Source: Mediterraneibacter butyricigenes (GTDB taxonomy: Bacteria; Bacillota; Clostridia; Lachnospirales; Lachnospiraceae). Taken from it: a stretch of 64,000 bases of DNA. Positions 1-64,000 of the stretch are shown here, piece by piece. Positions within the stretch are counted from its first letter, which is position 1. Each line of letters starts with the position of its first letter. The DNA lies in NCBI RefSeq assembly GCF_003574295.1, contig NZ_BHGK01000001.1:186001-250000 (forward strand), in the 5' to 3' direction. The translations under genes and the position numbers were made by a program. The notes under the pieces were generated by a model. That model saw nothing but the letters and a program-made list of their open reading frames with translations. It had not been told where the DNA came from and did no database searches.

Positions 1-1730
1 ATGGTCTTTCCTCTCTGACCAACCACATCACCGATCTTCTGCGGATCAATCTGGATCTGCATGATCTTCGGTGCATATTCTCCGACTTCTTTTCTCGGCT
101 CTGCGATGGCTTTGGACATTACCTCATCCAGGATATAGGTTCTTGCTTTCTTTGTTGCTGCAATCGCCTCTTCGATAATCGGACGGGTCAGACCGTGGAT
201 CTTAATATCCATCTGAATTGCTGTAATACCTTTATGAGTACCTGCTACCTTAAAGTCCATATCTCCGAAGAAGTCTTCCAGTCCCTGAATATCAGTCAGT
301 ACCAGATAATCATCATCTGTCTCACCTGTCACCAGACCTGCTGAGATACCTGCAACGGCTGTCTTGATCGGAACTCCAGCTGCCATCAGTGACATAGAAG
401 ATGCACAGATACTTGCCTGAGAAGTTGAACCGTTGGACTCGAATGTCTCAGATACTGTACGGATCGCATATGGGAATTCGGATTCACTCGGAAGTACCGG
501 AACCAATGCTCTCTCTGCCAGTGCTCCATGTCCGATCTCACGACGTCCCGGTCCTCTGGACGGACGGGTCTCTCCTACGGAGTAAGACGGGAAATTGTAG
601 TGGTGCATATATCTCTTTGTGGTTGCAGACTCATCCAGACCATCCAGTTTCTGTGCTTCGGAAAGCGGAGCCAGTGTAGTCATGGTACAGATCTGAGTCT
701 GTCCTCTTGTAAACATTGCGGATCCGTGTACTCTCGGGATCAGATCGATCTCTGCCGCAAGCGGACGAATCTCATCGATGGCACGTCCATCCGGACGCTT
801 GTGATCTTTTAAGATCATCTTACGAACGGTCTTCTTCTGGTACTGATATACAGCCTCTCCCAGAACTGCCAGCCATTCTTCCTTCTCCGCAAATGCCTCA
901 GCCAGACGGTCTGTGATCACGCGGATATTCTCTTCTCTTGTCTGTTTGTCATCGGTAAAGACAGCTTCTTCCATCTCTGCCGGCGGAACGATCTCTTTGA
1001 TTGCTGCAAACAGTTCTTCCGGAACTGCACAGCTTTCGTAACTGTGTTTCGGTTTGCCACACTCTGCTACGATGGTATCGATAAATGCGATGACCTTCTG
1101 GTTCAGCTCGTGTGCTGCGAAGATTGCTTCGATCATCTGTGCTTCCGGAACTTCATTGGCTCCTGCCTCGATCATGATGACTTTTTCTTTGGTAGAAGCA
1201 ACCGTCAGTGCCAGGTCAGAAACTGCTTTCTGATCTGCGGTCGGGTTGAATACAAATTCTCCGTCAACCAGACCTACCTGTGTGGTAGAGATCGGGCCGT
1301 CAAACGGAATATCGGAAATGCTGGTTGCAATGGCTGCACCAAGCATCGCTGTCAGTTCCGGAGAACAATCCTGTTCTACAGAAAGTACCAGGTTTTCCAG
1401 AGTTACGTCATTTCTGTAATCCTTCGGGAACAGAGGACGCATCGGGCGGTCGATTACACGGCAGGTCAGGACTGCATTCTCAGATGCCTTTCCTTCTCTC
1501 TTGTTGAATCCTCCCGGAATCTTTCCTACGGAATACATTCTTTCATTATATTCCACACTCAGAGGGAAGAAATCGATTCCTTCTCTCGGTTTCTCAGATG
1601 CGGTTGCTGTACAGAGAACGGTCGTATCCCCGTAATGCATCAGAACTGCACCGTTTGCCTGTTTTGCAACACGGCCTACATCAACTCTTAAAGTTCTTCC
1701 GGCCAGTTCCATTTCAAACTTTTTATACAT
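1..1730 (-). CDS. pnp: Polynucleotide phosphorylase, C-terminus cut by window edge
   Basis: Phosphorolytic 3'-5' exoribonuclease of mRNA decay, normally a trimer in the cytoplasm. The 576 codons seen start MYKKFEMELAGRTL, the usual PNPase opening. They cover both RNase PH-like cores and the helical linker and run into the KH domain (IGDVVGQRGKT, with the GxxG loop) at the left edge. The end of KH and the S1 domain lie outside the window. The start is set by AAAGGAG just upstream of the ATG at 1728-1730. rpsO lies upstream on the same strand, the common rpsO-pnp order, but pnp also has its own promoter and a long leader hairpin. Confidence 0.97.
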   Translation of the reverse strand, partial: MYKKFEMELAGRTLRVDVGRVAKQANGAVLMHYGDTTVLCTATASEKPREGIDFFPLSVEYNERMYSVGKIPGGFNKREGKASENAVLTCRVIDRPMRPLFPKDYRNDVTLENLVLSVEQDCSPELTAMLGAAIATSISDIPFDGPISTTQVGLVDGEFVFNPTADQKAVSDLALTVASTKEKVIMIEAGANEVPEAQMIEAIFAAHELNQKVIAFIDTIVAECGKPKHSYESCAVPEELFAAIKEIVPPAEMEEAVFTDDKQTREENIRVITDRLAEAFAEKEEWLAVLGEAVYQYQKKTVRKMILKDHKRPDGRAIDEIRPLAAEIDLIPRVHGSAMFTRGQTQICTMTTLAPLSEAQKLDGLDESATTKRYMHHYNFPSYSVGETRPSRGPGRREIGHGALAERALVPVLPSESEFPYAIRTVSETFESNGSTSQASICASSMSLMAAGVPIKTAVAGISAGLVTGETDDDYLVLTDIQGLEDFFGDMDFKVAGTHKGITAIQMDIKIHGLTRPIIEEAIAATKKARTYILDEVMSKAIAEPRKEVGEYAPKIMQIQIDPQKIGDVVGQRGKT

Positions 1731-1770
1731 GGTGGTCTCCTTTTCTTTTTCTTCTTTTGGACAGGAGATC

Positions 1771-1830
1771 CCGAAACTACTGAAAAACATACTGCTTCAG
1801 AGCTCTCAATATCCTTTTCAGTGGTCTCGG
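1771..1830 (-). promoter_or_regulatory. pnp 5' leader stem-loop
   Basis: Positions 1815-1830 and 1771-1786 form a 16-bp stem in the leader RNA: 14 Watson-Crick pairs, one G-U and one C-A mismatch, with a loop of 28 nt. It is not followed by a U-run, so it is not a simple terminator. E. coli pnp is autoregulated through RNase III cleavage of a leader stem; a similar role here is inference. Confidence 0.5.
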
Positions 1831-1858
1831 TTTACTCATTCTGCCCACAATCTGCTTT

Positions 1859-1887
1859 ATTATAACACAAAGGAGCATCATTGTAAA
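1859..1887 (-). promoter_or_regulatory. pnp promoter
   Basis: On the minus strand TTTACA (1882-1887) and TATAAT (1859-1864) are 17 bp apart. The predicted transcript starts near 1852 and has a leader of about 120 nt before the pnp ATG. This gives pnp transcription independent of rpsO, whose terminator lies upstream. Confidence 0.7.
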
Positions 1888-1999
1888 ACAATTAATGCTC
1901 CATCATATAGCGAATTTAAATTTATTTCAAATTATCGCAAGACGCAATCTTGTTCTTGTCATATTTCCGCAGTTCATTTTTATTGTCCGGAATCTGCTT

Positions 2000-2128
2000 T
2001 TCCGCAAAAGTTTGCCACGGAAACCGCTTACGCTTGCCTTCGCCCCCATAGAGATACTCTTCGAGCGGCGCTCGCGCTCAGGAAGTACCGGGGCTTCGGA
2101 TGTTCCCTTATACAAATCTTTTGCGGAA
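2000..2128 (-). repeat. Dispersed repeat with terminal inverted repeats, copy A
   Basis: A 129-bp segment bounded by a perfect 11-bp inverted repeat (TTCCGCAAAAG at 2000-2010, CTTTTGCGGAA at 2118-2128). Read on the minus strand it matches copy B at 19307-19440 closely, including AAGGGAACATCCGAAGCC, CCCCGGTACTT and GGCAAGCGTAAGCGG. It sits in the rpsO-pnp gap. Short frames inside it translate to similar peptides in both copies, but it has no ribosome site and I do not regard it as coding. It could be a MITE, a REP-like element or a structured RNA. Confidence 0.8.
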
Positions 2129-2193
2129 GAATTGAGAAATGATTTGACGTGTTGATACTTTTCTTTTGCCAATGTTTATTTAAATAAAACATG

Positions 2194-2230
2194 AAAAAAG
2201 CTTCCTGACTGTTACTTCAGGAAGCTTTTT
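2194..2230 (-). terminator. rpsO terminator
   Basis: Hairpin with 14-nt arms (AAAAAGCTTCCTGA / TCAGGAAGCTTTTT) lying 14 bp past the rpsO stop and ending in a T-run on the minus strand. It can also act in the other direction. Confidence 0.85.
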
Positions 2231-2243
2231 GTAAGCAATAAAA

Positions 2244-2510
2244 TTATTTTCTCAGACCAAGTCTCTCGATCAGGGAACGATATCTTTCAATATCTTTCTC
2301 TTTCAGATATGCAAGAAGACCTCTTCTCTGTCCAACCATCTTCAGAAGACCTCTTCTGGAGTGATGATCCTTCGGGTTTGCTTTGAAGTGATCTGTCAGC
2401 TCATTGATTCTTGCTGTCAGGATAGCAATCTGTACTTCCGGAGAACCTGTATCTCCTTCGCTTCTTCCGTATTCCGCGATAATAGCCTGTTTCTTTTCCT
2501 TTGCGATCAT
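2244..2510 (-). CDS. rpsO: 30S ribosomal protein S15
   Basis: 88-residue primary 16S rRNA-binding protein of the 30S platform. [29 protein letters not shown] and [15 protein letters not shown] are the S15 signatures. A longer in-frame start exists upstream, but GGAGG placed 8 bp before the ATG at 2508-2510 and the family length (about 88) decide for this one. It is a single-gene unit with its own promoter, a structured leader and a terminator, upstream of pnp. Confidence 0.98.
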
Positions 2511-2635
2511 GTTTCTTTTCCTCCTTGTAATTCTCTTTTTTAAACGCCTGATATTAAGTGACGGTGGAGTCCTCCAATCACCGAACATCGGCTGACCACG
2601 AGTGCTAGTATATCATAGATTCTCCCCTGAGTAAA
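2511..2635 (-). promoter_or_regulatory. rpsO promoter and structured leader
   Basis: TTTACT (2630-2635) and TATACT (2607-2612) are 17 bp apart on the minus strand. The roughly 90-nt leader can fold a hairpin of GTGA and TGGAG against CTCCA and TCAC. S15 genes are often autoregulated by S15 binding to their own leader, in several unrelated structures; that this leader does so is inference. Confidence 0.5.
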
Positions 2636-2683
2636 GGATTTTTTCTCTGATATGAAGCCAGATATGATTTCCATGATATTTTC

Positions 2684-3784
2684 TCATTCTGTCGGGATCA
2701 GTGAATCCGTCAGATTCTGGTAATCTTCATTTTCCCCTGCCGTAAATCTCAATGCTTTTCTGCTGTAATGAACTTCTTTTGTCTGTGTCTCTCCATAAAC
2801 CGGTGCAGCTGCATAGCTCTCCAGCACACTGATAAATCCCTCTTCCGCCTGATCCTGGGAACCGTACATTCCCTGATTCACATTCGCCTGGAAGGTGTCC
2901 ATCGCCTGTTTCAGACTCAGATTCGGCTGATAGGTGACAGGTACCACATAACCGTCTCCGTCTGCTTTTCTCGGAATCCCAACTTCATACTGACTGGACG
3001 CAAACATGGTTTTTAATGCCTGTTCGAATCTTGCTTCCCGCTCCCCTGAAAATCCCGGATCCTCCGAAGAATCTGTGAAACTCTGTTCATATTCTGCCTG
3101 TGCCTCTTCCTGCGTCTCCCCGGTAAATTTACAGTAATCTGTCACCTGACCTTTCAGGCTTGCATCCAGCGATGCCTGAAGATAACGACCGGCTTCCAGC
3201 GTATCCGCAATCTCCTTGTATGGCTGCATATAGTCATACAAGATCTGGTTCATCAGGATTTCCCAGCCGGCATCCTCCATCTGAAACCCGTCACTGTTCT
3301 TTTTCACGGTCAGTGTCAGTGTTTTTTTCTCTTTTCTCACAGGGGTATCCAGCAGAGAACTATCCTTTTTCAAAAGCCCGGACACTTCTTTTGCCAGATC
3401 CGTAGTTTCCAGTTTTTTGGCCTGGTCTTCGTCTGTTTTCCCTGTGGTTTCTCCCACATCCACTGCCGAAACCTCCACGGACACTTTATAATCTGCATTA
3501 TGTTTCTTCACATCCAGTATCTGAAATTCCACCTGTTTTAATGCAGCTTCCAGAAAATTTCTGTAATCTTTTTTCAGTGCTTCCGGAAATTCTTCGATAT
3601 AGCTGTCCTTTACGGAGTCGATTCCTCTCTCCAGCAACAACTGGGCTGTCGCCTTGTCTCCGGACGTAATCATTTCAATCTGTGTATTCGCATACTCCTT
3701 CGGATCTTCCTTTTTGCAGGAACAAAGTACCGCCATCATAAGCAGACTCAGCAAAAAGATCTCCACCCATTTACTTTTTCTCAT
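2684..3784 (-). CDS. Putative lipoprotein of unknown function
   Basis: 366 residues. The N-terminus is MRKSKW followed by a hydrophobic stretch ending in the lipobox-like LCSC, then CKKEDPKEYAN, so it is probably a lipid-anchored extracytoplasmic protein. The rest is acidic with many Glu and Lys residues. DUF5105-like lipoproteins look broadly similar, but I do not recognise a specific family. GGGAG before the ATG at 3782-3784 decides the start over one 18 bp further upstream. It overlaps the ribF 3' end by 14 bp and is last in the nusA-infB-ribF run. Confidence 0.8.
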   Translation of the reverse strand: MRKSKWVEIFLLSLLMMAVLCSCKKEDPKEYANTQIEMITSGDKATAQLLLERGIDSVKDSYIEEFPEALKKDYRNFLEAALKQVEFQILDVKKHNADYKVSVEVSAVDVGETTGKTDEDQAKKLETTDLAKEVSGLLKKDSSLLDTPVRKEKKTLTLTVKKNSDGFQMEDAGWEILMNQILYDYMQPYKEIADTLEAGRYLQASLDASLKGQVTDYCKFTGETQEEAQAEYEQSFTDSSEDPGFSGEREARFEQALKTMFASSQYEVGIPRKADGDGYVVPVTYQPNLSLKQAMDTFQANVNQGMYGSQDQAEEGFISVLESYAAAPVYGETQTKEVHYSRKALRFTAGENEDYQNLTDSLIPTE

Positions 3785-4676
3785 GGAAATACTCCCATCC
3801 ATACTGAATATCCTTTTTTAACTGTGTTTTCAGTTCCTCAAGACCACTGAATTTCTGTTCTGCACGCTTAAACGCACAGAACTGGATCGTAATCGTTTTT
3901 CCGTAAGCATCCTGGTCATAATCATAGAGATACACCTCTGTCAAAAGCACCGGTGTTTCTTCCACCGTAGGTTTTACTCCTACATTTCCAATCGCAGGAT
4001 ACCACTTGTCATCCACTTTGACCTTGCAGGCATAAACTCCGTATTTCGGCAGGATCTTTCGATCCGGCGGTGCCACATTCATCGTAGGAAATCCGATCTT
4101 TCTTCCGATCTGATTTCCGGTTCTTACAACACCTTCCATCTGATAAGTATACCCGAGCAGATTATTTGCCAGCTCAACATTTCCCTCTCTTAAAGACTCT
4201 CTTACGAATGTACTGCTGATCTCCCGGTTCCCATACATTTCTTTTTCGATAATATCTACCTGAAAACCGAACTGCGGTCCGACTTCCGCAAGCATCCGGG
4301 CATCGCCTCTCTGGCAGTGTCCGAAACGGAAATCTGTTCCAACCACAATATATCTGGCATGAAGTTTTTTTACCAGGACATCCCGGATAAAATCCATCGC
4401 CTCCATCTCCCGGATTTCTTTTGTAAAGGAGCAGGCGATCAGAACGTCCGTCTGTCCCTCTAAGAGTTCTCTTCGTTCTTCGGCAGTCAGAAGAGAATCT
4501 TTATGCATGTCAAAAGAAAATACCACACTCTGAACCGAACCGTCTTTTGCATACTCTCTGATCCGGTTGATCAGTTTCTGATGACCTCTGTGCAATGCAT
4601 CAAACTTGCCCAGAGTGACCGCACTTCCTTTTCCTTCTTCTACTTGAAACTCCTGTATGTCTGTTACGTACTGCAT
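3771..4676 (-). CDS. ribF: Bifunctional riboflavin kinase / FAD synthetase
   Basis: Makes FMN and then FAD from riboflavin and ATP. The 301 residues have the usual two domains. The N-terminal nucleotidyltransferase has GKFDALHRGHQ (the GxFDGxHxGH motif, with Ala for Gly), TDFRFGHCQRGD and SSTFVRESL. The C-terminal flavokinase has the RKIGFPTMNV (GFPTAN) motif. It lies 14 bp after truB and overlaps the lipoprotein gene, as part of one long minus-strand operon. Confidence 0.96.
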   Translation of the reverse strand: MQYVTDIQEFQVEEGKGSAVTLGKFDALHRGHQKLINRIREYAKDGSVQSVVFSFDMHKDSLLTAEERRELLEGQTDVLIACSFTKEIREMEAMDFIRDVLVKKLHARYIVVGTDFRFGHCQRGDARMLAEVGPQFGFQVDIIEKEMYGNREISSTFVRESLREGNVELANNLLGYTYQMEGVVRTGNQIGRKIGFPTMNVAPPDRKILPKYGVYACKVKVDDKWYPAIGNVGVKPTVEETPVLLTEVYLYDYDQDAYGKTITIQFCAFKRAEQKFSGLEELKTQLKKDIQYGWEYFHEKK

Positions 4677-4690
4677 GTTTTTCCCCTGCT

Positions 4691-5614
4691 CTACTCCTGT
4701 GGTGAGTAAAAATTTTTTATCAGTTTTATCCTCTGTTTGTCCTGTTGGTATTCATAAATCCCAAGGAACTGCTGTTTATGGTCATATACTCTGATCCATT
4801 CCCGGTCATGAGCCGGCCGTTTTCCATCCTCATACTCCCGGATCCATTTCAACTCCAGCGGATTTCCGTTATAAGCCAGAACAGCTCCTTTTTCTTTCAG
4901 AACTGCTCCCGGATACTGTGAAAACATCTGATCCACCGGAATCAGAATCTCCTGCAATCTTCCCTGATCGGAAAGTTCCTGAATTTCCTGTAACGTCCTG
5001 GCATCTTCCAGCCGGAACCGTTCCACTCTGGTACGGATCAGTTCTTCCATACAACCGCCCACTCCCAGTTTCTCTCCGATATCCTGACAAAGAGTGCGGA
5101 TGTAGGTTCCCTTGGAACATTCCACCCGGATTCTGGCTCTCGGAAGCTCCATGGAAAGGATCTCAATCTCTGAGATTGTAACCCTTCGTGGCTTTCTTTC
5201 TACCGTTTTTCCCTCTCTTGCCAGTTCATACAGCTTCTTTCCGTTTACTTTCAACGCACTGTACATCGGCGGGATCTGATCGTAACTTCCCCGGAACGAA
5301 AGGATAGCTTCTTCTACCTGTGATTCATCAAGATCCGCTGTTTCCTGTTCTTTCAGAACCGTTCCGCTGATATCCTGGGTATCGGTACTGATTCCCAGCA
5401 ACAGGACTGCTTCATAGACCTTGTCCTTATCCGTCAGCATATCGCACAGTTTGGTTGCCTTCCCCAGGCAGACCGGAAGCACACCTGTGGCATCCGGATC
5501 CAAAGTTCCGGTATGTCCGATCTTTTTCTGATGGGTGATGCCTCTTAATTTTGCCACAACATCATGAGAGGTATAGCCCTTCTCCTTGCTGACATTCAAC
5601 ACACCGTTTTTCAT
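4691..5614 (-). CDS. truB: tRNA pseudouridine(55) synthase
   Basis: Converts U55 to pseudouridine in the T loop of tRNAs. The 307 residues include HTGTLDPDATGVLPV, which carries the catalytic Asp, plus KVNGKKLYELAREG, a substrate-binding segment, and CSKGTYIRTLCQDIG. The start overlaps the nrnA stop by 4 bp (ATGA), indicating translational coupling. The truB-ribF order is typical of Firmicutes. Confidence 0.97.
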   Translation of the reverse strand: MKNGVLNVSKEKGYTSHDVVAKLRGITHQKKIGHTGTLDPDATGVLPVCLGKATKLCDMLTDKDKVYEAVLLLGISTDTQDISGTVLKEQETADLDESQVEEAILSFRGSYDQIPPMYSALKVNGKKLYELAREGKTVERKPRRVTISEIEILSMELPRARIRVECSKGTYIRTLCQDIGEKLGVGGCMEELIRTRVERFRLEDARTLQEIQELSDQGRLQEILIPVDQMFSQYPGAVLKEKGAVLAYNGNPLELKWIREYEDGKRPAHDREWIRVYDHKQQFLGIYEYQQDKQRIKLIKNFYSPQE

Positions 5615-6582
5615 GCTTTTTCTCCGTCTTCTTCCGTTATCTGTGGAGCGATCTTCCTCAGCAGATTATTGATCACATCATGAACGGAACCCTGCATGGT
5701 CACACCGGCCGCTCTTACATGTCCGCCACCACCGAAATACTGTGCCACTGAACTGACGTCCACCAGACCATTGGAGCGCAGGCTGACTTTGAATTCACCG
5801 CTGTCCAGTTCATGCAGGAAGATTGCCACTTCCACACCTGTTGTATTGCGAAGCTGACTGACAATTCCTTCCAAATCTGACGCCTTTGCTCCGTAAAAAT
5901 TCATCACTTTTTTGGTGATGACACTGACAATACATTTTTTGTCCAGCAAAAACATACTTTCCAGCAAAGCCCGCCCCAGGATCTGCTGCTGGATATAGGT
6001 CTTGCTGTAATAGGTATGATCGATCAGTGCATTGGCATCCAGTCCGGTTCTGAGCAGATCTGCTGCGACCTCCATCGTCTCCGGTGACGTACAGGAATAT
6101 AGAAATACACCGGTATCATGGGCAATTCCCACATAAAGTGCCTCTGCGATTTCCCGATCCAGCCCCTCAGAGCCGATCATCCGGCAGATCAGTTCCGAAG
6201 TGGAACTGGCATCCGGAACCACATAATTTTCCCGCGCATAGCCCAGATTGCTGATGTGATGATCCACACACAGCGTAGTCTTTGCGTTTCGAAACATTTC
6301 TTCTGCAAATCCGAGCCGGTCCGGACTTCCGCAATCCAGACTGATAAACAGATCATAGACCTGATCCACAGCCTGATTCTTTACCTGATCGGTTCCTTTC
6401 AGGACGAGAAACTGTGCCGGTACTTCCTCTAGATACACATCTGTTTTTATTTCCGGATATTCTCTGGTCAGATAAAGGTAAAGCCCCACACAGGATCCCA
6501 CACAGTCCCCGTCCGGGCGCACATGTCCTGCGATCCCTACCGTCTTCTTTTCTTTCAGAATCTCCTGCAACAATTTCTTCAT
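5611..6582 (-). CDS. nrnA: DHH-family oligoribonuclease / pAp phosphatase
   Basis: NrnA-type enzymes degrade 2-5 nt RNAs and dephosphorylate pAp. Visible are the DHH domain motifs GHVRPDGDCVGS, the LDCGSPDR Asp segment and CVDHHISN, and the DHHA1 glycine-rich motif GGGGHVRAAG near the C-terminus. Its 323 residues match the usual length. It sits 3 bp after rbfA and overlaps truB by 4 bp, the common rbfA-nrnA-truB arrangement. Confidence 0.93.
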   Translation of the reverse strand: MKKLLQEILKEKKTVGIAGHVRPDGDCVGSCVGLYLYLTREYPEIKTDVYLEEVPAQFLVLKGTDQVKNQAVDQVYDLFISLDCGSPDRLGFAEEMFRNAKTTLCVDHHISNLGYARENYVVPDASSTSELICRMIGSEGLDREIAEALYVGIAHDTGVFLYSCTSPETMEVAADLLRTGLDANALIDHTYYSKTYIQQQILGRALLESMFLLDKKCIVSVITKKVMNFYGAKASDLEGIVSQLRNTTGVEVAIFLHELDSGEFKVSLRSNGLVDVSSVAQYFGGGGHVRAAGVTMQGSVHDVINNLLRKIAPQITEEDGEKA

Positions 6583-6585
6583 TCT

Positions 6586-6957
6586 TTATTCCGCCTCTTC
6601 TTTTAAATCCTTTGTCACATCGGCAATCTTCTTTGACATATTGACTCCGTATTCGATGGACTGATCCAACACAAAGCGGATCTCCGGAGTATTTCTCATA
6701 TTCAGAGTTCTTGCCAGTTCTCTGCGGATATATCCTTCCGCACTTTTCAGGCCTTTCAGCGTATCCTGCTGGGCTTTTTCATCTCCCAGCACGCTGATAT
6801 AGGCCTTACATGTCTTCAGATCCGGTGCCACTTCTGCCATCACAACCGAAGTCATCGTTGCCACTCTCGGATCCTTCAGTCCGGCACGGATAATGTTGCT
6901 CAGTTCGTGCTGAACCTCACTGTTAATCCTTGTATTTTTTATACTGTTTTTTCTCAT
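6586..6957 (-). CDS. rbfA: 30S ribosome-binding factor A
   Basis: 123-residue KH-fold assembly factor that binds the 30S subunit for 16S rRNA 5'-end maturation. [29 protein letters not shown] and the C-terminal [15 protein letters not shown] are family hallmarks. The start overlaps the infB stop by 4 bp, so translation is likely coupled. Confidence 0.96.
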
Positions 6958-9620
6958 CTTTCTACTTCCACCATCTTATAAGCTTCTACCTGGTCGCCCT
7001 CTTTGATGTCGTTATAATTCTCAAAGACGAAACCACACTCATAACCTGCTTTTACTTCTTTTACATCATCTTTGAAACGTTTCAGAGATGCAAGTGGCCC
7101 CTCAAATACCACGATTCCGTCACGAACCAGACGTACCTGACAACTTCGCTCGAAGACACCATCCTGCACATACGCACCGGCAATGGTACCCACTCCGGAT
7201 GCCTTGAATGTCTGTCTGACTTCCGCATGACCCAGTACCTTTTCTTCGAAAACCGGATCCAACATACCCTTCATCGCTGCTTCCACATCTTCGATCGCAT
7301 TGTAAATGACACGATACAGACGGATATCCACGCCCTCACGCTCTGCAATCTCTTTTGCAGTCGCATCCGGACGTACGTTAAATCCGATGATGATCGCATT
7401 GGATGCAGATGCCAGAATAACGTCGGATTCATTGATGGCACCAACACCACCATGAATGATCTTGATGACAACCTCATCGTTGGTCAGCTTCAGAAGACTC
7501 TGTTTCAGAGCTTCCACAGATCCCTGTACGTCAGCTTTGACTACGATACCCAGTTCTTTTAAGTTTCCTTCCTGAATCTGTGTAAACAGATCATCCAGAG
7601 ACATCTTGGACTTGGTATCATCCAACAGCTTCACACGGTTCTGAGAAATAAAGGTATCTGAGAAGGATCTTGCCTCTTTTTCATTCTTACAGCCGACAAA
7701 GATTTCTCCTGCATTCGGCACATCATTCAGACCCAGAATCTCAACCGGCATAGACGGTCCTGCTTCTTTCACACGACGTCCCTTGTCATCCATCATCGCA
7801 CGAACCTTACCATGTGCAGATCCGGCTGCGATGGAATCTCCGATACGAAGAGTACCCTTCTGTACCAGAACGGTTGCCACACTACCTTTTCCTTTGTCCA
7901 GCTCGGCCTCGATCACAAGACCTCTTGCACGCCGGTTCGGATTTGCCTTCAGTTCCAGCATTTCAGCCGTCAAAAGCAGCATTTCCATCAGTTCCGGAAT
8001 TCCTTCTTTGGTATGAGCGGAAACCGGTACGAAAATAGTACTTCCACCCCAGTCTTCCGGGATCAGTTCATATTCTGCCAGTTCCTGTTTTACACGATCC
8101 ACATTTGCACTTGGCTTATCGATCTTGTTGATCGCCACTACGATCTCGATTCCGGCTGCTTTCGCATGGTTGATAGCCTCTACAGTCTGTGGCATAACAC
8201 CATCATCTGCTGCAACTACCAGAATCGCAATATCTGTGGAATTTGCACCACGCATACGCATGGAGGTAAATGCCTCATGTCCCGGAGTATCCAAAAATGT
8301 GATCTTTTCTCCGTTGACCGTTACCACACTTGCACCGATATGCTGGGTGATTCCACCGGCCTCACGGTCTGTTACGTTGGTATCACGGATTGCATCCAGA
8401 AGGGATGTTTTACCATGGTCAACGTGTCCCATTACGCAGACTACCGGCGGACGTTTTACCATCTTGCTTTCGTCCTCTTCGTCCTCTTTCAGAAGTTCCT
8501 CGATTACATCAACGACTTCTTCTTTCTCGCAAAGTACATCAAATTCCATTGCGATCTCTTCTGCGGTATCATAATCCACTTCCTGATTTACCGTTACCAT
8601 CTTACCCTGCATAAACAGTTTTTTCACGATCACGGACGGAACGACTTTCATCTTGTCTGCCAGTTCCTGAATCGTCAGAGATTCCGGAATTACGATCTGT
8701 TTGATAGTCTCTTCTTTCTTTTTCTCCTGTTTCTGCGGTTTCTTAATCTCTGCCTGGTTCTTCTGATTCTTGCCTTTCCGGCTCTTTCCTACAAAATCAT
8801 CATCCAGACGTTCCTGTTTCTTGTGATCTTTTTCTTTATCCTTTGTCTTGTTACGACTCGGCTTCTGTTCCGGTACAACCGGTGCAGGAATGGAAGATCT
8901 TTCATCTCTTCTGCGGTTGTCTCTGTTTCTGTTATCCCGGTTGTCGCGATTGTCTCTTCTGTTGTCTCTGCGGTCATCGGATCTGCCACCCTGATTGCCC
9001 TGGAACCGGTTATTTCTGTTGTCTCCGTTTGGACGACGGTCATTGTGACCACCACCTTGTCCGTTTCGGTTTCCATTGTTATTGTTATTAAATGGTCTGG
9101 AATTTCTCTGACCGGATGCCGATCGCTGTCCCTGCTGGTTCTGACCGCCCTGATTCTGGTTCTGATTGGCTGTCTGGCGCTGTCCCTGATTCTGACTGCC
9201 CTGATTTGCTGCCGGGCGCTGTCCCTGGTTCTGACTACCCTGATTTGCTGCCGGACGCTGTCCCTGATTCTGACCCTGATTTCCTGTCGGACGCTGTCCC
9301 TGCTGATTCTGACCCGGACGCTGTGCTCTCTGTCCGTTTGGTCTGCCGCCCTGTCTGGAGCCGTTCTTCAAATTCTGTGGCCGGAAGACCTGCACAATAT
9401 TTTTCTTCTTCGGTGCTTCCTGCTTTTCTTCTGCTTTTGTCTCCTGATTTGCTGCCGGATGTTTCTTTCCGTAAGCACTGCGGATGGATGCAACCACATC
9501 ATCCTCCAGTGTACTCATATGACTCTTCACATCGACTTCTTTCTTTTTCAAAACGTCCATCAGGACTTTATTTTCCATGCCAAGCTCTTTGGCCAGCTCA
9601 TGTACTCTGATTTTTGTCAT
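6954..9620 (-). CDS. infB: Translation initiation factor IF-2
   Basis: GTPase that recruits initiator tRNA to the ribosome. The 888-residue protein has an IF2_N domain ([15 protein letters not shown]), a long low-complexity basic and Gln-rich linker, a second IF2_N domain, then the G domain ([35 protein letters not shown]) and the C-terminal tRNA-binding domains. AAAGGAGG upstream of the ATG at 9618-9620 sets the start; an ATG 24 bp further up would place the ribosome site inside the gene. Its start overlaps nothing, but the Shine-Dalgarno lies at the end of ylxQ. Confidence 0.98.
9130..9330 (-). repeat. Tandem codon repeats in the IF-2 linker
   Basis: Imperfect direct repeats of about 36-39 bp encode units such as [13 protein letters not shown], repeated four to five times with variation (RPTGNQG, RQTANQN). 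They form the unstructured linker between the N-terminal domains of IF-2. Copy number could vary between strains by slippage. Confidence 0.8.
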
Positions 9621-9636
9621 ATTGCAACTACCTCCT

Positions 9637-9975
9637 TTATGCAATCGTGTTTCTGTCTGTTGAAGTTTCCATTTCCTGAATGTTTTTCAGAATTCCTTTT
9701 GCGAACCCCTCATCCAGTACCGCCAGTGATGCGCGGAACTGTTTTCCCATCGCATGTCCCAGGCTCTCTTTATCACTGTAAAAACAGATCGGGACTTTAT
9801 GATACTCACACATATTCCGAAAATTTTTCTTTGTATTTTCTGATGCATCTCCTGCCACGATCACAAGATATGCGCGTCTTGCCTTTGCTTCCCGCTCCGT
9901 CATAAATTCTCCGCTCACAGTCTTTCCTGCTTTCGTGGCCAGACCGATCAGGGAGAGTGCCTTATCTTGTCTCAA
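9637..9975 (-). CDS. ylxQ: L7Ae/L30e-family RNA-binding protein YlxQ
   Basis: 112-residue protein of the ribosomal L7Ae/L30e fold, which binds kink-turn RNA; its precise role in Firmicutes is unclear. [17 protein letters not shown] and [16 protein letters not shown] are typical. It starts with TTG at 9973-9975, overlapping the ylxR stop by 14 bp, with GAGGAG upstream. It sits between ylxR and infB, the conserved place for this gene. Confidence 0.9.
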
Positions 9976-10240
9976 TCGTCTGCATCTCCTCTTTTAATTC
10001 ATCATATACCTCAGACGGAATCGCCTGTTTGAAGGAACGCTCCAGCCCCTTGCTCTTTATCGCACGCTCCAGACATTCCCCGGACGGGCACAGATATGCA
10101 CCCCGGCCGTTCTTCTTGCCGGATGCATCCAGTACAAATTCCTCCTCCGGTGTCTTCAGAACCCGGATCATTTCTTTTTTATTTTTCATTTCTCCGCATC
10201 CTACGCATTTACGCATGGGAACTTTTTTCTTTACGCTCAA
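9962..10240 (-). CDS. ylxR: YlxR / RNase P modulator RnpM family protein
   Basis: 92 residues with the family motifs PMRKCVGCGEMKNKKEMIR and KKNGRGAYLCPSGECLERA. In Bacillus the homologue binds RNase P RNA and modulates its activity, so this may act on the rnpB product encoded at 39.6-40.0 kb. The start is TTG at 10238-10240 with GAGGTGA upstream. It is flanked by nusA and ylxQ in the standard operon order. Confidence 0.93.
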   Translation of the reverse strand: MSVKKKVPMRKCVGCGEMKNKKEMIRVLKTPEEEFVLDASGKKNGRGAYLCPSGECLERAIKSKGLERSFKQAIPSEVYDELKEEMQTIETR

Positions 10241-10275
10241 GTGCCTTCACCTCATTTGATTCCTGACTGTTATTC

Positions 10276-11460
10276 TTATTCTTCTACTTCCTGAAACTCG
10301 ACTGCATCCTGGGATACTTCTTCGTCTGTATAATTCTCAGCCGGATACTCTTCCTCATATCCATCCTCGTATCCTTCTTCCATCATCTGCATCTGTTCCA
10401 TATAATCTTCCGGCAGTTCTCCGGATTCGATTGCCTGTGTCTCACTCTTGATATCGATCTTGTATCCGGTCAGACGGGCTGCAAGTCTTGCATTCTGTCC
10501 TTCTTTTCCGATTGCCAGAGATAACTGATAATCCGGAACGATCACGCTTGCCATCTTCTCATCCGGATCCGCCATAACAGAAATGACCTTGGCCGGACTC
10601 AGAGCATTTTCAATCAGAAGTGCCGGGTTGTCACTCCAGTTGATAATGTCGATCTTCTCGCCTCTTAACTCATCTACGATCGCATTGACACGTGCTCCGT
10701 TTAATCCTACACATGCTCCTACCGGATCTACATTCTCATCATTGGATGCCACAGCGATCTTGGTTCTGGATCCTGCTTCTCTTGCAATGCTCTTGATCTC
10801 AACGATTCCTTCTTTTACTTCCGTCACCTCAGCCTCAAAGAGACGCTTTACAAGCTCCGGATGGGTACGGGATACCAGGATCTTCGGTCCCTTCGGTGTG
10901 TTCTTCACTTCTACCACATAAAGCTTGATACGCTCGGTCGGTTTGAAATGCTCGGTCTTTACCTGTTCCTGCTCTGTCAGCATTGCATCGGCTCTTCCCA
11001 GATTGATGCTGATATTTTTGCCAACATAACGCTGTACAATACCTGTTACGATATCTTTCTCTTTTTCAAAATACTGATCGTAAACGACTTTCCGTTCTTC
11101 TTCGCGGATCTTCTGTAAGATCAGGTTCTTTGCGTTCTGTGTTGCGATTCGTCCGAAAGATTTGGACTCTACCGGGATCTGTGCGATGTCTCCCATCTCC
11201 AGCTTCGGATCGATCTCCTTTGCATCTTCCAGGCTGATCTCGATTGCCGGATCAAATACTTCTTCTACGACTTCCTTTTCCGCAATTACGGAATAATCAC
11301 AGGTCTCACGGTTCATCGTAATCTTGATATTATCCGATGTTCCGAAATGATTCTTACATGCACTGATCAGTGAATTTTCGATTGCATCCAGCATCGTGTC
11401 CTTGCTGATGTTCTTTTCTTCTTCCAGGACTTTCAATGCTTCCATTAATTCTGTGTTCAT
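10276..11460 (-). CDS. nusA: Transcription termination/antitermination protein NusA
   Basis: RNA polymerase-associated factor affecting pausing, termination and antitermination. The 394 residues comprise an N-terminal polymerase-binding domain (MNTELMEALKVLEEEKNI), an S1 domain, two KH domains (VGLNGARVNAIVDELRGEKIDI; LAIGKEGQNARLAARLTGYKIDI) and an acidic tail rich in Glu and Tyr. It lacks the AR repeats of proteobacterial NusA, as is normal in Firmicutes. It lies 21 bp after rimP. Confidence 0.97.
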   Translation of the reverse strand: MNTELMEALKVLEEEKNISKDTMLDAIENSLISACKNHFGTSDNIKITMNRETCDYSVIAEKEVVEEVFDPAIEISLEDAKEIDPKLEMGDIAQIPVESKSFGRIATQNAKNLILQKIREEERKVVYDQYFEKEKDIVTGIVQRYVGKNISINLGRADAMLTEQEQVKTEHFKPTERIKLYVVEVKNTPKGPKILVSRTHPELVKRLFEAEVTEVKEGIVEIKSIAREAGSRTKIAVASNDENVDPVGACVGLNGARVNAIVDELRGEKIDIINWSDNPALLIENALSPAKVISVMADPDEKMASVIVPDYQLSLAIGKEGQNARLAARLTGYKIDIKSETQAIESGELPEDYMEQMQMMEEGYEDGYEEEYPAENYTDEEVSQDAVEFQEVEE

Positions 11461-11481
11461 TTTTACCCTTCCTCCTTATAA

Positions 11482-11949
11482 TCAGAAATCAAACGCCAGT
11501 CGAATCAAAGCGATTTCTTTTTTCTCAAATGTCTGTTTTTCTCCGTCTTCATACGCGATCGTCACCGTATCTTTATCATATCCATCCAGGATTCCGATAA
11601 ACTCTTTCTGGTGATCGATGGCACGATAGGTACGGACTTCCACTTCTTCCCCAAGACTTCTCTTAAAATCTTTCTCTTTTTTCAGAGGTCTTCCGAGTCC
11701 CGGAGAACTTACCTCAAATATATAGCTGTCTTCAATATAATCTTTCTCATCCAGAATATCGGAAAATTCCCGGCTGACAGCCTCGCAGTCGTCTACCGTG
11801 ATTCCGCCTGGCTTATCAATATAAGCCCGCAAATACCACTGACCGCCTTCTTTTACATACTCAACGTCTACCAATTCAAACCCCAGACGTGTGATGATCG
11901 GTTCCAGTAATGTTTCTGTCTTTTGCTCGTATTCTTCTCTTCTCGCCAA
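11482..11949 (-). CDS. rimP: Ribosome maturation factor RimP
   Basis: Required for 30S maturation. DVEYVKEGGQWYLRAYID, ITVDDCEAVSREFSD and VSSPGLGRPLKKEKDF are RimP signatures. I chose the TTG at 11947-11949 (155 residues) because AAGGAAG lies 7 bp before it. The ATG at 11968-11970 has no ribosome site and would add seven residues. First gene of the rimP-nusA-ylxR-ylxQ-infB operon. Confidence 0.93.
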   Translation of the reverse strand: MARREEYEQKTETLLEPIITRLGFELVDVEYVKEGGQWYLRAYIDKPGGITVDDCEAVSREFSDILDEKDYIEDSYIFEVSSPGLGRPLKKEKDFKRSLGEEVEVRTYRAIDHQKEFIGILDGYDKDTVTIAYEDGEKQTFEKKEIALIRLAFDF

Positions 11950-12076
11950 AGCACTTCTTCCTTTCTCCATCTGTCCGGCTGCTACCGACTAAAAAAACTG
12001 CACTGGATCTTTTGTCCTATGCCTGGCAACTGAAAAAGTTCACGGAACCTTTTCGTTGTATGACTGGTAACACCAA

Positions 12077-12104
12077 AGAAGAGTGGACCAAATGTCCACT
12101 CTTC
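12077..12104 (-). promoter_or_regulatory. Leader hairpin upstream of rimP
   Basis: A near-perfect stem (GAAGAGTGGACA / TGTCCACTCTTC read on the plus strand) close to the 5' end of the predicted rimP leader. There is no strong T-run on either strand, so it may be a leader structure and not a plain terminator. NusA operons are often autoregulated; that link is inference. Confidence 0.4.
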
Positions 12105-12130
12105 TGCCGGGTTCTTATGTAACTGTTGTA

Positions 12131-12159
12131 AGTATAGCACTCTTTTTCAGATCATGCAA
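12131..12159 (-). promoter_or_regulatory. rimP-nusA-infB operon promoter
   Basis: TATACT (12131-12136) lies 17 bp from TTGCAT (12154-12159, only three matches to consensus) on the minus strand. It precedes a leader of roughly 175 nt. Confidence 0.5.
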
Positions 12160-12263
12160 GCCTTTTGGCCAATTTCATGCCTGTTTTCGCACAATTTCAT
12201 TATATTTCACACAAACCCTCTCTGTATAACACACTATACAGCAACTTGCACGCTTTCGATTCC

Positions 12264-14501
12264 TTAACGGCTCTTTGTGCCAACGCCATCCCGTTTTGCC
12301 TGCTTCAGACGGTTCAAAGTCACTTCCCGTTCTCCCACTTTTACTTTCGTCTCTGTTCCTTCCGTAAACAGATACACTTCTTCCAGTTCATCTTTTTTCT
12401 GGAGACGGATTCCACGGACTCCCACGGCTCCTTTTTTCTTCTGCGGAATATCATCCGCTGCAAACCGAAGGAAATATCCTCCCTTTGTCCGAAGTACCGC
12501 CTGCTGTCCTTCTGTTACCAGCCAGACACCGATCAGCGCATCCTCGTCCTGAAGTTTCGTTGCCACAATGGTTCGTTTGGATACCAGGAACTCGCTTCCC
12601 TCTACTTTCTTGATCATTCCCTGTCTGGTAGCAAATAACAGTTTTGCATACCGAAGCTGTTCTCCGTCACAGATATAGACGATCTGTTCTTCGGTACTGT
12701 CATAATTGCTCACATTGTCAATCGGGGTTCCCTTGTCCCGGAATCTTCCGTAAGGCAGATCCAGTACTTTGACCTGATGCATCTTTCCGGTATCTGTAAA
12801 CATACAGATCTTCCCGGTATTCAGACAATGTACAATGTATTTGTTTTCCTGATCGGCCGCCTCTTTGTTCCGTTCATACACAGACGGATCCACCGTTCTT
12901 GCATACCCGAACCGATCCATCAGGAAGACCACTTCCTGTTCTTCGATCTTCTTTTCTTCAAAGACGGCTTCCTCTGCATTTTCAACCTTTGTGCGACGTT
13001 TTCTTCCATAATTTTTCTTGATCTCATCCAGTTCGGACATGATCAACTCCGCCATGGAATCGTAGTTGTTCAGAAGATCTTCATATCTTGCGATATTTTT
13101 CAGCGTCTGTTCGTGTTCTCTCTCCAGAGCCTCGATTTCCAAACCGATCAGTCGGTACAGACGCATCTCCAGAATGGCAGTTGCCTGTCGCTCTGTAAAG
13201 CGCAGCATGGCTGCCATCTTTTTGGAGATCTTGGATTTGAACTGGATGTTCTCCGTCTCTCCCCGGATCAGGCAGGCCTTTGCATCTTTTACATTTTTAC
13301 TTCCACGCAGGATCTCGATGATCAGATCGATCACGTTGCAGGCCTTAATCAGCCCTTCCTGCACTTCCTTCTTTTCCTGCTCTTTTGCAAGAAGTGTCCG
13401 GTACTTTCTGGTAGAAAGTTCAAACTGAAAATCCACATGATGTTCGATGATCTGTTTCAGACTTAATGTCTCCGGTCTGCCATTTGCCACTGCCAGCATA
13501 TTGACACCGAAAGTATCTTCCAGTCTGGTCTTCTTATAGAGCATATTTTCCAGATTCTCAACGTCCGCACCCTTTTTCAGCTCCAGCACGATCCTGATTC
13601 CCTCTTTGGAGGACTGGTTGGAAATGTCCGTGATATCAGAAGTCAGCTTTGTCTCCACCAGATGATATACATCGTTTAGGAATTTGCCGATTCCGCTTCC
13701 GATCATGGTATAAGGGATCTCAGAAATCACCAGTTGTTTCTTTCCGCCTTTTAATTCCTCGACCTCTACTTTTCCGCGAAGTTTGATCTTGCCCTGCCCG
13801 TTTTCATAGATATGGGCCAGATCATCCTTGTTGACTACAATTCCTCCCGTTGGGAAATCCGGTCCTTTAATATACTTCATCAATCCTTTTGTAGTAATCT
13901 CGTTGTCCATCATATAGGCTTTGACCGCATCCACCACTTCTCCCAGATTATGGGTAGGGATGCTGGTTGCCATACCAACCGCAATTCCTTCTGCGCCATT
14001 TACCAGCAGATTCGGAATCCGAACCGGCAAAACCAGAGGTTCTTTTTCTGTCTCATCAAAGTTTGGCCCGAAATCCACCACATTTTTATCCAGATCTGCC
14101 AGATACACTTCCTGAGTCAGTTTCGCAAGCCGTGCTTCCGTATAACGCATGGCAGCGGCTCCGTCTCCTTCGATGGAGCCGAAATTTCCGTGGCCATCCA
14201 CCAGCACCATACCTTTTTTAAAGTCCTGCGCCATCACCACCAGAGCTTCATAAATGGAACTGTCCCCGTGCGGATGATATTTACCCATGGTATCTCCCAC
14301 GATACGGGCGCATTTTCGATAAGGTCTGTCATAACGGATTCCAAGCTCATGCATATCGTAAAGGGTTCTTCTCTGCACCGGCTTCAGCCCGTCCCTCACA
14401 TCCGGCAGGGCACGGGCAATGATTACGCTCATCGCATAATCGATATATGATTTTTTCATTACATCCGAATATTCTGTTCGGATGATCTGTGATTCACTCA
14501 T
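12264..14501 (-). CDS. parC: DNA topoisomerase (ATP-hydrolysing) A subunit, ParC-like
   Basis: Breakage-reunion subunit of a type II topoisomerase. The 745 residues include the quinolone-region helix (HPHGDSSIYEALVVMAQ), RYTEARLAKL with the active-site Tyr, and a six-bladed C-terminal domain. The first blade has LPYGRFRDKGTPIDN and no GyrA box (QRRGGKG), which points to topoisomerase IV-type ParC. Lachnospiraceae often label this second pair as GyrA/GyrB. It follows its partner by 18 bp. Confidence 0.88.
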   Translation of the reverse strand: MSESQIIRTEYSDVMKKSYIDYAMSVIIARALPDVRDGLKPVQRRTLYDMHELGIRYDRPYRKCARIVGDTMGKYHPHGDSSIYEALVVMAQDFKKGMVLVDGHGNFGSIEGDGAAAMRYTEARLAKLTQEVYLADLDKNVVDFGPNFDETEKEPLVLPVRIPNLLVNGAEGIAVGMATSIPTHNLGEVVDAVKAYMMDNEITTKGLMKYIKGPDFPTGGIVVNKDDLAHIYENGQGKIKLRGKVEVEELKGGKKQLVISEIPYTMIGSGIGKFLNDVYHLVETKLTSDITDISNQSSKEGIRIVLELKKGADVENLENMLYKKTRLEDTFGVNMLAVANGRPETLSLKQIIEHHVDFQFELSTRKYRTLLAKEQEKKEVQEGLIKACNVIDLIIEILRGSKNVKDAKACLIRGETENIQFKSKISKKMAAMLRFTERQATAILEMRLYRLIGLEIEALEREHEQTLKNIARYEDLLNNYDSMAELIMSELDEIKKNYGRKRRTKVENAEEAVFEEKKIEEQEVVFLMDRFGYARTVDPSVYERNKEAADQENKYIVHCLNTGKICMFTDTGKMHQVKVLDLPYGRFRDKGTPIDNVSNYDSTEEQIVYICDGEQLRYAKLLFATRQGMIKKVEGSEFLVSKRTIVATKLQDEDALIGVWLVTEGQQAVLRTKGGYFLRFAADDIPQKKKGAVGVRGIRLQKKDELEEVYLFTEGTETKVKVGEREVTLNRLKQAKRDGVGTKSR

Positions 14502-14519
14502 CGGTTTTCTCCTTTAACA

Positions 14520-16442
14520 TCAGATATCCAGCTCTGCTTCTGTGGCATTCTTATATATGAAAGAACGTCTCGGCGGAACTTCGGTTCCCATCAGCATTTC
14601 CGTCACACTGGAGGCCATTCTCGCATCCTCGATCTCTACCAGCTTCAACATCCGGTGCTCCGGATCCAGCGTTGTCTCCCAGAGCTGCTGCGCGTCCATC
14701 TCACCCAGACCTTTGTAACGCTGCAGCGTAAACGGACCGGTATGTTTTTTTCGGTAATGTTCCAGAGCCTTATCATCATACAGATACTCTTCTTCCCCAT
14801 TCTTCGGCATCGCTTTATAAAGCGGCGGCATGGCGATATAGACATGTCCTTCATAGATCAGTTCCGGCATAAACCGGTAGAACAATGTTAACAAAAGGGT
14901 GGAGATATGGGCTCCGTCCACATCCGCATCCGCCATAATAATAATCTTGTCATACCGCAGTTTTGTGATATCAAAATCGTTGCCGTATCCTTCGGAAAAT
15001 CCACAGCCAAATGCATTGATCATGGTCTTGATCTCCGCATTTGCAAGGACTTTGTCAATGCTCGCCTTCTCCACATTCAGAATCTTTCCGCGAATCGGAA
15101 GGATTGCCTGATATTTTCGGTTTCTGGCTGTCTTCGCAGATCCGCCCGCAGAATCTCCCTCCACGATAAAAATCTCACATTTGGAAGCATCTCTGCTCTC
15201 ACAGTTTGCCAGCTTTCCGTTACTGTCAAAGGAATATTTCTGTTTGGTCAGCAGATTGGTCTTTGCCTTCTCTTCCGTCTTTCGGATTTTTGCTGCCTTT
15301 TCCGCACAGGACAGGATCTTTTTCAGAGTTTCCAGGTTTCTGTCAAAATACAGAACCATCTCATCCCCCGTCACCTTTCCGGTGGCCTTGGATGCATCCG
15401 GGTTGTCCAGCTTCGTCTTGGTCTGTCCCTCAAATCTCGGATCCGGATGTTTGATGGAGACGATCGCCGTCATTCCGTTTCGGATATCCGCTCCGGTAAA
15501 ATTGGCATCCTTCTCTTTCAGCACCCCGATCTCACGGGCATACTGGTTCATCACCGTCGTAAAGGTCGTCTTAAATCCGGTCAGATGGGTTCCGCCTTCC
15601 GCATTATAAATGTTATTACAGAAGCCCAGTACATTTTCATGGAATTCATTGACATACTGCAACGCGATCTCCACTTCAATCCCCTCTGCCGTTCCTTTAA
15701 AATAAATGGGATCGTGGATCGCTTCTTTCTTTTCATTTAATTCCCGGATAAATCCAAGGATTCCGTCCGGTTCATGATAGGTTACTTTTTCCTGGCTGTC
15801 CGGTCTTTTATCCTCGAACACGATCGTCAGAGACGGGTTTAAGTACGCCGTCTCATGCATCCTGCTTTTGATCTCTTCTGCGCGGAACTTCGTCTTCTCG
15901 AAGATCGTATCATCCGGCAGGAAGTTCACCTTCGTTCCGGTCTTTCTGGTCTTGCCAACCACTGGCAGCAGGCCGTTTTCCAGTTCGATCACCGGATGTC
16001 CCTGTTCGTACCGGTCATGATGGATTGCTCCTTCCCGGCTGATCCACACATCCATATGGGTGGACAGTGCGTTTACAACAGAAGAACCGACTCCGTGAAG
16101 ACCTCCGCTGGTCTTATAAGCCGAATCGTCAAATTTACCGCCGGCATGCAGCGTCGTATATACAATTCGTGCTGCCGAAACTCCTTTTGCGTGCATTCCC
16201 ACCGGAACACCACGTCCGTTATCTTCCACAGTCGCAGACCCGTCCGCCTCCAGTGTCACATGGATCTCCGTACAGAATCCGGCGAGATGCTCATCCACCG
16301 CATTATCTACGATCTCGTAAACCAGATGATTCAATCCCTTCGTAGACACACTTCCGATATACATTCCCGGACGCTTTCGTACCGCTTCCAGTCCTTCCAG
16401 GATCGAAATACTGTCTGCATCGTATGTATTTTTCTTTGCCAT
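14520..16442 (-). CDS. parE: DNA topoisomerase (ATP-hydrolysing) B subunit, ParE-like
   Basis: ATPase subunit that forms the A2B2 topoisomerase with the next gene. The 640 residues have the GHKL fold (VYEIVDNAVDEHLAGF, EDNGRGVPVGMH, SGGLHGVGSSVVNALS), the transducer domain, and the TOPRIM domain (EIFIVEGDSAGGSAK, MADADVDGAHI). A separate gyrAB near the origin is expected in such genomes but is outside the window. Confidence 0.9.
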   Translation of the reverse strand: MAKKNTYDADSISILEGLEAVRKRPGMYIGSVSTKGLNHLVYEIVDNAVDEHLAGFCTEIHVTLEADGSATVEDNGRGVPVGMHAKGVSAARIVYTTLHAGGKFDDSAYKTSGGLHGVGSSVVNALSTHMDVWISREGAIHHDRYEQGHPVIELENGLLPVVGKTRKTGTKVNFLPDDTIFEKTKFRAEEIKSRMHETAYLNPSLTIVFEDKRPDSQEKVTYHEPDGILGFIRELNEKKEAIHDPIYFKGTAEGIEVEIALQYVNEFHENVLGFCNNIYNAEGGTHLTGFKTTFTTVMNQYAREIGVLKEKDANFTGADIRNGMTAIVSIKHPDPRFEGQTKTKLDNPDASKATGKVTGDEMVLYFDRNLETLKKILSCAEKAAKIRKTEEKAKTNLLTKQKYSFDSNGKLANCESRDASKCEIFIVEGDSAGGSAKTARNRKYQAILPIRGKILNVEKASIDKVLANAEIKTMINAFGCGFSEGYGNDFDITKLRYDKIIIMADADVDGAHISTLLLTLFYRFMPELIYEGHVYIAMPPLYKAMPKNGEEEYLYDDKALEHYRKKHTGPFTLQRYKGLGEMDAQQLWETTLDPEHRMLKLVEIEDARMASSVTEMLMGTEVPPRRSFIYKNATEAELDI

Positions 16443-16490
16443 CTTATACTTTCCTTCCTGATTTTATGCAAATGCATACTCCTGTTTGCT

Positions 16491-16520
16491 ATCTTAGCAC
16501 AAAATCTTGGGTCAGTTCAA
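16491..16520 (-). promoter_or_regulatory. parE-parC promoter
   Basis: TTGAAC (16515-16520) and TAAGAT (16491-16496), 18 bp apart on the minus strand, about 50 bp before the parE ATG. It lies between spoIIP and parE, so the pair probably has its own transcript. Confidence 0.5.
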
Positions 16521-16528
16521 CTAGATTT

Positions 16529-17653
16529 TCACTCTATCACTACACCATATAGAACATCCGCCAGGATTTCCATGGAATTTTTCATCTCTCCCACCGTATT
16601 CGTCTGCGCCCCGGCCTCGATCAGAAGAGATTTCGGAAGCATATGCAGACTGTACCGGTATCCCTTCAGATAAATATGTCTGGCATAACCCGGATACCTG
16701 GTCTCACAGGCCAGTTGCATCTGAAAGGAAAACGACAGATTCTCCTGAATATATGGGTTTGCCAGATACGCGATGTCCCCATTGGTCCGGGTTCTGCTCA
16801 GCCCGTTAAAAAACATGATCTTTGCCGTCGGCTTTCCGGCGATCTCCGTAACCAGATGGGTCGTATCCGCCACACCATCCCGATGCAGATCGATTGCGAC
16901 CTGGATTGACGGATTTTCTTTCAAAATCTTCCGAACCTGCGGCTCCACCAGTTCGTATGCGTTACTACGATCCAGTTTTCCGTCCACCAGATCATAAACG
17001 CCGGTATGATGCAGCGTCTCGATTCCTTTTTGGTTCAGAAGCTCTGTCAGATACTCTCCGATCCCTACGATCGACGTGTTCGGATCCCCCGGCACAGAAT
17101 CCGCAAAGGTCTCCTGGGAATGGGTGTGAAAGATCAGGATCTTTGGGCCTTGTACACTTCTGTCAATTTTCGAACTCCGACTCATCAGGTCTTGAATATT
17201 CAACTGCTCCGGACCGATCATCGTAATGCTGTCCACTGTATAAAACCGGTTCAGAAGATATTCAAAATCCTGCAATTTCTCCATGGAAAATCCCCCGTCT
17301 GTCGGAGCGTTTTCCCCGGAACTTTGCGTCGGATCTGCCTCCCGTTTTTCTTCTGCTTCCGCAAAAGTCTCATCCTCTGCCTGTTCTTTTAAAATCCTCG
17401 CAATCGTCTGCGGATCCTCTACTTCTCCGGCATAAGCCTGTTTTTCCGATGTAAATGCCAGATATGGCAGCAGACGGATTGCCTGCTCCAGCAACCAGTC
17501 CTCTCCGCTTTTTTCGTTTTCTTCTTTCAGATAAGAAAAGCCCGGAAGATAAAGTCTTTCCGCCAGACCTAATAATTTTTCCTGTAAAAACAAATTGCCC
17601 AGCCACAGAATGAAAAAAATACAGACGGGCACCATAAACCTTCCTTTTCTCAT
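16529..17653 (-). CDS. spoIIP: Stage II sporulation protein P
   Basis: Peptidoglycan amidase/endopeptidase of the SpoIIDMP engulfment machine, anchored in the mother-cell membrane. The 374 residues have an N-terminal membrane segment (MVPVCIFFILWLGNLFL) and the amidase-3-like core ILIFHTHSQETF, VAIDLHRDGVADTT and a C-terminal LIEAGAQTNTVGEM. It follows gpr by 28 bp; a gpr-spoIIP tandem is common in Clostridia and Bacilli and shows that the host makes spores. Confidence 0.96.
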   Translation of the reverse strand: MRKGRFMVPVCIFFILWLGNLFLQEKLLGLAERLYLPGFSYLKEENEKSGEDWLLEQAIRLLPYLAFTSEKQAYAGEVEDPQTIARILKEQAEDETFAEAEEKREADPTQSSGENAPTDGGFSMEKLQDFEYLLNRFYTVDSITMIGPEQLNIQDLMSRSSKIDRSVQGPKILIFHTHSQETFADSVPGDPNTSIVGIGEYLTELLNQKGIETLHHTGVYDLVDGKLDRSNAYELVEPQVRKILKENPSIQVAIDLHRDGVADTTHLVTEIAGKPTAKIMFFNGLSRTRTNGDIAYLANPYIQENLSFSFQMQLACETRYPGYARHIYLKGYRYSLHMLPKSLLIEAGAQTNTVGEMKNSMEILADVLYGVVIE

Positions 17654-17681
17654 ATCATACTTTATGTCCCAGCCTTCCCGG

Positions 17682-18683
17682 TTATGAACTTAAACCTTCA
17701 TTTTTTTCATTCCTGTCACCTGCAAATAACAGGTTCAGTCCTTCTGAAATCGTAAATCCGATCTGCACCACCATTTCATCCACATCTTTCGGCGTCATAT
17801 ACATTCCGTTCAAATGAGGAGAAATCAGTTCTTTCACCAGTTCATATTTTTCTGTCCCGTTATAGGATCGCAGCACTTCTCCCACCCCTTTCAGACTGTC
17901 GGATGTTTCCAGCGCGCGGATCAGATTTTCCATGGTATCATTGACGATCGTGGCTGCATCCACCACCGTAGGAACCCCGATTGCGATCACCGGAACCCCC
18001 AGGCTTTCTCTGGTAAGTCCGTTTCTGTGGTTTCCCACACCGGAGCCAGGATGAATCCCCGTGTCTGCGATCTGGATCGTCCGATTTAATCTTTTACTGT
18101 TTCTCGCTGCCAATGCATCCACCGCGATCACCAGATCCGGATGAGTCTGCTCCACGATTCCTCTCACGATCTCCACCGTTTCCATACCGGTTTTTCCCAT
18201 CACGCCCGGCGTGATCGCACTGACCAGATTCATCACATCCATTCCCATCGCATATTTCCCATATTCTTTGACTACATGCCGGTTTACACAGACCTGATCT
18301 GCCACGTTTGGCCCCAGAGCATCCGGTGTTACATCCCGGTTGCCAAGTCCTACGATCAGCACCGAGCAGTCTTCCTTTTCACGAAACCCCAGCTTTTCCA
18401 TCAATTCCTTCACATGACCTGCCAGTCTGACAGATACCTCCCTGTGGTAGGATTCATCCGGCACTACCAGATTTGGCGCCTCCAGCGTAATATACGTCCC
18501 CACCGGTTTTCCCATGGTTCTGGCACCTTTTTCCGTCTGGATGATCACCCGGGTCATTTGGATTTCCCGCTCCGCATCATAGTCCTCTTCCAGAATCACA
18601 CCTTTCACTTCCACATCATCTGACTCGAACTTTTCCTTTTCCTCCAATGCCAGATCGGTACGTACTTCATATCTGTCCAACAT
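17682..18683 (-). CDS. gpr: Germination protease GPR
   Basis: Aspartic-type protease that degrades small acid-soluble spore proteins at germination; it is made as a zymogen in the forespore. MLDRYEVRTDLALEEKE marks the pro-region. LIVGLGNRDVTPDALGP and AVDALAARNSKRLNRTIQ carry conserved residues of the family. 333 residues, normal length. I did not find a convincing sigma-G promoter by eye. Confidence 0.96.
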   Translation of the reverse strand: MLDRYEVRTDLALEEKEKFESDDVEVKGVILEEDYDAEREIQMTRVIIQTEKGARTMGKPVGTYITLEAPNLVVPDESYHREVSVRLAGHVKELMEKLGFREKEDCSVLIVGLGNRDVTPDALGPNVADQVCVNRHVVKEYGKYAMGMDVMNLVSAITPGVMGKTGMETVEIVRGIVEQTHPDLVIAVDALAARNSKRLNRTIQIADTGIHPGSGVGNHRNGLTRESLGVPVIAIGVPTVVDAATIVNDTMENLIRALETSDSLKGVGEVLRSYNGTEKYELVKELISPHLNGMYMTPKDVDEMVVQIGFTISEGLNLLFAGDRNEKNEGLSS

Positions 18684-18808
18684 CTTTGCTCTCCTTCATC
18701 CTGTTATTTTTCTCTGAATTTGTTGCCTTACTTCTCGCCTTGCCCATCAGCATTTCGGCTGTCTTTCCTTTTATCGCCTAGTTTTTCCAATTATTTCAGA
18801 AATATGTA

Positions 18809-18837
18809 TTGACAAGGTTGTACCCTTATCATAAAAT
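18809..18837 (+). promoter_or_regulatory. rpsT promoter
   Basis: TTGACA (18809-18814), 17-bp spacer, TAAAAT (18832-18837). Close to consensus and about 95 bp before the rpsT start codon. Confidence 0.85.
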
Positions 18838-18930
18838 AAATGAGTATGTTCCGTTAGAACGTCCGTGTCCGAGTCTAACGGTTCCAACATTATCAAGTAA
18901 TTTATCAATCACATTTTGGAGGTGTACAGA

Positions 18931-19194
18931 TTGGCTAATATTAAATCTGCAAAGAAAAGAATTCTCGTTACAGAGACAAAGACTGCCAGAAACAAAGCAA
19001 TCAAATCTAAAGTTAAAACAATGGTAAAGAAGGTAGAAGCTGCTGTTGAAGCAAAAGACGTTGCTGCTGCTCAGGACGCACTGAAAGCTGCAATTTCCGA
19101 GATCAACAAAGCTGGAACAAAGGGTGTTTACCACAAGAAGACATGTTCCAGAAAAATCGCTCGTCTTTCCAAGGCTGTATCTGCAATCGCTTAA
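18931..19194 (+). CDS. rpsT: 30S ribosomal protein S20
   Basis: 87-residue, Lys- and Ala-rich 16S rRNA-binding protein. LANIKSAKKRILVTETKTARNKA and the C-terminal KTCSRKIARLSKAVSA are S20 features. GGAGG at 18918-18922 lies 8 bp before a TTG at 18931-18933, which gives the family's normal length; an ATG 15 bp upstream would put the ribosome site inside the gene. Single-gene unit, convergent with ilvC. Confidence 0.96.
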   Translation: MANIKSAKKRILVTETKTARNKAIKSKVKTMVKKVEAAVEAKDVAAAQDALKAAISEINKAGTKGVYHKKTCSRKIARLSKAVSAIA

Positions 19195-19225
19195 TTTACA
19201 GAGCATTTTATATTGAATTTACAAG

Positions 19226-19262
19226 AAGAACATCCATACCGTCAGTGGATGTTCTTTTTTTA
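19226..19262 (+). terminator. rpsT terminator
   Basis: 10-bp stem (AGAACATCCA / TGGATGTTCT) followed by a run of seven T, about 30 bp past the rpsT stop. Confidence 0.9.
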
Positions 19263-19263
19263 T

Positions 19264-19291
19264 GCAACCTTTTGTGGCAGGGTAACAGTTT
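19264..19291 (+). repeat. Partial repeat-end fragment next to copy B
   Basis: GCAACCTTTTGTGGCAGGGT and following bases resemble the right end of copy B and its flank at 19426-19453 (GCAACCTTTTGCGGGAGGAT). This looks like the remaining end of another element unit in tandem with copy B. Confidence 0.5.
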
Positions 19292-19306
19292 TCATCAACA
19301 CATTTC

Positions 19307-19440
19307 TTCCGCAAAAGGGATGCATAAGGGAACATCCGAAGCCCCGGTACTTTCTGAGAGCGTGCGTGAGCATCGCTCGAAGGTTCTCTCTATGGGGCGA
19401 AGGCAAGCGTAAGCGGTTCCCGTTGCAACCTTTTGCGGGA
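19307..19440 (+). repeat. Dispersed repeat with terminal inverted repeats, copy B
   Basis: 134 bp bounded by TTCCGCAAAAG (19307-19317) and CTTTTGCGGGA (19430-19440), an inverted pair with one mismatch. It matches copy A at 2000-2128 when copy A is read on the minus strand, with most differences in the central GAGAGCGTGCGTGAGC segment. Located between the rpsT and ilvC terminators. Confidence 0.8.
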
Positions 19441-19462
19441 GGATAGTGGTTTGCGTAAACAA

Positions 19463-19504
19463 AAGATCCACAGAACTCTTTCATGAATTCTGTGGATCTT
19501 TCTT
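19463..19504 (-). terminator. ilvC terminator
   Basis: Stem AAAGATCCACAGAA / TTCTGTGGATCTTT with T-rich sequence on both sides, about 30 bp past the ilvC stop. It may act in both directions. Confidence 0.85.
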
Positions 19505-19529
19505 CTTTTCTTTATTTACACAATTCGGA

Positions 19530-20579
<1,050 letters not shown>

Positions 20580-20614
20580 TTATGTTAAAGACTTTCGTCT
20601 CTAGCCTCTGGTTC

Positions 20615-21112
20615 CTAGAGATAAGTAACATCCTTCAGTCCTCTGGCCAGTCCCGTAATTCCGGTTCTCGCCAGTTCCAGGATCTCATATCCATCCAGAA
20701 GATTTAAAAATGCTTCCAACTTGGACTGATTTCCCGTCAGCTCGATCATCAGGCATTCTTTTTCCACATCCACGACTTTCGCACGGAAAATATCCGCCAG
20801 TGAAATCACTTCAGCACGATGAGATGCATCAACTCTGACTTTTACGATGATCAACTCGCGGTAAACAGAATCATCATCCTTTAAAAGCTTGATCTCTCTT
20901 ACATCTTCCAGTTTGCGTACCTGCTTCTCGATCTGGGACAGGATCACCTCGTCTCCTGTCGCAACTACCGTAATTCTGGTAAATCTCGGATCAGCCGTAA
21001 CACCGGCTGTAATACTGTCGATACTGTATCCTCTTCGGCTGAACAGTCCTGCGATTCGACTCAGGACACCCGGAGTATTATCGACAATCAATGAATAAAC
21101 TTGCTTTCTCAT
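20615..21112 (-). CDS. ilvN: Acetolactate synthase small (regulatory) subunit
   Basis: Regulatory subunit conferring valine feedback on the large subunit, which is not encoded in this window. The 165 residues contain an ACT domain (YSLIVDNTPGVLSRIAGLFSRRGYSIDSI) and the C-terminal ALS_ss domain. It is transcribed with ilvC behind a strong promoter. Confidence 0.95.
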   Translation of the reverse strand: MRKQVYSLIVDNTPGVLSRIAGLFSRRGYSIDSITAGVTADPRFTRITVVATGDEVILSQIEKQVRKLEDVREIKLLKDDDSVYRELIIVKVRVDASHRAEVISLADIFRAKVVDVEKECLMIELTGNQSKLEAFLNLLDGYEILELARTGITGLARGLKDVTYL

Positions 21113-21133
21113 TCTCTTTCCTACTCACTTTCC

Positions 21134-21159
21134 AGAAAACAGAGTGCGTTCTGTTTTCT
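21134..21159 (-). promoter_or_regulatory. Inverted repeat at the ilvN transcription start
   Basis: Perfect 10-bp inverted repeat AGAAAACAGA / TCTGTTTTCT with a 6-nt loop, starting 2 bp downstream of the -10 box. It could be an operator covering the start site or a 5' hairpin of the mRNA. No T-run follows it on the minus strand. Confidence 0.5.
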
Positions 21160-21161
21160 AA

Positions 21162-21190
21162 ATAATATCAACTTCCAACCTGTTTGTCAA
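21162..21190 (-). promoter_or_regulatory. ilvN-ilvC promoter
   Basis: On the minus strand TTGACA (21185-21190) and TATTAT (21162-21167) are 17 bp apart, near-consensus. Confidence 0.85.
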
Positions 21191-21219
21191 GTTGTGATTT
21201 TAATATCTTACAGATTAAT

Positions 21220-22236
21220 TTAGCTACGATATCCATCCGGATTATTGGACTGCCATTTCCAAGAATCTGCGCACATCTCTTCAATTCCACGTTCTGCAAC
21301 CCAGCCCAGTTCTTCTTTCGCCTTTGTTGCATCACAGTAACAGGTTGCAATATCCCCTGCACGGCGCGGCTTGATCTCATATGGAAGTTCTTTTCCACAC
21401 GCCTTCTCATAGGCATGAAGCACGTCTAAGACACTGTAACCGATTCCGGTTCCCAGATTGTAGATGTTCACACCTTTCTGTGTCTTCATTTTCTCGATTG
21501 CCTTTACATGACCGATTGCCAGGTCTACTACATGGATATAATCCCGCACTCCGGTACCATCCGGTGTCGGATAATCATCTCCGAATACCCCAAGGCATTT
21601 CAGTTTGCCCACTGCCACCTGTGCAATATAAGGAACCAGATTGTTCGGGATTCCTTTCGGATCCTCCCCGATCAGTCCTGACGGATGCGCTCCGATCGGA
21701 TTGAAATACCGAAGCAGCATTACATTCCATCTCTCATCTCCCACATGAAGATCTGTCAGGATCTGCTCCAACATTCCCTTGGTCTGTCCGTAAGGATTGG
21801 TGATCTGTCCTTTCGGACACTTCTCTGTAATCGGAATCTCCGCCGGATCTCCATATACCGTTGCAGAGGAACTGAAAATCAGATTGAAACAGTCATGCTG
21901 TCTCATCACATCACACAAAAGCAGCGTACCTGTAATGTTATTATGATAATATTCCCACGGCTTTGCCACGGACTCACCAACTGCTTTTAATCCTGCAAAA
22001 TGAATTACGTTTTCAATGTTTTCCTTTTCAAATACTTCTTCCAAGTCTTCCCTGTTCAGAATATCTCCCTGATAAAATTTTACAGATTTTCCGGTAATTT
22101 CTTTGACACGATCCAGTGCCTTCTCGCTGGAATTGTAAAGATTATCCAAAACCACTACCTCATATCCTCTGTTCAGCAACTCCACACAAGTATGACTTCC
22201 GATATATCCGGCTCCTCCGGTTACTAAAATTGCCAT
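21220..22236 (-). CDS. galE: UDP-glucose 4-epimerase
   Basis: Interconverts UDP-glucose and UDP-galactose with bound NAD. 338 residues with [28 protein letters not shown], and NPYGQTK carrying the Tyr and Lys of the SDR catalytic triad. The gene lies near a sugar-phosphate nucleotidyltransferase, consistent with nucleotide-sugar supply for Leloir metabolism or surface glycans. Confidence 0.97.
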
Positions 22237-22414
22237 AATTTCCTCCTGTTGTTATTGTTATCTGTTTTCCGGCATCTGCAACTTGCTTTTCCTTCTGCCA
22301 TCGAACTTTCATCTATACTTTTTTCAAATATTTATCTGTAGCTGAATTTTCAATTTTTTCTTTCAGACACATACCTGGCCAGCTACGCTGCTTCTCGATA
22401 CTTTTACTGTCTGA

Positions 22415-23341
22415 TCACTCCTTCATCCAGAGATACGTTGGGTACAGTCCGTCTTCTTTCATCCTGCGGATTGCCTCTACCACCGATGCCTTATCTTCTT
22501 TATAGGTAACCCCATACCATTTATCCTGGGATTTTAACACTTCTACCGTAGCCTTATCTTCGCTCAGCAGTTCCCCCACAACAGTCGGCAGAAAATACTC
22601 ACATTTCAGTGGATTGGATGCAAGATTTTCCTCCAGGAATTTCGGGAATCTTTCCTTCAGTTCCTTTAAAATGCTCTCGGTAAATCCAAACATGTTCATA
22701 GACACGATACTCTCCGGAGAAATCTTTGTCCAGGTCTCTCCGTCATCCTCCGTATAAGCAGCCCCATCCTCTGTTTTCTCAATATGGGTGCGCTCTGTAA
22801 TGTTTTTCAGATACCCCTGAGCGTCCATCTCGCAGATACCGCGTGACACATGCCCATTCTCTGTCAGTGTATTTTTCAGAATATATCCCACCATAGTATA
22901 ACGATACTTCTCATCATCCTGATGAGTCGTCAGATAATCATAGATCATCTTTAACGCGTGAGGACCATAATAATCATCCGCATTGATCACCGCAAACGGT
23001 CCGTCCACTTCCTCTATACAGCTCAGAATAGCATGTCCCGTACCGAAGGGTTTCACCCTGCCTTCCGGAACCTGAAATCCTTCCGGAAGATTGGTCAGTT
23101 CCTGGAACACATATGCCACTTCCATCTGCTGTGCCATACGGTTTCCGATACTTTTCTTAAAATCTTCTTCATTCTCATGTTTAATAATAAACACGACTTT
23201 CTCGAATCCGGCTCTTTTGGCATCATACAGGGAAAAATCCATGATAATATGGCCCTGTTCGTCCACCGGATCAATCTGTTTTAAGCCACCATACCGACTG
23301 CCCATACCGGCTGCCATAATGACTAATACTGGTTTCTTCAT
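22415..23341 (-). CDS. Sugar-phosphate nucleotidyltransferase family protein
   Basis: 308 residues with the nucleotidyltransferase signature VIMAAGMGSRYGGLKQIDP and the metal-binding VINADDYYG. Family members make NDP-sugars from NTP and sugar 1-phosphate; the substrate cannot be read from sequence, though UTP-glucose-1-phosphate is the usual label. GGAGG before the ATG at 23339-23341 favours this start over one 15 bp further upstream. Followed by galE. Confidence 0.85.
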   Translation of the reverse strand: MKKPVLVIMAAGMGSRYGGLKQIDPVDEQGHIIMDFSLYDAKRAGFEKVVFIIKHENEEDFKKSIGNRMAQQMEVAYVFQELTNLPEGFQVPEGRVKPFGTGHAILSCIEEVDGPFAVINADDYYGPHALKMIYDYLTTHQDDEKYRYTMVGYILKNTLTENGHVSRGICEMDAQGYLKNITERTHIEKTEDGAAYTEDDGETWTKISPESIVSMNMFGFTESILKELKERFPKFLEENLASNPLKCEYFLPTVVGELLSEDKATVEVLKSQDKWYGVTYKEDKASVVEAIRRMKEDGLYPTYLWMKE

Positions 23342-23410
23342 TTTCTTTTCCTCCATGATTACTAGTATAATGTGCTACCTGTTTAAAAACAATAGCAAAT
23401 CCTGTTTTCT

Positions 23411-24745
23411 CTAAATGACCTTCTTTTTCTTCCAGATTCCCGAAAAATAGAATCCCAAAGATACAGCAGTTCCAATAATCCATCCCACCGGCCAGGACAT
23501 CCAGATACCGGTGGATTCAAAGAATCCGGACAGAATAAAGGCAAGAACGACTCTCAGGATCAGATCCGTAAACGTCGAGATCATAAATGCCTGCATACAA
23601 CTTGCTCCGCGGAGCACACCGTCCGCGATCAACTTCCAGGAGACTACCGCATAGAACGGAGATACAATCCTCAAAAATTCTACTCCCACTTCCAGTGCTT
23701 TTTCTCCTCCCTGACTTAAAAACAATCCCACTGCGAATCGACCGCCGAAAAAAAAGAAACATACGACCGGAATCACCACAGCAAATACCAGTTTCATTCC
23801 TGCTTTAAAGCCTTCTGTCACTCGCTTGATTTCTCCTGCCCCCATATTCTGGGCAGTATAATTGGATACTCCATTTCCCAGTGTGGTAAAGGATGTGATC
23901 GCAAATGTATTTAATTTAATGGCTGCGGAATAACCTGCAACTACGGTAGATCCAAAACTGTTGACCAGACTCTGCACACACAGATTTCCCACAGAAATAA
24001 AACTCTGCTGCAAGATACTTGGAATAGAGACTTCCGCTATTTTTAACAACATTTCGAAAGAAAATCTGGAATAGGTCTCTTCCTCTTTGATCTGCCGCAA
24101 CCGAAGTTTCAGCAAAAGAAAGGACAAGATCGACGAAACACCCTGCGCCAGAAAGGTTGCCCATGCCACTCCGGCTACCCCCATATGGAACCAGATCACA
24201 AAGATCAGATCCAGCGCAATATTTCCAAGAGAAGAAATGATCAGAAGTAACAACGGAGTTCTGGAATCCCCCAACGCAGTAAACACTCCGTTGCAGATAT
24301 TATATAGAAATAAAAAGAACAGTCCCCAGACATAAATTCGCAGATAAATTGCCGAATCCCCGAAAATATCCGACGGTGTCCGCAACAATTTCAAGACTCC
24401 GTTGGAACTGAATTCTCCGATAACCGTCAAAAACAGACTCACAACAATCGTAGTAATCATAGACGTACTGACGGCCGATTTCATTTTTCCATAACGCTTT
24501 GCCCCGAAATACAGTGCAATTACTACGGAACATCCCACATTCAGCCCGGTGGCCACTGCCATATAGAGCATCGTCACCGGATAAGAGGCACCGACAGCCG
24601 CAAGTCCCTGCACCCCTACAAATTTTCCTGCGACAATACTGTCCACGATATTATAAAACTGTTGGAACATCACGCTTAAAAGCATGGGAAGTGTAAATCT
24701 GCACAGCACTCCAAAGGGCTTGCCTTTCGTCATGTCTGTTACCAT
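23411..24745 (-). CDS. MATE-family efflux transporter
   Basis: 444 residues with about twelve membrane segments in two homologous halves (PMLLSVMFQQFYNIVDSIVAGKFVG and IPSILQQSFISVGNLCVQSLVNSFG), typical of MATE proteins that export cationic compounds using a Na+ or H+ gradient. Substrate unknown. It lies downstream of the degenerate recombinase gene across a 236-bp gap in which I see nothing definite. Confidence 0.94.
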   Translation of the reverse strand: MVTDMTKGKPFGVLCRFTLPMLLSVMFQQFYNIVDSIVAGKFVGVQGLAAVGASYPVTMLYMAVATGLNVGCSVVIALYFGAKRYGKMKSAVSTSMITTIVVSLFLTVIGEFSSNGVLKLLRTPSDIFGDSAIYLRIYVWGLFFLFLYNICNGVFTALGDSRTPLLLLIISSLGNIALDLIFVIWFHMGVAGVAWATFLAQGVSSILSFLLLKLRLRQIKEEETYSRFSFEMLLKIAEVSIPSILQQSFISVGNLCVQSLVNSFGSTVVAGYSAAIKLNTFAITSFTTLGNGVSNYTAQNMGAGEIKRVTEGFKAGMKLVFAVVIPVVCFFFFGGRFAVGLFLSQGGEKALEVGVEFLRIVSPFYAVVSWKLIADGVLRGASCMQAFMISTFTDLILRVVLAFILSGFFESTGIWMSWPVGWIIGTAVSLGFYFSGIWKKKKVI

Positions 24746-24981
24746 CTTTTTTCCTCCGTATTTTTTTCTTCTGATCTTTTGAGCTTCTGATTTTCATGTT
24801 ATTCATTCTTTTTTGCTTTTCTCGTAGATTCTTTCTCACCACCGAAAAGCCGTTTCTTTTACAAACGCTTTCTATCTTAATACAGGACGCCCGGAAAGTC
24901 AAAAAAATCTTCCATTGCTTTTCGCATCTGGCATTTTGCATCCGGCAAGTTCTTCTCCGGCACGATCAATACGAAATTGCG

Positions 24982-25896
24982 TCACGTCCTCGGCGGTCGG
25001 ACAGACAACCTTACCAACTGCCCAGCTTCCTTTTTAATCTGATCCCGATAGGACAGATTGTGATATCGCTTTACCTGCATCCGGGTAATCCCAAGGGAAG
25101 ATGCCACCTGTGCCGAGTCAGCCCCATACACATACAGTGTTGCTCCACAACTGCTTCGGATCTGTCTTGCGCTGTAAGAAGGCGTTCCCGCCTTTTGTGC
25201 CAGTTTTTTCAACATTCTGCTGATATACATCAGATTCAATGGCTGATTCCGGCTGTTTAAAAACAAGGTCTCTTCGTTTTTTCTTCCAGTTTCCAACAAA
25301 TACTGTTCCACAATCTTCCATGCATCTTCCGGTATATAAGCCGGCTCTTTCCTTCCGGCAGGAAACACATACACACCATCCGCATACTGACCGAAATCTC
25401 CCGGACAAAGTGCAACAATTTCCGTTGCTGACAAACCGGCTCTGTATAGTAACACCAGGATCGTATATGCCATAGCATCTTCTTCTGCCGCCTGAAACAG
25501 ACGATCCAGATCCTGAATCGGAACCGTCTGCGTAAACTGTTCCTGACGTTCCAAACCGGGGAGATACTCTGCAAACCAGTCCGCAAACTCCGTTCCCGTC
25601 ATAATCCCCATTTCCTGCTGATTCTGTATGATATAATCCGCCAGAGAATGTAATTCCCGGATCTTTTTTGACACCGTAGAACCTTTCAGGCTTCCTGCTT
25701 TTACCTTCTCCTGTAAATATCCGAAATACTCTGCCACATCCTTCTGCTCCATTTCCAGGAAATCTTTTTTCATAAAATGCATAAATTCTATCAAATCTGT
25801 CTCGTAAGAAGCCTTCGTTGTCTCACTCTTAAAATGTGCCAAAAACTCTGGCCAGATCACATCTTTTAAAGTATCGGATGCATAAGAATCATTCAT
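24982..25896 (-). CDS. Degenerate tyrosine-recombinase-like protein
   Basis: 304 residues. The N-terminal half is a SAM-like core-binding domain (FLAHFKSETTKASYETDLIEFMHF); the C-terminal half follows the integrase fold. RAGLSATEI has the first catalytic Arg and VKRYHNL the Tyr. The HxLRH box, however, reads RQIRSSCG and the LGH box reads LGIT, so both His positions are lost. It may bind DNA without full recombinase activity. GGAGGGG before the ATG at 25894-25896 sets the start. A large palindrome lies just upstream. Confidence 0.75.
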   Translation of the reverse strand: MNDSYASDTLKDVIWPEFLAHFKSETTKASYETDLIEFMHFMKKDFLEMEQKDVAEYFGYLQEKVKAGSLKGSTVSKKIRELHSLADYIIQNQQEMGIMTGTEFADWFAEYLPGLERQEQFTQTVPIQDLDRLFQAAEEDAMAYTILVLLYRAGLSATEIVALCPGDFGQYADGVYVFPAGRKEPAYIPEDAWKIVEQYLLETGRKNEETLFLNSRNQPLNLMYISRMLKKLAQKAGTPSYSARQIRSSCGATLYVYGADSAQVASSLGITRMQVKRYHNLSYRDQIKKEAGQLVRLSVRPPRT

Positions 25897-25923
25897 GAGA
25901 AGCCCCTCCTGCCTTGTCTGCAT

Positions 25924-25941
25924 ATTCCGCGCAAGCGGAAT
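25924..25941. repeat. Small hairpin upstream of the recombinase-like gene
   Basis: ATTCCGC GCAA GCGGAAT, a perfect 7-bp stem with a 4-nt loop, between the 36-bp palindrome and the ribosome site. Confidence 0.5.
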
Positions 25942-25949
25942 CCATCCAT

Positions 25950-25985
25950 TAAATGTTATTAGTATACTTCATACTATAACATTTA
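25950..25985. promoter_or_regulatory. 36-bp palindrome upstream of the recombinase-like gene
   Basis: Arms TAAATGTTATTAGTAT and ATACTATAACATTTA are inverted copies of each other apart from one extra T, separated by 5 bp. The layout (13-16 bp arms around a short core) resembles a tyrosine-recombinase core site, but it could equally be an operator. It also contains TATACT on the minus strand, so it may overlap the promoter. Confidence 0.55.
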
Positions 25986-25988
25986 ACA

Positions 25989-26016
25989 TAAAAAAAGAAA
26001 AGAGTATTTTCAACTC
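25989..26016 (-). terminator. tag terminator
   Basis: Short stem AAGAGT / ACTCTT that includes the tag stop codon, followed on the minus strand by TTCTTTTTTT. Confidence 0.7.
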
Positions 26017-26588
26017 TTCTCTCCGTGATTCTCCTGTTTTTCAAGGAAGCATCCTTTTTCATGAGAATAGATCACTCCCACTGCCTGAAGATAGGAATAG
26101 ATGATCGTGGTTCCCACAAATTTCATGCCTCTCTTCTTCAAATCCTTCGAAATCTGATCTGATAATTCCGATCTCGTCTCCCCGATCTCATAGATTGTCT
26201 GCCCATCTGTCCAATGCCAGAGATAGGAATCAAAACTCTCCCACTCTTCCTGAATTTCACGAAAAATCTGCGCATTTACCACGGCTGCATGAATCTTCAG
26301 CCGGTTTCTGATGATTTGCGGATTTGCTTTCAACTCCTCTTCTTTTTTCTCATCATAAGCTACAATCTTTTCTATCGCAAACTGATCAAAAGCCTGCCGA
26401 AAGGCTTCCCGCTTATTCAGCACACACTCCCAGGATAATCCTGCTTGGAAGGATTCCAGGATCAACATTTCGAATAATTTTCCATCCTCATGAACCGGTT
26501 GCCCCCATTCTTTATCATGATAGCGAATATATCGTTCATTTTTTGGATTTGCCCACCGGCACCGGCATTTTCCATCTGACCATTCCAT
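26010..26588 (-). CDS. tag: DNA-3-methyladenine glycosylase I
   Basis: Base-excision repair glycosylase removing 3-methyladenine. 192 residues with CRWANPKNERYIRYHDKEWG (zinc-binding Cys and the conserved region), LFEMLILESFQAGLSWECVLNKR, and the C-terminal KFVGTTIIYSYLQAVGVIYSHEKGC that carries more zinc ligands. Single gene. Confidence 0.96.
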   Translation of the reverse strand: MEWSDGKCRCRWANPKNERYIRYHDKEWGQPVHEDGKLFEMLILESFQAGLSWECVLNKREAFRQAFDQFAIEKIVAYDEKKEEELKANPQIIRNRLKIHAAVVNAQIFREIQEEWESFDSYLWHWTDGQTIYEIGETRSELSDQISKDLKKRGMKFVGTTIIYSYLQAVGVIYSHEKGCFLEKQENHGEKS

Positions 26589-26628
26589 ATCTTTTCTCCT
26601 GTAATTCTGTATAGTTCATTTCAATCGT

Positions 26629-26919
26629 TTATTGTCTCTTTACAATTTTTAATTCATATCCTAATACATTCAGCAATTTATTGAACGCTGTAATTGTTGG
26701 TATACTTTCCCTTCTTTCAATTTTTGAAATTGTTTGTTGTGTCTTTCCGGTCAATTTTGCCAATTCCTTCTGTGTAATATTCTCCTGCTTACGTAAAGAA
26801 ATCATTTCCCCTATCAACCTGTATTCAGCACGTGATTCATCCCACTCCTTTTTAAATTGCTCATTATTTTGTCTTCTTTTTTCGATTTCCCTTTTTACAT
26901 TTACCTCAACAAATGGCAT
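26629..26919 (-). CDS. HTH antitoxin, HigA/XRE type
   Basis: 96 residues with a clear XRE helix-turn-helix (ITQKELAKLTGKTQQTISKIERRESIPTI, residues about 50-78). It follows the toxin gene by 19 bp, the HigBA order. It likely neutralises the toxin and represses the shared promoter through the inverted repeat at 27297-27318. Confidence 0.85.
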   Translation of the reverse strand: MPFVEVNVKREIEKRRQNNEQFKKEWDESRAEYRLIGEMISLRKQENITQKELAKLTGKTQQTISKIERRESIPTITAFNKLLNVLGYELKIVKRQ

Positions 26920-26938
26920 ATTACACCTCTCCTATTGT

Positions 26939-27277
26939 CTATATTAATTTCTTTCCTAATATCTTTTCTAATTCTTTTGCTCTCTTTTTTATAATTTTTA
27001 CATCCGCTTTTTCTGTCTTATTTTTCTGTTTTTTGCAAACATGAAGCAAATATATATTTTCTCCATCCGGCACCACATAAAACATTCGATTATGCTTATA
27101 AAAATAGACTTCATATATCTTCTTCTGCCATAGTTTATACTGAATTTTTTCAAATTCACCATTTTCCATACATTCTCTTACCGAATATGCATCTACAATT
27201 TCTCTTTCTGTTAAAGAATGTATGTATTCTAAAATCAAATTCCTTCCAGAATTTGATTCATAATCATGCAATATCAT
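26939..27277 (-). CDS. HigB/RelE-type toxin (phage Gp49-like)
   Basis: 112 residues. VRECMENGEFEKIQYKLWQKKIYEVYF and MFYVVPDGENIYLLHVCKKQKNKTE match the Gp49/HigB fold, ribosome-dependent mRNA interferases. The Lys- and Arg-rich C-terminus is usual. First gene of a toxin-antitoxin pair. Confidence 0.85.
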   Translation of the reverse strand: MILHDYESNSGRNLILEYIHSLTEREIVDAYSVRECMENGEFEKIQYKLWQKKIYEVYFYKHNRMFYVVPDGENIYLLHVCKKQKNKTEKADVKIIKKRAKELEKILGKKLI

Positions 27278-27294
27278 AGTTCTTCTCCCTTTAT

Positions 27295-27323
27295 AAAATA
27301 CATCATATAAGATGTATTGTCAA
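27295..27323 (-). promoter_or_regulatory. Toxin-antitoxin promoter with operator
   Basis: TTGACA (27318-27323) and TATTTT (27295-27300), 17 bp apart on the minus strand. A perfect inverted repeat AATACATC-6 nt-GATGTATT (27297-27318) fills the spacer, as expected of an autorepressed toxin-antitoxin operon. Confidence 0.75.
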
Positions 27324-27417
27324 TTTTATTTTAACATCAACTGAGAATACTTTTATTTTCTGTGAAATAACAAAGATATCGAAAATAAGATTTGAATAAT
27401 GAAATGTCTTAAAGATA

Positions 27418-27480
27418 CATTGTGGGTCACGCTATTACAGACCTTACAAAATCAGTCTATACTAAGCGAAACCCACAATG
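27418..27480. repeat. 63-nt structured inverted-repeat element
   Basis: CATTGTGGGT (27418-27427) and ACCCACAATG (27471-27480) are perfect inverted 10-mers. Inside them CGCT/AGCG and AGAC/GTCT continue the stem with internal loops, so the whole segment folds into one rod. It lies 38 bp past the GGGtGRT stop. It may be a terminator without a T-run, a small MITE, or an RNA structure. Confidence 0.5.
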
Positions 27481-27518
27481 GTTACATGATGAAATACTTA
27501 AACTATTTTATAACTTTC

Positions 27519-28529
27519 TTAGAACTTACCAGCCTTTGCTGCTTCCTCAATCGAAACTGCAACTGCAACAGTCATACCAACCATCGGATTGTTACCTGCA
27601 CCGATCAGACCCATCATTTCTACGTGAGCCGGTACAGAAGAGGATCCTGCAAACTGAGCATCAGAGTGCATACGTCCCAGTGTATCTGTCATACCGTAGG
27701 AAGCCGGTCCTGCTGCCATGTTGTCCGGATGCAGAGTACGTCCTGTACCACCACCGGAAGCAACGGAGAAGTATTTCTTTCCTGCTTCTACGCATTCTTT
27801 CTTATAAGTTCCTGCTACCGGATGCTGGAAACGTGTCGGGTTTGTGGAGTTACCGGTGATAGAAACATCAACGCCTTCTTTCCACATGATAGCAACACCT
27901 TCACGTACATCGTTTGCTCCATAGCAGTTTACTTTGGAACGAAGTCCGTCAGAGTAAGCGATTCTCTGAACTTCTTTCAGTTCTCCTGTATAATAATCAT
28001 ATTCTGTCTGAACATATGTAAATCCGTTAATTCTGGAAATGATCTTTGCAGCATCTTTTCCAAGACCGTTCAGGATTACACGCAGAGGTTTCTTACGAAC
28101 CTTGTTTGCTTTCTCAGCGATACCGATTGCACCTTCTGCTGCTGCGAAAGACTCGTGACCTGCCAAGAAGCAGAAGCAGTCTGTCTCTTCTTCCAGAAGC
28201 ATCTTTCCGAGGTTACCGTGTCCAAGACCTACTTTTCTCTGGTCAGCTACAGATCCCGGAATACAGAATGCCTGAAGTCCTTCTCCGATTGCTGCTGCAG
28301 CGTCAGCGGCTGTCTTACATCCTTTTTTGATTGCGATTGCTGCACCGACAGTGTATGCCCAGCAAGCGTTCTCAAAACAGATCGGCTGGATACCTTTTAC
28401 CTGATTATATACATCCAGACCGGCATCCTTTGTGATCTTCTCTGCATCTTCGATAGATGCAATGCCATAGCTATTTAAAACTTCATTGATTTTATCAATT
28501 CTTCTCTCGTATGATTCAAATAAAGCCAT
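27519..28529 (-). CDS. GGGtGRT family protein
   Basis: 336 residues of a conserved Clostridia family named after its motif, seen here as ASGGGTGRTLHPDNMAAG. Other strongly patterned parts are GLGHGNLGKMLLEEETDCFCFLAG and ITGNSTNPTRFQHPVAG. No membrane segments or known catalytic domain are evident, and the biochemical function is not known to me. It follows a NifU-like scaffold gene by 39 bp, a pairing that suggests a role in iron-sulfur or related cofactor chemistry. Confidence 0.85.
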   Translation of the reverse strand: MALFESYERRIDKINEVLNSYGIASIEDAEKITKDAGLDVYNQVKGIQPICFENACWAYTVGAAIAIKKGCKTAADAAAAIGEGLQAFCIPGSVADQRKVGLGHGNLGKMLLEEETDCFCFLAGHESFAAAEGAIGIAEKANKVRKKPLRVILNGLGKDAAKIISRINGFTYVQTEYDYYTGELKEVQRIAYSDGLRSKVNCYGANDVREGVAIMWKEGVDVSITGNSTNPTRFQHPVAGTYKKECVEAGKKYFSVASGGGTGRTLHPDNMAAGPASYGMTDTLGRMHSDAQFAGSSSVPAHVEMMGLIGAGNNPMVGMTVAVAVSIEEAAKAGKF

Positions 28530-28568
28530 CTAATTATCCTCCTATATTCTTTTCCGATTGCGAGACTA

Positions 28569-29261
28569 TTATTCTTTACGCGGATCGATGATCTTCACTG
28601 CGTCATCTACACGTCCGTACTGTCCCTGTGCCTTTTCCCAAGCTTCATTCGGAGTATCTCCTGCTTTGATGAAGTCTGTGAATTTGCCAAGGCTTACGAA
28701 CTTGTAACCGATGATCTCATCGTGCTCGTCAAGAGCGATTCCTGTTACATAGCCTTCTGCCATCTCAAGATAACGAGGACCTTTTGCAAGTGTTCCGTAC
28801 ATTGTACCAACCTGAGAACGAAGTCCTTTTCCAAGGTCTTCCAGTCCGGCACCGATTGCCAATCCGTCTTCAGAGAATGCACTCTGAGTTCTTCCGTATA
28901 CAATCTGTAAAAATAATTCTCTCATAGCAGTGTTGATTGCATCACAGACAAGGTCTGTATTGAGAGCTTCCAAAATCGTCTTTCCTGGAAGGATCTCAGA
29001 TGCCATTGCTGCGGAGTGTGTCATTCCTGAACATCCGATGGTCTCAACCAGTGCTTCCTGGATCACGCCATCCTTTACGTTCAGAGACAATTTACAAGCT
29101 CCCTGCTGCGGAGCGCACCAACCCACACCATGTGTAAAGCCGGAGATATCTTTGATCTCTTTTGCCTGTACCCATTTGGCCTCTTCCGGGATCGGAGCTG
29201 GTCCGTGATTAGCACCCTGAGCTACCGGACACATCATTTCTACTTCATGTGAATAAATCAT
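28569..29261 (-). CDS. Iron-sulfur cluster assembly scaffold-like protein
   Basis: 230 residues. CSGMTHSAAMASEILPGKTILEAL resembles the cluster-binding region of IscU/NifU-type scaffolds; further Cys lie in CAPQQGACKLS and the N-terminal MMCPVAQG. It pairs with the downstream GGGtGRT gene. I infer a cofactor-assembly role; client proteins are unknown. Confidence 0.8.
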   Translation of the reverse strand: MIYSHEVEMMCPVAQGANHGPAPIPEEAKWVQAKEIKDISGFTHGVGWCAPQQGACKLSLNVKDGVIQEALVETIGCSGMTHSAAMASEILPGKTILEALNTDLVCDAINTAMRELFLQIVYGRTQSAFSEDGLAIGAGLEDLGKGLRSQVGTMYGTLAKGPRYLEMAEGYVTGIALDEHDEIIGYKFVSLGKFTDFIKAGDTPNEAWEKAQGQYGRVDDAVKIIDPRKE

Positions 29262-29384
29262 GTTAAAACTCCTTTCAAATCTGAAATTTTCTCTTGTATA
29301 ATGTTGAATGGTTTCTCACACTACACCCAGTATATTTTCGCATATTTTGACAAATCCGTCAATCATTCCGAAAAAGATTTGCTT

Positions 29385-29864
29385 CTAAGATTTGAGCATC
29401 TCAATCGCAAGTGAGAGAACCCTTTCTACCGCCTGTCTTCGATTTTCCTGTCGATCCCCTGAAAATCGACATTCTATCGTTTCTGTCTTCTGGTTTAAAC
29501 TGCATCCCACATAAACCAGGCCTACCGGTTTTTCTTTGGTGCCGCCGCCCGGTCCTGCAATTCCAGTGGTAGAAAGTCCCATGTTGGCTCCGGCAGCTTT
29601 TGCCGCCCCCTCTGCCATTTCTTTCGCAGTCTGAGCGCTCACCGCGCCGTACTTTTCCAGCGTTTCATGAGAAACACCCAGCAGTTTTTCCTTTGCCTGA
29701 TTGGAATAGGTAATATAGGCTTCATTTAACACATCAGAAGCCCCTGCAGTATTTACAATGGTACCGGAGACCAGACCTCCGGTACAGGATTCCGCGGTTG
29801 TAACCGTGTATCCTTTTTCCTTTAGTAAAGTAACCAGTTCTTCTTCCAGTAGGATTGCAGACAT
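29385..29864 (-). CDS. cinA: CinA C-terminal domain protein (NMN amidohydrolase family)
   Basis: 159 residues covering only the PncC/CinA-C domain: TAESCTGGLVSGTIVNTAGASDV, YSNQAKEKLLGV and STTGIAGPGGGTKEKPVGLVYVG. Family members hydrolyse nicotinamide mononucleotide to nicotinate mononucleotide. The molybdopterin-like N-terminal domain of full CinA is absent. It is last in the gmk-rpoZ-rimO-pgsA run, 1 bp after pgsA. Confidence 0.92.
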   Translation of the reverse strand: MSAILLEEELVTLLKEKGYTVTTAESCTGGLVSGTIVNTAGASDVLNEAYITYSNQAKEKLLGVSHETLEKYGAVSAQTAKEMAEGAAKAAGANMGLSTTGIAGPGGGTKEKPVGLVYVGCSLNQKTETIECRFSGDRQENRRQAVERVLSLAIEMLKS

Positions 29865-29865
29865 T

Positions 29866-30408
29866 TTACATGCCTCCCTGAGTCAGAACCTGTACATTCT
29901 TTGCAATATAGTCTACCAGTGAGATAATGGTCAGTGCCAGTGCGATCCACATCAAAACGGTTCCCACCATATCAAAGGCTCCTCCTAAATTCATGATCAT
30001 GACAATGATCATCAGCATCTGGAAGGTTGTTTTAAATTTGCCCCAGTAGCTGGCTGCAATAACGATTCCATTGTCGGATGCCACCAGACGGAATCCGCTG
30101 ATAATAAATTCTCTGGCAATGATTACGATAACCACCCATGCCGGAACCCGGTCAAGATCCTGTAGACAGATCAGGGCAGAACAAACCAGCAGTTTGTCAG
30201 CTAACGGATCCATAAATTTTCCGAAATTTGTAACAAGATTATATTTTCTTGCGATCTTTCCATCCAGAAAATCCGTAAGACTCGCAACCACAAATAAAGC
30301 AAGTGCAATCCATTTATTGGCATTTCCACCCACGTCTGTCAACATAAAAAATACAAAAAACGGAATCATAATCACACGCAGTGTCGTCAGTTTGTTTGGT
30401 AAATTCAT
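29866..30408 (-). CDS. pgsA: CDP-diacylglycerol-glycerol-3-phosphate 3-phosphatidyltransferase
   Basis: Membrane enzyme for the committed step of phosphatidylglycerol synthesis. 180 residues, about four to six membrane segments, with the CDP-alcohol phosphotransferase motif DFLDGKIARKYNLVTNFGKFMDPLADK (the DG-AR-G-D-D pattern). Its start overlaps the rimO stop by 4 bp. Confidence 0.97.
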   Translation of the reverse strand: MNLPNKLTTLRVIMIPFFVFFMLTDVGGNANKWIALALFVVASLTDFLDGKIARKYNLVTNFGKFMDPLADKLLVCSALICLQDLDRVPAWVVIVIIAREFIISGFRLVASDNGIVIAASYWGKFKTTFQMLMIIVMIMNLGGAFDMVGTVLMWIALALTIISLVDYIAKNVQVLTQGGM

Positions 30409-31730
30409 GAAATCAGTCCTCCTATCAGATCATACTCATTTGCACCAGTTACTTTTACTCTCGCAAAATCACCGGACATCAACTCCTGATCCGCAGTTAC
30501 AAAAATCAGGCCATCCACATTCGGTGCGTCCATATAAGTTCTTCCTACAAAAGCATTTTCATCCACAACTTTTCCTTCGATCATCACCAGAAGTTCTCTT
30601 CCGATCATGTCTTCTGCCTTTTCAAAAGCAATCTCCTGCTGCAATTCCATCAGCTCTGCCTGTCTTAATTCTTTGACTTCTTCCGGAATCTGATCCGGCA
30701 TGGTTGCCGCCGGTGTATCTTCTTCCGGCGAGTAAGTAAAGACTCCCAGTCTTTCGAACTCCATTTCATCCACAAATGCCATCAGTTCTTCATGCTGTTC
30801 CTGTGTCTCACCCGGGAAACCGGTGATCAATGTGGTGCGAAGTGCAATATCCGGGATTTCTTTCCTAAGCTTTCCAATGATGTCAACCAGCTCCTGTTTG
30901 GTGGTTCTCCTTCCCATTCGTTTTAAGATGCCATCGCTGGCATGCTGAATCGGAAGATCCAGATAATGACAGATTTTCTCTTCTTCTTTAATGACCTGAA
31001 TCAGTTCCTCTGTAATCTCTTCCGGATAACAGTAGAGAATCCGGATCCAGTAAAGTCCCGGGATCTCGCACAGTTTTCGCAGCAGTTCCGGTAATTTCTT
31101 TTCCCCGTAGAGATCCACTCCGTAAACGGTGGTTTCCTGTGCGACCAGGATCAGCTCTTTTACTCCGCCTTCTGCCAGTTCTCTTGCTTCTTTCAGAAGT
31201 TTCTCCATCGGCACACTCCGGTAATCTCCGCGCACCTTCGGGATGATACAGTAAGTACAGTGTTTATCACAGCCCTCTGCAATCTTCAGATAAGCGTAAT
31301 GTCCACCGGTCGTTACCAGACGCTTCGTTTCCACCTGCGGAAGGGCGTTGATATCTTCCATTTTCAGTTCCGTATGACCTGCCAGTGCTTCATCGATTGC
31401 TTCCAATATCTTATCATAGGATGTGGTACCAAGAACTCCGTCTACTTCCGGAATCTCGTCTAAGATTTCTTTCTGATATCTCTGTGCCAGACAACCTGTC
31501 ACGATCAGCGCTTTCAGTCTTCCTGTCTTTTTATATTCTGCCATCTGCAGGATCGTATTGATACTCTCCTCCTTGGCATCATGAATAAAACAACAGGTAT
31601 TGACAACGATCACATCCGCTTCTTCTTCCGTATCTACCATCTGATACCCTCTGGAATCCAGCAAACCCAGCATCACTTCCGTATCCACCAGATTCTTGTC
31701 ACATCCCAGAGAAATAAACAATATATTCAT
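30405..31730 (-). CDS. rimO: Ribosomal protein S12 methylthiotransferase RimO
   Basis: Radical SAM enzyme that methylthiolates an Asp of ribosomal protein S12. The order is an N-terminal UPF0004 domain (MNILFISLGCDKNLVDTEV), the radical SAM motif CDKHCTYCIIPKVRG, and a C-terminal TRAM domain. I use the ATG at 31728-31730, with AGGAGAG upstream and the correct family N-terminus; an in-frame ATG 66 bp upstream would add an unrelated basic tail. Follows rpoZ. Confidence 0.94.
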   Translation of the reverse strand: MNILFISLGCDKNLVDTEVMLGLLDSRGYQMVDTEEEADVIVVNTCCFIHDAKEESINTILQMAEYKKTGRLKALIVTGCLAQRYQKEILDEIPEVDGVLGTTSYDKILEAIDEALAGHTELKMEDINALPQVETKRLVTTGGHYAYLKIAEGCDKHCTYCIIPKVRGDYRSVPMEKLLKEARELAEGGVKELILVAQETTVYGVDLYGEKKLPELLRKLCEIPGLYWIRILYCYPEEITEELIQVIKEEEKICHYLDLPIQHASDGILKRMGRRTTKQELVDIIGKLRKEIPDIALRTTLITGFPGETQEQHEELMAFVDEMEFERLGVFTYSPEEDTPAATMPDQIPEEVKELRQAELMELQQEIAFEKAEDMIGRELLVMIEGKVVDENAFVGRTYMDAPNVDGLIFVTADQELMSGDFARVKVTGANEYDLIGGLIS

Positions 31731-31755
31731 AGATATTCTTGCTCTCCTATACAGT

Positions 31756-31789
31756 GATAAAGGGGCTGTCAGAAAACAGTCCCTTTTCT
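31756..31789 (-). terminator. Hairpin between rpoZ and rimO
   Basis: AAAGGGACTGT and ACAGCCCCTTT pair with one mismatch across a 6-nt loop. The T-run lies on the plus-strand side, so on the minus strand this is a weak terminator or a processing site between rpoZ and rimO. Confidence 0.45.
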
Positions 31790-31808
31790 TCTTCATTTTG
31801 TTTTACTT

Positions 31809-32057
31809 TTATTCCTCGTCTTCTGCATTTTCAGCGATGATCTTGATCTTTCCCTGATTCAGTTCATCGATAGCGATAGACAGAGGTTTCTCTCCTCCGT
31901 GTACATCAACCAGCGGCATTTCTCCGTCGATCAGCTGTCTTGCGCGTTTGCTGGTTGCAAGCACGATGGAATACCGGCTGTTTACAATCTTAGTAGCGCC
32001 CTCCTCTACGTCTGAGTTTACTACCTTCATAAGATCCGTATAAGATGGATGCAGCAT
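31809..32057 (-). CDS. rpoZ: DNA-directed RNA polymerase omega subunit
   Basis: 82 residues. SRYSIVLATSKRARQLIDG and KPLSIAIDELNQGKIKI are omega signatures. It aids folding of the beta' subunit. It lies 3 bp after gmk, the classical gmk-rpoZ pairing. Confidence 0.95.
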   Translation of the reverse strand: MLHPSYTDLMKVVNSDVEEGATKIVNSRYSIVLATSKRARQLIDGEMPLVDVHGGEKPLSIAIDELNQGKIKIIAENAEDEE

Positions 32058-32060
32058 AAT

Positions 32061-32699
32061 TTATTTCTCCTTTCCTAATTGCGATAATTCTTCTTTAATC
32101 TCCTGCGCGAATTCTTTTCTGGAACAGATTCTGGAACGCGCACACTGGATCACCCTGTGGACTTCCTCCACACATCTTTCCAGTTCATCATTAATGATCA
32201 GATGATCATAACGGTCGATATATTCCGCTTCTTCCACTGCACGTTTCATCCGACCTTCGATGACTTCCATGGTCTCCGTTCCTCTGCCAACCAGTCTTTC
32301 TTTCAGTTCTGTTGCACTGGGCGGAGTCAGGAAAATCAGTTCCGTCTCCGGAAAACGTTCCTTTACTTTTAATGCACCCTGAATCTCAATCTCCAGAATT
32401 ACATTTTTTCCCAGAGACAATTGCTCTTCTACATAGGCTCTGGGAGTTCCGTAATAATTTCCCACGTAATTAGCATACTCTATCAGTTCCTGCTCTGCAA
32501 TCATTTTTTCAAATTGTTCTTTCGTTTTGAAAAAATATTCCCTTCCATCCACTTCACCCGGACGCGGATTTCTCGTGGTCGCAGAGATCGACAATGCATA
32601 ATTTTCCGGATATTTCTCCAGGAGACGTTTCATCACAGTTCCTTTACCGGAACCGGAAAATCCGGAAACAACACTTAAGATTCCTCTTTCCTGTCTCAT
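32061..32699 (-). CDS. gmk: Guanylate kinase
   Basis: Phosphorylates GMP to GDP. 212 residues with the P-loop GFSGSGKGTVMKRLLE and SATTRNPRPGEVDGREYFF, which binds GMP. First gene of the gmk-rpoZ-rimO-pgsA-cinA run; the yicC-like gene lies upstream, but the small remA gene often found between them is absent. Confidence 0.97.
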   Translation of the reverse strand: MRQERGILSVVSGFSGSGKGTVMKRLLEKYPENYALSISATTRNPRPGEVDGREYFFKTKEQFEKMIAEQELIEYANYVGNYYGTPRAYVEEQLSLGKNVILEIEIQGALKVKERFPETELIFLTPPSATELKERLVGRGTETMEVIEGRMKRAVEEAEYIDRYDHLIINDELERCVEEVHRVIQCARSRICSRKEFAQEIKEELSQLGKEK

Positions 32700-32763
32700 A
32701 GCTTACTTCTTTTCCTTCTGATTTCTTTTCTCTTTTTCTATACTTCTTCTGTATCGTTCTGTC

Positions 32764-33642
32764 TTATTCAATGTTCTGGATCTGCTCACGGATCTTTTCG
32801 ATCTCTGTCTTCAGATTGATGGCATGATTGGAAACATCCAGATCATTTGCCTTCGACAGGATTGTATTGGCCTCCCGGTTCATTTCCTGAGCAATAAAAT
32901 CCAGCTTTCTTCCGATTCCGCTTTCTTCATCCAGAGTCGCTTTCATATGAAGTACATGGCTTCTTAAGCGGACCAGTTCTTCGTCCGTACAGATCTTATC
33001 GGCAAAAAGCACGATCTCTGTCGCGAGACGGTTCTCATCGATCTGGGTATCTCCCAACAGTTCCTGTACCTTTTCTTCTAGTTTTTCTCTGTATTCTTTG
33101 ACGATCTCCGGAGACCGTTTCTCGATGGCTTCCACGTCTTCCAGGATTCCGTCCAGTTTTTCAAGCAGATCTTTCTTCAGATTCTCCCCTTCTGTGATCC
33201 TTGTCTCCACAAACTGTGTGAATGCACCTTCCAGCGTCTCTTTTAACAGACTCCAGAGTTCTTCCTCATCCACTGCCTGTTCTTCCATGGTGATGACTTC
33301 CGGATATCTGGACAGCGCAGACACTCTGATATCGTTTTCCAGACCGAACTGTTCTTCCATCTTCCTGAAGCAATCCAGATATTCTGCCGCAAGTGCTTCA
33401 TTATATTTTAAGGACACCTGATTCTGCGCAGAATCTTCATAGGAAATGAACAGATCCACTTTTCCGCGGGCTGCGTACTGTTTCAGAAGGCTGCGGATTG
33501 ATGACTCAAAGAAATTCAATTTTTTTGGCATCCGAATATTGACATCCAGATAACGATGATTCACACTTTTTACTTCTACCGTAAATTTTCTGGAATCCCG
33601 AACCAGTTCACAGCGTCCGAAACCTGTCATACTTTTTATCAT
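32764..33642 (-). CDS. yicC: YicC/YloC-family endoribonuclease
   Basis: 292 residues. IKSMTGFGRCELVRDSRKFTVEVKSVNHRYLDVNIRMP is the YicC N-terminus, and EIVLFADKICTDEELVRLRSH with FIAQEMNREANTILSKAND the DUF1732 C-terminus. Homologues are stress-linked RNA endonucleases. Divergent from rqcH. Confidence 0.94.
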   Translation of the reverse strand: MIKSMTGFGRCELVRDSRKFTVEVKSVNHRYLDVNIRMPKKLNFFESSIRSLLKQYAARGKVDLFISYEDSAQNQVSLKYNEALAAEYLDCFRKMEEQFGLENDIRVSALSRYPEVITMEEQAVDEEELWSLLKETLEGAFTQFVETRITEGENLKKDLLEKLDGILEDVEAIEKRSPEIVKEYREKLEEKVQELLGDTQIDENRLATEIVLFADKICTDEELVRLRSHVLHMKATLDEESGIGRKLDFIAQEMNREANTILSKANDLDVSNHAINLKTEIEKIREQIQNIE

Positions 33643-33747
33643 GTTGTCTCCTCCTCGAGGCTTCTTTTCGTTTTTAAAACCTTTTTAAGCTCAAAATCCA
33701 TTATGCTATTATAACCCTCATCATGCAAAATGGTCAACCGCTTTCGA

Positions 33748-33776
33748 TGTACATTTTTTTTTAAATAGGGTATAAT
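33748..33776 (+). promoter_or_regulatory. rqcH promoter
   Basis: TGTACA (33748-33753) and TATAAT (33771-33776), 17 bp apart; the gene starts at 33812. Confidence 0.7.
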
Positions 33777-33811
33777 AGTGGAAATGTAAGTTAGATAGTG
33801 AGGATGATAAT

Positions 33812-35548
33812 ATGGCTTTTGATGGAATCACCATAGCAAATATAACCAAAGAATTACAGGATACTTTAACAGGCGGAAGGATTTCCAAGATTGCACAGCC
33901 GGAAAAAGACGAACTGCTGTTAACGATCAAATCTTCTGCCGGACAATTCCGTCTCTGCATCAGCGCAAGTGCTTCTCTTCCGCTGATCTACCTGACAGAT
34001 GTCAATAAGCCCAGTCCCATGACTGCCCCCAATTTCTGCATGCTTCTCCGCAAGCACATCAGTAACGGGCGGATCACCGGGATCACACAGCCGGGTCTGG
34101 AACGCATCATCCGATTCGAGATTGAACATCTGGATGAACTTGGCGATCTCAGGCAGAAAGAGCTGATCGTAGAGATCATGGGCAAACACAGCAACATCAT
34201 TTTCTGTGATGAGAATCAGAAAATCATCGACAGTATCAAGCATGTCTCCGCCCAGATGAGTTCTGTGCGTGAAGTGTTGCCGGGCAGAGATTATTTTATT
34301 CCGGATACGCTGGAAAAAGAGGATCCTCTTTCCATTACCGAAGCACACTTTTCCGATCATCTCCGGAAGAAACCGCTCCCGCTTTCCAAAGCGCTCTACA
34401 ACAGTTTTACCGGCATCAGTCCGGTGGTTGCCGAAGAAATCTGTACTCTCAGCAATCTGCCGTCTGAGCTTTCACCAAAAGATTTAAGCGAAGACCTGAT
34501 GCACCACCTGTACACACAGTTTTCTATCTTTTTAGATCCTGTCCGGGAGGGTAGGTTTTCTCCCGTAATTTATTTTGACGGGCCGGAACCGAAAGAATTT
34601 TCTTCCCTGGAACTGTCTCATTTTTCCAATCTGGAGGCTAAGACTTTCCCGACCATTTCTCAGGTTTTGGTCACTTATTACGCTTCCAAGAATCAGATTA
34701 CACGGATCCGCCAGAAGTCTGCTGATTTAAGACACGTCATTAATACGGCACTGGAACGTAACCGCAAAAAATACGATTTACAGCTTCGTCAGTTAAAAGA
34801 TACCGAAAAGCGGGACAAATACCGGATCTACGGGGAGCTGATCAACACCTACGGCTACGGCGTGGAAGAAGGCGCCAAATCCATGGAAGCATTCAACTAT
34901 TACACCAACGAAACCATTCAAATTCCATTGAAGGATACGCTTTCTGCCAAAGAAAATGCGCAGAAATATTTCGACCGTTATAACAAACTGAAACGTACCT
35001 TTGAAGCCTTAAATGAACTGACCCGAGAGACCCATCAGGAGATCCTGTATCTGGAATCCATCGGAAATGCCCTGGATATCGCCCGTCAGGAAGAAGATCT
35101 GACTCAGTTAAAGGAAGAACTTGCACAGACCGGATATATCCGCCGCAGAAGCGGTCAGAAAAAGGTCAAAATCACCAGCAAGCCTTTCCATTATATTTCT
35201 AGCGATGGATTTCATATGTACGTCGGAAAAAATAATCTGCAAAACGATGAGCTGACTTTCCGTTTTGCCAACGGTGGTGACTGGTGGTTCCATTCTAAAA
35301 AGTATCCCGGCTCTCACGTCATCGTAAAGACTGAGGGAAAGGAGTTGCCGGATCGCACCTTTGAAGAGGCAGCCCGTCTTGCCGCTCATTTTTCCAAAGC
35401 AAGCAAAAGCGACAAAGTCGAGATTGACTATGTCCAGAAAAAGGAAGTAAAAAAGCCCGGTGGGGCAAAACCGGGCTTCGTTGTCTATTATACGAATTAT
35501 TCCCTGCTAATCGATTCCGATATCAGCGGGATTCAAGAGGTCCGGTAA
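33812..35548 (+). CDS. rqcH: NFACT-family protein, RqcH-like
   Basis: 578 residues with an NFACT-N domain (MAFDGITIANITKELQDTLTGGRISKI), a long coiled-coil middle, and an NFACT-R domain (HMYVGKNNLQNDELTFRF, DWWFHSKKYPGSHVIV). Bacterial RqcH binds obstructed 50S subunits and adds alanine tails to stalled chains. Older annotations call it fibronectin-binding protein; RqcH is the better functional guess. Its stop codon abuts that of the next, convergent gene. Confidence 0.92.
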   Translation: MAFDGITIANITKELQDTLTGGRISKIAQPEKDELLLTIKSSAGQFRLCISASASLPLIYLTDVNKPSPMTAPNFCMLLRKHISNGRITGITQPGLERIIRFEIEHLDELGDLRQKELIVEIMGKHSNIIFCDENQKIIDSIKHVSAQMSSVREVLPGRDYFIPDTLEKEDPLSITEAHFSDHLRKKPLPLSKALYNSFTGISPVVAEEICTLSNLPSELSPKDLSEDLMHHLYTQFSIFLDPVREGRFSPVIYFDGPEPKEFSSLELSHFSNLEAKTFPTISQVLVTYYASKNQITRIRQKSADLRHVINTALERNRKKYDLQLRQLKDTEKRDKYRIYGELINTYGYGVEEGAKSMEAFNYYTNETIQIPLKDTLSAKENAQKYFDRYNKLKRTFEALNELTRETHQEILYLESIGNALDIARQEEDLTQLKEELAQTGYIRRRSGQKKVKITSKPFHYISSDGFHMYVGKNNLQNDELTFRFANGGDWWFHSKKYPGSHVIVKTEGKELPDRTFEEAARLAAHFSKASKSDKVEIDYVQKKEVKKPGGAKPGFVVYYTNYSLLIDSDISGIQEVR

Positions 35549-35565
35549 TTATACCGGATCTTTCT
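35539..35565. terminator. Shared bidirectional terminator over two stop codons
   Basis: GGTCCGGTA and TACCGGATC form a stem whose arms include both stop codons (35546-35548 on plus, 35549-35551 on minus), with T-rich sequence beyond it on the plus strand. Confidence 0.65.
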
Positions 35566-36847
35566 TTCCAAGCAAGTGGTCGATAAACTGCTGTGCCGTT
35601 CTTCCCGAACGTCCACCGTGGTTCATCTCCCATCTGTTCGCTTCTAAGAGAAGTTCCTCATCTTCCATCTTAATTCCATTTGCTCTTGCAAGTTCCAGTA
35701 CAATCTCCTGGAATCCTTTTTTATCCGGTGCTCCATAATAAATCGTCACACCAAACCGTGCCACCAGAGAAAGCTTCTCCTGTACGGTATCGTTTGTATG
35801 CAGTTCCTCATCTCTGTCCGCTTTATCTTTAAAGGTCTCCCGGATCAGATGACGCCGGTTGCTGGTCGCATATATCAGGATATTATCCGGTTTCTTCTCC
35901 AGACCGCCCTCAATTACTGCCTTCAGATACTTGTATTCAATCTCAAATTCCTCAAAAGAAAGATCATCCATATAAATAATAAACTTATAATTCCGGTTCT
36001 TGATCTGCGCAATCACATCATTCAAATCCTGGAACTGATGTTTATAGACTTCGATCATACGGAGTCCCTGATCATAATACTGATTCAGGATCGCCTTGAT
36101 CGAGGAAGATTTTCCGGTTCCCGCATCCCCGTAGAGCAGACAGTTATTGGCTCTTCTTCCTTCCACAAAAGCTTCCGTATTCTCGATCAGTTTCTGCTTC
36201 TGTATATCATATCCTACCAGATCATCTAAATATACATGAGCAATCTTTGTGATCGGAACGATATTTGCACCGTCCTCGGTATGCTCCACACGAAATGCCT
36301 TGTGAAGTCCTAATTTACCAACGCCGAACTCTTTGTAGAACTGTGTAACACTGGTTTTAAATTCCTCCGCATCCTTGCTTTCTTCCAGATTGGCCGCCAG
36401 TTCACAGATCCGGTCTCTGATCCGCTTATTAAAAAGCTTACTGCCGTTTCCGGTGTCTTTATAATTTTCTAAAATATCCAGACAGGATGCGTTTAAGGTT
36501 TTCTTCAATTCTGAAAAGTCATAGTCAAACAATTCCTTGAAAATCTCAAAATCATGCAGTGCGATCTGATTGATACTTCCCTCTACTTTTCCCACGATCT
36601 CACATGCGGTGCTGTATGCATTCTCATCAGTTGCCAGAAGATAAGTCAGATATGTATGCCACAAATTTCCTTCGAATCCGTGTCCTGCCGATAATTCCAG
36701 CAGTTCATTGACGCATTCAAACAATAAGCCTCTCAAATCTTCCAGGTTATAGTATTCATTGTCATAATTTTCCATCAGAAAGGTCATATCCGCCAGGAGC
36801 TGTCCTTCTTCCATATACTTATATAACATTAATTCATTGGTTCTCAC
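35549..36847 (-). CDS. DUF815-family AAA-type ATP-binding protein
   Basis: 432 residues. The C-terminal ATPase core has NCLLYGDAGTGKSSSIKA (Walker A), FIIYMDDLSFEEFE (Walker B-like) and LIYATSNRRHLIRE (sensor 1). The N-terminal 180 residues are helical and acidic. Widespread in bacteria; function unknown. It starts with GTG at 36845-36847, with AGAGGAAAC upstream. Confidence 0.9.
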   Translation of the reverse strand: MRTNELMLYKYMEEGQLLADMTFLMENYDNEYYNLEDLRGLLFECVNELLELSAGHGFEGNLWHTYLTYLLATDENAYSTACEIVGKVEGSINQIALHDFEIFKELFDYDFSELKKTLNASCLDILENYKDTGNGSKLFNKRIRDRICELAANLEESKDAEEFKTSVTQFYKEFGVGKLGLHKAFRVEHTEDGANIVPITKIAHVYLDDLVGYDIQKQKLIENTEAFVEGRRANNCLLYGDAGTGKSSSIKAILNQYYDQGLRMIEVYKHQFQDLNDVIAQIKNRNYKFIIYMDDLSFEEFEIEYKYLKAVIEGGLEKKPDNILIYATSNRRHLIRETFKDKADRDEELHTNDTVQEKLSLVARFGVTIYYGAPDKKGFQEIVLELARANGIKMEDEELLLEANRWEMNHGGRSGRTAQQFIDHLLGKKDPV

Positions 36848-36894
36848 GTTTGTTTCCTCTTTTCTCTTACACTCGGTTCTTTTTCAAGTGCTTT

Positions 36895-38025
36895 TTAATA
36901 ATTTCCGAGAATCTTCAGATTTCTGGATTCTTCTCTCAGACCACGGATCGCATTTTTCACTGCCGGATCTGCCATGTTTCCGTCGAAATCCACGAAAAAC
37001 CGGTATTCCCAGGGTCTTCCCTCGATCGGGCGGGACTCGATCTTCGTCATGTTCAGATCATTGTAAATAAAATGAGACAGCATATGATACAAAGATCCGC
37101 TCTCATGAGACACCTCAAAGCAGATGCTGATCTTAGACGCATTTTTCCGGAAAATCTTCTGATTCGTCACGATGATAAAACGGGTAGAATTTGCAGGATT
37201 GTCATTGATCTCCCGATCCAGGAGTTTCAGTCCGTACACCTCGGCTGCATGTTCGGAGCAGATGGCCGCCTTTTTCACATCATCATCCTCCAGAACCTTC
37301 CTTGCCGCTACAGCAGTATTGGCCACACTGATCTGCTGCCAGTCCCTGTGTTCATCCAGATAACGGGCACTCTGCATCAGTGCCTGCGGATGGGAATAGA
37401 CCCTCTCGATATCACTTAATGTAGCATCAGGAAGTCCTGCCAGCGCATGACGCACCGGAAGCACCAGCTCATCTACGATATAATTTTCAAACTCCACCAG
37501 AAGGTCAAAGACCTCGTCTACGGCTCCTGCCGTGGAATTCTCAATCGGAAGGACCGCAAAATCTGCGCTTCCCTCTTCGATTGCTTCCATCGCATCTCTG
37601 AATTTCTGTACATGAAAGCTGTTAATCTCTTTTCCGAAATAACGGAACATCGCTTCCTGGCTGTAGGATCCTTCTGTTCCCTGGAATACGATTCTTGAAT
37701 TCTTCCAATCCAGCTCCTCCACAGCAATAAAAGGAAGCTTTCCAAGAGCTCCTTTCTCCGTCAGCAGCTGATACTGTAACTTTCGGCTCATCGCCATCAG
37801 CTGCTCAAACAGTTCCCCGATCCCTTTTTTATTGAACTCGCCATGGACCATCGTCTTCACAGCCGAAATCTTTTCCTTTTCCCGTTGTCTGTCAAAGACT
37901 TTACTGCCGTTTGCGATCTTATATTCGCCTACTTCCCGACACACCCCCATGCGCGCCTCATAAAGTCTGGCGATCTCATGATCAATCTCATCGATCCGAT
38001 CTCTTAATTCCAACAAATCTGCCAT
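36895..38025 (-). CDS. pheA: Bifunctional chorismate mutase / prephenate dehydratase
   Basis: Two steps from chorismate to phenylpyruvate. 376 residues: chorismate mutase type II helices (MADLLELRDRIDEIDHEIARLYEARM), the prephenate dehydratase domain (FQGTEGSYSQEAM, PIENSTAG, NPANSTRFI) and a C-terminal ACT domain (FEVSHESGSLYHML, KIESRPIEGRPWEYRF) for Phe feedback. GAGGA before the ATG at 38023-38025 sets the start over a frame opening 39 bp upstream. Confidence 0.96.
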   Translation of the reverse strand: MADLLELRDRIDEIDHEIARLYEARMGVCREVGEYKIANGSKVFDRQREKEKISAVKTMVHGEFNKKGIGELFEQLMAMSRKLQYQLLTEKGALGKLPFIAVEELDWKNSRIVFQGTEGSYSQEAMFRYFGKEINSFHVQKFRDAMEAIEEGSADFAVLPIENSTAGAVDEVFDLLVEFENYIVDELVLPVRHALAGLPDATLSDIERVYSHPQALMQSARYLDEHRDWQQISVANTAVAARKVLEDDDVKKAAICSEHAAEVYGLKLLDREINDNPANSTRFIIVTNQKIFRKNASKISICFEVSHESGSLYHMLSHFIYNDLNMTKIESRPIEGRPWEYRFFVDFDGNMADPAVKNAIRGLREESRNLKILGNY

Positions 38026-38131
38026 TTTAAAATCCTCTTTTCTCCCTGTACTTTGCAGATACATACGATTTTCATTCTATCACAGCATTTTCACAAAATC
38101 TATATTTTCTCTAAAATATCTTCTATCCTGC

Positions 38132-38160
38132 TTGAAAATATCCAGCGGATATTATATGAT
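38132..38160 (+). promoter_or_regulatory. pyrBI promoter
   Basis: TTGAAA (38132-38137) and TATGAT (38155-38160), 17 bp apart, with a leader of only about 45 nt before pyrB. No attenuator hairpin or PyrR-binding loop is evident. Confidence 0.7.
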
Positions 38161-38213
38161 GTTCTAGGTATTTTGAATAAAAAAATGAAAAGTACAATAC
38201 AAAGGAGGTTTTT

Positions 38214-39137
38214 ATGAGACATTTAATGAGTCCTCTTGATTTTTCCGTTGAAGAACTGGACGAAATCATGGATCTGGCCAATGATATTGAAGCTAACCCC
38301 AAAAAATATGCACACGCCTGCGAGGGCAAGAAACTCGCGACATTGTTTTATGAGCCAAGTACACGTACCCGTTTAAGCCATGAAGCAGCAATGCTGAATC
38401 TTGGTGGTAGTGTCCTCGGCTTTTCTTCTGCCGATTCTAGCTCTGCTTCCAAAGGCGAAAGTGTTTCCGATACCATTCAGATGATTTCCTGCTATGCAGA
38501 TATCTGTGCAATGCGACATCCAAAAGAAGGTGCACCGATGGTAGCCTGTGAGCATTCTTCCATTCCGATCATCAACGCAGGAGACGGTGGACATCAGCAT
38601 CCGACCCAGACACTGACTGATCTTTTAACCATCCGTTCCATGAAAGGTCGTCTGGACAATCTGGTCATCGGTCTTTGCGGAGACTTAAAATTTGGTCGTA
38701 CCGTTCACTCTCTGATCCATGCACTGGTTCGCTATGAAAATGTAAAATTTGTCTTAATCTCTCCGGAAGAATTAAGACTTCCAAGTTATATGCGTGAAGA
38801 TGTGCTCGATAAGAAGCATGTACCATATAAAGAAGTAGTTCGTCTGGAAGATGCTCTTCCGGAACTGGATCTTCTTTACATGACCCGCGTTCAAAAAGAG
38901 CGTTTCTTCAATGAAGAAGATTATGTCCGCATGAAAGATTTCTATATTCTGGATAAAAAGAAAATGGCTCTGGCTCCGGATGATATGCTGGTCCTGCATC
39001 CGCTTCCGAGAGTAAATGAGATCTCTACCGAAGTAGACTCTGATCCCCGTGCCGCTTATTTCAAACAGGCTCAGTACGGTGTCTATGTCCGCGAGGCTCT
39101 GATCCTGACTTTACTTGGGATTCAGGTAGATCAGTAG
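38214..39137 (+). CDS. pyrB: Aspartate carbamoyltransferase catalytic subunit
   Basis: First committed step of pyrimidine synthesis. 307 residues with [17 protein letters not shown] (carbamoyl phosphate site), [17 protein letters not shown] and [15 protein letters not shown] lies just before the ATG. Followed by pyrI, so the enzyme is likely the regulated PyrB-PyrI dodecamer. Confidence 0.98.
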
Positions 39138-39161
39138 ATTCAAATGAAGGAGGAAAAACTT

Positions 39162-39608
39162 ATGGTAAAACATACACTGAACGTCAGCAGTATTTCAGAA
39201 GGTTTTGTACTGGATCACATCGAAGCCGGAAAAAGCATGGAGATCTATAAATATCTGAATCTTGACAAACTGGACTGTTGTGTTGCAATCATCAAAAATG
39301 CACGAAGTGAAAAAATGGGCAGAAAAGATATCATGAAGATTGAGTGCCCGATTGATATCATCGATCTGGATATTTTAGGTTTTATTGATCACAACATCAC
39401 CGTAAATATCATTCAGAACGATCACGTAGTAGAAAAGAAACTGCTTACACTTCCGAAGCAGATCAAAAATGTGATTCGCTGTAAGAATCCGCGTTGTATC
39501 ACTTCCATCGAACAGGAACTGGATCATATCTTCGTTCTGACCGATGAAGAGAATCAGATCTATCGCTGCAAATACTGCGAAGAGAAATACAGCGACCATA
39601 ATAAATAA
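39162..39608 (+). CDS. pyrI: Aspartate carbamoyltransferase regulatory subunit
   Basis: Binds CTP/ATP and gives allosteric control. 148 residues with an N-terminal nucleotide-binding domain and a C-terminal zinc site (CKNPRCITSIEQE and CKYCEEKY, four Cys). GGAGG before the ATG at 39162 decides the start over one 18 bp upstream. Convergent with rnpB, whose 3' end lies about 10 bp beyond the stop. Confidence 0.97.
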   Translation: MVKHTLNVSSISEGFVLDHIEAGKSMEIYKYLNLDKLDCCVAIIKNARSEKMGRKDIMKIECPIDIIDLDILGFIDHNITVNIIQNDHVVEKKLLTLPKQIKNVIRCKNPRCITSIEQELDHIFVLTDEENQIYRCKYCEEKYSDHNK

Positions 39609-39618
39609 AAAGAAAAAA

Positions 39619-39990
39619 GAAACGCGAAGCAAGACGATAAGCCGGGTTATGTCGTTGGACGGTCATCTGTCTAGGCCTGATGTTGCCATCAGGCTCCAGC
39701 GACCTACCTAAAGCGTGACGGGCCGCCACATCGCTTTGATCCGGTCTTGCTTCGGATGGGGTTTACATATGCCCCCGCTGTTACCAGTGAGGCGGTAGTC
39801 TCTTACACTGCCTTTCCACCCTTACGAGCCGGAGTAATTCACTCCGGCTCGCGGTTTATTTCTGTTGCACTAGCCTTGGAGTCGCCTCCACCGGACGTTA
39901 TCCGGCATCCTGCCCTTTGAAGCCCGGACTTTCCTCGTCTGCTACCTTTCGGCACTTGCAGCCGCGACCGTCTGTCTTACTTTGCGTTTC
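39619..39990 (-). ncRNA. rnpB: RNase P RNA, class A
   Basis: Catalytic RNA that matures tRNA 5' ends. Recognised on the minus strand by the conserved 5' block GAGGAAAGTCCGGGCT, the P4-forming 3' segment, ATAACCCGGCTTAT near the 3' end and overall size (about 370 nt). The two ends pair (GAAACGC with GCGTTTC, then AGTAAGAC with GTCTTGCT), extending P1, and are followed by a T-run at about 39608-39618 that serves as terminator. 5' end placed from the promoter; uncertain by a few bases. Confidence 0.95.
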
Positions 39991-39998
39991 AGTTTCAA

Positions 39999-40027
39999 AT
40001 TATATTACAGATTATTCTATGTGTCAA
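39999..40027 (-). promoter_or_regulatory. rnpB promoter
   Basis: TTGACA (40022-40027) and TATAAT (39999-40004) at 17 bp, perfect consensus. The -35 box lies inside the last codons of rnhA. Confidence 0.9.
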
Positions 40028-40499
40028 TTCCCAGATCTTTCAACCAGTTTCCGGAATCCGCTGCCGTTGTCGCCAGCTCGTCACACCGCTCATTCTGCGG
40101 ATGTCCGTCATGGCCCTTCACCCAGTGGAACGTCACCTGATGGATCTCTTTCGCTTTCAGAAGCCGTTTCCACAGGTCGATATTCTTGACCGGTCCGCTC
40201 TTTCCCCGGTTCCAGTTCTTTTTGATCCATCCATCAATCCATTTCTGATTAAATGCATCCACCACATACTTGGAATCCGAAAAGAGATCCACCTGACAGG
40301 GACGGTTTAAAGCTTCCAGCCCCGCAATCACCGCCATCAATTCCATCCGGTTGTTGGTGGTTTTTTCATATCCCTGGGAAAGTTCCTTCGTATGCATCTC
40401 TCCTTTAGAATCCACATATTCCATTACGGTTCCGTATCCTCCCGGTCCGTCCGGATTACCTCTCGCTGCACCATCTGTATAGATCGTCACTTTCATCAT
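40017..40499 (-). CDS. rnhA: Ribonuclease HI
   Basis: Degrades RNA in RNA-DNA hybrids. 160 residues with KVTIYTDGAARGNPDGPGGYG, TTNNRMELMAVIAGLEAL, LFSDSKYVVDAF and WVKGHDGHPQNERCDELA, covering the D-E-D-D active site and the handle region. The start (ATGATG) overlaps the stop of the preceding MBL gene by 4 bp. Confidence 0.97.
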   Translation of the reverse strand: MMKVTIYTDGAARGNPDGPGGYGTVMEYVDSKGEMHTKELSQGYEKTTNNRMELMAVIAGLEALNRPCQVDLFSDSKYVVDAFNQKWIDGWIKKNWNRGKSGPVKNIDLWKRLLKAKEIHQVTFHWVKGHDGHPQNERCDELATTAADSGNWLKDLGIDT

Positions 40500-41179
40500 A
40501 TCGAAAACCGCTCTCCCTTCCAGTCAATTTCCGCAATTCTGTCGCGATAATCTTCTGTTTCTTTCTGCCGGATCAAGCAGTCGATCGTCTCGTATTTTCC
40601 CCAGAAATGCATGGGAAAGACCACCTTCGTATCCGTTTTCCGCATAAAATAATCAATCCCCCAGAAGTAGGCATCTTCCAGCCTCGGATCCACCGGAACA
40701 AAGGCTGCATCGATCTTACGTCCCTCCAGCTTGTCTACTTCTCTCTGATAATTTTGCTTCATCTCGTCATTATAAGTGGCACTTTCTTCTTCCCAGTGCC
40801 ACCAGTTCAGATCTCCGGCATGATAAACGGTTTTTTCTCCACATTTCACCAGAAATGCAACTCCCTCATCCGTAGATTTCAGACAGGTAATCTCACATCC
40901 CGCAACCGTAACTTTCACATCAGAAGAAACCCAGATTACATCTGGCGCATCATATTTCTTCGGAATATCATCCGATAAGACAAAATATACTTCCTGATAC
41001 TGTTCCCGCAACTGAAAGATCTTTTTCTGGAAATGATCCCCATGCACATGACTTGCAAACACGATCAACGGATGCTCCTTCGGAAATTCAGGAAGCTTTC
41101 CCAGATAATAATCAAATAACAAGGTACATTCAGGAAGTTCCACAGAAAATCCACTGTGCTCGATATACGTTACTACCAT
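40496..41179 (-). CDS. MBL-fold metallo-hydrolase
   Basis: 227 residues with the metal motif FASHVHGDHFQ (HxHxDH), VYHAGDLNWWH and a late PMHFWG His. Closest in style to UlaG-like or beta-lactamase-superfamily hydrolases; substrate unknown. It directly abuts the purine nucleoside phosphorylase gene and overlaps rnhA by 4 bp, so it is in an operon with them. Confidence 0.9.
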   Translation of the reverse strand: MVVTYIEHSGFSVELPECTLLFDYYLGKLPEFPKEHPLIVFASHVHGDHFQKKIFQLREQYQEVYFVLSDDIPKKYDAPDVIWVSSDVKVTVAGCEITCLKSTDEGVAFLVKCGEKTVYHAGDLNWWHWEEESATYNDEMKQNYQREVDKLEGRKIDAAFVPVDPRLEDAYFWGIDYFMRKTDTKVVFPMHFWGKYETIDCLIRQKETEDYRDRIAEIDWKGERFSI

Positions 41180-42013
41180 CTATTCTTCCTCTCCGATTTC
41201 CTCAATCAGCCTTGTAATCAACTGCTCAAACTCCGGTGCTTTTTTATCTGCGGTCTCCTGCACTTCTTCATGCGTCAGCTTATTACCGGAAATGCCGCTT
41301 GCCATGTTGGAAATAAAACTGATTCCGCAGACCTTCATACCTGCATGGTTTGCCGCGATCGCCTCGCAGGCGGTACTCATCCCCACAGTATCTGCCCCAA
41401 GGATTCCAAACATCCGGATCTCTGCCGGGCTTTCAAAATTCGGCCCGGAAGCCTGTACATAAACACCTTCCTGTAAAGAAATCTGCTCTTTTTTTGCTAC
41501 GATCCGGATCTTTTCCTGAAGCTCCAGATCATAAATATAAGTCATGTCCGGGAATCGGACTCCCAGTTCTTCCACATTTGCTCCAACCAGCGGAGACGGT
41601 ACAAAGCAGGAGATCTGATCTGTGATCATCATGAAATCTCCGGCCTGAAATTTGGGATTAATCCCTCCGGAAGCATTGGTCAGAATCAATATCTCTGCGC
41701 CCAGTTCTTTCATCAGTCTGGTCGGAAGCACCACGTCTTCCATAGAATATCCTTCATAAAAATGGACCCTTCCCTTCATGACAACCATCGGAACCTGTCC
41801 AATGTAGCCAAACAGAAATTTCCCATCGTGCCCTGCTACCGTTGAAACAGGGAACCCTGGGATATCCCGATAAGGGATTTCTGCCACGATCTTCATATTT
41901 CTGGCATAATTTCCAAGTCCAGATCCCAGGATCAGAGCTACTTTCGGTTCAAAATCCGTAACCTTCCGGCAGTACTCATATCCAGCACGAATTCTTTCAT
42001 ATGCTTTACTCAT
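41180..42013 (-). CDS. Purine nucleoside phosphorylase
   Basis: Phosphorolysis of inosine/guanosine-type nucleosides in salvage. 277 residues, the length of the trimeric class, with LILGSGLGNYARN (phosphate loop), MKGRVHFYEGYSMEDV, TNASGGINPKFQAGDFM and the MSTACEAIAANHAGM segment. 20 bp after the symporter gene. Confidence 0.95.
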   Translation of the reverse strand: MSKAYERIRAGYEYCRKVTDFEPKVALILGSGLGNYARNMKIVAEIPYRDIPGFPVSTVAGHDGKFLFGYIGQVPMVVMKGRVHFYEGYSMEDVVLPTRLMKELGAEILILTNASGGINPKFQAGDFMMITDQISCFVPSPLVGANVEELGVRFPDMTYIYDLELQEKIRIVAKKEQISLQEGVYVQASGPNFESPAEIRMFGILGADTVGMSTACEAIAANHAGMKVCGISFISNMASGISGNKLTHEEVQETADKKAPEFEQLITRLIEEIGEEE

Positions 42014-42033
42014 TGTCTCTGCTCCTGTCTTTC

Positions 42034-43317
42034 TCAGTCTTTGTTAAACACTTCCAAATCTAATGCATTATTCTGTTTCGCAACTATGGTGGTGCAGACT
42101 GCATCTCCGGTAATATTCACCGCAGTACGTACCATATCCAAAATACGGTCAATACCCATAATCAGTCCGATTGCTTCTACCGGAAGTCCTACGGAATTAA
42201 ACACCATTGTCAGAGTAACCAGCCCCACACTCGGGACGCCGGCTGTACCGATGGATGCCAGAGTTGCGGTACCGATCACCGTAATGTAATCCATCATATC
42301 CAGATGAATTCCAAAAGCCTGCGCCGCAAACACAACTGCAACACCCTGCATGATAGAAGTTCCGTCCATATTGATAGTCGCACCAAGCGGAATCGTGAAA
42401 GAAGAAATCTTCTTGGATACTCCCACCTTTTTATCCAGTGTATCGATGGACAGCGGAATGGTCGCATTGGAAGTGGCTGTGGAAAATGCAAATGCCATAA
42501 CCGGGAAAAATTTCTTCAGGAACCGAATCGGATTCAGTCCGGTAAAGATCTTTAACAGGATCTGGTAAACACCCAGACACTGCAATGCCAGTGCAAGCAA
42601 CACTGCAATCATATATTTTGCCAGCGGTACCAACGCAGAAAATCCGATATTTGCAAAAGTTCTTGCCACCAGACAGAAGACTCCGACCGGTGCAATCGCC
42701 ATGACCATCATGGTCATTTCCATCATAATATCGTTGAACTGGCTGATAAAATTGGCGACGGTTTCCGCACGGTCTCCGATCTTTGCCAAGATCAGTCCCA
42801 CAATCAGGGCAAATACAATAATCTGCAGCATATTACCGCTTGCCAGAGAATTGATCGGATTGTCCGGAATTATATTCAGGATCGTAGAAATCAGAGAAGT
42901 ACTCTCCATCGTCTCTACTGCATCCGCACTGGTTTTGATCTTACTCATATCCAGACCGATTCCCGGATTCAGAAGATTTCCTACACTCAATGCAACCGTA
43001 ACTGCCAACGCAGTTGTCGTCAGATAAAAGATCAGGGTTCTCACACCTACTGCTCCTAACTTCTTGGTATCTCCGATGGACATACTTCCGCAGACGATGG
43101 AGCAGAATACCAGCGGAACAACCAGCATCTTCATCAGACGGATAAATCCCTGACCGATCACATAAAGGATTCCCTCAACAATGATATCCGTCTTAATATG
43201 ACTGTCCGGTACTACATAGCACAGAAAGATTCCTAGGATCAGTCCCGCAAACAACCCGATAAATACCTGGGTCGTAAGTCCCAGTTTCTTCTTTTCTTTC
43301 TTTTGTTTCTTTTCCAT
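42034..43317 (-). CDS. Dicarboxylate/amino acid:cation symporter
   Basis: 427 residues of the DAACS (GltP/GltT) family: eight membrane helices and two hairpins, with TATSNATIPLS and ATINMDGTSIMQG (the NMDGT motif) and a late DRILDMVRTAVNITGDA segment that binds substrate. Likely imports glutamate, aspartate or serine/threonine with Na+ or H+. Confidence 0.94.
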   Translation of the reverse strand: MEKKQKKEKKKLGLTTQVFIGLFAGLILGIFLCYVVPDSHIKTDIIVEGILYVIGQGFIRLMKMLVVPLVFCSIVCGSMSIGDTKKLGAVGVRTLIFYLTTTALAVTVALSVGNLLNPGIGLDMSKIKTSADAVETMESTSLISTILNIIPDNPINSLASGNMLQIIVFALIVGLILAKIGDRAETVANFISQFNDIMMEMTMMVMAIAPVGVFCLVARTFANIGFSALVPLAKYMIAVLLALALQCLGVYQILLKIFTGLNPIRFLKKFFPVMAFAFSTATSNATIPLSIDTLDKKVGVSKKISSFTIPLGATINMDGTSIMQGVAVVFAAQAFGIHLDMMDYITVIGTATLASIGTAGVPSVGLVTLTMVFNSVGLPVEAIGLIMGIDRILDMVRTAVNITGDAVCTTIVAKQNNALDLEVFNKD

Positions 43318-43320
43318 TTG

Positions 43321-44166
43321 TTACTCCGCCCTTTCTTCCATATATTCTACCAGAGATTCTTGCCAGCTCGGCATCTCATAAACATCGATAATCCGAAGGA
43401 TAAAATTATCCAGTGCCGCAAAAGCCGGTCTGGAAGAAGAAAGTTCAGACATTCTGGTCGGAACAGATTCCATTTTCATATCTTTGCCTGCCAGGCGTAA
43501 GATCTCTTTTGCGAATTCATACCGATTGCACACACCCTTACAAGTCGCATGATAGGTTCCATATTCATTGGTCTGAATCAGAAATAAAATCAGACGTGCC
43601 AGATCCTTTGCGCTGGTCGGAGAGGCAAACTGATCGGAAGCCACCGCCAGAGACTCTCTCTCATCTGCCAGCTCCAGAATCTTATTTACAAAGTTTTTTC
43701 CTTTTCCGTATACCCAGTTACTTCTCACGATAAAATGCTTTTCTGTAAATTCCTTGACGTACTCTTCTCCTGCTTTTTTGGATTTTCCGTACACCGTCTG
43801 AGGACGTGCTTCGTCAAATTCCGTATAAGCCACACCCCTCTGACCGTCAAACACATCATCAGTAGAAAGCTGTACCATTTTCGCTCCCACTTTTCTTGCC
43901 GCAATGCTTAAGTTTCTTGCCCCCAGTGCATTGATTCGATAAGCCTTTTCCGGCTCATCTTCACAGATCTGAATATCTGTAACAGCCGCACAGTTGATAA
44001 TCACATCCGGTCGGTTCAGCGTTGCGAAATTCAGAACCTCATCGGTCCTGGTGATATCCAATTCCTGTAAATCGGTATTAAACACTTCCATTTCCAACGG
44101 ATCCAGCGTGTCATTTAATGCCTGTCCCATCTGACCTGCCGATCCTGCAATCCAAATTTTTAACAT
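43321..44166 (-). CDS. Sugar-nucleotide reductase, RfbD-like
   Basis: 281 residues of the extended SDR superfamily: MLKIWIAGSAGQMGQALNDTL (NAD(P)-binding loop), NCAAVTDIQICEDEPEKAYRIN and YGKSKKAGEEYV with the Tyr/Lys pair. Matches dTDP-4-dehydrorhamnose reductases, but no other rhamnose genes are near. GGAGGAG sets the ATG at 44164-44166. Confidence 0.88.
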   Translation of the reverse strand: MLKIWIAGSAGQMGQALNDTLDPLEMEVFNTDLQELDITRTDEVLNFATLNRPDVIINCAAVTDIQICEDEPEKAYRINALGARNLSIAARKVGAKMVQLSTDDVFDGQRGVAYTEFDEARPQTVYGKSKKAGEEYVKEFTEKHFIVRSNWVYGKGKNFVNKILELADERESLAVASDQFASPTSAKDLARLILFLIQTNEYGTYHATCKGVCNRYEFAKEILRLAGKDMKMESVPTRMSELSSSRPAFAALDNFILRIIDVYEMPSWQESLVEYMEERAE

Positions 44167-44194
44167 GATATTCTCCTCCATACACAAAAGAAAA

Positions 44195-44221
44195 ACGTTG
44201 ATTCAACCCTTGAACCAACGT
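44195..44221 (-). terminator. Leader hairpin before the RfbD-like gene
   Basis: ACGTTG and TTCAA pair with TTGAA and CAACGT (one internal mismatch), followed by TTTTTCTTTT on the minus strand. It may end the ktrBA transcript, but it also lies between the RfbD-like promoter and its ribosome site, so it could attenuate that gene. Confidence 0.6.
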
Positions 44222-44238
44222 CTTTCAAGTTCTTATGT

Positions 44239-44268
44239 ATTATACCAGTTTTTTCGAACCACTGTCAA
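44239..44268 (-). promoter_or_regulatory. RfbD-like gene promoter
   Basis: TTGACA (44263-44268) and TATAAT (44239-44244), both consensus, 18 bp apart, with TG before the -10. The predicted start site is about 10 nt before the hairpin at 44195-44221. Confidence 0.75.
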
Positions 44269-44438
44269 TCGTTTTCCCCGTATTCCGGATCTTCTTCCAA
44301 CTCGAATATTGCCCATTTTTTATGGTTACTTTGTCATTTTCCGAATCGGATAAGGCATACATTTACACACTTCTCTCCAAGAAGTACTATTATTTCTCTG
44401 CTCATAAAAAATACCTTGCAAACCGTTAAAACTACTCT

Positions 44439-45080
44439 TTATATCTTCTGTAGCTCTTTATTCGCACCTATCAAGATCAAAATCATGTTTTCATTCAACT
44501 TTTCATCCGGATCAGGATTAACCTCCACCCGGCTGTTCTCCTTGAGCCCTACCACGCTCACTCCATATTCCTTACGTATATCCAGCTCTTTCAGACTCTT
44601 TCCAAGCCACTTTTTCGGAACCCTGGATTCTGCAATACTGTAATCCTGTGATAATGCGATCCAATCGGTAAAGTTTGCTTTCATCAGATTCCTTGCAAGC
44701 TTTATGCCCATTTCCTTCTCAGGAGAGATCACCGCATCTGCTCCGATCTTTTTCAGAATCTCCGCATGTCTTTCACTCTTGGCTTTTACCACTACATATG
44801 GGACCCCAATCTCCTTGCAGATGACCGTCGCCATAATACTCGATTCCAGATCTACAGACTCAGCAATTACTACACCGTCTAAGTTACGGGTTCCCAGAGA
44901 TCTCAGGAAATCCGCATCACTGAAATCCGCCTGCATGGCATAAGATATCGAATCCGCAATATGTTCTACTCTGTCCATATCCTTATCTATCGCAATTACT
45001 TCACAGCCAAGGCTCTGCAATTCCATTGCAACACTTTCTCCAAACCTTCCTATTCCAAATACTGCATACTGTTTATTCAT
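44439..45080 (-). CDS. ktrA: Potassium uptake regulatory subunit, KtrA/TrkA type
   Basis: Cytoplasmic gating ring of a K+ channel. 213 residues: RCK_N domain (YAVFGIGRFGESVAMEL, nucleotide-binding loop) and RCK_C domain (KKWLGKSLKELDIRKEYG). In Firmicutes the RCK_C domain binds c-di-AMP. It follows ktrB by 16 bp. Confidence 0.95.
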   Translation of the reverse strand: MNKQYAVFGIGRFGESVAMELQSLGCEVIAIDKDMDRVEHIADSISYAMQADFSDADFLRSLGTRNLDGVVIAESVDLESSIMATVICKEIGVPYVVVKAKSERHAEILKKIGADAVISPEKEMGIKLARNLMKANFTDWIALSQDYSIAESRVPKKWLGKSLKELDIRKEYGVSVVGLKENSRVEVNPDPDEKLNENMILILIGANKELQKI

Positions 45081-45096
45081 CTTTATCCTCCATATT

Positions 45097-46479
45097 TTAT
45101 CCGATTATTATCCTCTCTGACGGAAGCGATCTCAACTTTTCTTTCAGCCTGACCCTCTCTGCAAATAAAAGTGCGATTGTCATCGGACCCACTCGCCCGA
45201 TATACATCAAAATCATCAATACGATCTTACTGCCTGTATGCAGCCTGGTCGTAAGATCCGCTGTCAGTCCCACTGTACCAAGTGCTGACGCTGCCTCATA
45301 CATAATCCTCTGGAAGGAAACGGCATCCGGTTCAATCACCGCAATCGTAATGGTTCCGGTGATGTATATACCAAGAGCCAGCATAATCGCAACGAAGCCA
45401 ACGCGAAAATTCTCCTCATCAATCTTTCTTCCAAAGCATTCGATATCATGTCCGCCACGCAGCATCGTGAGAAGCGCCAGGAACAGCATCGCAAATGTCG
45501 TCGTCTTAAGCCCGCCTGCCGTTCCTCCCGGTGAACCTCCGATAAACATCAGAATCGTATGCAGAAATCCGGTTTCCTCATGCATACCTACCTGTGAGAA
45601 TGTAAAAAAACCTGCTGTTCTTGTCGTGACTGACTGGAACGCAGACGCCAGAAACTTCTGTCCGATGCTTAAATTCCCAATTGTAGCCGGATTATTATAT
45701 TCCAATATAAATGTCAGAATCGTTCCGGATAAGAAAAGTACCAGTGAAGTAACCAATGCAACCTTTGTATGAAGCCTCAGTCTGGTAAACCACCATTTTC
45801 GAGGTACTTCCTGTCGATAAATTCTTTTGCCATTGTCAATCACATCGTACCACACGGTAAATCCGATTCCACCAAGTGTGATCAGCAGCATGGTCGTAAT
45901 ATTAATCAACGGATTTGTCACATATTTTGCAAGACTGTCTTCTCCGAGAATATCAATTCCGGCATTGCAGAATGCAGATATAGAATGAAAGATGCCATAC
46001 CAGATTCCTTTTAGCAGACCAAATTCCGGCACGAACTGAATTGCATACAATACCGCGCCCATACCTTCGACAACCAGCGTTCCCAGAAGTAACTTTCTGA
46101 CCATTCTTACCAGTCCGCCAAGAGAATCCATATTATAGGTCTCCTGAATTACGATACGTTCTTTCAACGTAATCTTTCTGCGCATCAGCATAAAGAATGC
46201 CGTCACACAGGCAATGATTCCAAGACCTCCGATCTGGATCAGCAGGAGGAGCACCGCTTTCCCAACGATTGTAAACTGATACTTCGGAACGATTGTAACC
46301 AGTCCCGTCACGCAGACGGATGTTGTCGATGTGAATAGTGCATCCAGAAAACTGATTGGTTTTTCATTACAAACCGGCATCCACAAAAGCACAGCACCTG
46401 TCAAGATCACACCGAGGAATCCAAGTGCCAGAATCTGCATGGTATTCCATCTGATATTTTGTTTTTTCTCTTGTCTCAT
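45097..46479 (-). CDS. ktrB: Potassium uptake transmembrane subunit, KtrB/TrkH type
   Basis: K+-translocating subunit with four M1-P-M2 repeats. 460 residues; filter-like loops are seen in TSTTSVCVTGLV, SAFCNAGIDIL, TTRTAGFF and SALGTVGLT. Forms the Ktr system with the next gene. No ydaO-type riboswitch is visible upstream, only a short leader with a terminator. Confidence 0.96.
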   Translation of the reverse strand: MRQEKKQNIRWNTMQILALGFLGVILTGAVLLWMPVCNEKPISFLDALFTSTTSVCVTGLVTIVPKYQFTIVGKAVLLLLIQIGGLGIIACVTAFFMLMRRKITLKERIVIQETYNMDSLGGLVRMVRKLLLGTLVVEGMGAVLYAIQFVPEFGLLKGIWYGIFHSISAFCNAGIDILGEDSLAKYVTNPLINITTMLLITLGGIGFTVWYDVIDNGKRIYRQEVPRKWWFTRLRLHTKVALVTSLVLFLSGTILTFILEYNNPATIGNLSIGQKFLASAFQSVTTRTAGFFTFSQVGMHEETGFLHTILMFIGGSPGGTAGGLKTTTFAMLFLALLTMLRGGHDIECFGRKIDEENFRVGFVAIMLALGIYITGTITIAVIEPDAVSFQRIMYEAASALGTVGLTADLTTRLHTGSKIVLMILMYIGRVGPMTIALLFAERVRLKEKLRSLPSERIIIG

Positions 46480-46513
46480 TTATTTTTCCTCTTTATAATC
46501 TGTATCCGTTTTT

Positions 46514-46540
46514 AAAAAAGAAGCATCTATGTCGATGCCC
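46514..46540 (-). terminator. Terminator in the short ktrB leader
   Basis: GGGGCATC and GATGCTTC pair (two G-U), followed by TTTTTT on the minus strand. It lies between the ktrB promoter and the ktrB ribosome site and also after the MetE-like gene. Confidence 0.65.
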
Positions 46541-46570
46541 CTTTTTGTTAACTTTCTGCATTTCATTTAC

Positions 46571-46598
46571 ATTTTATCAGACAAAACTAAATTTTCAA
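46571..46598 (-). promoter_or_regulatory. ktrB promoter
   Basis: TTGAAA (46593-46598) and TAAAAT (46571-46576), 16 bp apart on the minus strand. The predicted start site is about 25 nt upstream of the terminator stem. Confidence 0.55.
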
Positions 46599-46675
46599 GT
46601 ACAATCGAAAAATTTTCTTCTTCCATCTTGGATATCGCTCGGTTTTTCAAAGATTCTGCGCGATTTCCCGAGCCA

Positions 46676-47788
46676 TTATCTCCAGACTTCTTCTGCGATC
46701 TCTTTGACCAGTTTTAATTTAGCCCACTGTTCTTCTTCCGTCAATTTGTTTCCGATCTCACAGGATGCAAATCCACACTGAGGACTTAAGTACAGTCGAT
46801 CTAGCGGAACATATTTTGCCGCTTCATGGATTCTTGCAATCACTTTTTCCTTATCTTCCAGCTTTGGTGTCTTGGTTGTGACAAGTCCAAGTACCACTTT
46901 CTTCTCTCCACTTACTTTTGCAAGCGGTGTAAAACCGCCGGATCTCTCATCATCATACTCCAGGTAATAGGCATTGACATTTTCTTCTCCAAAGAGCAGA
47001 TCCGCCACGGAATCATAGGCTCCGGAGCTGAAGAAAGTGGAATGATAGTTCCCTCTGCACACATGGGTATTAATGACCAAATCTTCCGGTGCATTCTCTA
47101 CAACTTTATTGTTCAATTCTAGCAGAAGCTTCTTATAATTTTCAAGTGTCTCTCCACTCCTTCCGGTCAGTGCCACTGCCATTTTTGCATCCACCATGCC
47201 TCCCCATACGCAATCATCAAACTGAAGATTTCTGCAACCTGCCGCATAAATTTCCTGTACGAATTCTCCGTATGCTTTGATCACATCCTCTGCAAACGCC
47301 TCTTCTGTTCCATAAATCTCCAACGTTGTCTGCAAAAGCTGTGCTCCTGTAAAATATGCATAGAACTGCCCCGGAGAAGGAATGGTCTGTTTTGCCACGG
47401 TATTTTCATCTTCCAGTGCTTTCACAAATTTAAAATGCTCTACAAACGGATGATGTTTCACAGAAATCTTTCCGGTCATATAAGTATCATCGATCATGGC
47501 TGCTTCCGCATCAAACGTGGTATTTCCCTCCACCGTCTTCTGATGTTCAACTCCTTCAAATCCCCACATAAAATCCAGATGCCAGGTGGATCTTCGGAAT
47601 TCTCCGTCTGTAATCACATGGTAGCCTAATTCCTTAGTCTTCTTTACCAGATCCAAAATACATATATCTTCCACTTCGGTCAGTTGCGCTTTGTCGATTA
47701 CTCCTGCTTCATACTTCTTTCTTGCCTCTTTTAACTTTTCCGGCCTCAAAAAACTTCCTACAAAATCATATCGAAATGGTGTGCTCAT
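46676..47788 (-). CDS. Cobalamin-independent methionine synthase-like protein (YxjG/YxjH type)
   Basis: 370 residues resembling only the catalytic C-terminal half of MetE: YDFVGSFLRPEKLKEARK, ITDGEFRRSTWHLDFMWGFEG, LQFDDCVWGG, NTHVCRGNYHS and LSPQCGFAS, which carries the late Cys expected as a Zn ligand with the earlier His and Cys. Probably a homocysteine S-methyltransferase; the methyl donor of this short class is not settled. No S-box or T-box is evident upstream. Confidence 0.9.
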   Translation of the reverse strand: MSTPFRYDFVGSFLRPEKLKEARKKYEAGVIDKAQLTEVEDICILDLVKKTKELGYHVITDGEFRRSTWHLDFMWGFEGVEHQKTVEGNTTFDAEAAMIDDTYMTGKISVKHHPFVEHFKFVKALEDENTVAKQTIPSPGQFYAYFTGAQLLQTTLEIYGTEEAFAEDVIKAYGEFVQEIYAAGCRNLQFDDCVWGGMVDAKMAVALTGRSGETLENYKKLLLELNNKVVENAPEDLVINTHVCRGNYHSTFFSSGAYDSVADLLFGEENVNAYYLEYDDERSGGFTPLAKVSGEKKVVLGLVTTKTPKLEDKEKVIARIHEAAKYVPLDRLYLSPQCGFASCEIGNKLTEEEQWAKLKLVKEIAEEVWR

Positions 47789-47881
47789 CTTTTTCCCTCC
47801 AAATTATTTTCATCATTTATTTCATGCTGTTATTATAATTTGGATCTTTCACTTTGTATAATATATATCTCAGAAGGTTCT

Positions 47882-47900
47882 CCATAGCTTTAAACTATGG
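47882..47900. promoter_or_regulatory. Inverted repeat upstream of the MetE-like gene
   Basis: CCATAG-7 nt-CTATGG, about 95 bp before the gene start and about 30 bp upstream of a plausible promoter (TATACA, 17 bp, TATAAT on the minus strand). Possible regulator site. Confidence 0.35.
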
Positions 47901-47921
47901 CTATTACAAATCAACAGAATG

Positions 47922-47937
47922 ATTCTTTATAAAGAAT
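47922..47937. repeat. 16-bp perfect palindrome
   Basis: ATTCTTTATAAAGAAT, directly next to the ktrB-like fragment. Function unknown; perhaps a scar of rearrangement. Confidence 0.5.
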
Positions 47938-47986
47938 GTCGTCACGCAAACGGATGTTGTCGAATGGTTCCATAAAACTGATTCGC
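47938..47986 (-). pseudogene. Fragment resembling ktrB/trkH
   Basis: The minus strand shows AATCAGTTTT, TGG, ATTC, CGACAACATCCGT and TGCGTGACG in the same order as in ktrB at 46306-46358, with a short deletion. In ktrB this stretch encodes ISFLDALFTSTTSVCVTG. It is fused to the end of the TetR remnant. Confidence 0.55.
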
Positions 47987-48190
47987 ACTTTCCTGCGGCA
48001 TCGAATAGTCATCTGCCTGCTCACTGTCCCTCTGTTCCATTCTCTTGACGATCTGATCGAATCTCTCTCTTATTCTGATAACGCCGATATAAAGCACCTT
48101 TTGTCATGCCAAGCTCTCCCGCAATCCGGCTGACCGATACAGTTTCATATCCATTTTGTGCAAACAAATGCAGCGAACTGTATAATTCTT
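47987..48190 (-). pseudogene. TetR-family regulator remnant, frameshifted
   Basis: LFAQNGYETVSVSRIAGELGMTKGALYRRYQNKREI is a typical TetR helix-turn-helix. After REI the frame shifts; the next frame continues DQIVKRMEQRDSEQADDYSMPQ, the expected linker to the ligand domain, and then ends at the ktrB-like fragment. The ligand-binding domain is missing and no start codon with a ribosome site is seen. Confidence 0.75.
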
Positions 48191-48424
48191 GCAAGCTCCA
48201 TAACCACAACTTTCAGCAACTGCCGCCTGAATGGTCTTATCCAATCCATCCCTGGCCGCTGCAAAGCAACAAATGACAAGACCATACATCAACAAAAACA
48301 AATTCCTACGTCCCCAGAAACTGATCGTGTTACGATTCCATACAGAATATCCAATAAATCCAACTAGAGCAATTACCATAATAGTCGTTACTGTAGTTAC
48401 CATATTTCCAAAATAAAGTTTCAT
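48104..48424 (-). pseudogene. Small membrane protein, truncated and run into the TetR remnant
   Basis: The first 75 residues have two membrane segments (VTTVTTIMVIALVGFIGYSVW; NLFLLMYGLVICCFAAA) and then RDGLDKTIQAAVAES. Beyond this the frame reads through the TetR remnant in the wrong phase. It follows the flavodoxin gene by 13 bp, so the three pieces were probably one operon. Confidence 0.6.
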
Positions 48425-48437
48425 AACTTACCTCCGA

Positions 48438-48944
48438 TCATCTTTTACCGTTGTACCAACTAATCACGCCCTGCAGGTTCTGTATCCTGACACGTTCGCC
48501 ACCATGCAGCATCATATCCAGTATATCCTCCTCTTCCGGAGTTCGATCTGTTTTCTTCTCCAGAGCTTTTCCTGCTGTTTTTACCATAATGCTCATCATC
48601 ATTTTGTACATTCCATGAAGTTTTTCTACATTAAAATTTCCCTGCAATGTAAATACAGGAATCTTTCCAGGAATACTGTTCTTTTCCCGTATTTCCTTTC
48701 GCTGTGTTCCCGTCTGTCCCATTCCAACTGCACATACTGCACAAATCTTATATTTTTTTCTTGCCAAGCCATAACCCTGTATCTTTCCTGCCATGATCCA
48801 TCCAAGATAAATAATTTCAGTACCCGCTGGTAACTTATTTCCAGCTTCTTCTGTACTATACACAGAGACACTCAATTCATATCCTAATAATTTTGCATAA
48901 TGTTCGGTACTTCCTGTATTTGATGTATAAACAACTGCTTCCAT
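48438..48944 (-). CDS. Flavodoxin domain-containing protein
   Basis: 168 residues. VVYTSNTGSTEHYAKLLG is the FMN phosphate-binding loop, followed by a flavodoxin-like fold (IIYLGWIMAGKIQGYG, CAVCAVGMGQTG). Function likely redox, partner unknown. It appears intact while its neighbours are decayed. It marks the last clearly chromosomal gene before the acquired region. Confidence 0.88.
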   Translation of the reverse strand: MEAVVYTSNTGSTEHYAKLLGYELSVSVYSTEEAGNKLPAGTEIIYLGWIMAGKIQGYGLARKKYKICAVCAVGMGQTGTQRKEIREKNSIPGKIPVFTLQGNFNVEKLHGMYKMMMSIMVKTAGKALEKKTDRTPEEEDILDMMLHGGERVRIQNLQGVISWYNGKR

Positions 48945-49006
48945 TTCAACTTTCCTCCATTCCCTTACTCAAATATTCGGTTAAATTATTTTTTGTAATA
49001 AAAAAA

Positions 49007-49040
49007 ATAAGGATGCAGACACGAAAATCTACATCCTTAT
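49007..49040 (-). terminator. Terminator at the edge of the acquired region
   Basis: ATAAGGATG and CATCCTTAT form a 9-bp stem extended by AGA/TCT past one mismatch, followed on the minus strand by a long T-run. It would stop leftward transcripts from the acquired DNA before the flavodoxin gene. Confidence 0.75.
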
Positions 49041-49091
49041 ATTTCACGTTTCGTATTATATACATGTATAAGCCGATCTGTAAATCGCTAA

Positions 49092-49139
49092 AATTGCGTA
49101 CTTTTCGCCAAAGGTAGTCGATTTTTATTTTACGCAATT
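49092..49139. repeat. Inverted repeat AATTGCGTA / TACGCAATT
   Basis: 9-bp inverted words at 49092-49100 and 49131-49139, with a further TACGCAAATTT at 49143. They lie in a gene-free stretch at the presumed left end of the mobile element and could be integrase or excisionase sites. Confidence 0.4.
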
Positions 49140-49140
49140 C

Positions 49141-49440
49141 TCTACGCAAATTTGACTCAAAACCATACGATAAATTTAGATATTTTATGATATTTTAGGA
49201 CACTTTACTCACATATATCTAACTTCGTAAAATTGTCGAGAACCGCGTAAACACGCTGTTTGTGGGCTTATAATGCTATAACTTCACCGACGAACTTATG
49301 CGTTCATCTGTTTTGCGACTTTTAGATTACATTCCAGCCTGATTTGTGAACTTTGTAATTACACTCCTGCCTGTATTGCTACCTATATATAATACAGCTA
49401 TGTATTTATCACCACTTTCAAGGAATTTCTCTTTCTAGCT
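49141..49440. other. Gene-free stretch at presumed left end of the mobile element
   Basis: No supported gene. Contains a 21-bp imperfect direct repeat (49326-49346 and 49358-49378, 17 of 21 identical, around ATTACA and GCCTG). In Tn916-like elements, integrase arm sites are direct repeats near the ends; that role here is inference. No target-site duplication could be identified. Confidence 0.4.
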
Positions 49441-49458
49441 TATTGACGATTTCCGGTG

Positions 49459-49578
49459 TTCCCCAAATTTTTAAGTTGGGGAATATTTTTGAGCATTTGT
49501 TGCTTGATTTCAATTTCATTTTTTATCATTTGGGGAATCCTTTTTATAAAGTTGGGGAATATTTTCGTTCCCCAACTT
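49459..49578. repeat. Cluster of TTCCCCAA / TTGGGGAA words
   Basis: Two stem-loops built from the same word: 49459-49483 (8-bp stem) and 49549-49578 (11-bp perfect stem, AAGTTGGGGAA / TTCCCCAACTT), plus a lone TTTGGGGAAT near 49530. Located just past the HNH gene's 3' end. The second may terminate that gene, but the repeated word suggests protein binding or replication/transfer functions. Confidence 0.55.
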
Positions 49579-49597
49579 CAATTCATAGCATCATTTT

Positions 49598-50680
49598 TCA
49601 ATCTCTATTTCTAAAGAAATCCTCATATTCCTTTTTTACCCTTCTATTTTCAGGAAACATATCTCTTTCCACCAATAACTGTGACGCTCTCCAATCTTCT
49701 TCACTTCTCATAGATTCAAAACTTTTTCTAACTGCTTTAACATCTCTACCATGTATAAGACTGTTAACCAACATATCGTCCTGTCGTAAAGCACTTCTAG
49801 ATAATAAATGCCAATATCCCATTGATATATTACTTGAAGCTGTTACTCTTTTTAATTTATATTTATTTTTCCCAGGCTTAAGCATTTTAAAATTAAATTC
49901 CTTTTGTAACAAGTCAACGTACTTTGTTCTCATTTCCTTTATACTATTATTTTTCCAAAATACTATATATATAATAGCATTTCCAAATCTTAGACACAAT
50001 GTAGCCTCGGAACCAGAAATTATGACTCTATTATAATCTAACGGCAAATCATACATCATAGACAAGCCTAATGCTGTTCCAATAAGTCTAGGCTCCTCAA
50101 CTATTTCTAAGGGTTTATATTCATAACATCGTTCTGGTAATGGTGTTGTATTGACATGTACACCCATAAAAACATTAAAAGCATCAGGCATTTCTTTATC
50201 TTCCAATATGCATTCAATATATTTCGTTATAAAAGAACAATCCATTTTTCGACTTCTCATATAGTTATATGTAATTTTTATTATCCACTTGACAAAAATA
50301 CTATAATCTATTTCTTTTTCTATCTCTGAGTCTTTCAAATTATAATCTATTTCTTCTAAAAATTGTTCTTTTATCAATTTTCCACCATATTAATCTAACC
50401 CAGACAAAATGCCATTATTACATTCACTACATACATCTGCAATTGTTAAACCAAAATTATCTTTAAATGTTCTCTCCGGGGTGAACGAAACATCCTGTTC
50501 TGGAAAAAGCTCTAACAAAACCTGTGGGAAAATATGTTCTGCTGATCTTTTTCGATTTGAATCAAATTCTTTTTTGCAGTAGGCACATTCTTTCTTTTTC
50601 AAATAACGCCCTCTTTTCTCCAATATATTTTTTCTCTTATTATAACCATATTTTCTTTCTATTTCTAGTAAACTATACAT
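49598..50680 (-). pseudogene. HNH-type nuclease-like gene interrupted by an in-frame stop
   Basis: Codons 1-96 contain CAYCKKEFDSNRKRSAEHIFPQ and CSECNNGILSGLD, the two CxxC pairs and the His of an HNH-like zinc site. A TAA follows at 50390-50392, and the same frame continues YGGKLIKEQFLEEIDYN through about 260 more codons to 49598. The uninterrupted protein would be near 360 residues. The right part is unknown to me (LGLSMMYDLPLDYNRVIISG). AT-rich cargo between the integrase and the element end. A TTG at 50375-50377 could restart the second part. Confidence 0.65.
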
Positions 50681-50696
50681 ATTTATAATTTTATAA

Positions 50697-51944
50697 TCAG
50701 CAGTGACTCATAGCCGAAATTCTAGCTCTTCGAATTTCTTCATTATAATATTCTTCCGGTGTCTGCGTCTTCGCCACTCCAAATTTCTTAATTTCTTCTT
50801 CCATTATATTATCCAAGACATGTGTATAAATGTTTAATGTAATGCTGATACTCGAATGTCCCATCAACCTCTGGACAACCTTCGGTTCCATTTTCTTTTC
50901 AAAGCATCTTGTAGCAAAAGTATGCCGTAAACTATGTGGGTGAAAGTCCCTGATTTCTCTGGGTTCTCTATTTTCCTGTACTGCCAGAACTCCTTCTTTT
51001 TCGCTCATTCTTTTTAAAGCCTTTTTAATTTCTTTTTCTACAACATATCTGACACAAGGACTTCCCATACCTGTTGTAAAAACCAAATCTTTTAAATCAT
51101 CCGTACTTCTCCAGCGACTGCCCAGTTCCTCTTTTAGCTTATTCTGTTTTTTCTTCTGAGCTTTTAATATTTCTTCCATTTCTCCTAAAAACGGAATCTC
51201 TCTGATTGAATTTACCGTTTTAGGAGTTACAAGCATCATTCTCTTTTCTCCATTATAATAACTACAACTCAAGGAACGTCTGACGTGAACTACTTTCTTT
51301 TTAAAATCTATATCGCTCCATTTCATTCCACCAAGTTCTCCAACTCGGACACCTGTCAGACACATGAAATAAAACATTTCTTTATACCAGCTATCCTCCA
51401 TCTCACTCAGAAAATTGTCCTGTTCTTCCTGGGTTAATGCAATTTCTTCTTTTGATTGTTTAAATGTCCATGGTACTTCTACAATCAAACATGGATTTAC
51501 TTTAATCAATTGGTTTCCTAATGCAAAATCTAAGCATTCTCTTAAACGCCCCAATGCTTCTCGCATTGCACTGTGCGATACCTGATTCTGTTCCATTGCA
51601 TTTAATGCTCTCTGAACATCCAACGGTTTAATATCTTTCAACTTCATTGAACCAATATAAAAGCCAAATGTTCTTTTGAAATTATTTTTCATCGGTGCAA
51701 TACTCGTTTCCTTCACCCGGTGTTGCTTTACCTCTGAAAACCATTCTTCAAACCACTCATTCAATGTGATTCTTGTTTTTCTATAATCCAATGTATCCCT
51801 GGCATTTTCTTTTGCCTTTTCAAATTCTTCCATCAGTTCATTTAGATCTGTTCCATATAAATTGATTCTAATTCCATTTACAACCGCTCTTGCTTCATAT
51901 GAACCGTTCTTCTCTCTAACTCCTCTTGGTAATGCTTTTGCCAT
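50697..51944 (-). CDS. int: Tyrosine-type integrase, Tn916/Tn1549 class
   Basis: 415 residues. N-terminal arm-binding and SAM-like domains (TLNEWFEEWFSEVKQHRVKETS), then the catalytic domain with TGVRVGELGGMKW (Arg), HSLRHTFATRCF (HxxR), LMGHSSISITLNIYTH (His and Tyr). All catalytic residues are present, so it should be active. It lies in the order int-xis, as in Tn916-like conjugative elements. Confidence 0.94.
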   Translation of the reverse strand: MAKALPRGVREKNGSYEARAVVNGIRINLYGTDLNELMEEFEKAKENARDTLDYRKTRITLNEWFEEWFSEVKQHRVKETSIAPMKNNFKRTFGFYIGSMKLKDIKPLDVQRALNAMEQNQVSHSAMREALGRLRECLDFALGNQLIKVNPCLIVEVPWTFKQSKEEIALTQEEQDNFLSEMEDSWYKEMFYFMCLTGVRVGELGGMKWSDIDFKKKVVHVRRSLSCSYYNGEKRMMLVTPKTVNSIREIPFLGEMEEILKAQKKKQNKLKEELGSRWRSTDDLKDLVFTTGMGSPCVRYVVEKEIKKALKRMSEKEGVLAVQENREPREIRDFHPHSLRHTFATRCFEKKMEPKVVQRLMGHSSISITLNIYTHVLDNIMEEEIKKFGVAKTQTPEEYYNEEIRRARISAMSHC

Positions 51945-52045
51945 AATTATTTCCTCCTGAAAAAAATATTTATCTGTTGCTCCTTCAAATTACCATTCAT
52001 AAACGTGCAAAACAAACATGCAAATTTTTATTTCGTATCCTTGAC

Positions 52046-52228
52046 TTATTGTCTAACCTGTGCCAACAGCCATTTATCCAGTAAGAGCTTATGTGCATAA
52101 TTGCGATTGCCAATTCTGACAACAAATATTTTTTCATTTTCCTTCATCAATTCTCTGGTTTTCGTCATCCCAAGATTCAAGTAAGCTGCCGTTTCTTCTA
52201 CATTCAATAGTACCTTTTCTTGCTCCAT
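52046..52228 (-). CDS. xis: Excisionase, Tn916 Xis-like
   Basis: 60 residues with a winged-helix DNA-binding pattern: LLNVEETAAYLNLGMTKTREL followed by FVVRIGNRNYAHKLLLDKWL. Directs excision with the integrase, which begins about 100 bp further on. Confidence 0.9.
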   Translation of the reverse strand: MEQEKVLLNVEETAAYLNLGMTKTRELMKENEKIFVVRIGNRNYAHKLLLDKWLLAQVRQ

Positions 52229-52237
52229 ATACTACCC

Positions 52238-52759
52238 TCACACTTTCTTCTTTCCTATATAATAGTCATATCCTTTTCTGACATTGCAAAACATACATGT
52301 ATCCTTATATCGCTGTTCTGGATTCACTCGCCGGATATAATGTCCCGGCACATCATAAAAATTGCCTGCACATACTCTGCACAGGCTCACGACTAACGGT
52401 TTTTCAATTATCTTCGGTATCCCGGTACTTCTCCTGATTGCTTTATTGATTTTCTCCATTTCAGTGCGGTCTAAGGTACACACATAATTTTCCAACCGTC
52501 TTTTATCTAAAGTTCTAAGCTGCTCCAACAGCACTACAGAATCTTTTTCTAACCCTTCTATTTCCGGGACTGCAATGTGTGTCGGCAGTTTCATTTTTTC
52601 TTTACTAGTAATTGCTGCCACGATCACTGTCGGACTGTATTTATTTCCTATATTATTCTGAATCACCAGCACCGGACGATAACCGCCCTGTTCACTTCCA
52701 AATACAGGATCAAGGTCGGCGTGATAAATATCCCCACGCCTGACGTTTCTATCTTCCAT
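52238..52759 (-). CDS. MazF/PemK-like protein with Cys-rich C-terminal tail
   Basis: 173 residues. VRRGDIYHADLDPVFGSEQGGYRPVLVIQNN and IVAAITSKEKMKLPTHI are MazF-fold signatures, suggesting an mRNA endonuclease. The C-terminal 55 residues carry CRVC and CMFC pairs, a probable zinc ribbon absent from classical MazF. No antitoxin gene is next to it; xis lies 9 bp downstream. GGAG before the ATG at 52757-52759 supports this start. Such genes are frequent beside xis/int in clostridial elements. Confidence 0.85.
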   Translation of the reverse strand: MEDRNVRRGDIYHADLDPVFGSEQGGYRPVLVIQNNIGNKYSPTVIVAAITSKEKMKLPTHIAVPEIEGLEKDSVVLLEQLRTLDKRRLENYVCTLDRTEMEKINKAIRRSTGIPKIIEKPLVVSLCRVCAGNFYDVPGHYIRRVNPEQRYKDTCMFCNVRKGYDYYIGKKKV

Positions 52760-53352
52760 CTTTGCTTTATCTCCTCTCGTCTTTCTAACTGTTGTTATCC
52801 CTAAATATGTAAAATACAAGCCTATTTGTCCCCGACGCCCCGACTTGTAATTGGGAAATCATCAGACGGCTGACTGCTAATCAGCTCCACAGGATTTTAT
52901 CTAAAATAAATATATGGGATTAGGAGTTTTCCTCTCCAGGGATCTCCTGAAGCTGCCCTCACTTGTTGCGGCATCAAAGAAATATTTTGTATACACGACT
53001 TTATGACCGGACAGGAGTATCATTATGCCTGTTGTCTGTTATCGCCCTGCCAGAAGCAATCTGACAGTTATAACCAGATATTTTTCGCTCAACAGTCTGG
53101 GCAATATAAACTGAAACCAAAAGGAAGTATACGGGTGGGATTTCGCTGTCTTTACCCAATCCGTGTTATGGCGTATCTGTTAATGTGGCTTACGCTCATC
53201 ACGATAACAACAGGAATGTGCCTGATGAATGTATATGAATTTGTCAAGGTTCGTCCCGCTCCCCAGTCTTTTCATAACAAAAGAAGAACCAGGTGGATCA
53301 GAATATTTCTCTTTCCACCTGTTTCCTCACTTAAACGCTATTTTTCAACCCA
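52760..53352. other. 593-bp stretch without a recognised gene
   Basis: I find no gene I can support. An open frame on the plus strand (53003-53413) has one hydrophobic stretch (MAYLLMWLTLITITTGMCL), but it has no good ribosome site and its end runs antisense into the sigma-like gene. Base composition is higher in GC than the flanking mobile DNA. An imperfect stem AGGAG / CTCCT lies near 52925-52955. Confidence 0.4.
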
Positions 53353-53823
53353 CTATCTCAAAATCTTTTTCAAATTTCTGATTGCTGCTTTTACAGACTT
53401 TGCTACCATCTGAAAAGAGCAGCCTTCTTCCTGTGCAATCTGCTCATAATTCTTATCTTCAAAATAATACTTCATCAATCGTCTTCTCTGAATTTCCGAC
53501 AACTGCTGGATTGCACTATGTAACCGTTCCGCTTCCAGTTTATTCAGAACAGTATCCTCTACACCTTCCTCTTTCTGAAATACCCGTTCATATAAACTGG
53601 AATCCCAGATTTCTGACTGTTCCAAATGCCTGTCCACAACATTCATATGCGACACATCCTGCAATTCAAACGTATTAAAAGCTTCATATACATTCTTTCC
53701 TATTTCCAAATCCTTGTACTCTTTTTCACCATTATGAAATGAAACATAATATTTTCCGTCCTTCTCATAGATTTCATATGGGTTGTATTTATCTTTTCTT
53801 CTTTTTGGCTGTCTGCCTTCCAT
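53353..53823 (-). CDS. Sigma-70 family-like factor of the mobile element
   Basis: 156 residues. The C-terminal half is a sigma region 4: AERLHSAIQQLSEIQRRRLMKYYFEDKNYEQIAQEEGCSFQMVAKSVKAAI. Similar small sigma-like proteins (Orf7 type) control transfer genes in Tn916-like elements. GGAGGAAAGG lies before the ATG. The promoter region contains GGGTAA words probably bound by the divergent regulator. Confidence 0.88.
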   Translation of the reverse strand: MEGRQPKRRKDKYNPYEIYEKDGKYYVSFHNGEKEYKDLEIGKNVYEAFNTFELQDVSHMNVVDRHLEQSEIWDSSLYERVFQKEEGVEDTVLNKLEAERLHSAIQQLSEIQRRRLMKYYFEDKNYEQIAQEEGCSFQMVAKSVKAAIRNLKKILR

Positions 53824-53993
53824 GTCCTTTCCTCCGATCTGAATTTTTTTGAATTCAGATCAGTAGGCGGGGGCACGAATACGAACAATCGTCCTTATTT
53901 TGAATTGCTCATTCTCAATATTTAGGTAACAAAAAACGCCCTGACAGATTTCACTTCTATGGACGCATTTAATTCGATATTTTATTACCCTGG

Positions 53994-54014
53994 ATTCATT
54001 ATTGGCTCTTACCC
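53994..54014. promoter_or_regulatory. Two TTACCC words upstream of the sigma-like gene
   Basis: TTACCC at 53995-54000 and 54009-54014 (GGGTAA on the minus strand), 14 bp apart, in the presumed promoter of the sigma-like gene. Confidence 0.45.
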
Positions 54015-54147
54015 TAGTTTCAATTCCAACATTTACTAATGAAATTGTTGAGATTTTTTTAATTGAATACCTTCTGTTGAACAGAATTTTTTAGCTGAAC
54101 TCTTGCTAAGAACCATATTTTCTCCGGTTAGATTCCGGAAAAAAAAT

Positions 54148-54209
54148 AAGCATACAAATACTGCTCTTTCGAAATCTGTTTTTTTTAACCGAAAGAGATT
54201 TGTATGCTT
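54148..54209 (-). terminator. Long hairpin with T-run, upstream of the sigma-like gene
   Basis: AAGCATACAAAT and CTCTTTCG pair with CGAAAGAG and ATTTGTATGCTT, 20 bp in total with a 4-nt bulge. On the minus strand it is followed by eight T, so it should stop leftward transcription coming from beyond the HTH gene. Confidence 0.7.
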
Positions 54210-54220
54210 TCTCATTTATC

Positions 54221-54283
54221 GGGTAATACCCTGTGTTTTTTCTAATGTTACACCCTTTTCACTTTTCAAATTTAGGGTAATAC
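54221..54283. promoter_or_regulatory. GGGTAATACCC operator-like palindrome and half site
   Basis: A perfect 11-bp palindrome GGGTAATACCC at 54221-54231 and a half-matching GGGTAATAC at 54275-54283, next to the start of the HTH regulator. Together with the TTACCC words to the left they form a likely operator set. Confidence 0.5.
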
Positions 54284-54292
54284 ACTAAATTT

Positions 54293-54670
54293 ATGGAGGT
54301 ATATAAACATGGATATTCCAAAACATTATTTGCCACTTTAGTAAAACAAGGGCGTATGGAAATGCATTTAACACAAGAAGCTCTTGCTGAAAAACTCGGA
54401 ATATCGGCGGCTTATCTTGGAGACCTCGAACGCCATAAAGGCGGTCCCAGTCTGGAATTATTTTGTAAAACCATGCAGACTTTAAATATTTCTGCTGATG
54501 ACTACGTTTATCCAAATCAGAATAAAAATAATTCTACATATGATCAGATTCTTCGGCTCTTAAATCAGTGCAATGATTATCAGTTACAGGTAATTCTTGC
54601 AACTACGACAGCTCTGCTAGATTCTAATCCTTTTATTTCTAACGTAGGCACTACTAATGATACAAAATAA
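54293..54670 (+). CDS. HTH transcriptional regulator, Tn916 Orf9-like
   Basis: 125 residues with an XRE-type helix-turn-helix (LTQEALAEKLGISAAYLGDLERHKGGPS, residues about 25-52). Divergent to the sigma-like gene, as Orf9 is in Tn916, where it represses transfer. The true start is unsure: the ATG at 54293 has no ribosome site in front, and an internal ATG near codon 22 (MEMHLTQEAL) is possible. The GGGTAAT words are candidate targets. Confidence 0.85.
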   Translation: MEVYKHGYSKTLFATLVKQGRMEMHLTQEALAEKLGISAAYLGDLERHKGGPSLELFCKTMQTLNISADDYVYPNQNKNNSTYDQILRLLNQCNDYQLQVILATTTALLDSNPFISNVGTTNDTK

Positions 54671-54748
54671 AACTTGTAAAATACCGATAAATAGCTGATA
54701 ATTACCGATATTTAAAATTAGTGGAATAAATACTATTACCATATGTTA

Positions 54749-54794
54749 AAAACAGTTATGCTATATCATTACAACTTGATATAACATAACTGTT
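54749..54794. terminator. Bidirectional terminator
   Basis: AAACAGTTATG and TATATCA pair with TGATATA and CATAACTGTTT with single-base bulges; T-rich sequence follows on the plus strand and A-rich precedes it. It separates the HTH regulator from the convergent gene at 54852. Confidence 0.75.
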
Positions 54795-54851
54795 TCTTCT
54801 TTACGAACATCCTTTTATCTATCAAATACTACATTTTCCTCCACGACACAC

Positions 54852-55193
54852 TTAATTGCTTTTCATCTCACTAATTATTTTTTCCATATCCGTCGATTTT
54901 TTCAAGAGTCCTAAACCGGCCAATAACTGAATACAATCTACATATCCTTGACAATATGCCCTTTGTTCTGACACAAACGCTTCTTCTTCCAAAATTTCTC
55001 CATATTGCTTCAACTTCTCCCTGTCCTCATTATTTATATGATCGAGAAGTTTATTCACCTTTTCTTTTTCCATTTTCTTCTTCAACTGAATATTTGCAAG
55101 TTCTTGGAAATAGATATAACTTTCTCTGTTTATATTCTCACAACGCAACTGGTTCAAAAAAGAGGATATTTCATTCCAAATATCATTTTCCAT
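54852..55193 (-). CDS. Small conserved protein of unknown function (possibly DUF6809)
   Basis: 113 residues, acidic and mostly helical, with SEQRAYCQGYVDCIQLLAGLGLLKK near the end. It resembles a family I recall as DUF6809 from Lachnospiraceae; this is a tentative match. No membrane segment. It follows the winged-helix gene by 58 bp on the same strand and may be co-transcribed from the BlaI-type operator promoter. Confidence 0.65.
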   Translation of the reverse strand: MENDIWNEISSFLNQLRCENINRESYIYFQELANIQLKKKMEKEKVNKLLDHINNEDREKLKQYGEILEEEAFVSEQRAYCQGYVDCIQLLAGLGLLKKSTDMEKIISEMKSN

Positions 55194-55251
55194 AAAAATT
55201 TCTCCTGCTATTTTTGGTATCTTTACTTATTATGCCCAATTTTATATTCCA

Positions 55252-55674
55252 TCATTTCATCAATTCACCATTAAATTTATATCCCATTCCCCATACATTT
55301 AAAATGTATCTTGGTTTTGCAGAATCTGGCTCAATCTTTTTTCTGATTCTCCGAATTATGCCCATAACATTATCTTCTGCCCCATAATATGGTTCTTTCC
55401 AGACTCGTGTATATATTTGTTCCTTCGAAAAAACTTGTCCTGGATTTCTTGCAAGCAAATATAAAATTTCAAATTCATAATTTGTTAATCTTACTTGCTC
55501 ACCTTGGCATTCAACCGAACGATACACAGCGTTTATTTTTAAATCTTCATAATCAAGTACCTTTCCTCTTGAACCTTTCATATCTGTGCGACCTTTGTGA
55601 TTAAGAAAATATAATAATTCATTCAATTCGTCTTCTTCATCATCGGTAAATGTTACAACCACTACCTTCCTCAT
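55252..55674 (-). CDS. Receiver-less OmpR-type winged-helix regulator
   Basis: 140 residues. The C-terminal 95 are a standard OmpR/PhoB effector domain (VRLTNYEFEILYLLARNPGQVFSKEQIYTRVW, VMGIIRRIRKKIEP, YILNVWGMGYKF). The N-terminal 45 residues are acidic and too short for a receiver domain, and no phospho-acceptor Asp is evident. It is divergent from blaI, and its promoter contains two TTACATTTGTAA operators, so it is probably repressed by BlaI. Confidence 0.8.
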   Translation of the reverse strand: MRKVVVVTFTDDEEDELNELLYFLNHKGRTDMKGSRGKVLDYEDLKINAVYRSVECQGEQVRLTNYEFEILYLLARNPGQVFSKEQIYTRVWKEPYYGAEDNVMGIIRRIRKKIEPDSAKPRYILNVWGMGYKFNGELMK

Positions 55675-55704
55675 CTATCAATAAAACCTCTCACTTTTTA
55701 AATC

Positions 55705-55716
55705 TTACATTTGTAA
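55705..55716. promoter_or_regulatory. BlaI-type operator O1
   Basis: TTACATTTGTAA, palindromic except for the two central bases; the TACANNTGTA core equals the known bla/mec operator. Downstream of the leftward promoter of the winged-helix gene. Confidence 0.8.
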
Positions 55717-55730
55717 TCTTTTCTTTATTA

Positions 55731-55742
55731 TTACATTTGTAA
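55731..55742. promoter_or_regulatory. BlaI-type operator O2
   Basis: Second TTACATTTGTAA, 26 bp from O1 centre to centre. On the minus strand it lies between TTGACT (55749-55754) and a TAATAA -10 box, so binding should block the winged-helix gene. Confidence 0.8.
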
Positions 55743-55769
55743 GATTTAAAGTCAAGCTTTTTCATTCCA

Positions 55770-55799
55770 TTGACAGATCAGACATTTTCAATATATAAT
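55770..55799 (+). promoter_or_regulatory. blaI-blaR1 promoter
   Basis: TTGACA (55770-55775) and TATAAT (55794-55799), both consensus, 18 bp apart. The start site would fall just before operator O3. Confidence 0.85.
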
Positions 55800-55806
55800 A
55801 TTTTTA

Positions 55807-55818
55807 TTACAAGCGTAA
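55807..55818. promoter_or_regulatory. BlaI-type operator O3
   Basis: TTACAAGCGTAA, one base off the TTACANNTGTAA pattern, over the predicted blaI transcription start. It would provide autoregulation. Confidence 0.65.
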
Positions 55819-55836
55819 GATTTGGAGGGATATCAC

Positions 55837-56205
55837 ATGAGCAATTTGCCTCAAATTACAGAAGCTGAATTTGAAGTTATGAAAATCGTTTGGAAATACG
55901 CGCCAATCAGCACAAATGAAATTACTGAAAAATTAACACAAACTTCCAGTTGGAGTCCTAAAACAATTCAGACATTGATCAAACGTCTCGTTTCTAAAAA
56001 GGCTTTAACTTATGAAAAACAAAGCCGGGTTTTCGTCTATACTCCATTAGTCAAAGAAGAGGAATATATTCGGCAGGAAAGTAATTCTTTTTTAAAACGA
56101 TACTATAATGGTAATATCACTTCTATGCTTGCCTCTTACATTGAGGACGATAAATTATCTGAAGAAGACATTACTGCCTTACGGAATCTTCTTTCCAATC
56201 ATTAA
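55837..56205 (+). CDS. blaI: BlaI/MecI-type repressor
   Basis: 122 residues. N-terminal winged helix (LPQITEAEFEVMKIVWKYAPISTNEITEKL, WSPKTIQTLIKRLVSKKALTYEKQ) and C-terminal dimerisation helices (SFLKRYYNGNITSMLASYIEDD). In staphylococci such repressors dimerise on TACANNTGTA and are inactivated after BlaR1 senses beta-lactam. GGAGG before the ATG at 55837 sets the start over a TTG 15 bp upstream. Followed by blaR1 after 18 bp. Confidence 0.95.
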   Translation: MSNLPQITEAEFEVMKIVWKYAPISTNEITEKLTQTSSWSPKTIQTLIKRLVSKKALTYEKQSRVFVYTPLVKEEEYIRQESNSFLKRYYNGNITSMLASYIEDDKLSEEDITALRNLLSNH

Positions 56206-56223
56206 ACATGGGAGGAGCATATT

Positions 56224-58023
56224 TTGACATATTTTAGCTTTCGTTTTTTACTCTGTAATGCCATCATCTGTATTTTTTTAGGCATTTTACTGGGATTAAA
56301 AAGATTATTACAAAATCAATTATCCGCACGTATGCAATATAATCTTTCGATTATATTTCTTGTCGTTCTAATTGTTCCTTTTTTTCCAATAAAGTCTGCC
56401 CCATCTTCTATATCATGGGGACATTTACTAATGCCAAATTCAAATACCAATGGTGACATTCAAACCACTTTTCTTTCTGGTAATAGTTATACTTTGAATA
56501 AAATAAATGATTTTGCTGTCTCGGTCAGCACCCAAATTCCAACTTTTATTCACTCATTACTTGTATTTTTCTGGAGCATCGGTGTTTTCGTAATGTTTGT
56601 TCTTCTCTACCGTTCGGCAAAACAAGTAAAAGCCTTACATAGTTCTGCCTTACCTCTTCAAAACGAAGTAATAAACACTCTTTATATAGATTGTTTAAAC
56701 GAAACGAACAGCAAGAACACAATCCCAATTTATAGTACAGCATTTTTGAAATCTCCTGTTTTAGCTGGTTTCCTACGTCCTCGCATTTATCTTCCAATTC
56801 ACCTGATTTCAGATTTTAATGCCGGAACTATAAGCGCAACGGATCTTCGATATATGCTTCTGCACGAACTACAACACTACAAGCATAGAGATATTCTAGT
56901 TGGATATCTGATAAACACAGCAAATGTTTTCTACTGGTTCAATCCTTTGATCGGGTATTTTCTGAAAAGAATACGACAGGAACGAGAACTTGCCTGTGAC
57001 GCTGCTGTATTGCAATTATTGAAAGAAACAGAATACACGTCATATGGAAATACACTGATTAACTTTGCCGAAACAATAGCTCTGACTCCATTTCCTCTTA
57101 CTATGGGAATCAGTGGAAATGCAAAGCAGTTAAAAGGACGTATTTTAAATATTGCATCATTCCGCAAGCCTACTTTTACACAAAAAATTCGTGGATACCT
57201 TATATGCATATTTGTCTCTACTGTCATCATTGGATGTGTTCCATTACTTTCTGTTTATGCTTCCGATCAGACTGGCTATCATTTTGATACAACAAGAAAG
57301 AATATTACTCAGCTAAATCTTTCTTCCAATTTTGGAAACTACACCGGAAGCTTTGTTCTATATGATCAGGCTACTGATAAGTGGAATATTTATAATATAG
57401 ATAACGCTTCCACACGTATACCACCGAATTCAACTTATAAAATATACGATGCATTACTTGGCCTGGAATCTGGAATCATTACACCGGAACATTCCACTTT
57501 CACATGGAATGGAGAACCCTGTCCTTTTGAATCTTGGGAATCTGATCAAGATTTGACCTCGGCTATGCATAATTCCGTGAACTGGTATTTTCAGGCAATT
57601 GATTCACAGGCAGGTTTTCAATCCGTAAAGACATTTTTACAGACAATAAACTATGGTAATCAGAATACTGGAACAAACTTAAATCTCTATTGGACAGATT
57701 TTTCTCTGAAAATCTCTCCAATAGAACAAGTAGAATTACTACAGAATTTCTACCAAAATAATTTTCATTTTGATAGAAAAAATATACAAGCAGTAAAAAA
57801 TGCCCTGTTACTTTCCACTACCTCTTCTGGTTCTCTTTACGGAAAAACCGGAACCGGACGTGTCAATGGTAAAGATGTCAATGGCTGGTTTGTCGGATAC
57901 ATTGAATCAGATAATAATACTTACTACTTTGCTACAAATATTCAAGCTCCTTCCAACGCAACCGGAAGTCAGGCTACTGAAATAACCGAAACTATACTTT
58001 CTGATTTTGGTATTTGGAAATAA
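56224..58023 (+). CDS. blaR1: BlaR1/MecR1-type beta-lactam sensor-protease
   Basis: 599 residues, full length. Three N-terminal membrane segments, an M56 metalloprotease domain (H214-E-L-Q-H218, with E255 in RELACD as third ligand), a fourth membrane segment (about residues 325-348), and an external penicillin-binding domain with S403-T-Y-K406, S451-V-N453 and K541-T-G543. All sensor and zinc residues are present. It starts with TTG at 56224, 6-7 bp after GGAGGAG. Beta-lactam acylation should activate the protease and lift BlaI repression. Confidence 0.95.
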   Translation: MTYFSFRFLLCNAIICIFLGILLGLKRLLQNQLSARMQYNLSIIFLVVLIVPFFPIKSAPSSISWGHLLMPNSNTNGDIQTTFLSGNSYTLNKINDFAVSVSTQIPTFIHSLLVFFWSIGVFVMFVLLYRSAKQVKALHSSALPLQNEVINTLYIDCLNETNSKNTIPIYSTAFLKSPVLAGFLRPRIYLPIHLISDFNAGTISATDLRYMLLHELQHYKHRDILVGYLINTANVFYWFNPLIGYFLKRIRQERELACDAAVLQLLKETEYTSYGNTLINFAETIALTPFPLTMGISGNAKQLKGRILNIASFRKPTFTQKIRGYLICIFVSTVIIGCVPLLSVYASDQTGYHFDTTRKNITQLNLSSNFGNYTGSFVLYDQATDKWNIYNIDNASTRIPPNSTYKIYDALLGLESGIITPEHSTFTWNGEPCPFESWESDQDLTSAMHNSVNWYFQAIDSQAGFQSVKTFLQTINYGNQNTGTNLNLYWTDFSLKISPIEQVELLQNFYQNNFHFDRKNIQAVKNALLLSTTSSGSLYGKTGTGRVNGKDVNGWFVGYIESDNNTYYFATNIQAPSNATGSQATEITETILSDFGIWK

Positions 58024-58028
58024 AAAAG

Positions 58029-58070
58029 AAGAACTGGTAACCTAATTTCCTGTTATCAGTTCTTTCTTTT
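58029..58070 (+). terminator. blaR1 terminator
   Basis: AAGAACTGGTAAC and GTTATCAGTTCTT pair with one mismatch and are followed by TCTTTTTCTT, 6 bp past the stop. Confidence 0.85.
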
Positions 58071-58123
58071 TCTTCGTAATCTCTTCAATATTGTTATCTG
58101 ATTATTTTAAGGTATATCCTCAC

Positions 58124-58963
58124 TTACATTCCTATATATTTTTGGGCTTCTTTTTTACAATCCAACGTATTACCATGGGCAATTACATATTCCATGCATT
58201 CTTTTCCCTGTTGTTCTTTCCCTACTCTGTAGTAACATACTCCAAGCAGAAGTCTGCGTGTAACCTCATAATATGGCAACTTTTCTGTATCATCTTCCAG
58301 TAATCTTATTGCTGCCTCATCTTCCTCTTTCAGCATAAACTTTTTTGCCATAAACAGCGGATTATTCTGAAATACGTTTCCTGCTTTTTCTAATGTATCA
58401 GAATATCCAGCTCCATCTTTCTCCTGATATTTCTTCGTCAGTTCAAGATTCGTCACAACCTGCTGCCAGGAACGTCCCTCTTTTTTTCCTTTCCATTCAT
58501 TCTTTGTATATTCTTCTGCTTTCTGTAGTTCTCCATTAGCAATAAGTGCAACTATATACTTAGGTTGAGCCATCAATACTACATTTTTTTGAAAACCTTT
58601 ATAATCCAGACTCTTTCCGTATTTTATCATCCCCTCCAACATTTCTAAATATTTCTCTGCATCACATTCCTGCGACAGCATCCGATCAATTTTTGAAAAC
58701 TCTCGGAGAATATTACAAACTTCAATCAACATGACCACAATCAGATCAAGCACCGCACAGCCCCATAGAAGATAGGAATCTGTTGTGATCCAGCCCGACT
58801 GTTTCACATTGAAAAAGAGTACTGTCTCTTGATGTGGAAATGGATTCCCTTTAAAAATACTTACAATACAAATCAATGCTACATAAATCAACAGCGCATT
58901 TCGTATCATTCTGATGCGACCATTTTTTTGCTTTTCATAAATCTTTTTTATCTGTTCTTCCAT
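58124..58963 (-). CDS. Membrane protein with a cytoplasmic helical-repeat-like region, unknown function
   Basis: 279 residues. Two N-terminal membrane segments (ALLIYVALICIVSIF; LLWGCAVLDLIVVMLIEVC) flank a short outer loop, then a long helical region that looks like tetratrico repeats (YIVALIANGELQKAEEYTKNEW; LLLGVCYYRVGKEQQGKECMEYVI). I do not recognise the family. Last gene of the leftward PBP-lipoprotein run, 26 bp after the second lipoprotein gene. Confidence 0.75.
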   Translation of the reverse strand: MEEQIKKIYEKQKNGRIRMIRNALLIYVALICIVSIFKGNPFPHQETVLFFNVKQSGWITTDSYLLWGCAVLDLIVVMLIEVCNILREFSKIDRMLSQECDAEKYLEMLEGMIKYGKSLDYKGFQKNVVLMAQPKYIVALIANGELQKAEEYTKNEWKGKKEGRSWQQVVTNLELTKKYQEKDGAGYSDTLEKAGNVFQNNPLFMAKKFMLKEEDEAAIRLLEDDTEKLPYYEVTRRLLLGVCYYRVGKEQQGKECMEYVIAHGNTLDCKKEAQKYIGM

Positions 58964-58989
58964 TCTCTTCTACCTTTCTTCGTTGCTGA

Positions 58990-60222
58990 TCAATCCTGCA
59001 ACTTATCTAATCGATACTGATATTTTGGTATATTATCGATTCCATTATCTAAAATCCTGTTTCCAACATAATGAACCGATCCATCATTCTGAAATTTCAC
59101 CGTAAGTTCATGTGTAATAACCGCATCATTACACACTACAGAATCACAAACTGCATTTATAGTCAATACAACTGTTCCATCTTCATTATACTTGATTTCA
59201 ATTACTTCCGGCAATGATAATCCGAAATGTGTTGGTGCATAATTACCACATCCCAAACGTTGCCACGCATAAGTATTACTTTGTTCATCATACACCGCCC
59301 ATTCTTTTAGTTCTTCTGCGGTAACAGGAAGATATGTCATAATTACACTTTCAAACTCATCTGCCGTAACTCCTGCTACTCCAGTTTCATTGCTAAATTT
59401 TTCCCCGTATTTCATATTATAAAGATATTCAAAAACCCCATTATAGTCCAGATCTTGCATATTCTCTATATTCCAGTTTGAGCACAGTAGATTGTTTCCC
59501 TGATAACCCAATGGCCCTACATATCTTTCTGAATATTCCAGGCATTCCTCATTTAATGGTCTAACTCGGATAATACAACTTCCATCAACAATTTCTGTCA
59601 CTTCCGGTGGTTCCGGTACACATACTTCATAGCAAAAGTTCCCATATTCTGTGTATTTCCATTCCTTTATTTTTGAAAGAGAAATATAGGTAAGCATCGG
59701 CTCTGTATCATCGTTCCACAACATTTTTGCTGACATAACAAACATGTTTTCCCCATCATATGTATATTCTTTTCTGGTAATTCCTCCATCTATATCAATT
59801 TCATATAAAATTACGTTGTCTTTTTCTTCTTGCCTGGCAGCATTCAAAAACATTTCCATCTTCTGATAATTTTCCATAACAGAATAATGATCTGAACCCC
59901 TTACCGGATTTCCATTTTGTTTGATAATCTCTTTCATCCGATCCATCATTTGCCTGGCAACATTCTGATCCGCTTCTTGCATTCCATTAAATTCAGAATA
60001 AATATCTCGGATGGCCTCCATATTCTCTTCACAATCGTTCACTACTTCCTTTTTCTTTTTTTCATCAATTGGCAAATCATATCCCTTATCTTGAATTTCC
60101 ATAACAGTTTTTTTCTGACTCTTCTCATTTTTTACATCTGAATCGTTTAGTGTTTTTATGTTTTTGCAGGAAATCAGAACCATTCCTATACAAAGTACTA
60201 ACAAGATGCTTTTTCTTTTCAT
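58990..60222 (-). CDS. Lipoprotein of unknown function, paralogue 2 (possibly DUF6070)
   Basis: 410 residues. Signal peptide with lipobox (VLCIGMVLISC) gives a lipid-anchored surface protein. The C-terminal 230 residues resemble the neighbouring lipoprotein: RVRPLNEECLEYSERYVGPLGYQGNNLL, YNMKYGEKFSNET and DEFESVIMTYLPVTAEEL have clear counterparts there. I recall DUF6070 for such proteins but cannot confirm it. It lies 8 bp after its paralogue and is part of the PBP operon. Confidence 0.78.
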   Translation of the reverse strand: MKRKSILLVLCIGMVLISCKNIKTLNDSDVKNEKSQKKTVMEIQDKGYDLPIDEKKKKEVVNDCEENMEAIRDIYSEFNGMQEADQNVARQMMDRMKEIIKQNGNPVRGSDHYSVMENYQKMEMFLNAARQEEKDNVILYEIDIDGGITRKEYTYDGENMFVMSAKMLWNDDTEPMLTYISLSKIKEWKYTEYGNFCYEVCVPEPPEVTEIVDGSCIIRVRPLNEECLEYSERYVGPLGYQGNNLLCSNWNIENMQDLDYNGVFEYLYNMKYGEKFSNETGVAGVTADEFESVIMTYLPVTAEELKEWAVYDEQSNTYAWQRLGCGNYAPTHFGLSLPEVIEIKYNEDGTVVLTINAVCDSVVCNDAVITHELTVKFQNDGSVHYVGNRILDNGIDNIPKYQYRLDKLQD

Positions 60223-60230
60223 ATTGCCCC

Positions 60231-61439
60231 CTAATTATTGCTATAATTTGCTTTCCACTCTTCTTCTGTCAATCTTGGCATATACCACCCTGCATTTGCA
60301 TTTTGATCTGATTTGATTACTTTATTTGATAAATACTGAAAACTTCCGTCTTTCATAGGTTTTATAATCAATTCACTGGTAATTGCCTGGTCTAACATTC
60401 TAATTTCCCATACTGCTTCTATCGTAAGTTTTAATGTTCCATCGTGCAATTTTTCATATGAAATAACTTCCGGATATGGCTCATATGGAAATTCACAATC
60501 ATACAATCCTCTCGGTCTGTATCTAAAAGTTTTGTCATCACAGTTATAAAAAGTTCCCTTTTCAATCTCAGTACTGTCAAATGGTAAATATGTCTGCAAA
60601 ACCTCTTCAAACTCATCTTCTGGAACTTCATATTCTGCTCCACCGAAATTTGCTTCATAGGAGACTTGCTTTCCATATTTCATATGATACATTTTTTCAT
60701 AAAGGTCATAAAAATCAAGTTCCGTATAATTCTGCTCATCCCAATTTGTAATCAATAGATTATTAAGCGTATACCCTAACGGCATAACATATTTCCGATT
60801 CAATTCTCTGCACGTTTCGTTCAATGGCTGTACTCTGAATCCAGTCTCCCCCGGTGCTCCATCAAATCCCGGTGGACGGTACTCTTCAATAAACAAATAT
60901 CCTTTTTCCGTATATTTCCACGCATACGCTTCATATTCATCATAATATTCGGCCTGTGGATTATTATCTTTCCATTCAACCTGACATAATCGAACATCCA
61001 CCTTTCCATCCATTGACTCTAAATGATATTGTATAATTTCCCCTTCATCAAATACGACAACAATGTCAACTGCTGCCTGTTCTTCTTTTTCCGCTGCTTT
61101 GCAAAATTTTTCTACCTTTTCACTGTTGACCATATCAATCTGATTATCACGATCTACTGCCGCATATCCTTGCATTTTCAGACAATTGATAATTTTTCTT
61201 TTCGTTTTTAATGTATTTAACTCTGACTTCTCCTGTATATAGATATTCTGAAAAATTTGTGCCGTTTCTTTCGCTTCAGCATACATTGCAGATTCTACAG
61301 TTTCTTTCTTTTGTACTTTTTCTGTGATTCTTTCTTGTCTGCATCCTGTAAAAACCATAAGAATTATCAATATCACCGTCAAAATCTTACATTTGTAATA
61401 ATTTTTTGTAAAAATTTTTTTATTCTTTAAAATACTCAT
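60231..61439 (-). CDS. Lipoprotein of unknown function, paralogue 1 (possibly DUF6070)
   Basis: 402 residues from the ATG at 61437-61439. Lipobox VFTGC after a hydrophobic stretch. The body shares RVQPLNETCRELNRKYVMPLGYTLNNLL, YHMKYGKQVSYE and DEFEEVLQTYLPFDSTEI with the next gene. The start is uncertain: the chosen ATG overlaps the PBP stop by 20 bp without a good ribosome site, and an in-frame GTG at 61481 is possible. Codons for NYYKCKI coincide with BlaI-type operator O4. Confidence 0.78.
   Translation of the reverse strand: MSILKNKKIFTKNYYKCKILTVILIILMVFTGCRQERITEKVQKKETVESAMYAEAKETAQIFQNIYIQEKSELNTLKTKRKIINCLKMQGYAAVDRDNQIDMVNSEKVEKFCKAAEKEEQAAVDIVVVFDEGEIIQYHLESMDGKVDVRLCQVEWKDNNPQAEYYDEYEAYAWKYTEKGYLFIEEYRPPGFDGAPGETGFRVQPLNETCRELNRKYVMPLGYTLNNLLITNWDEQNYTELDFYDLYEKMYHMKYGKQVSYEANFGGAEYEVPEDEFEEVLQTYLPFDSTEIEKGTFYNCDDKTFRYRPRGLYDCEFPYEPYPEVISYEKLHDGTLKLTIEAVWEIRMLDQAITSELIIKPMKDGSFQYLSNKVIKSDQNANAGWYMPRLTEEEWKANYSNN
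61387..61398. promoter_or_regulatory. BlaI-type operator O4, inside lipoprotein 1
   Basis: A perfect TTACATTTGTAA within the coding sequence, at codons 14-18 (YYKCK) of the first lipoprotein and 22 bp past the PBP stop. Confidence 0.65.
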
Positions 61440-63531
61440 CCAATACTGTTGCATCTTTTCTAACAACATAACCACTTCCACCGATTCCTTTCACATTCTC
61501 AACCATACTGATGAGAAGAATTGGTCTGTCTACATTTTTCTCTGCTGTAAACACTGAAAACCACCCGATTTCTTTACCAGAAGTATCTTCTTTCGTTGCT
61601 TTCAACTCTGCTGTCCCCGTTTTTCCAGCCAGTAAAATATCGTCACGATGTGCCGCATATCCGGTTCCTTCTGGATTATTTACAACACCTTCTACACCTT
61701 GCATAATTTCTTCTACATTTTCTTTGGTAAAAGCATTTTCTATCCATATTTCACCGGCAGCCTCTTCTTCGTATGTTAAATACGGCTTTACCATATTCCC
61801 TTCATTTAAAAACGAAGTATAAATACTTGCCAAATGTAACGGATTTACAAGAATCTGCCCTTGTCCATAGCCACTATCTGCCAGTTGTATTTCTGTTTCT
61901 ATTTTATCCGTATTTGAATATGTTGATTCCTGCATCGCAATCTCAAACGGTATATCCTGATTAAAGCCTATTTCATTTAAAGTATTCATAAAATTTTCAC
62001 TTCCAATTTTAAGAGCAGCCTTTGCAAAGTAAATATTATCAGAATAAATAATTGCATTCTTCATAATAACCGGTTCATACTCATGAAGTGTTGTCACTTG
62101 ATAAGACCCCCAGGACGAATCTTTCTGCCATTCCAGACCTTCATTTCCAAAATCCTCTTTTGGATCTATGGTTTCCGTTTTCAACCCAATTCCTGCTACA
62201 ACTGGCTTAAATGTTGAACCAGGACACCATACTTGACGGAAACGATTATATAAAGGTTTCTTTTCATCTTCATTTAATGATGTCCATTTTTCTGATGATA
62301 GTCCTCGTATAAATTCATTATTGTCATAAGATGGAGTACTGACCAAGGCCAATACTTCTCCTGTATAAGGATTCATTGCAACAGAGCACCCCGGATCTTC
62401 TTTAAACTGCTCATATAATGATTTTTGCAAGTCAGAATCTATCGTCAATCTTATATCTTTACCATCTTCTTTAAAAGTGCTTACAAGAACTTCTTTTTCT
62501 TCCCCATCGCTATCTAGAATCTTTATATCACAACCATCTTTTCCTTTTAATTGCTTTTCGTATAATTTTTCCAACCCAGACCTTCCGATTACACTTTCGT
62601 TTGTATATCCTTCCCCCGGATGATTTTCCAAATCCTCTGCCGTTACAGATTGTACATAACCAATTAAATGAGCGGCTGCTTCCCCTAACTCATAGGATCT
62701 AACTTCCACATCTGACAACATAACCCCCGGAATTTCCAGAAGTTTATTCTGACGCTCCTGCTCCTCAAGCGTCTTTTCTTCTGGCTGTATTTTCATTAAA
62801 TCTGTTTCTTTTACTTTCGGAATAGTTTCAATTGGTACAAAAGAATCTTCTTTCACCCACTTTGCTGTAAGTTTGTTATTTATTGTTTCTACGTCTATCT
62901 TCAATAACTCTGCTATTTTTTCAAGAGATACATTCCTGTCTTCCAGCTTTCCCGGTATAATACCAACCGATGTCGCTACACCTTTTCCTGCAAGCATTTT
63001 ACCATTCCGATCTAATATTTCTCCTCGCTCCGCTTTTGAGGTAGTAACGCTTATTTTATCATCACTCTCTAAATCTGGAAAAATCAAACTATCCTGCCAT
63101 ACTAATTTATATCCCTGTTTTGTTTTTTTCAGTTCTACCATATTATCAAACTGTATTGTTCCGGCAATTGTATTACATGATGTTTCATACGAAAGCGTAA
63201 CTGTATCTGCTTTTTTCTCTTTCACAGCTATATGACTGATTTTAATGTCACTGACCTCTATTCCTTCGTATATCTTAGAATTTCGTTGTATGTATTCTTC
63301 TTTTGTCAAATAAACTTTTTCATCTGAATCTATCATAGTATACATTACTTCATATTCCTTTTTTTCAATATGATTCATATATTCCACAAGTGTGTCTTCT
63401 GGTGATTCCGTTATCGTCCTTTTTAATAAAACACCTCCTGAAACAGCAATTACTGTTATAGCTACTATCAGCCCAAAAATCTTACAAACGTAAGATTTTT
63501 GGATATTTTGCTTTTTTCGTCTTCTTTTCAT
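61420..63531 (-). CDS. MecA-like class B penicillin-binding protein
   Basis: 703 residues. N-terminal membrane anchor (IFGLIVAITVIAVSGGVLL), an NTF2-like MecA_N domain (about 40-145), the PBP dimer domain (AERGEILDRNGKMLAG), and a transpeptidase with S439-T-F-K442, S497-D-N499 and K637-T-G639. This is the PBP2a/PBP3 layout of low-affinity transpeptidases that cross-link peptidoglycan when other PBPs are blocked. GAAAGGA precedes the ATG at 63529-63531. Its promoter carries a BlaI-type operator. Low drug affinity is an inference. Confidence 0.93.
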   Translation of the reverse strand: MKRRRKKQNIQKSYVCKIFGLIVAITVIAVSGGVLLKRTITESPEDTLVEYMNHIEKKEYEVMYTMIDSDEKVYLTKEEYIQRNSKIYEGIEVSDIKISHIAVKEKKADTVTLSYETSCNTIAGTIQFDNMVELKKTKQGYKLVWQDSLIFPDLESDDKISVTTSKAERGEILDRNGKMLAGKGVATSVGIIPGKLEDRNVSLEKIAELLKIDVETINNKLTAKWVKEDSFVPIETIPKVKETDLMKIQPEEKTLEEQERQNKLLEIPGVMLSDVEVRSYELGEAAAHLIGYVQSVTAEDLENHPGEGYTNESVIGRSGLEKLYEKQLKGKDGCDIKILDSDGEEKEVLVSTFKEDGKDIRLTIDSDLQKSLYEQFKEDPGCSVAMNPYTGEVLALVSTPSYDNNEFIRGLSSEKWTSLNEDEKKPLYNRFRQVWCPGSTFKPVVAGIGLKTETIDPKEDFGNEGLEWQKDSSWGSYQVTTLHEYEPVIMKNAIIYSDNIYFAKAALKIGSENFMNTLNEIGFNQDIPFEIAMQESTYSNTDKIETEIQLADSGYGQGQILVNPLHLASIYTSFLNEGNMVKPYLTYEEEAAGEIWIENAFTKENVEEIMQGVEGVVNNPEGTGYAAHRDDILLAGKTGTAELKATKEDTSGKEIGWFSVFTAEKNVDRPILLISMVENVKGIGGSGYVVRKDATVLDEYFKE
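63482..63493. promoter_or_regulatory. BlaI-type operator O5, inside the PBP gene
   Basis: TTACAAACGTAA, one base off the TTACANNTGTAA pattern, at codons 13-17 (SYVCK) of the PBP, about 80 bp downstream of O6. Confidence 0.6.
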
Positions 63532-63566
63532 AGATATTCCTTTCTTCTAATTTTTTTGTTTCTTAA

Positions 63567-63595
63567 ATCTTACATTTGTAATATTTAAAAGTCAA
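63567..63595 (-). promoter_or_regulatory. PBP operon promoter with operator O6
   Basis: TTGACT (63590-63595) and TAAGAT (63567-63572), 17 bp apart on the minus strand. A perfect TTACATTTGTAA (63570-63581) overlaps the -10 box and spacer, the same geometry as at the winged-helix gene. Confidence 0.8.
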
Positions 63596-63764
63596 GTAAA
63601 ATATAATGTTTTAAAAGAATACTTACTTATATAATTTTTTTGACTTTTATATTAAATCAAATCTTCACCATTAACAAATCCATACGATTTTAATAATTCT
63701 TTATCTTCTGAATTCCTTTCTTGCCTTAGATTAATATTATTGGGGATAATATCCGGGCATGAAA
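63596..63764. other. AT-rich gap right of the PBP promoter
   Basis: No gene seen. Apart from a short GGATAATATCC near-palindrome around 63745 I see nothing definite. Confidence 0.4.
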
Positions 63765-63803
63765 ATAGCCAGGTGATTCCTTGAGTTGGAACCATCTGGC
63801 TAT
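63765..63803 (-). terminator. Terminator of the partial gene at the right edge
   Basis: ATAGCCAG and CTGGCTAT with inner GTTCC-type pairing form a long stem, followed by TTTT on the minus strand, 13 bp past the stop of the partial gene. Confidence 0.75.
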
Positions 63804-63816
63804 GTAGATTTTATTT

Positions 63817-64000
63817 CTATTTTTTCACTATTTCTTCGACCAAAACTTCTATTCTATGTCTTGACATATGATCACAATCTTCTTTTATTTTTTTACAATA
63901 CTGCAAGAATTTTTCAGCATCCGAATGATACAAAACATACATAATATTATAACACGTATGATATCTATCTTCATCCACATTGTCTACTGGAAAAGAAATT
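63817..64000 (-). CDS. Partial gene, C-terminal 60 residues of an unknown protein
   Basis: The open frame enters from the right edge and ends at TAG 63817-63819. The visible end reads DNVDEDRYHTCYNIMYVLYH, then AEKFLQYCKKIKEDCDH and HRIEVLVEEIVKK: charged, helical, no membrane segment. Even codon use and a terminator just after it support a real gene. I do not recognise it. Confidence 0.6.
   Translation of the reverse strand, partial: ISFPVDNVDEDRYHTCYNIMYVLYHSDAEKFLQYCKKIKEDCDHMSRHRIEVLVEEIVKK

Follow-up and report, generated by a model that had tools for sequence, protein, structure and literature searches.

The window, the whole stretch of 64,000 nucleotides analysed here (C1:186001-250000), holds two copies of a hairpin-forming element, which lie in mutually opposite orientation where an earlier note on this DNA had placed them (Table 1). 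The genes next to copy 1, which is on the transcribed strand, are rpsO and pnp; those next to copy 2 are rpsT and ilvC. The long identical blocks that the note had seen in both are borne out by a BLAST match of 84% identity over query bases 23-155 (E = 3.6e-37); judged from this alignment, the similarity is far above chance level. The pnp gene is flanked on both sides, by copy 1 in the rpsO-pnp junction and by another copy (C1:185310-185445) opposite. Elsewhere in the window, an ordinary RNase P RNA of bacterial class A is found at 39622-39983 (minus strand, 302 bits).

Both copies carry inverted repeats, of 14 nt and 93% complementarity in copy 1 and of 20 nt and 80% complementarity in copy 2. 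These repeats had been taken as terminal; they are present, but they form a variable arm beside the core rather than the outer terminus of the mobile unit. An alternative short hairpin, TCCCG..CGGGA, adjoins the arm. The third, partial end noticed at 19264-19291 proved to be part of a repeated end module, which also flanks copies elsewhere in the genome, outside the inverted arm. On folding of copy 1, the minus strand reaches -55.1 kcal/mol (z = -3.73) vs -44 kcal/mol (z = -2.12) for the other strand. The better-folding strand is called strand R below; it is the minus strand for copy 1 and the plus strand for copy 2.

Table 1. Features of the element in the window (positions counted from the first nucleotide of the window)
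Feature	Position	Strand	Basis
Copy 1, arm-core-arm	2000..2128	- (modelled fold = minus strand)	BLAST, folding
Conserved core, copy 1	2013..2109	-	model R2, 59.3 bits
Side hairpin P7, copy 1, GC-GUAA-GC	2026..2033	-	sequence reading, loop statistics
Left arm (inverted repeat), copy 1	2000..2013		inverted-repeat comparison
Right arm, copy 1	2115..2128		inverted-repeat comparison
Copy 2	19307..19440	+ (modelled fold = plus strand)	BLAST, folding
Conserved core, copy 2	19326..19427	+	model R2, 65.4 bits
Side hairpin P7, copy 2, GC-GUAA-GC	19407..19414	+	sequence reading, loop statistics
Left arm, copy 2	19299..19318		inverted-repeat comparison
Right arm, copy 2	19429..19448		inverted-repeat comparison
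Separate partial element = end module (GTGTTGATGAAAACC type) adjoining copy 2	19263..19305	-	C1:205263-205305, 88% to module consensus
End module attached to copy 2	19413..19461	-	C1:205413-205461, 92% to module consensus

With copy 1 as the BLAST query, 40 matches were obtained in the window's own genome (3.03 Mb, 7 contigs), 24 of which are near full length and were aligned. The expectation that two copies in 64 kb foretell many in the genome is thus borne out, and the family is not limited to the two. An extra core at C1:1722868, absent from the BLAST matches, is matched by the covariance model R2, which was built from 35 cores of about 100 bases from several genera. Identity to copy 1 ranges from 74 to 86%, truncation is frequent, and half copies and short copies are also present. 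Many copies carry outer modules, GAGTTATAGGACAAAATGTGTTGATGAAAACCATTATCCTC on one side of the core and GAGTTAAAGTTGTATTCCTATAACTC on the other. Seven loci have an identical internal deletion, which is easiest to explain by the multiplication of one deleted copy; repeated deletion between short repeats is a possible alternative.

Inspection of the contexts by eye revealed no preferred orientation to genes (tandem contexts number 8 and 9 among 26 loci), and the copy positions, when looked at, displayed no pattern of replication-strand bias. Six half copies (L031, L037, L041, L042, L046 and L059) seem by eye to end at the stop of a neighbouring frame, the repeat supplying the TAA. A terminator-like stretch (ACAGAGCAGACATAT..) follows L009, L030, L043 and L054 and is perhaps a further end module. 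Eight stretches between close pairs of copies were considered as sources of a transposase and rejected, since their translations read as ordinary-looking genes; among these, pnp alone was tested with a model.

The core is a three-way junction of about 100 bases on strand R, drawn by hand from these sequences. It consists of helix P2 (GGNAC/GUNCC), P2b (UCC/GGA), P3 (four pairs of free sequence) and P4 (GGUACU/AGUACC, with a U.U mismatch above, followed by a variable apical hairpin), together with the side hairpin P7 (GC-GNRA-GC). Covariation in the stem, which the earlier note had proposed to look for, is found in set A5, where 14 of the 24 named core pairs are changed on both sides. This set omits L114, L125, L140 and L124:2809-2954. 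The covariation score of 0.282, for which rows L115, L118, L123, L126 and L133 were retained in spite of being one column off in P2b, was reached by none of 500 shuffles, and sliding the partners by 1-3 columns gave at most 0.128. P3 is paired in all cells, and its four main pairs have 9, 5, 6 and 3 doubly changed rows. A GNRA loop closes P7 in 23 of the 24 own copies (A2) and in 35 of 36 sequences of a wider set (A4), both counted independently of any anchor; the count of 35 of 35 in A5 is biased, since an anchor pattern including the GNRA loop (at most one mismatch) had served to locate its rows. At 19 of the 24 core pairs, five being left out, G.U outnumbers A.C by 20 to 7 (9 to 5 in the own copies), and this excess leans to RNA on strand R. 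The conserved internal structure suggested by the earlier note is therefore upheld by both covariation and the GNRA loop. In one relative (G330), the copy L124:2809-2954 has an extra hairpin within the 3' strand of P2b.

BLAST yielded no matches among 40 relatives. An exact pattern found a sole match among named genomes, the goat-ileum MAG Eubacterium sp. RGIG2447, in which it occurs twice; the core is alike there and the arms are different. A first model, R1, built from 24 own copies and later replaced by R2, matched 15 of 299 genomes of the window's family, which we take to be the Lachnospiraceae. In that family, model R2 matches 145 of 396 genomes, spread over 121 of 280 genera. Five of 398 genomes sampled across the phylum are R2-positive, four from the same family and one, G654, from another class. 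About ten candidates were scored per genome in that search, and the copy numbers are therefore lower bounds. G654, the sole carrier outside the family, has at least nine matches and may reflect either horizontal transfer or a misbinned genome. Within one genus searched with R1, nine of 16 species are positive, with 1 to 42 matches each, and three species of 99% completeness have no matches. In G781, head-to-head pairs of elements about 120-400 bases apart occur in three places (L293, L294 and L295).

No Rfam family matched over the element (window at gathering scores, five loci at E up to 10 and 20 loci at E up to 5). Two query cores gave no BLAST matches in phages, plasmids and viral contigs, and the 0, 0, 2 and 5 stretches collected by four viral pattern scans included none (0/7) that passes model R2. 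An empty orthologous site was sought next to the gene beside L122, which is present in 15 of 16 species of one genus (G320 was matched in the element alone). No such site was recognisable among the 13 loci compared, where the intergenic DNA is too diverged and three loci end at contig ends and are perhaps misplaced. In paralogous units of G852 the homology ends short of the element. No paper on the family was found in one open-access library, and the hairpin family is apparently undescribed.

The clearest evidence of mobility comes from the relative G804. Its elements lie between CAGGACAAACGCATGAA and the complement of that sequence, and measure 36 to 520 bp between paired ends. The end sequence GGNNAAACGCATGAN, with one mismatch allowed, occurs 354 times in G804 vs 15 times for the reversed control, and 57 vs 8 times in G219. 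Target duplications flank 12 of 29 candidate end pairs, some of which are alternative pairings of one end, vs 2 of 392 mismatched pairs; seven are exact duplications of 8-10 bp and five have one mismatch. The proportions are 6/15 vs 2/210 mismatched pairs in one set, and 6/14 vs 0/182 in the other, which comprises close pairs chosen among the matches listed. In G219, an exact 10-bp duplication (TAAAAAGTTC) was seen by eye on both sides of L284. At L322 of G804, an uninterrupted frame of 369 aa lies behind the same end sequence as that of the elements and belongs to the ISAs1 family of transposases (NF033564, E 2.9e-98; PF13808/PF01609); the contig stops inside the opposite end of this locus. 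Because of the common ends, the 8-10-bp duplications and the ISAs1-family gene behind the same end, the G804 units are MITEs. The core motif is present in one of the 14 elements of the close-pair set. Since core-less elements also have duplications, the core is dispensable for movement. In G804, the cores of L340/L342 and of L328 harbour, at the same place, a second palindrome with CAATGTGGTCAACTTAAG ends, which has GGCACTTAGCG on both sides; the composite was therefore probably copied after the nested insertion.

The NF033564 profile was sought in 36 genomes, 22 taken as carriers of the core and 14 others, five of the 14 being judged core-free by R1 alone. Among the carriers it matched in G804, G153 and, as fragments, G219 only, and among the others in five (G329, G318, G004, G013 and G046). 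Across these genomes there is no association between the ISAs1 enzyme and the core. One of the G219 fragments (C164:32576-32791) adjoins element L281, and the enzyme may account for G804 and perhaps G219; in other carriers the mover may have been lost.

The earlier note had read the element as a MITE and had named target duplications and a matching transposase as its marks. The reading is supported, as a MITE with a conserved structure, by the copy number, the inverted ends and the internal deletion common to seven own loci, and by the duplications and transposase gene of G804. Both marks are found in that relative, but not in the window's own genome, where no duplications were recognised by eye around copies that are diverged and often truncated, and where NF033564 has no match. 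The copies in the window's genome are therefore probably old, and their own movement would follow from that of the family rather than from traces in this genome.

The two arms of a copy match each other better than they match the arms of sister copies. In G804 (eight copies, 62-nt arms), complementarity is 97.4% within copies and 81.1% between copies, with a core identity of 94.4%, and none of 5000 permutations reached the difference. The corresponding values are 0.804 vs 0.682 in G317 (25 copies of its 42 matches; 0/5000), 0.758 vs 0.674 in the own genome (23 of the 24 copies; 0/5000) and 0.883 vs 0.812 in G219 (nine copies; 1/5000). Copy-specific pairing is absent in G749 (0.770 vs 0.772; five of eight fetched copies). 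Three copies in G804 display how such pairing may arise. L296-L300 have an unpaired bulge in the stem adjoining the core; in L302 the right side complements the left block, and in L301 and L303 it is the left side that complements the right block, so that a 6-nt bulge is replaced at once and in both directions. Template switching, as described in PMC8794818, yields multi-base compensatory changes by copying one side of a stem from the other. By analogy with that account, block changes in both directions are as expected of template switching, and would not be expected of single compensatory mutations.

It follows from arm-to-arm copying that covariation in the arms must not be read as selection on RNA. 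The same process could add to the covariation inside the core. Because template switching can itself create covariation, the covariation of the core is weaker proof of selection than usual. The core would nevertheless seem to be under selection, because its asymmetric loops and GNRA loop are kept though arm copying would erase them, and because in G804, G317, G219 and G749 the arms change faster than the core does.

Taken together, these observations favour, with a probability of about two in three, the view that the window copies are old members of a non-autonomous, hairpin-shaped, MITE-like transposable family, moved by a transposase, with arms copied from each other and a core under selection. 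The full element would be one large imperfect palindrome composed of an end, a long arm, the three-way-junction core, an arm and an end. First, a transposase would recognise the ends of the unit and move it, leaving the 8-10-bp duplications seen in G804; the likely enzyme is the ISAs1-family transposase whose gene lies behind that same end, and which presumably acts on the element, and the same would have held for the window's genome. Second, one arm would be copied from the other, as the G804 pattern indicates, with the hairpin perhaps allowing template switching or fold-back synthesis, and the arms would in this way drift yet stay paired. Third, the core, being selected, would escape this homogenisation, and its asymmetric loops, junction and GNRA loop would thereby persist across many genera. 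Its role would most likely be that of a folded RNA in the transcripts of neighbouring genes, or else that of a folded DNA strand in replication or transposition; action at transcript ends as RNA and action as a folded DNA strand are both possible, and the RNA role is suggested by the structure. A more far-reaching version, which we hold as tentative and on balance doubtful, is that the core constitutes an independent nucleic-acid module under selection, riding hairpin transposons with different ends and mobilisers in more than 120 genera. Fold-back copying at the time of each insertion or later would remake the arms, each copy would have closely matching arms peculiar to itself, and the inverted repeats would be regenerated and not inherited.

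It is also conceivable, at a distinctly lower probability, that the core alone is mobile and inserts into the loops of existing palindromes, the arms being part of its target (such as intrinsic terminators in G317 and ISAs1 MITEs in G804). End sequences do vary between genomes, and in G654 (four copies) and G195 (two copies) arm comparisons between copies score no higher than shuffled sequence, although the cores keep 84% and 77% identity. Within copies, the mean arm pairing slightly exceeds the 99th shuffle percentile in G654, where two of the four copies taken alone score 20 and fall under that percentile, and clearly above it in G195. In G317, the stem has an A-run to its left and a T-run to its right in 15 of 25 copies, and at least one of the two runs in 23, against an AAAA background of 20% for a stretch of that kind; such flanks are like those of two-way terminators. 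However, arms, core and ends all lie within one pair of duplications in G804, and the core copy with the nested palindrome was itself copied (L328 and L340/L342). Moreover, old arms drifting by arm-to-arm copying would look identical, and G654 and G195 supply four and two copies only.

Rather less credit is given to the possibility that the arms owe their complementarity to selection on each base pair of an RNA stem and not to copying of arm from arm. It would account for the maintenance of stem pairing in several genomes and for an apex that is RNA-like, but not for the replacement of the bulge as a block, in both directions, in L301, L302 and L303. Nor do the arms have the G.U excess: G.U and A.C number 3 and 2 in G804, and 5 and 19 in the inner arms of G317, where the excess of A.C speaks against the arms acting as RNA on that strand.

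Improbable for other reasons is a host regulatory RNA or protein-binding site spread by duplication, without a mobile element. The GNRA loop, the lean of the core pairs to G.U on one strand and the place of copy 1 between rpsO and pnp on the transcribed strand would all suit such a site, but the patchy occurrence within one genus (0 to 42 matches), the lack of an orientation preference and the target duplications would not. Least of all can these intergenic hairpin repeats be REP/REPIN-type elements moved by a Y1 (RAYT) transposase: although the own genome has one RAYT-like gene (L210), no element lies beside it within the 3.3 kb inspected, no Y1 match was obtained in the carriers G159 and G228 (94-95% complete) or in G330 (67%), whereas Y1 is present in five genomes that lack R1 matches, and the 8-10-bp duplications of G804 are of a kind that Y1 enzymes, to our knowledge, do not make. 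Y1 transposases were accordingly rejected as movers, as no association with the element was seen.

Among known systems, the family resembles the bacterial MITEs of ISAs1-family insertion sequences in the inverted ends that match a transposase gene, the duplications, the lack of coding capacity and the deletion derivatives, as seen in G804. In contrast to bacterial MITEs, it has a structured, conserved core, found with other ends in many genera, and copy-specific arms. The ERIC elements of enterobacteria are imperfect palindromes of about 127 bp dispersed between genes; the resemblance lies in the intergenic palindromes, and the hosts are different. REP/REPIN sequences with RAYT are likewise non-autonomous, multi-copy intergenic hairpins, as described in PMC3116915 and PMC6006769, and the latter gives a GTAG-type tetranucleotide at the foot of the hairpin as a feature; compared with those descriptions, the present elements are longer, have duplications in G804 and display no association with Y1. 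The MRSC-65-2 motif of PMC11109978 is also structured, multi-copy, covarying and suspected to be selfish. Its description gives one long stem bearing a UYCCGG repeat and an occurrence in diverse phyla, whereas the core analysed here combines a three-way junction with a GNRA hairpin and is almost restricted to a single family. The same paper puts the number of mobile or repeat candidates at 250, and the present family may be among them. The maintenance of hairpins by template switching has, in PMC8794818, the same multi-base compensatory changes through one-sided copying; there it is deduced from the histories of RNA genes, whereas here it is read among sister copies of one genome. What is new here is the scale, the core common to elements with different ends, and the arm-to-arm copying.

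A structured element thus occurs in 145 of 396 sampled genomes of a single bacterial family and is unmatched in Rfam. With many sister copies per genome, it constitutes a natural replicate experiment on hairpin pairing, in which arm-to-arm copying can be read among the copies and separated from selection on single pairs. It also carries the warning that covariation in inverted repeats need not mean selection on RNA. The ends, the duplications and the transposase gene of G804 make transposition of these elements directly testable.
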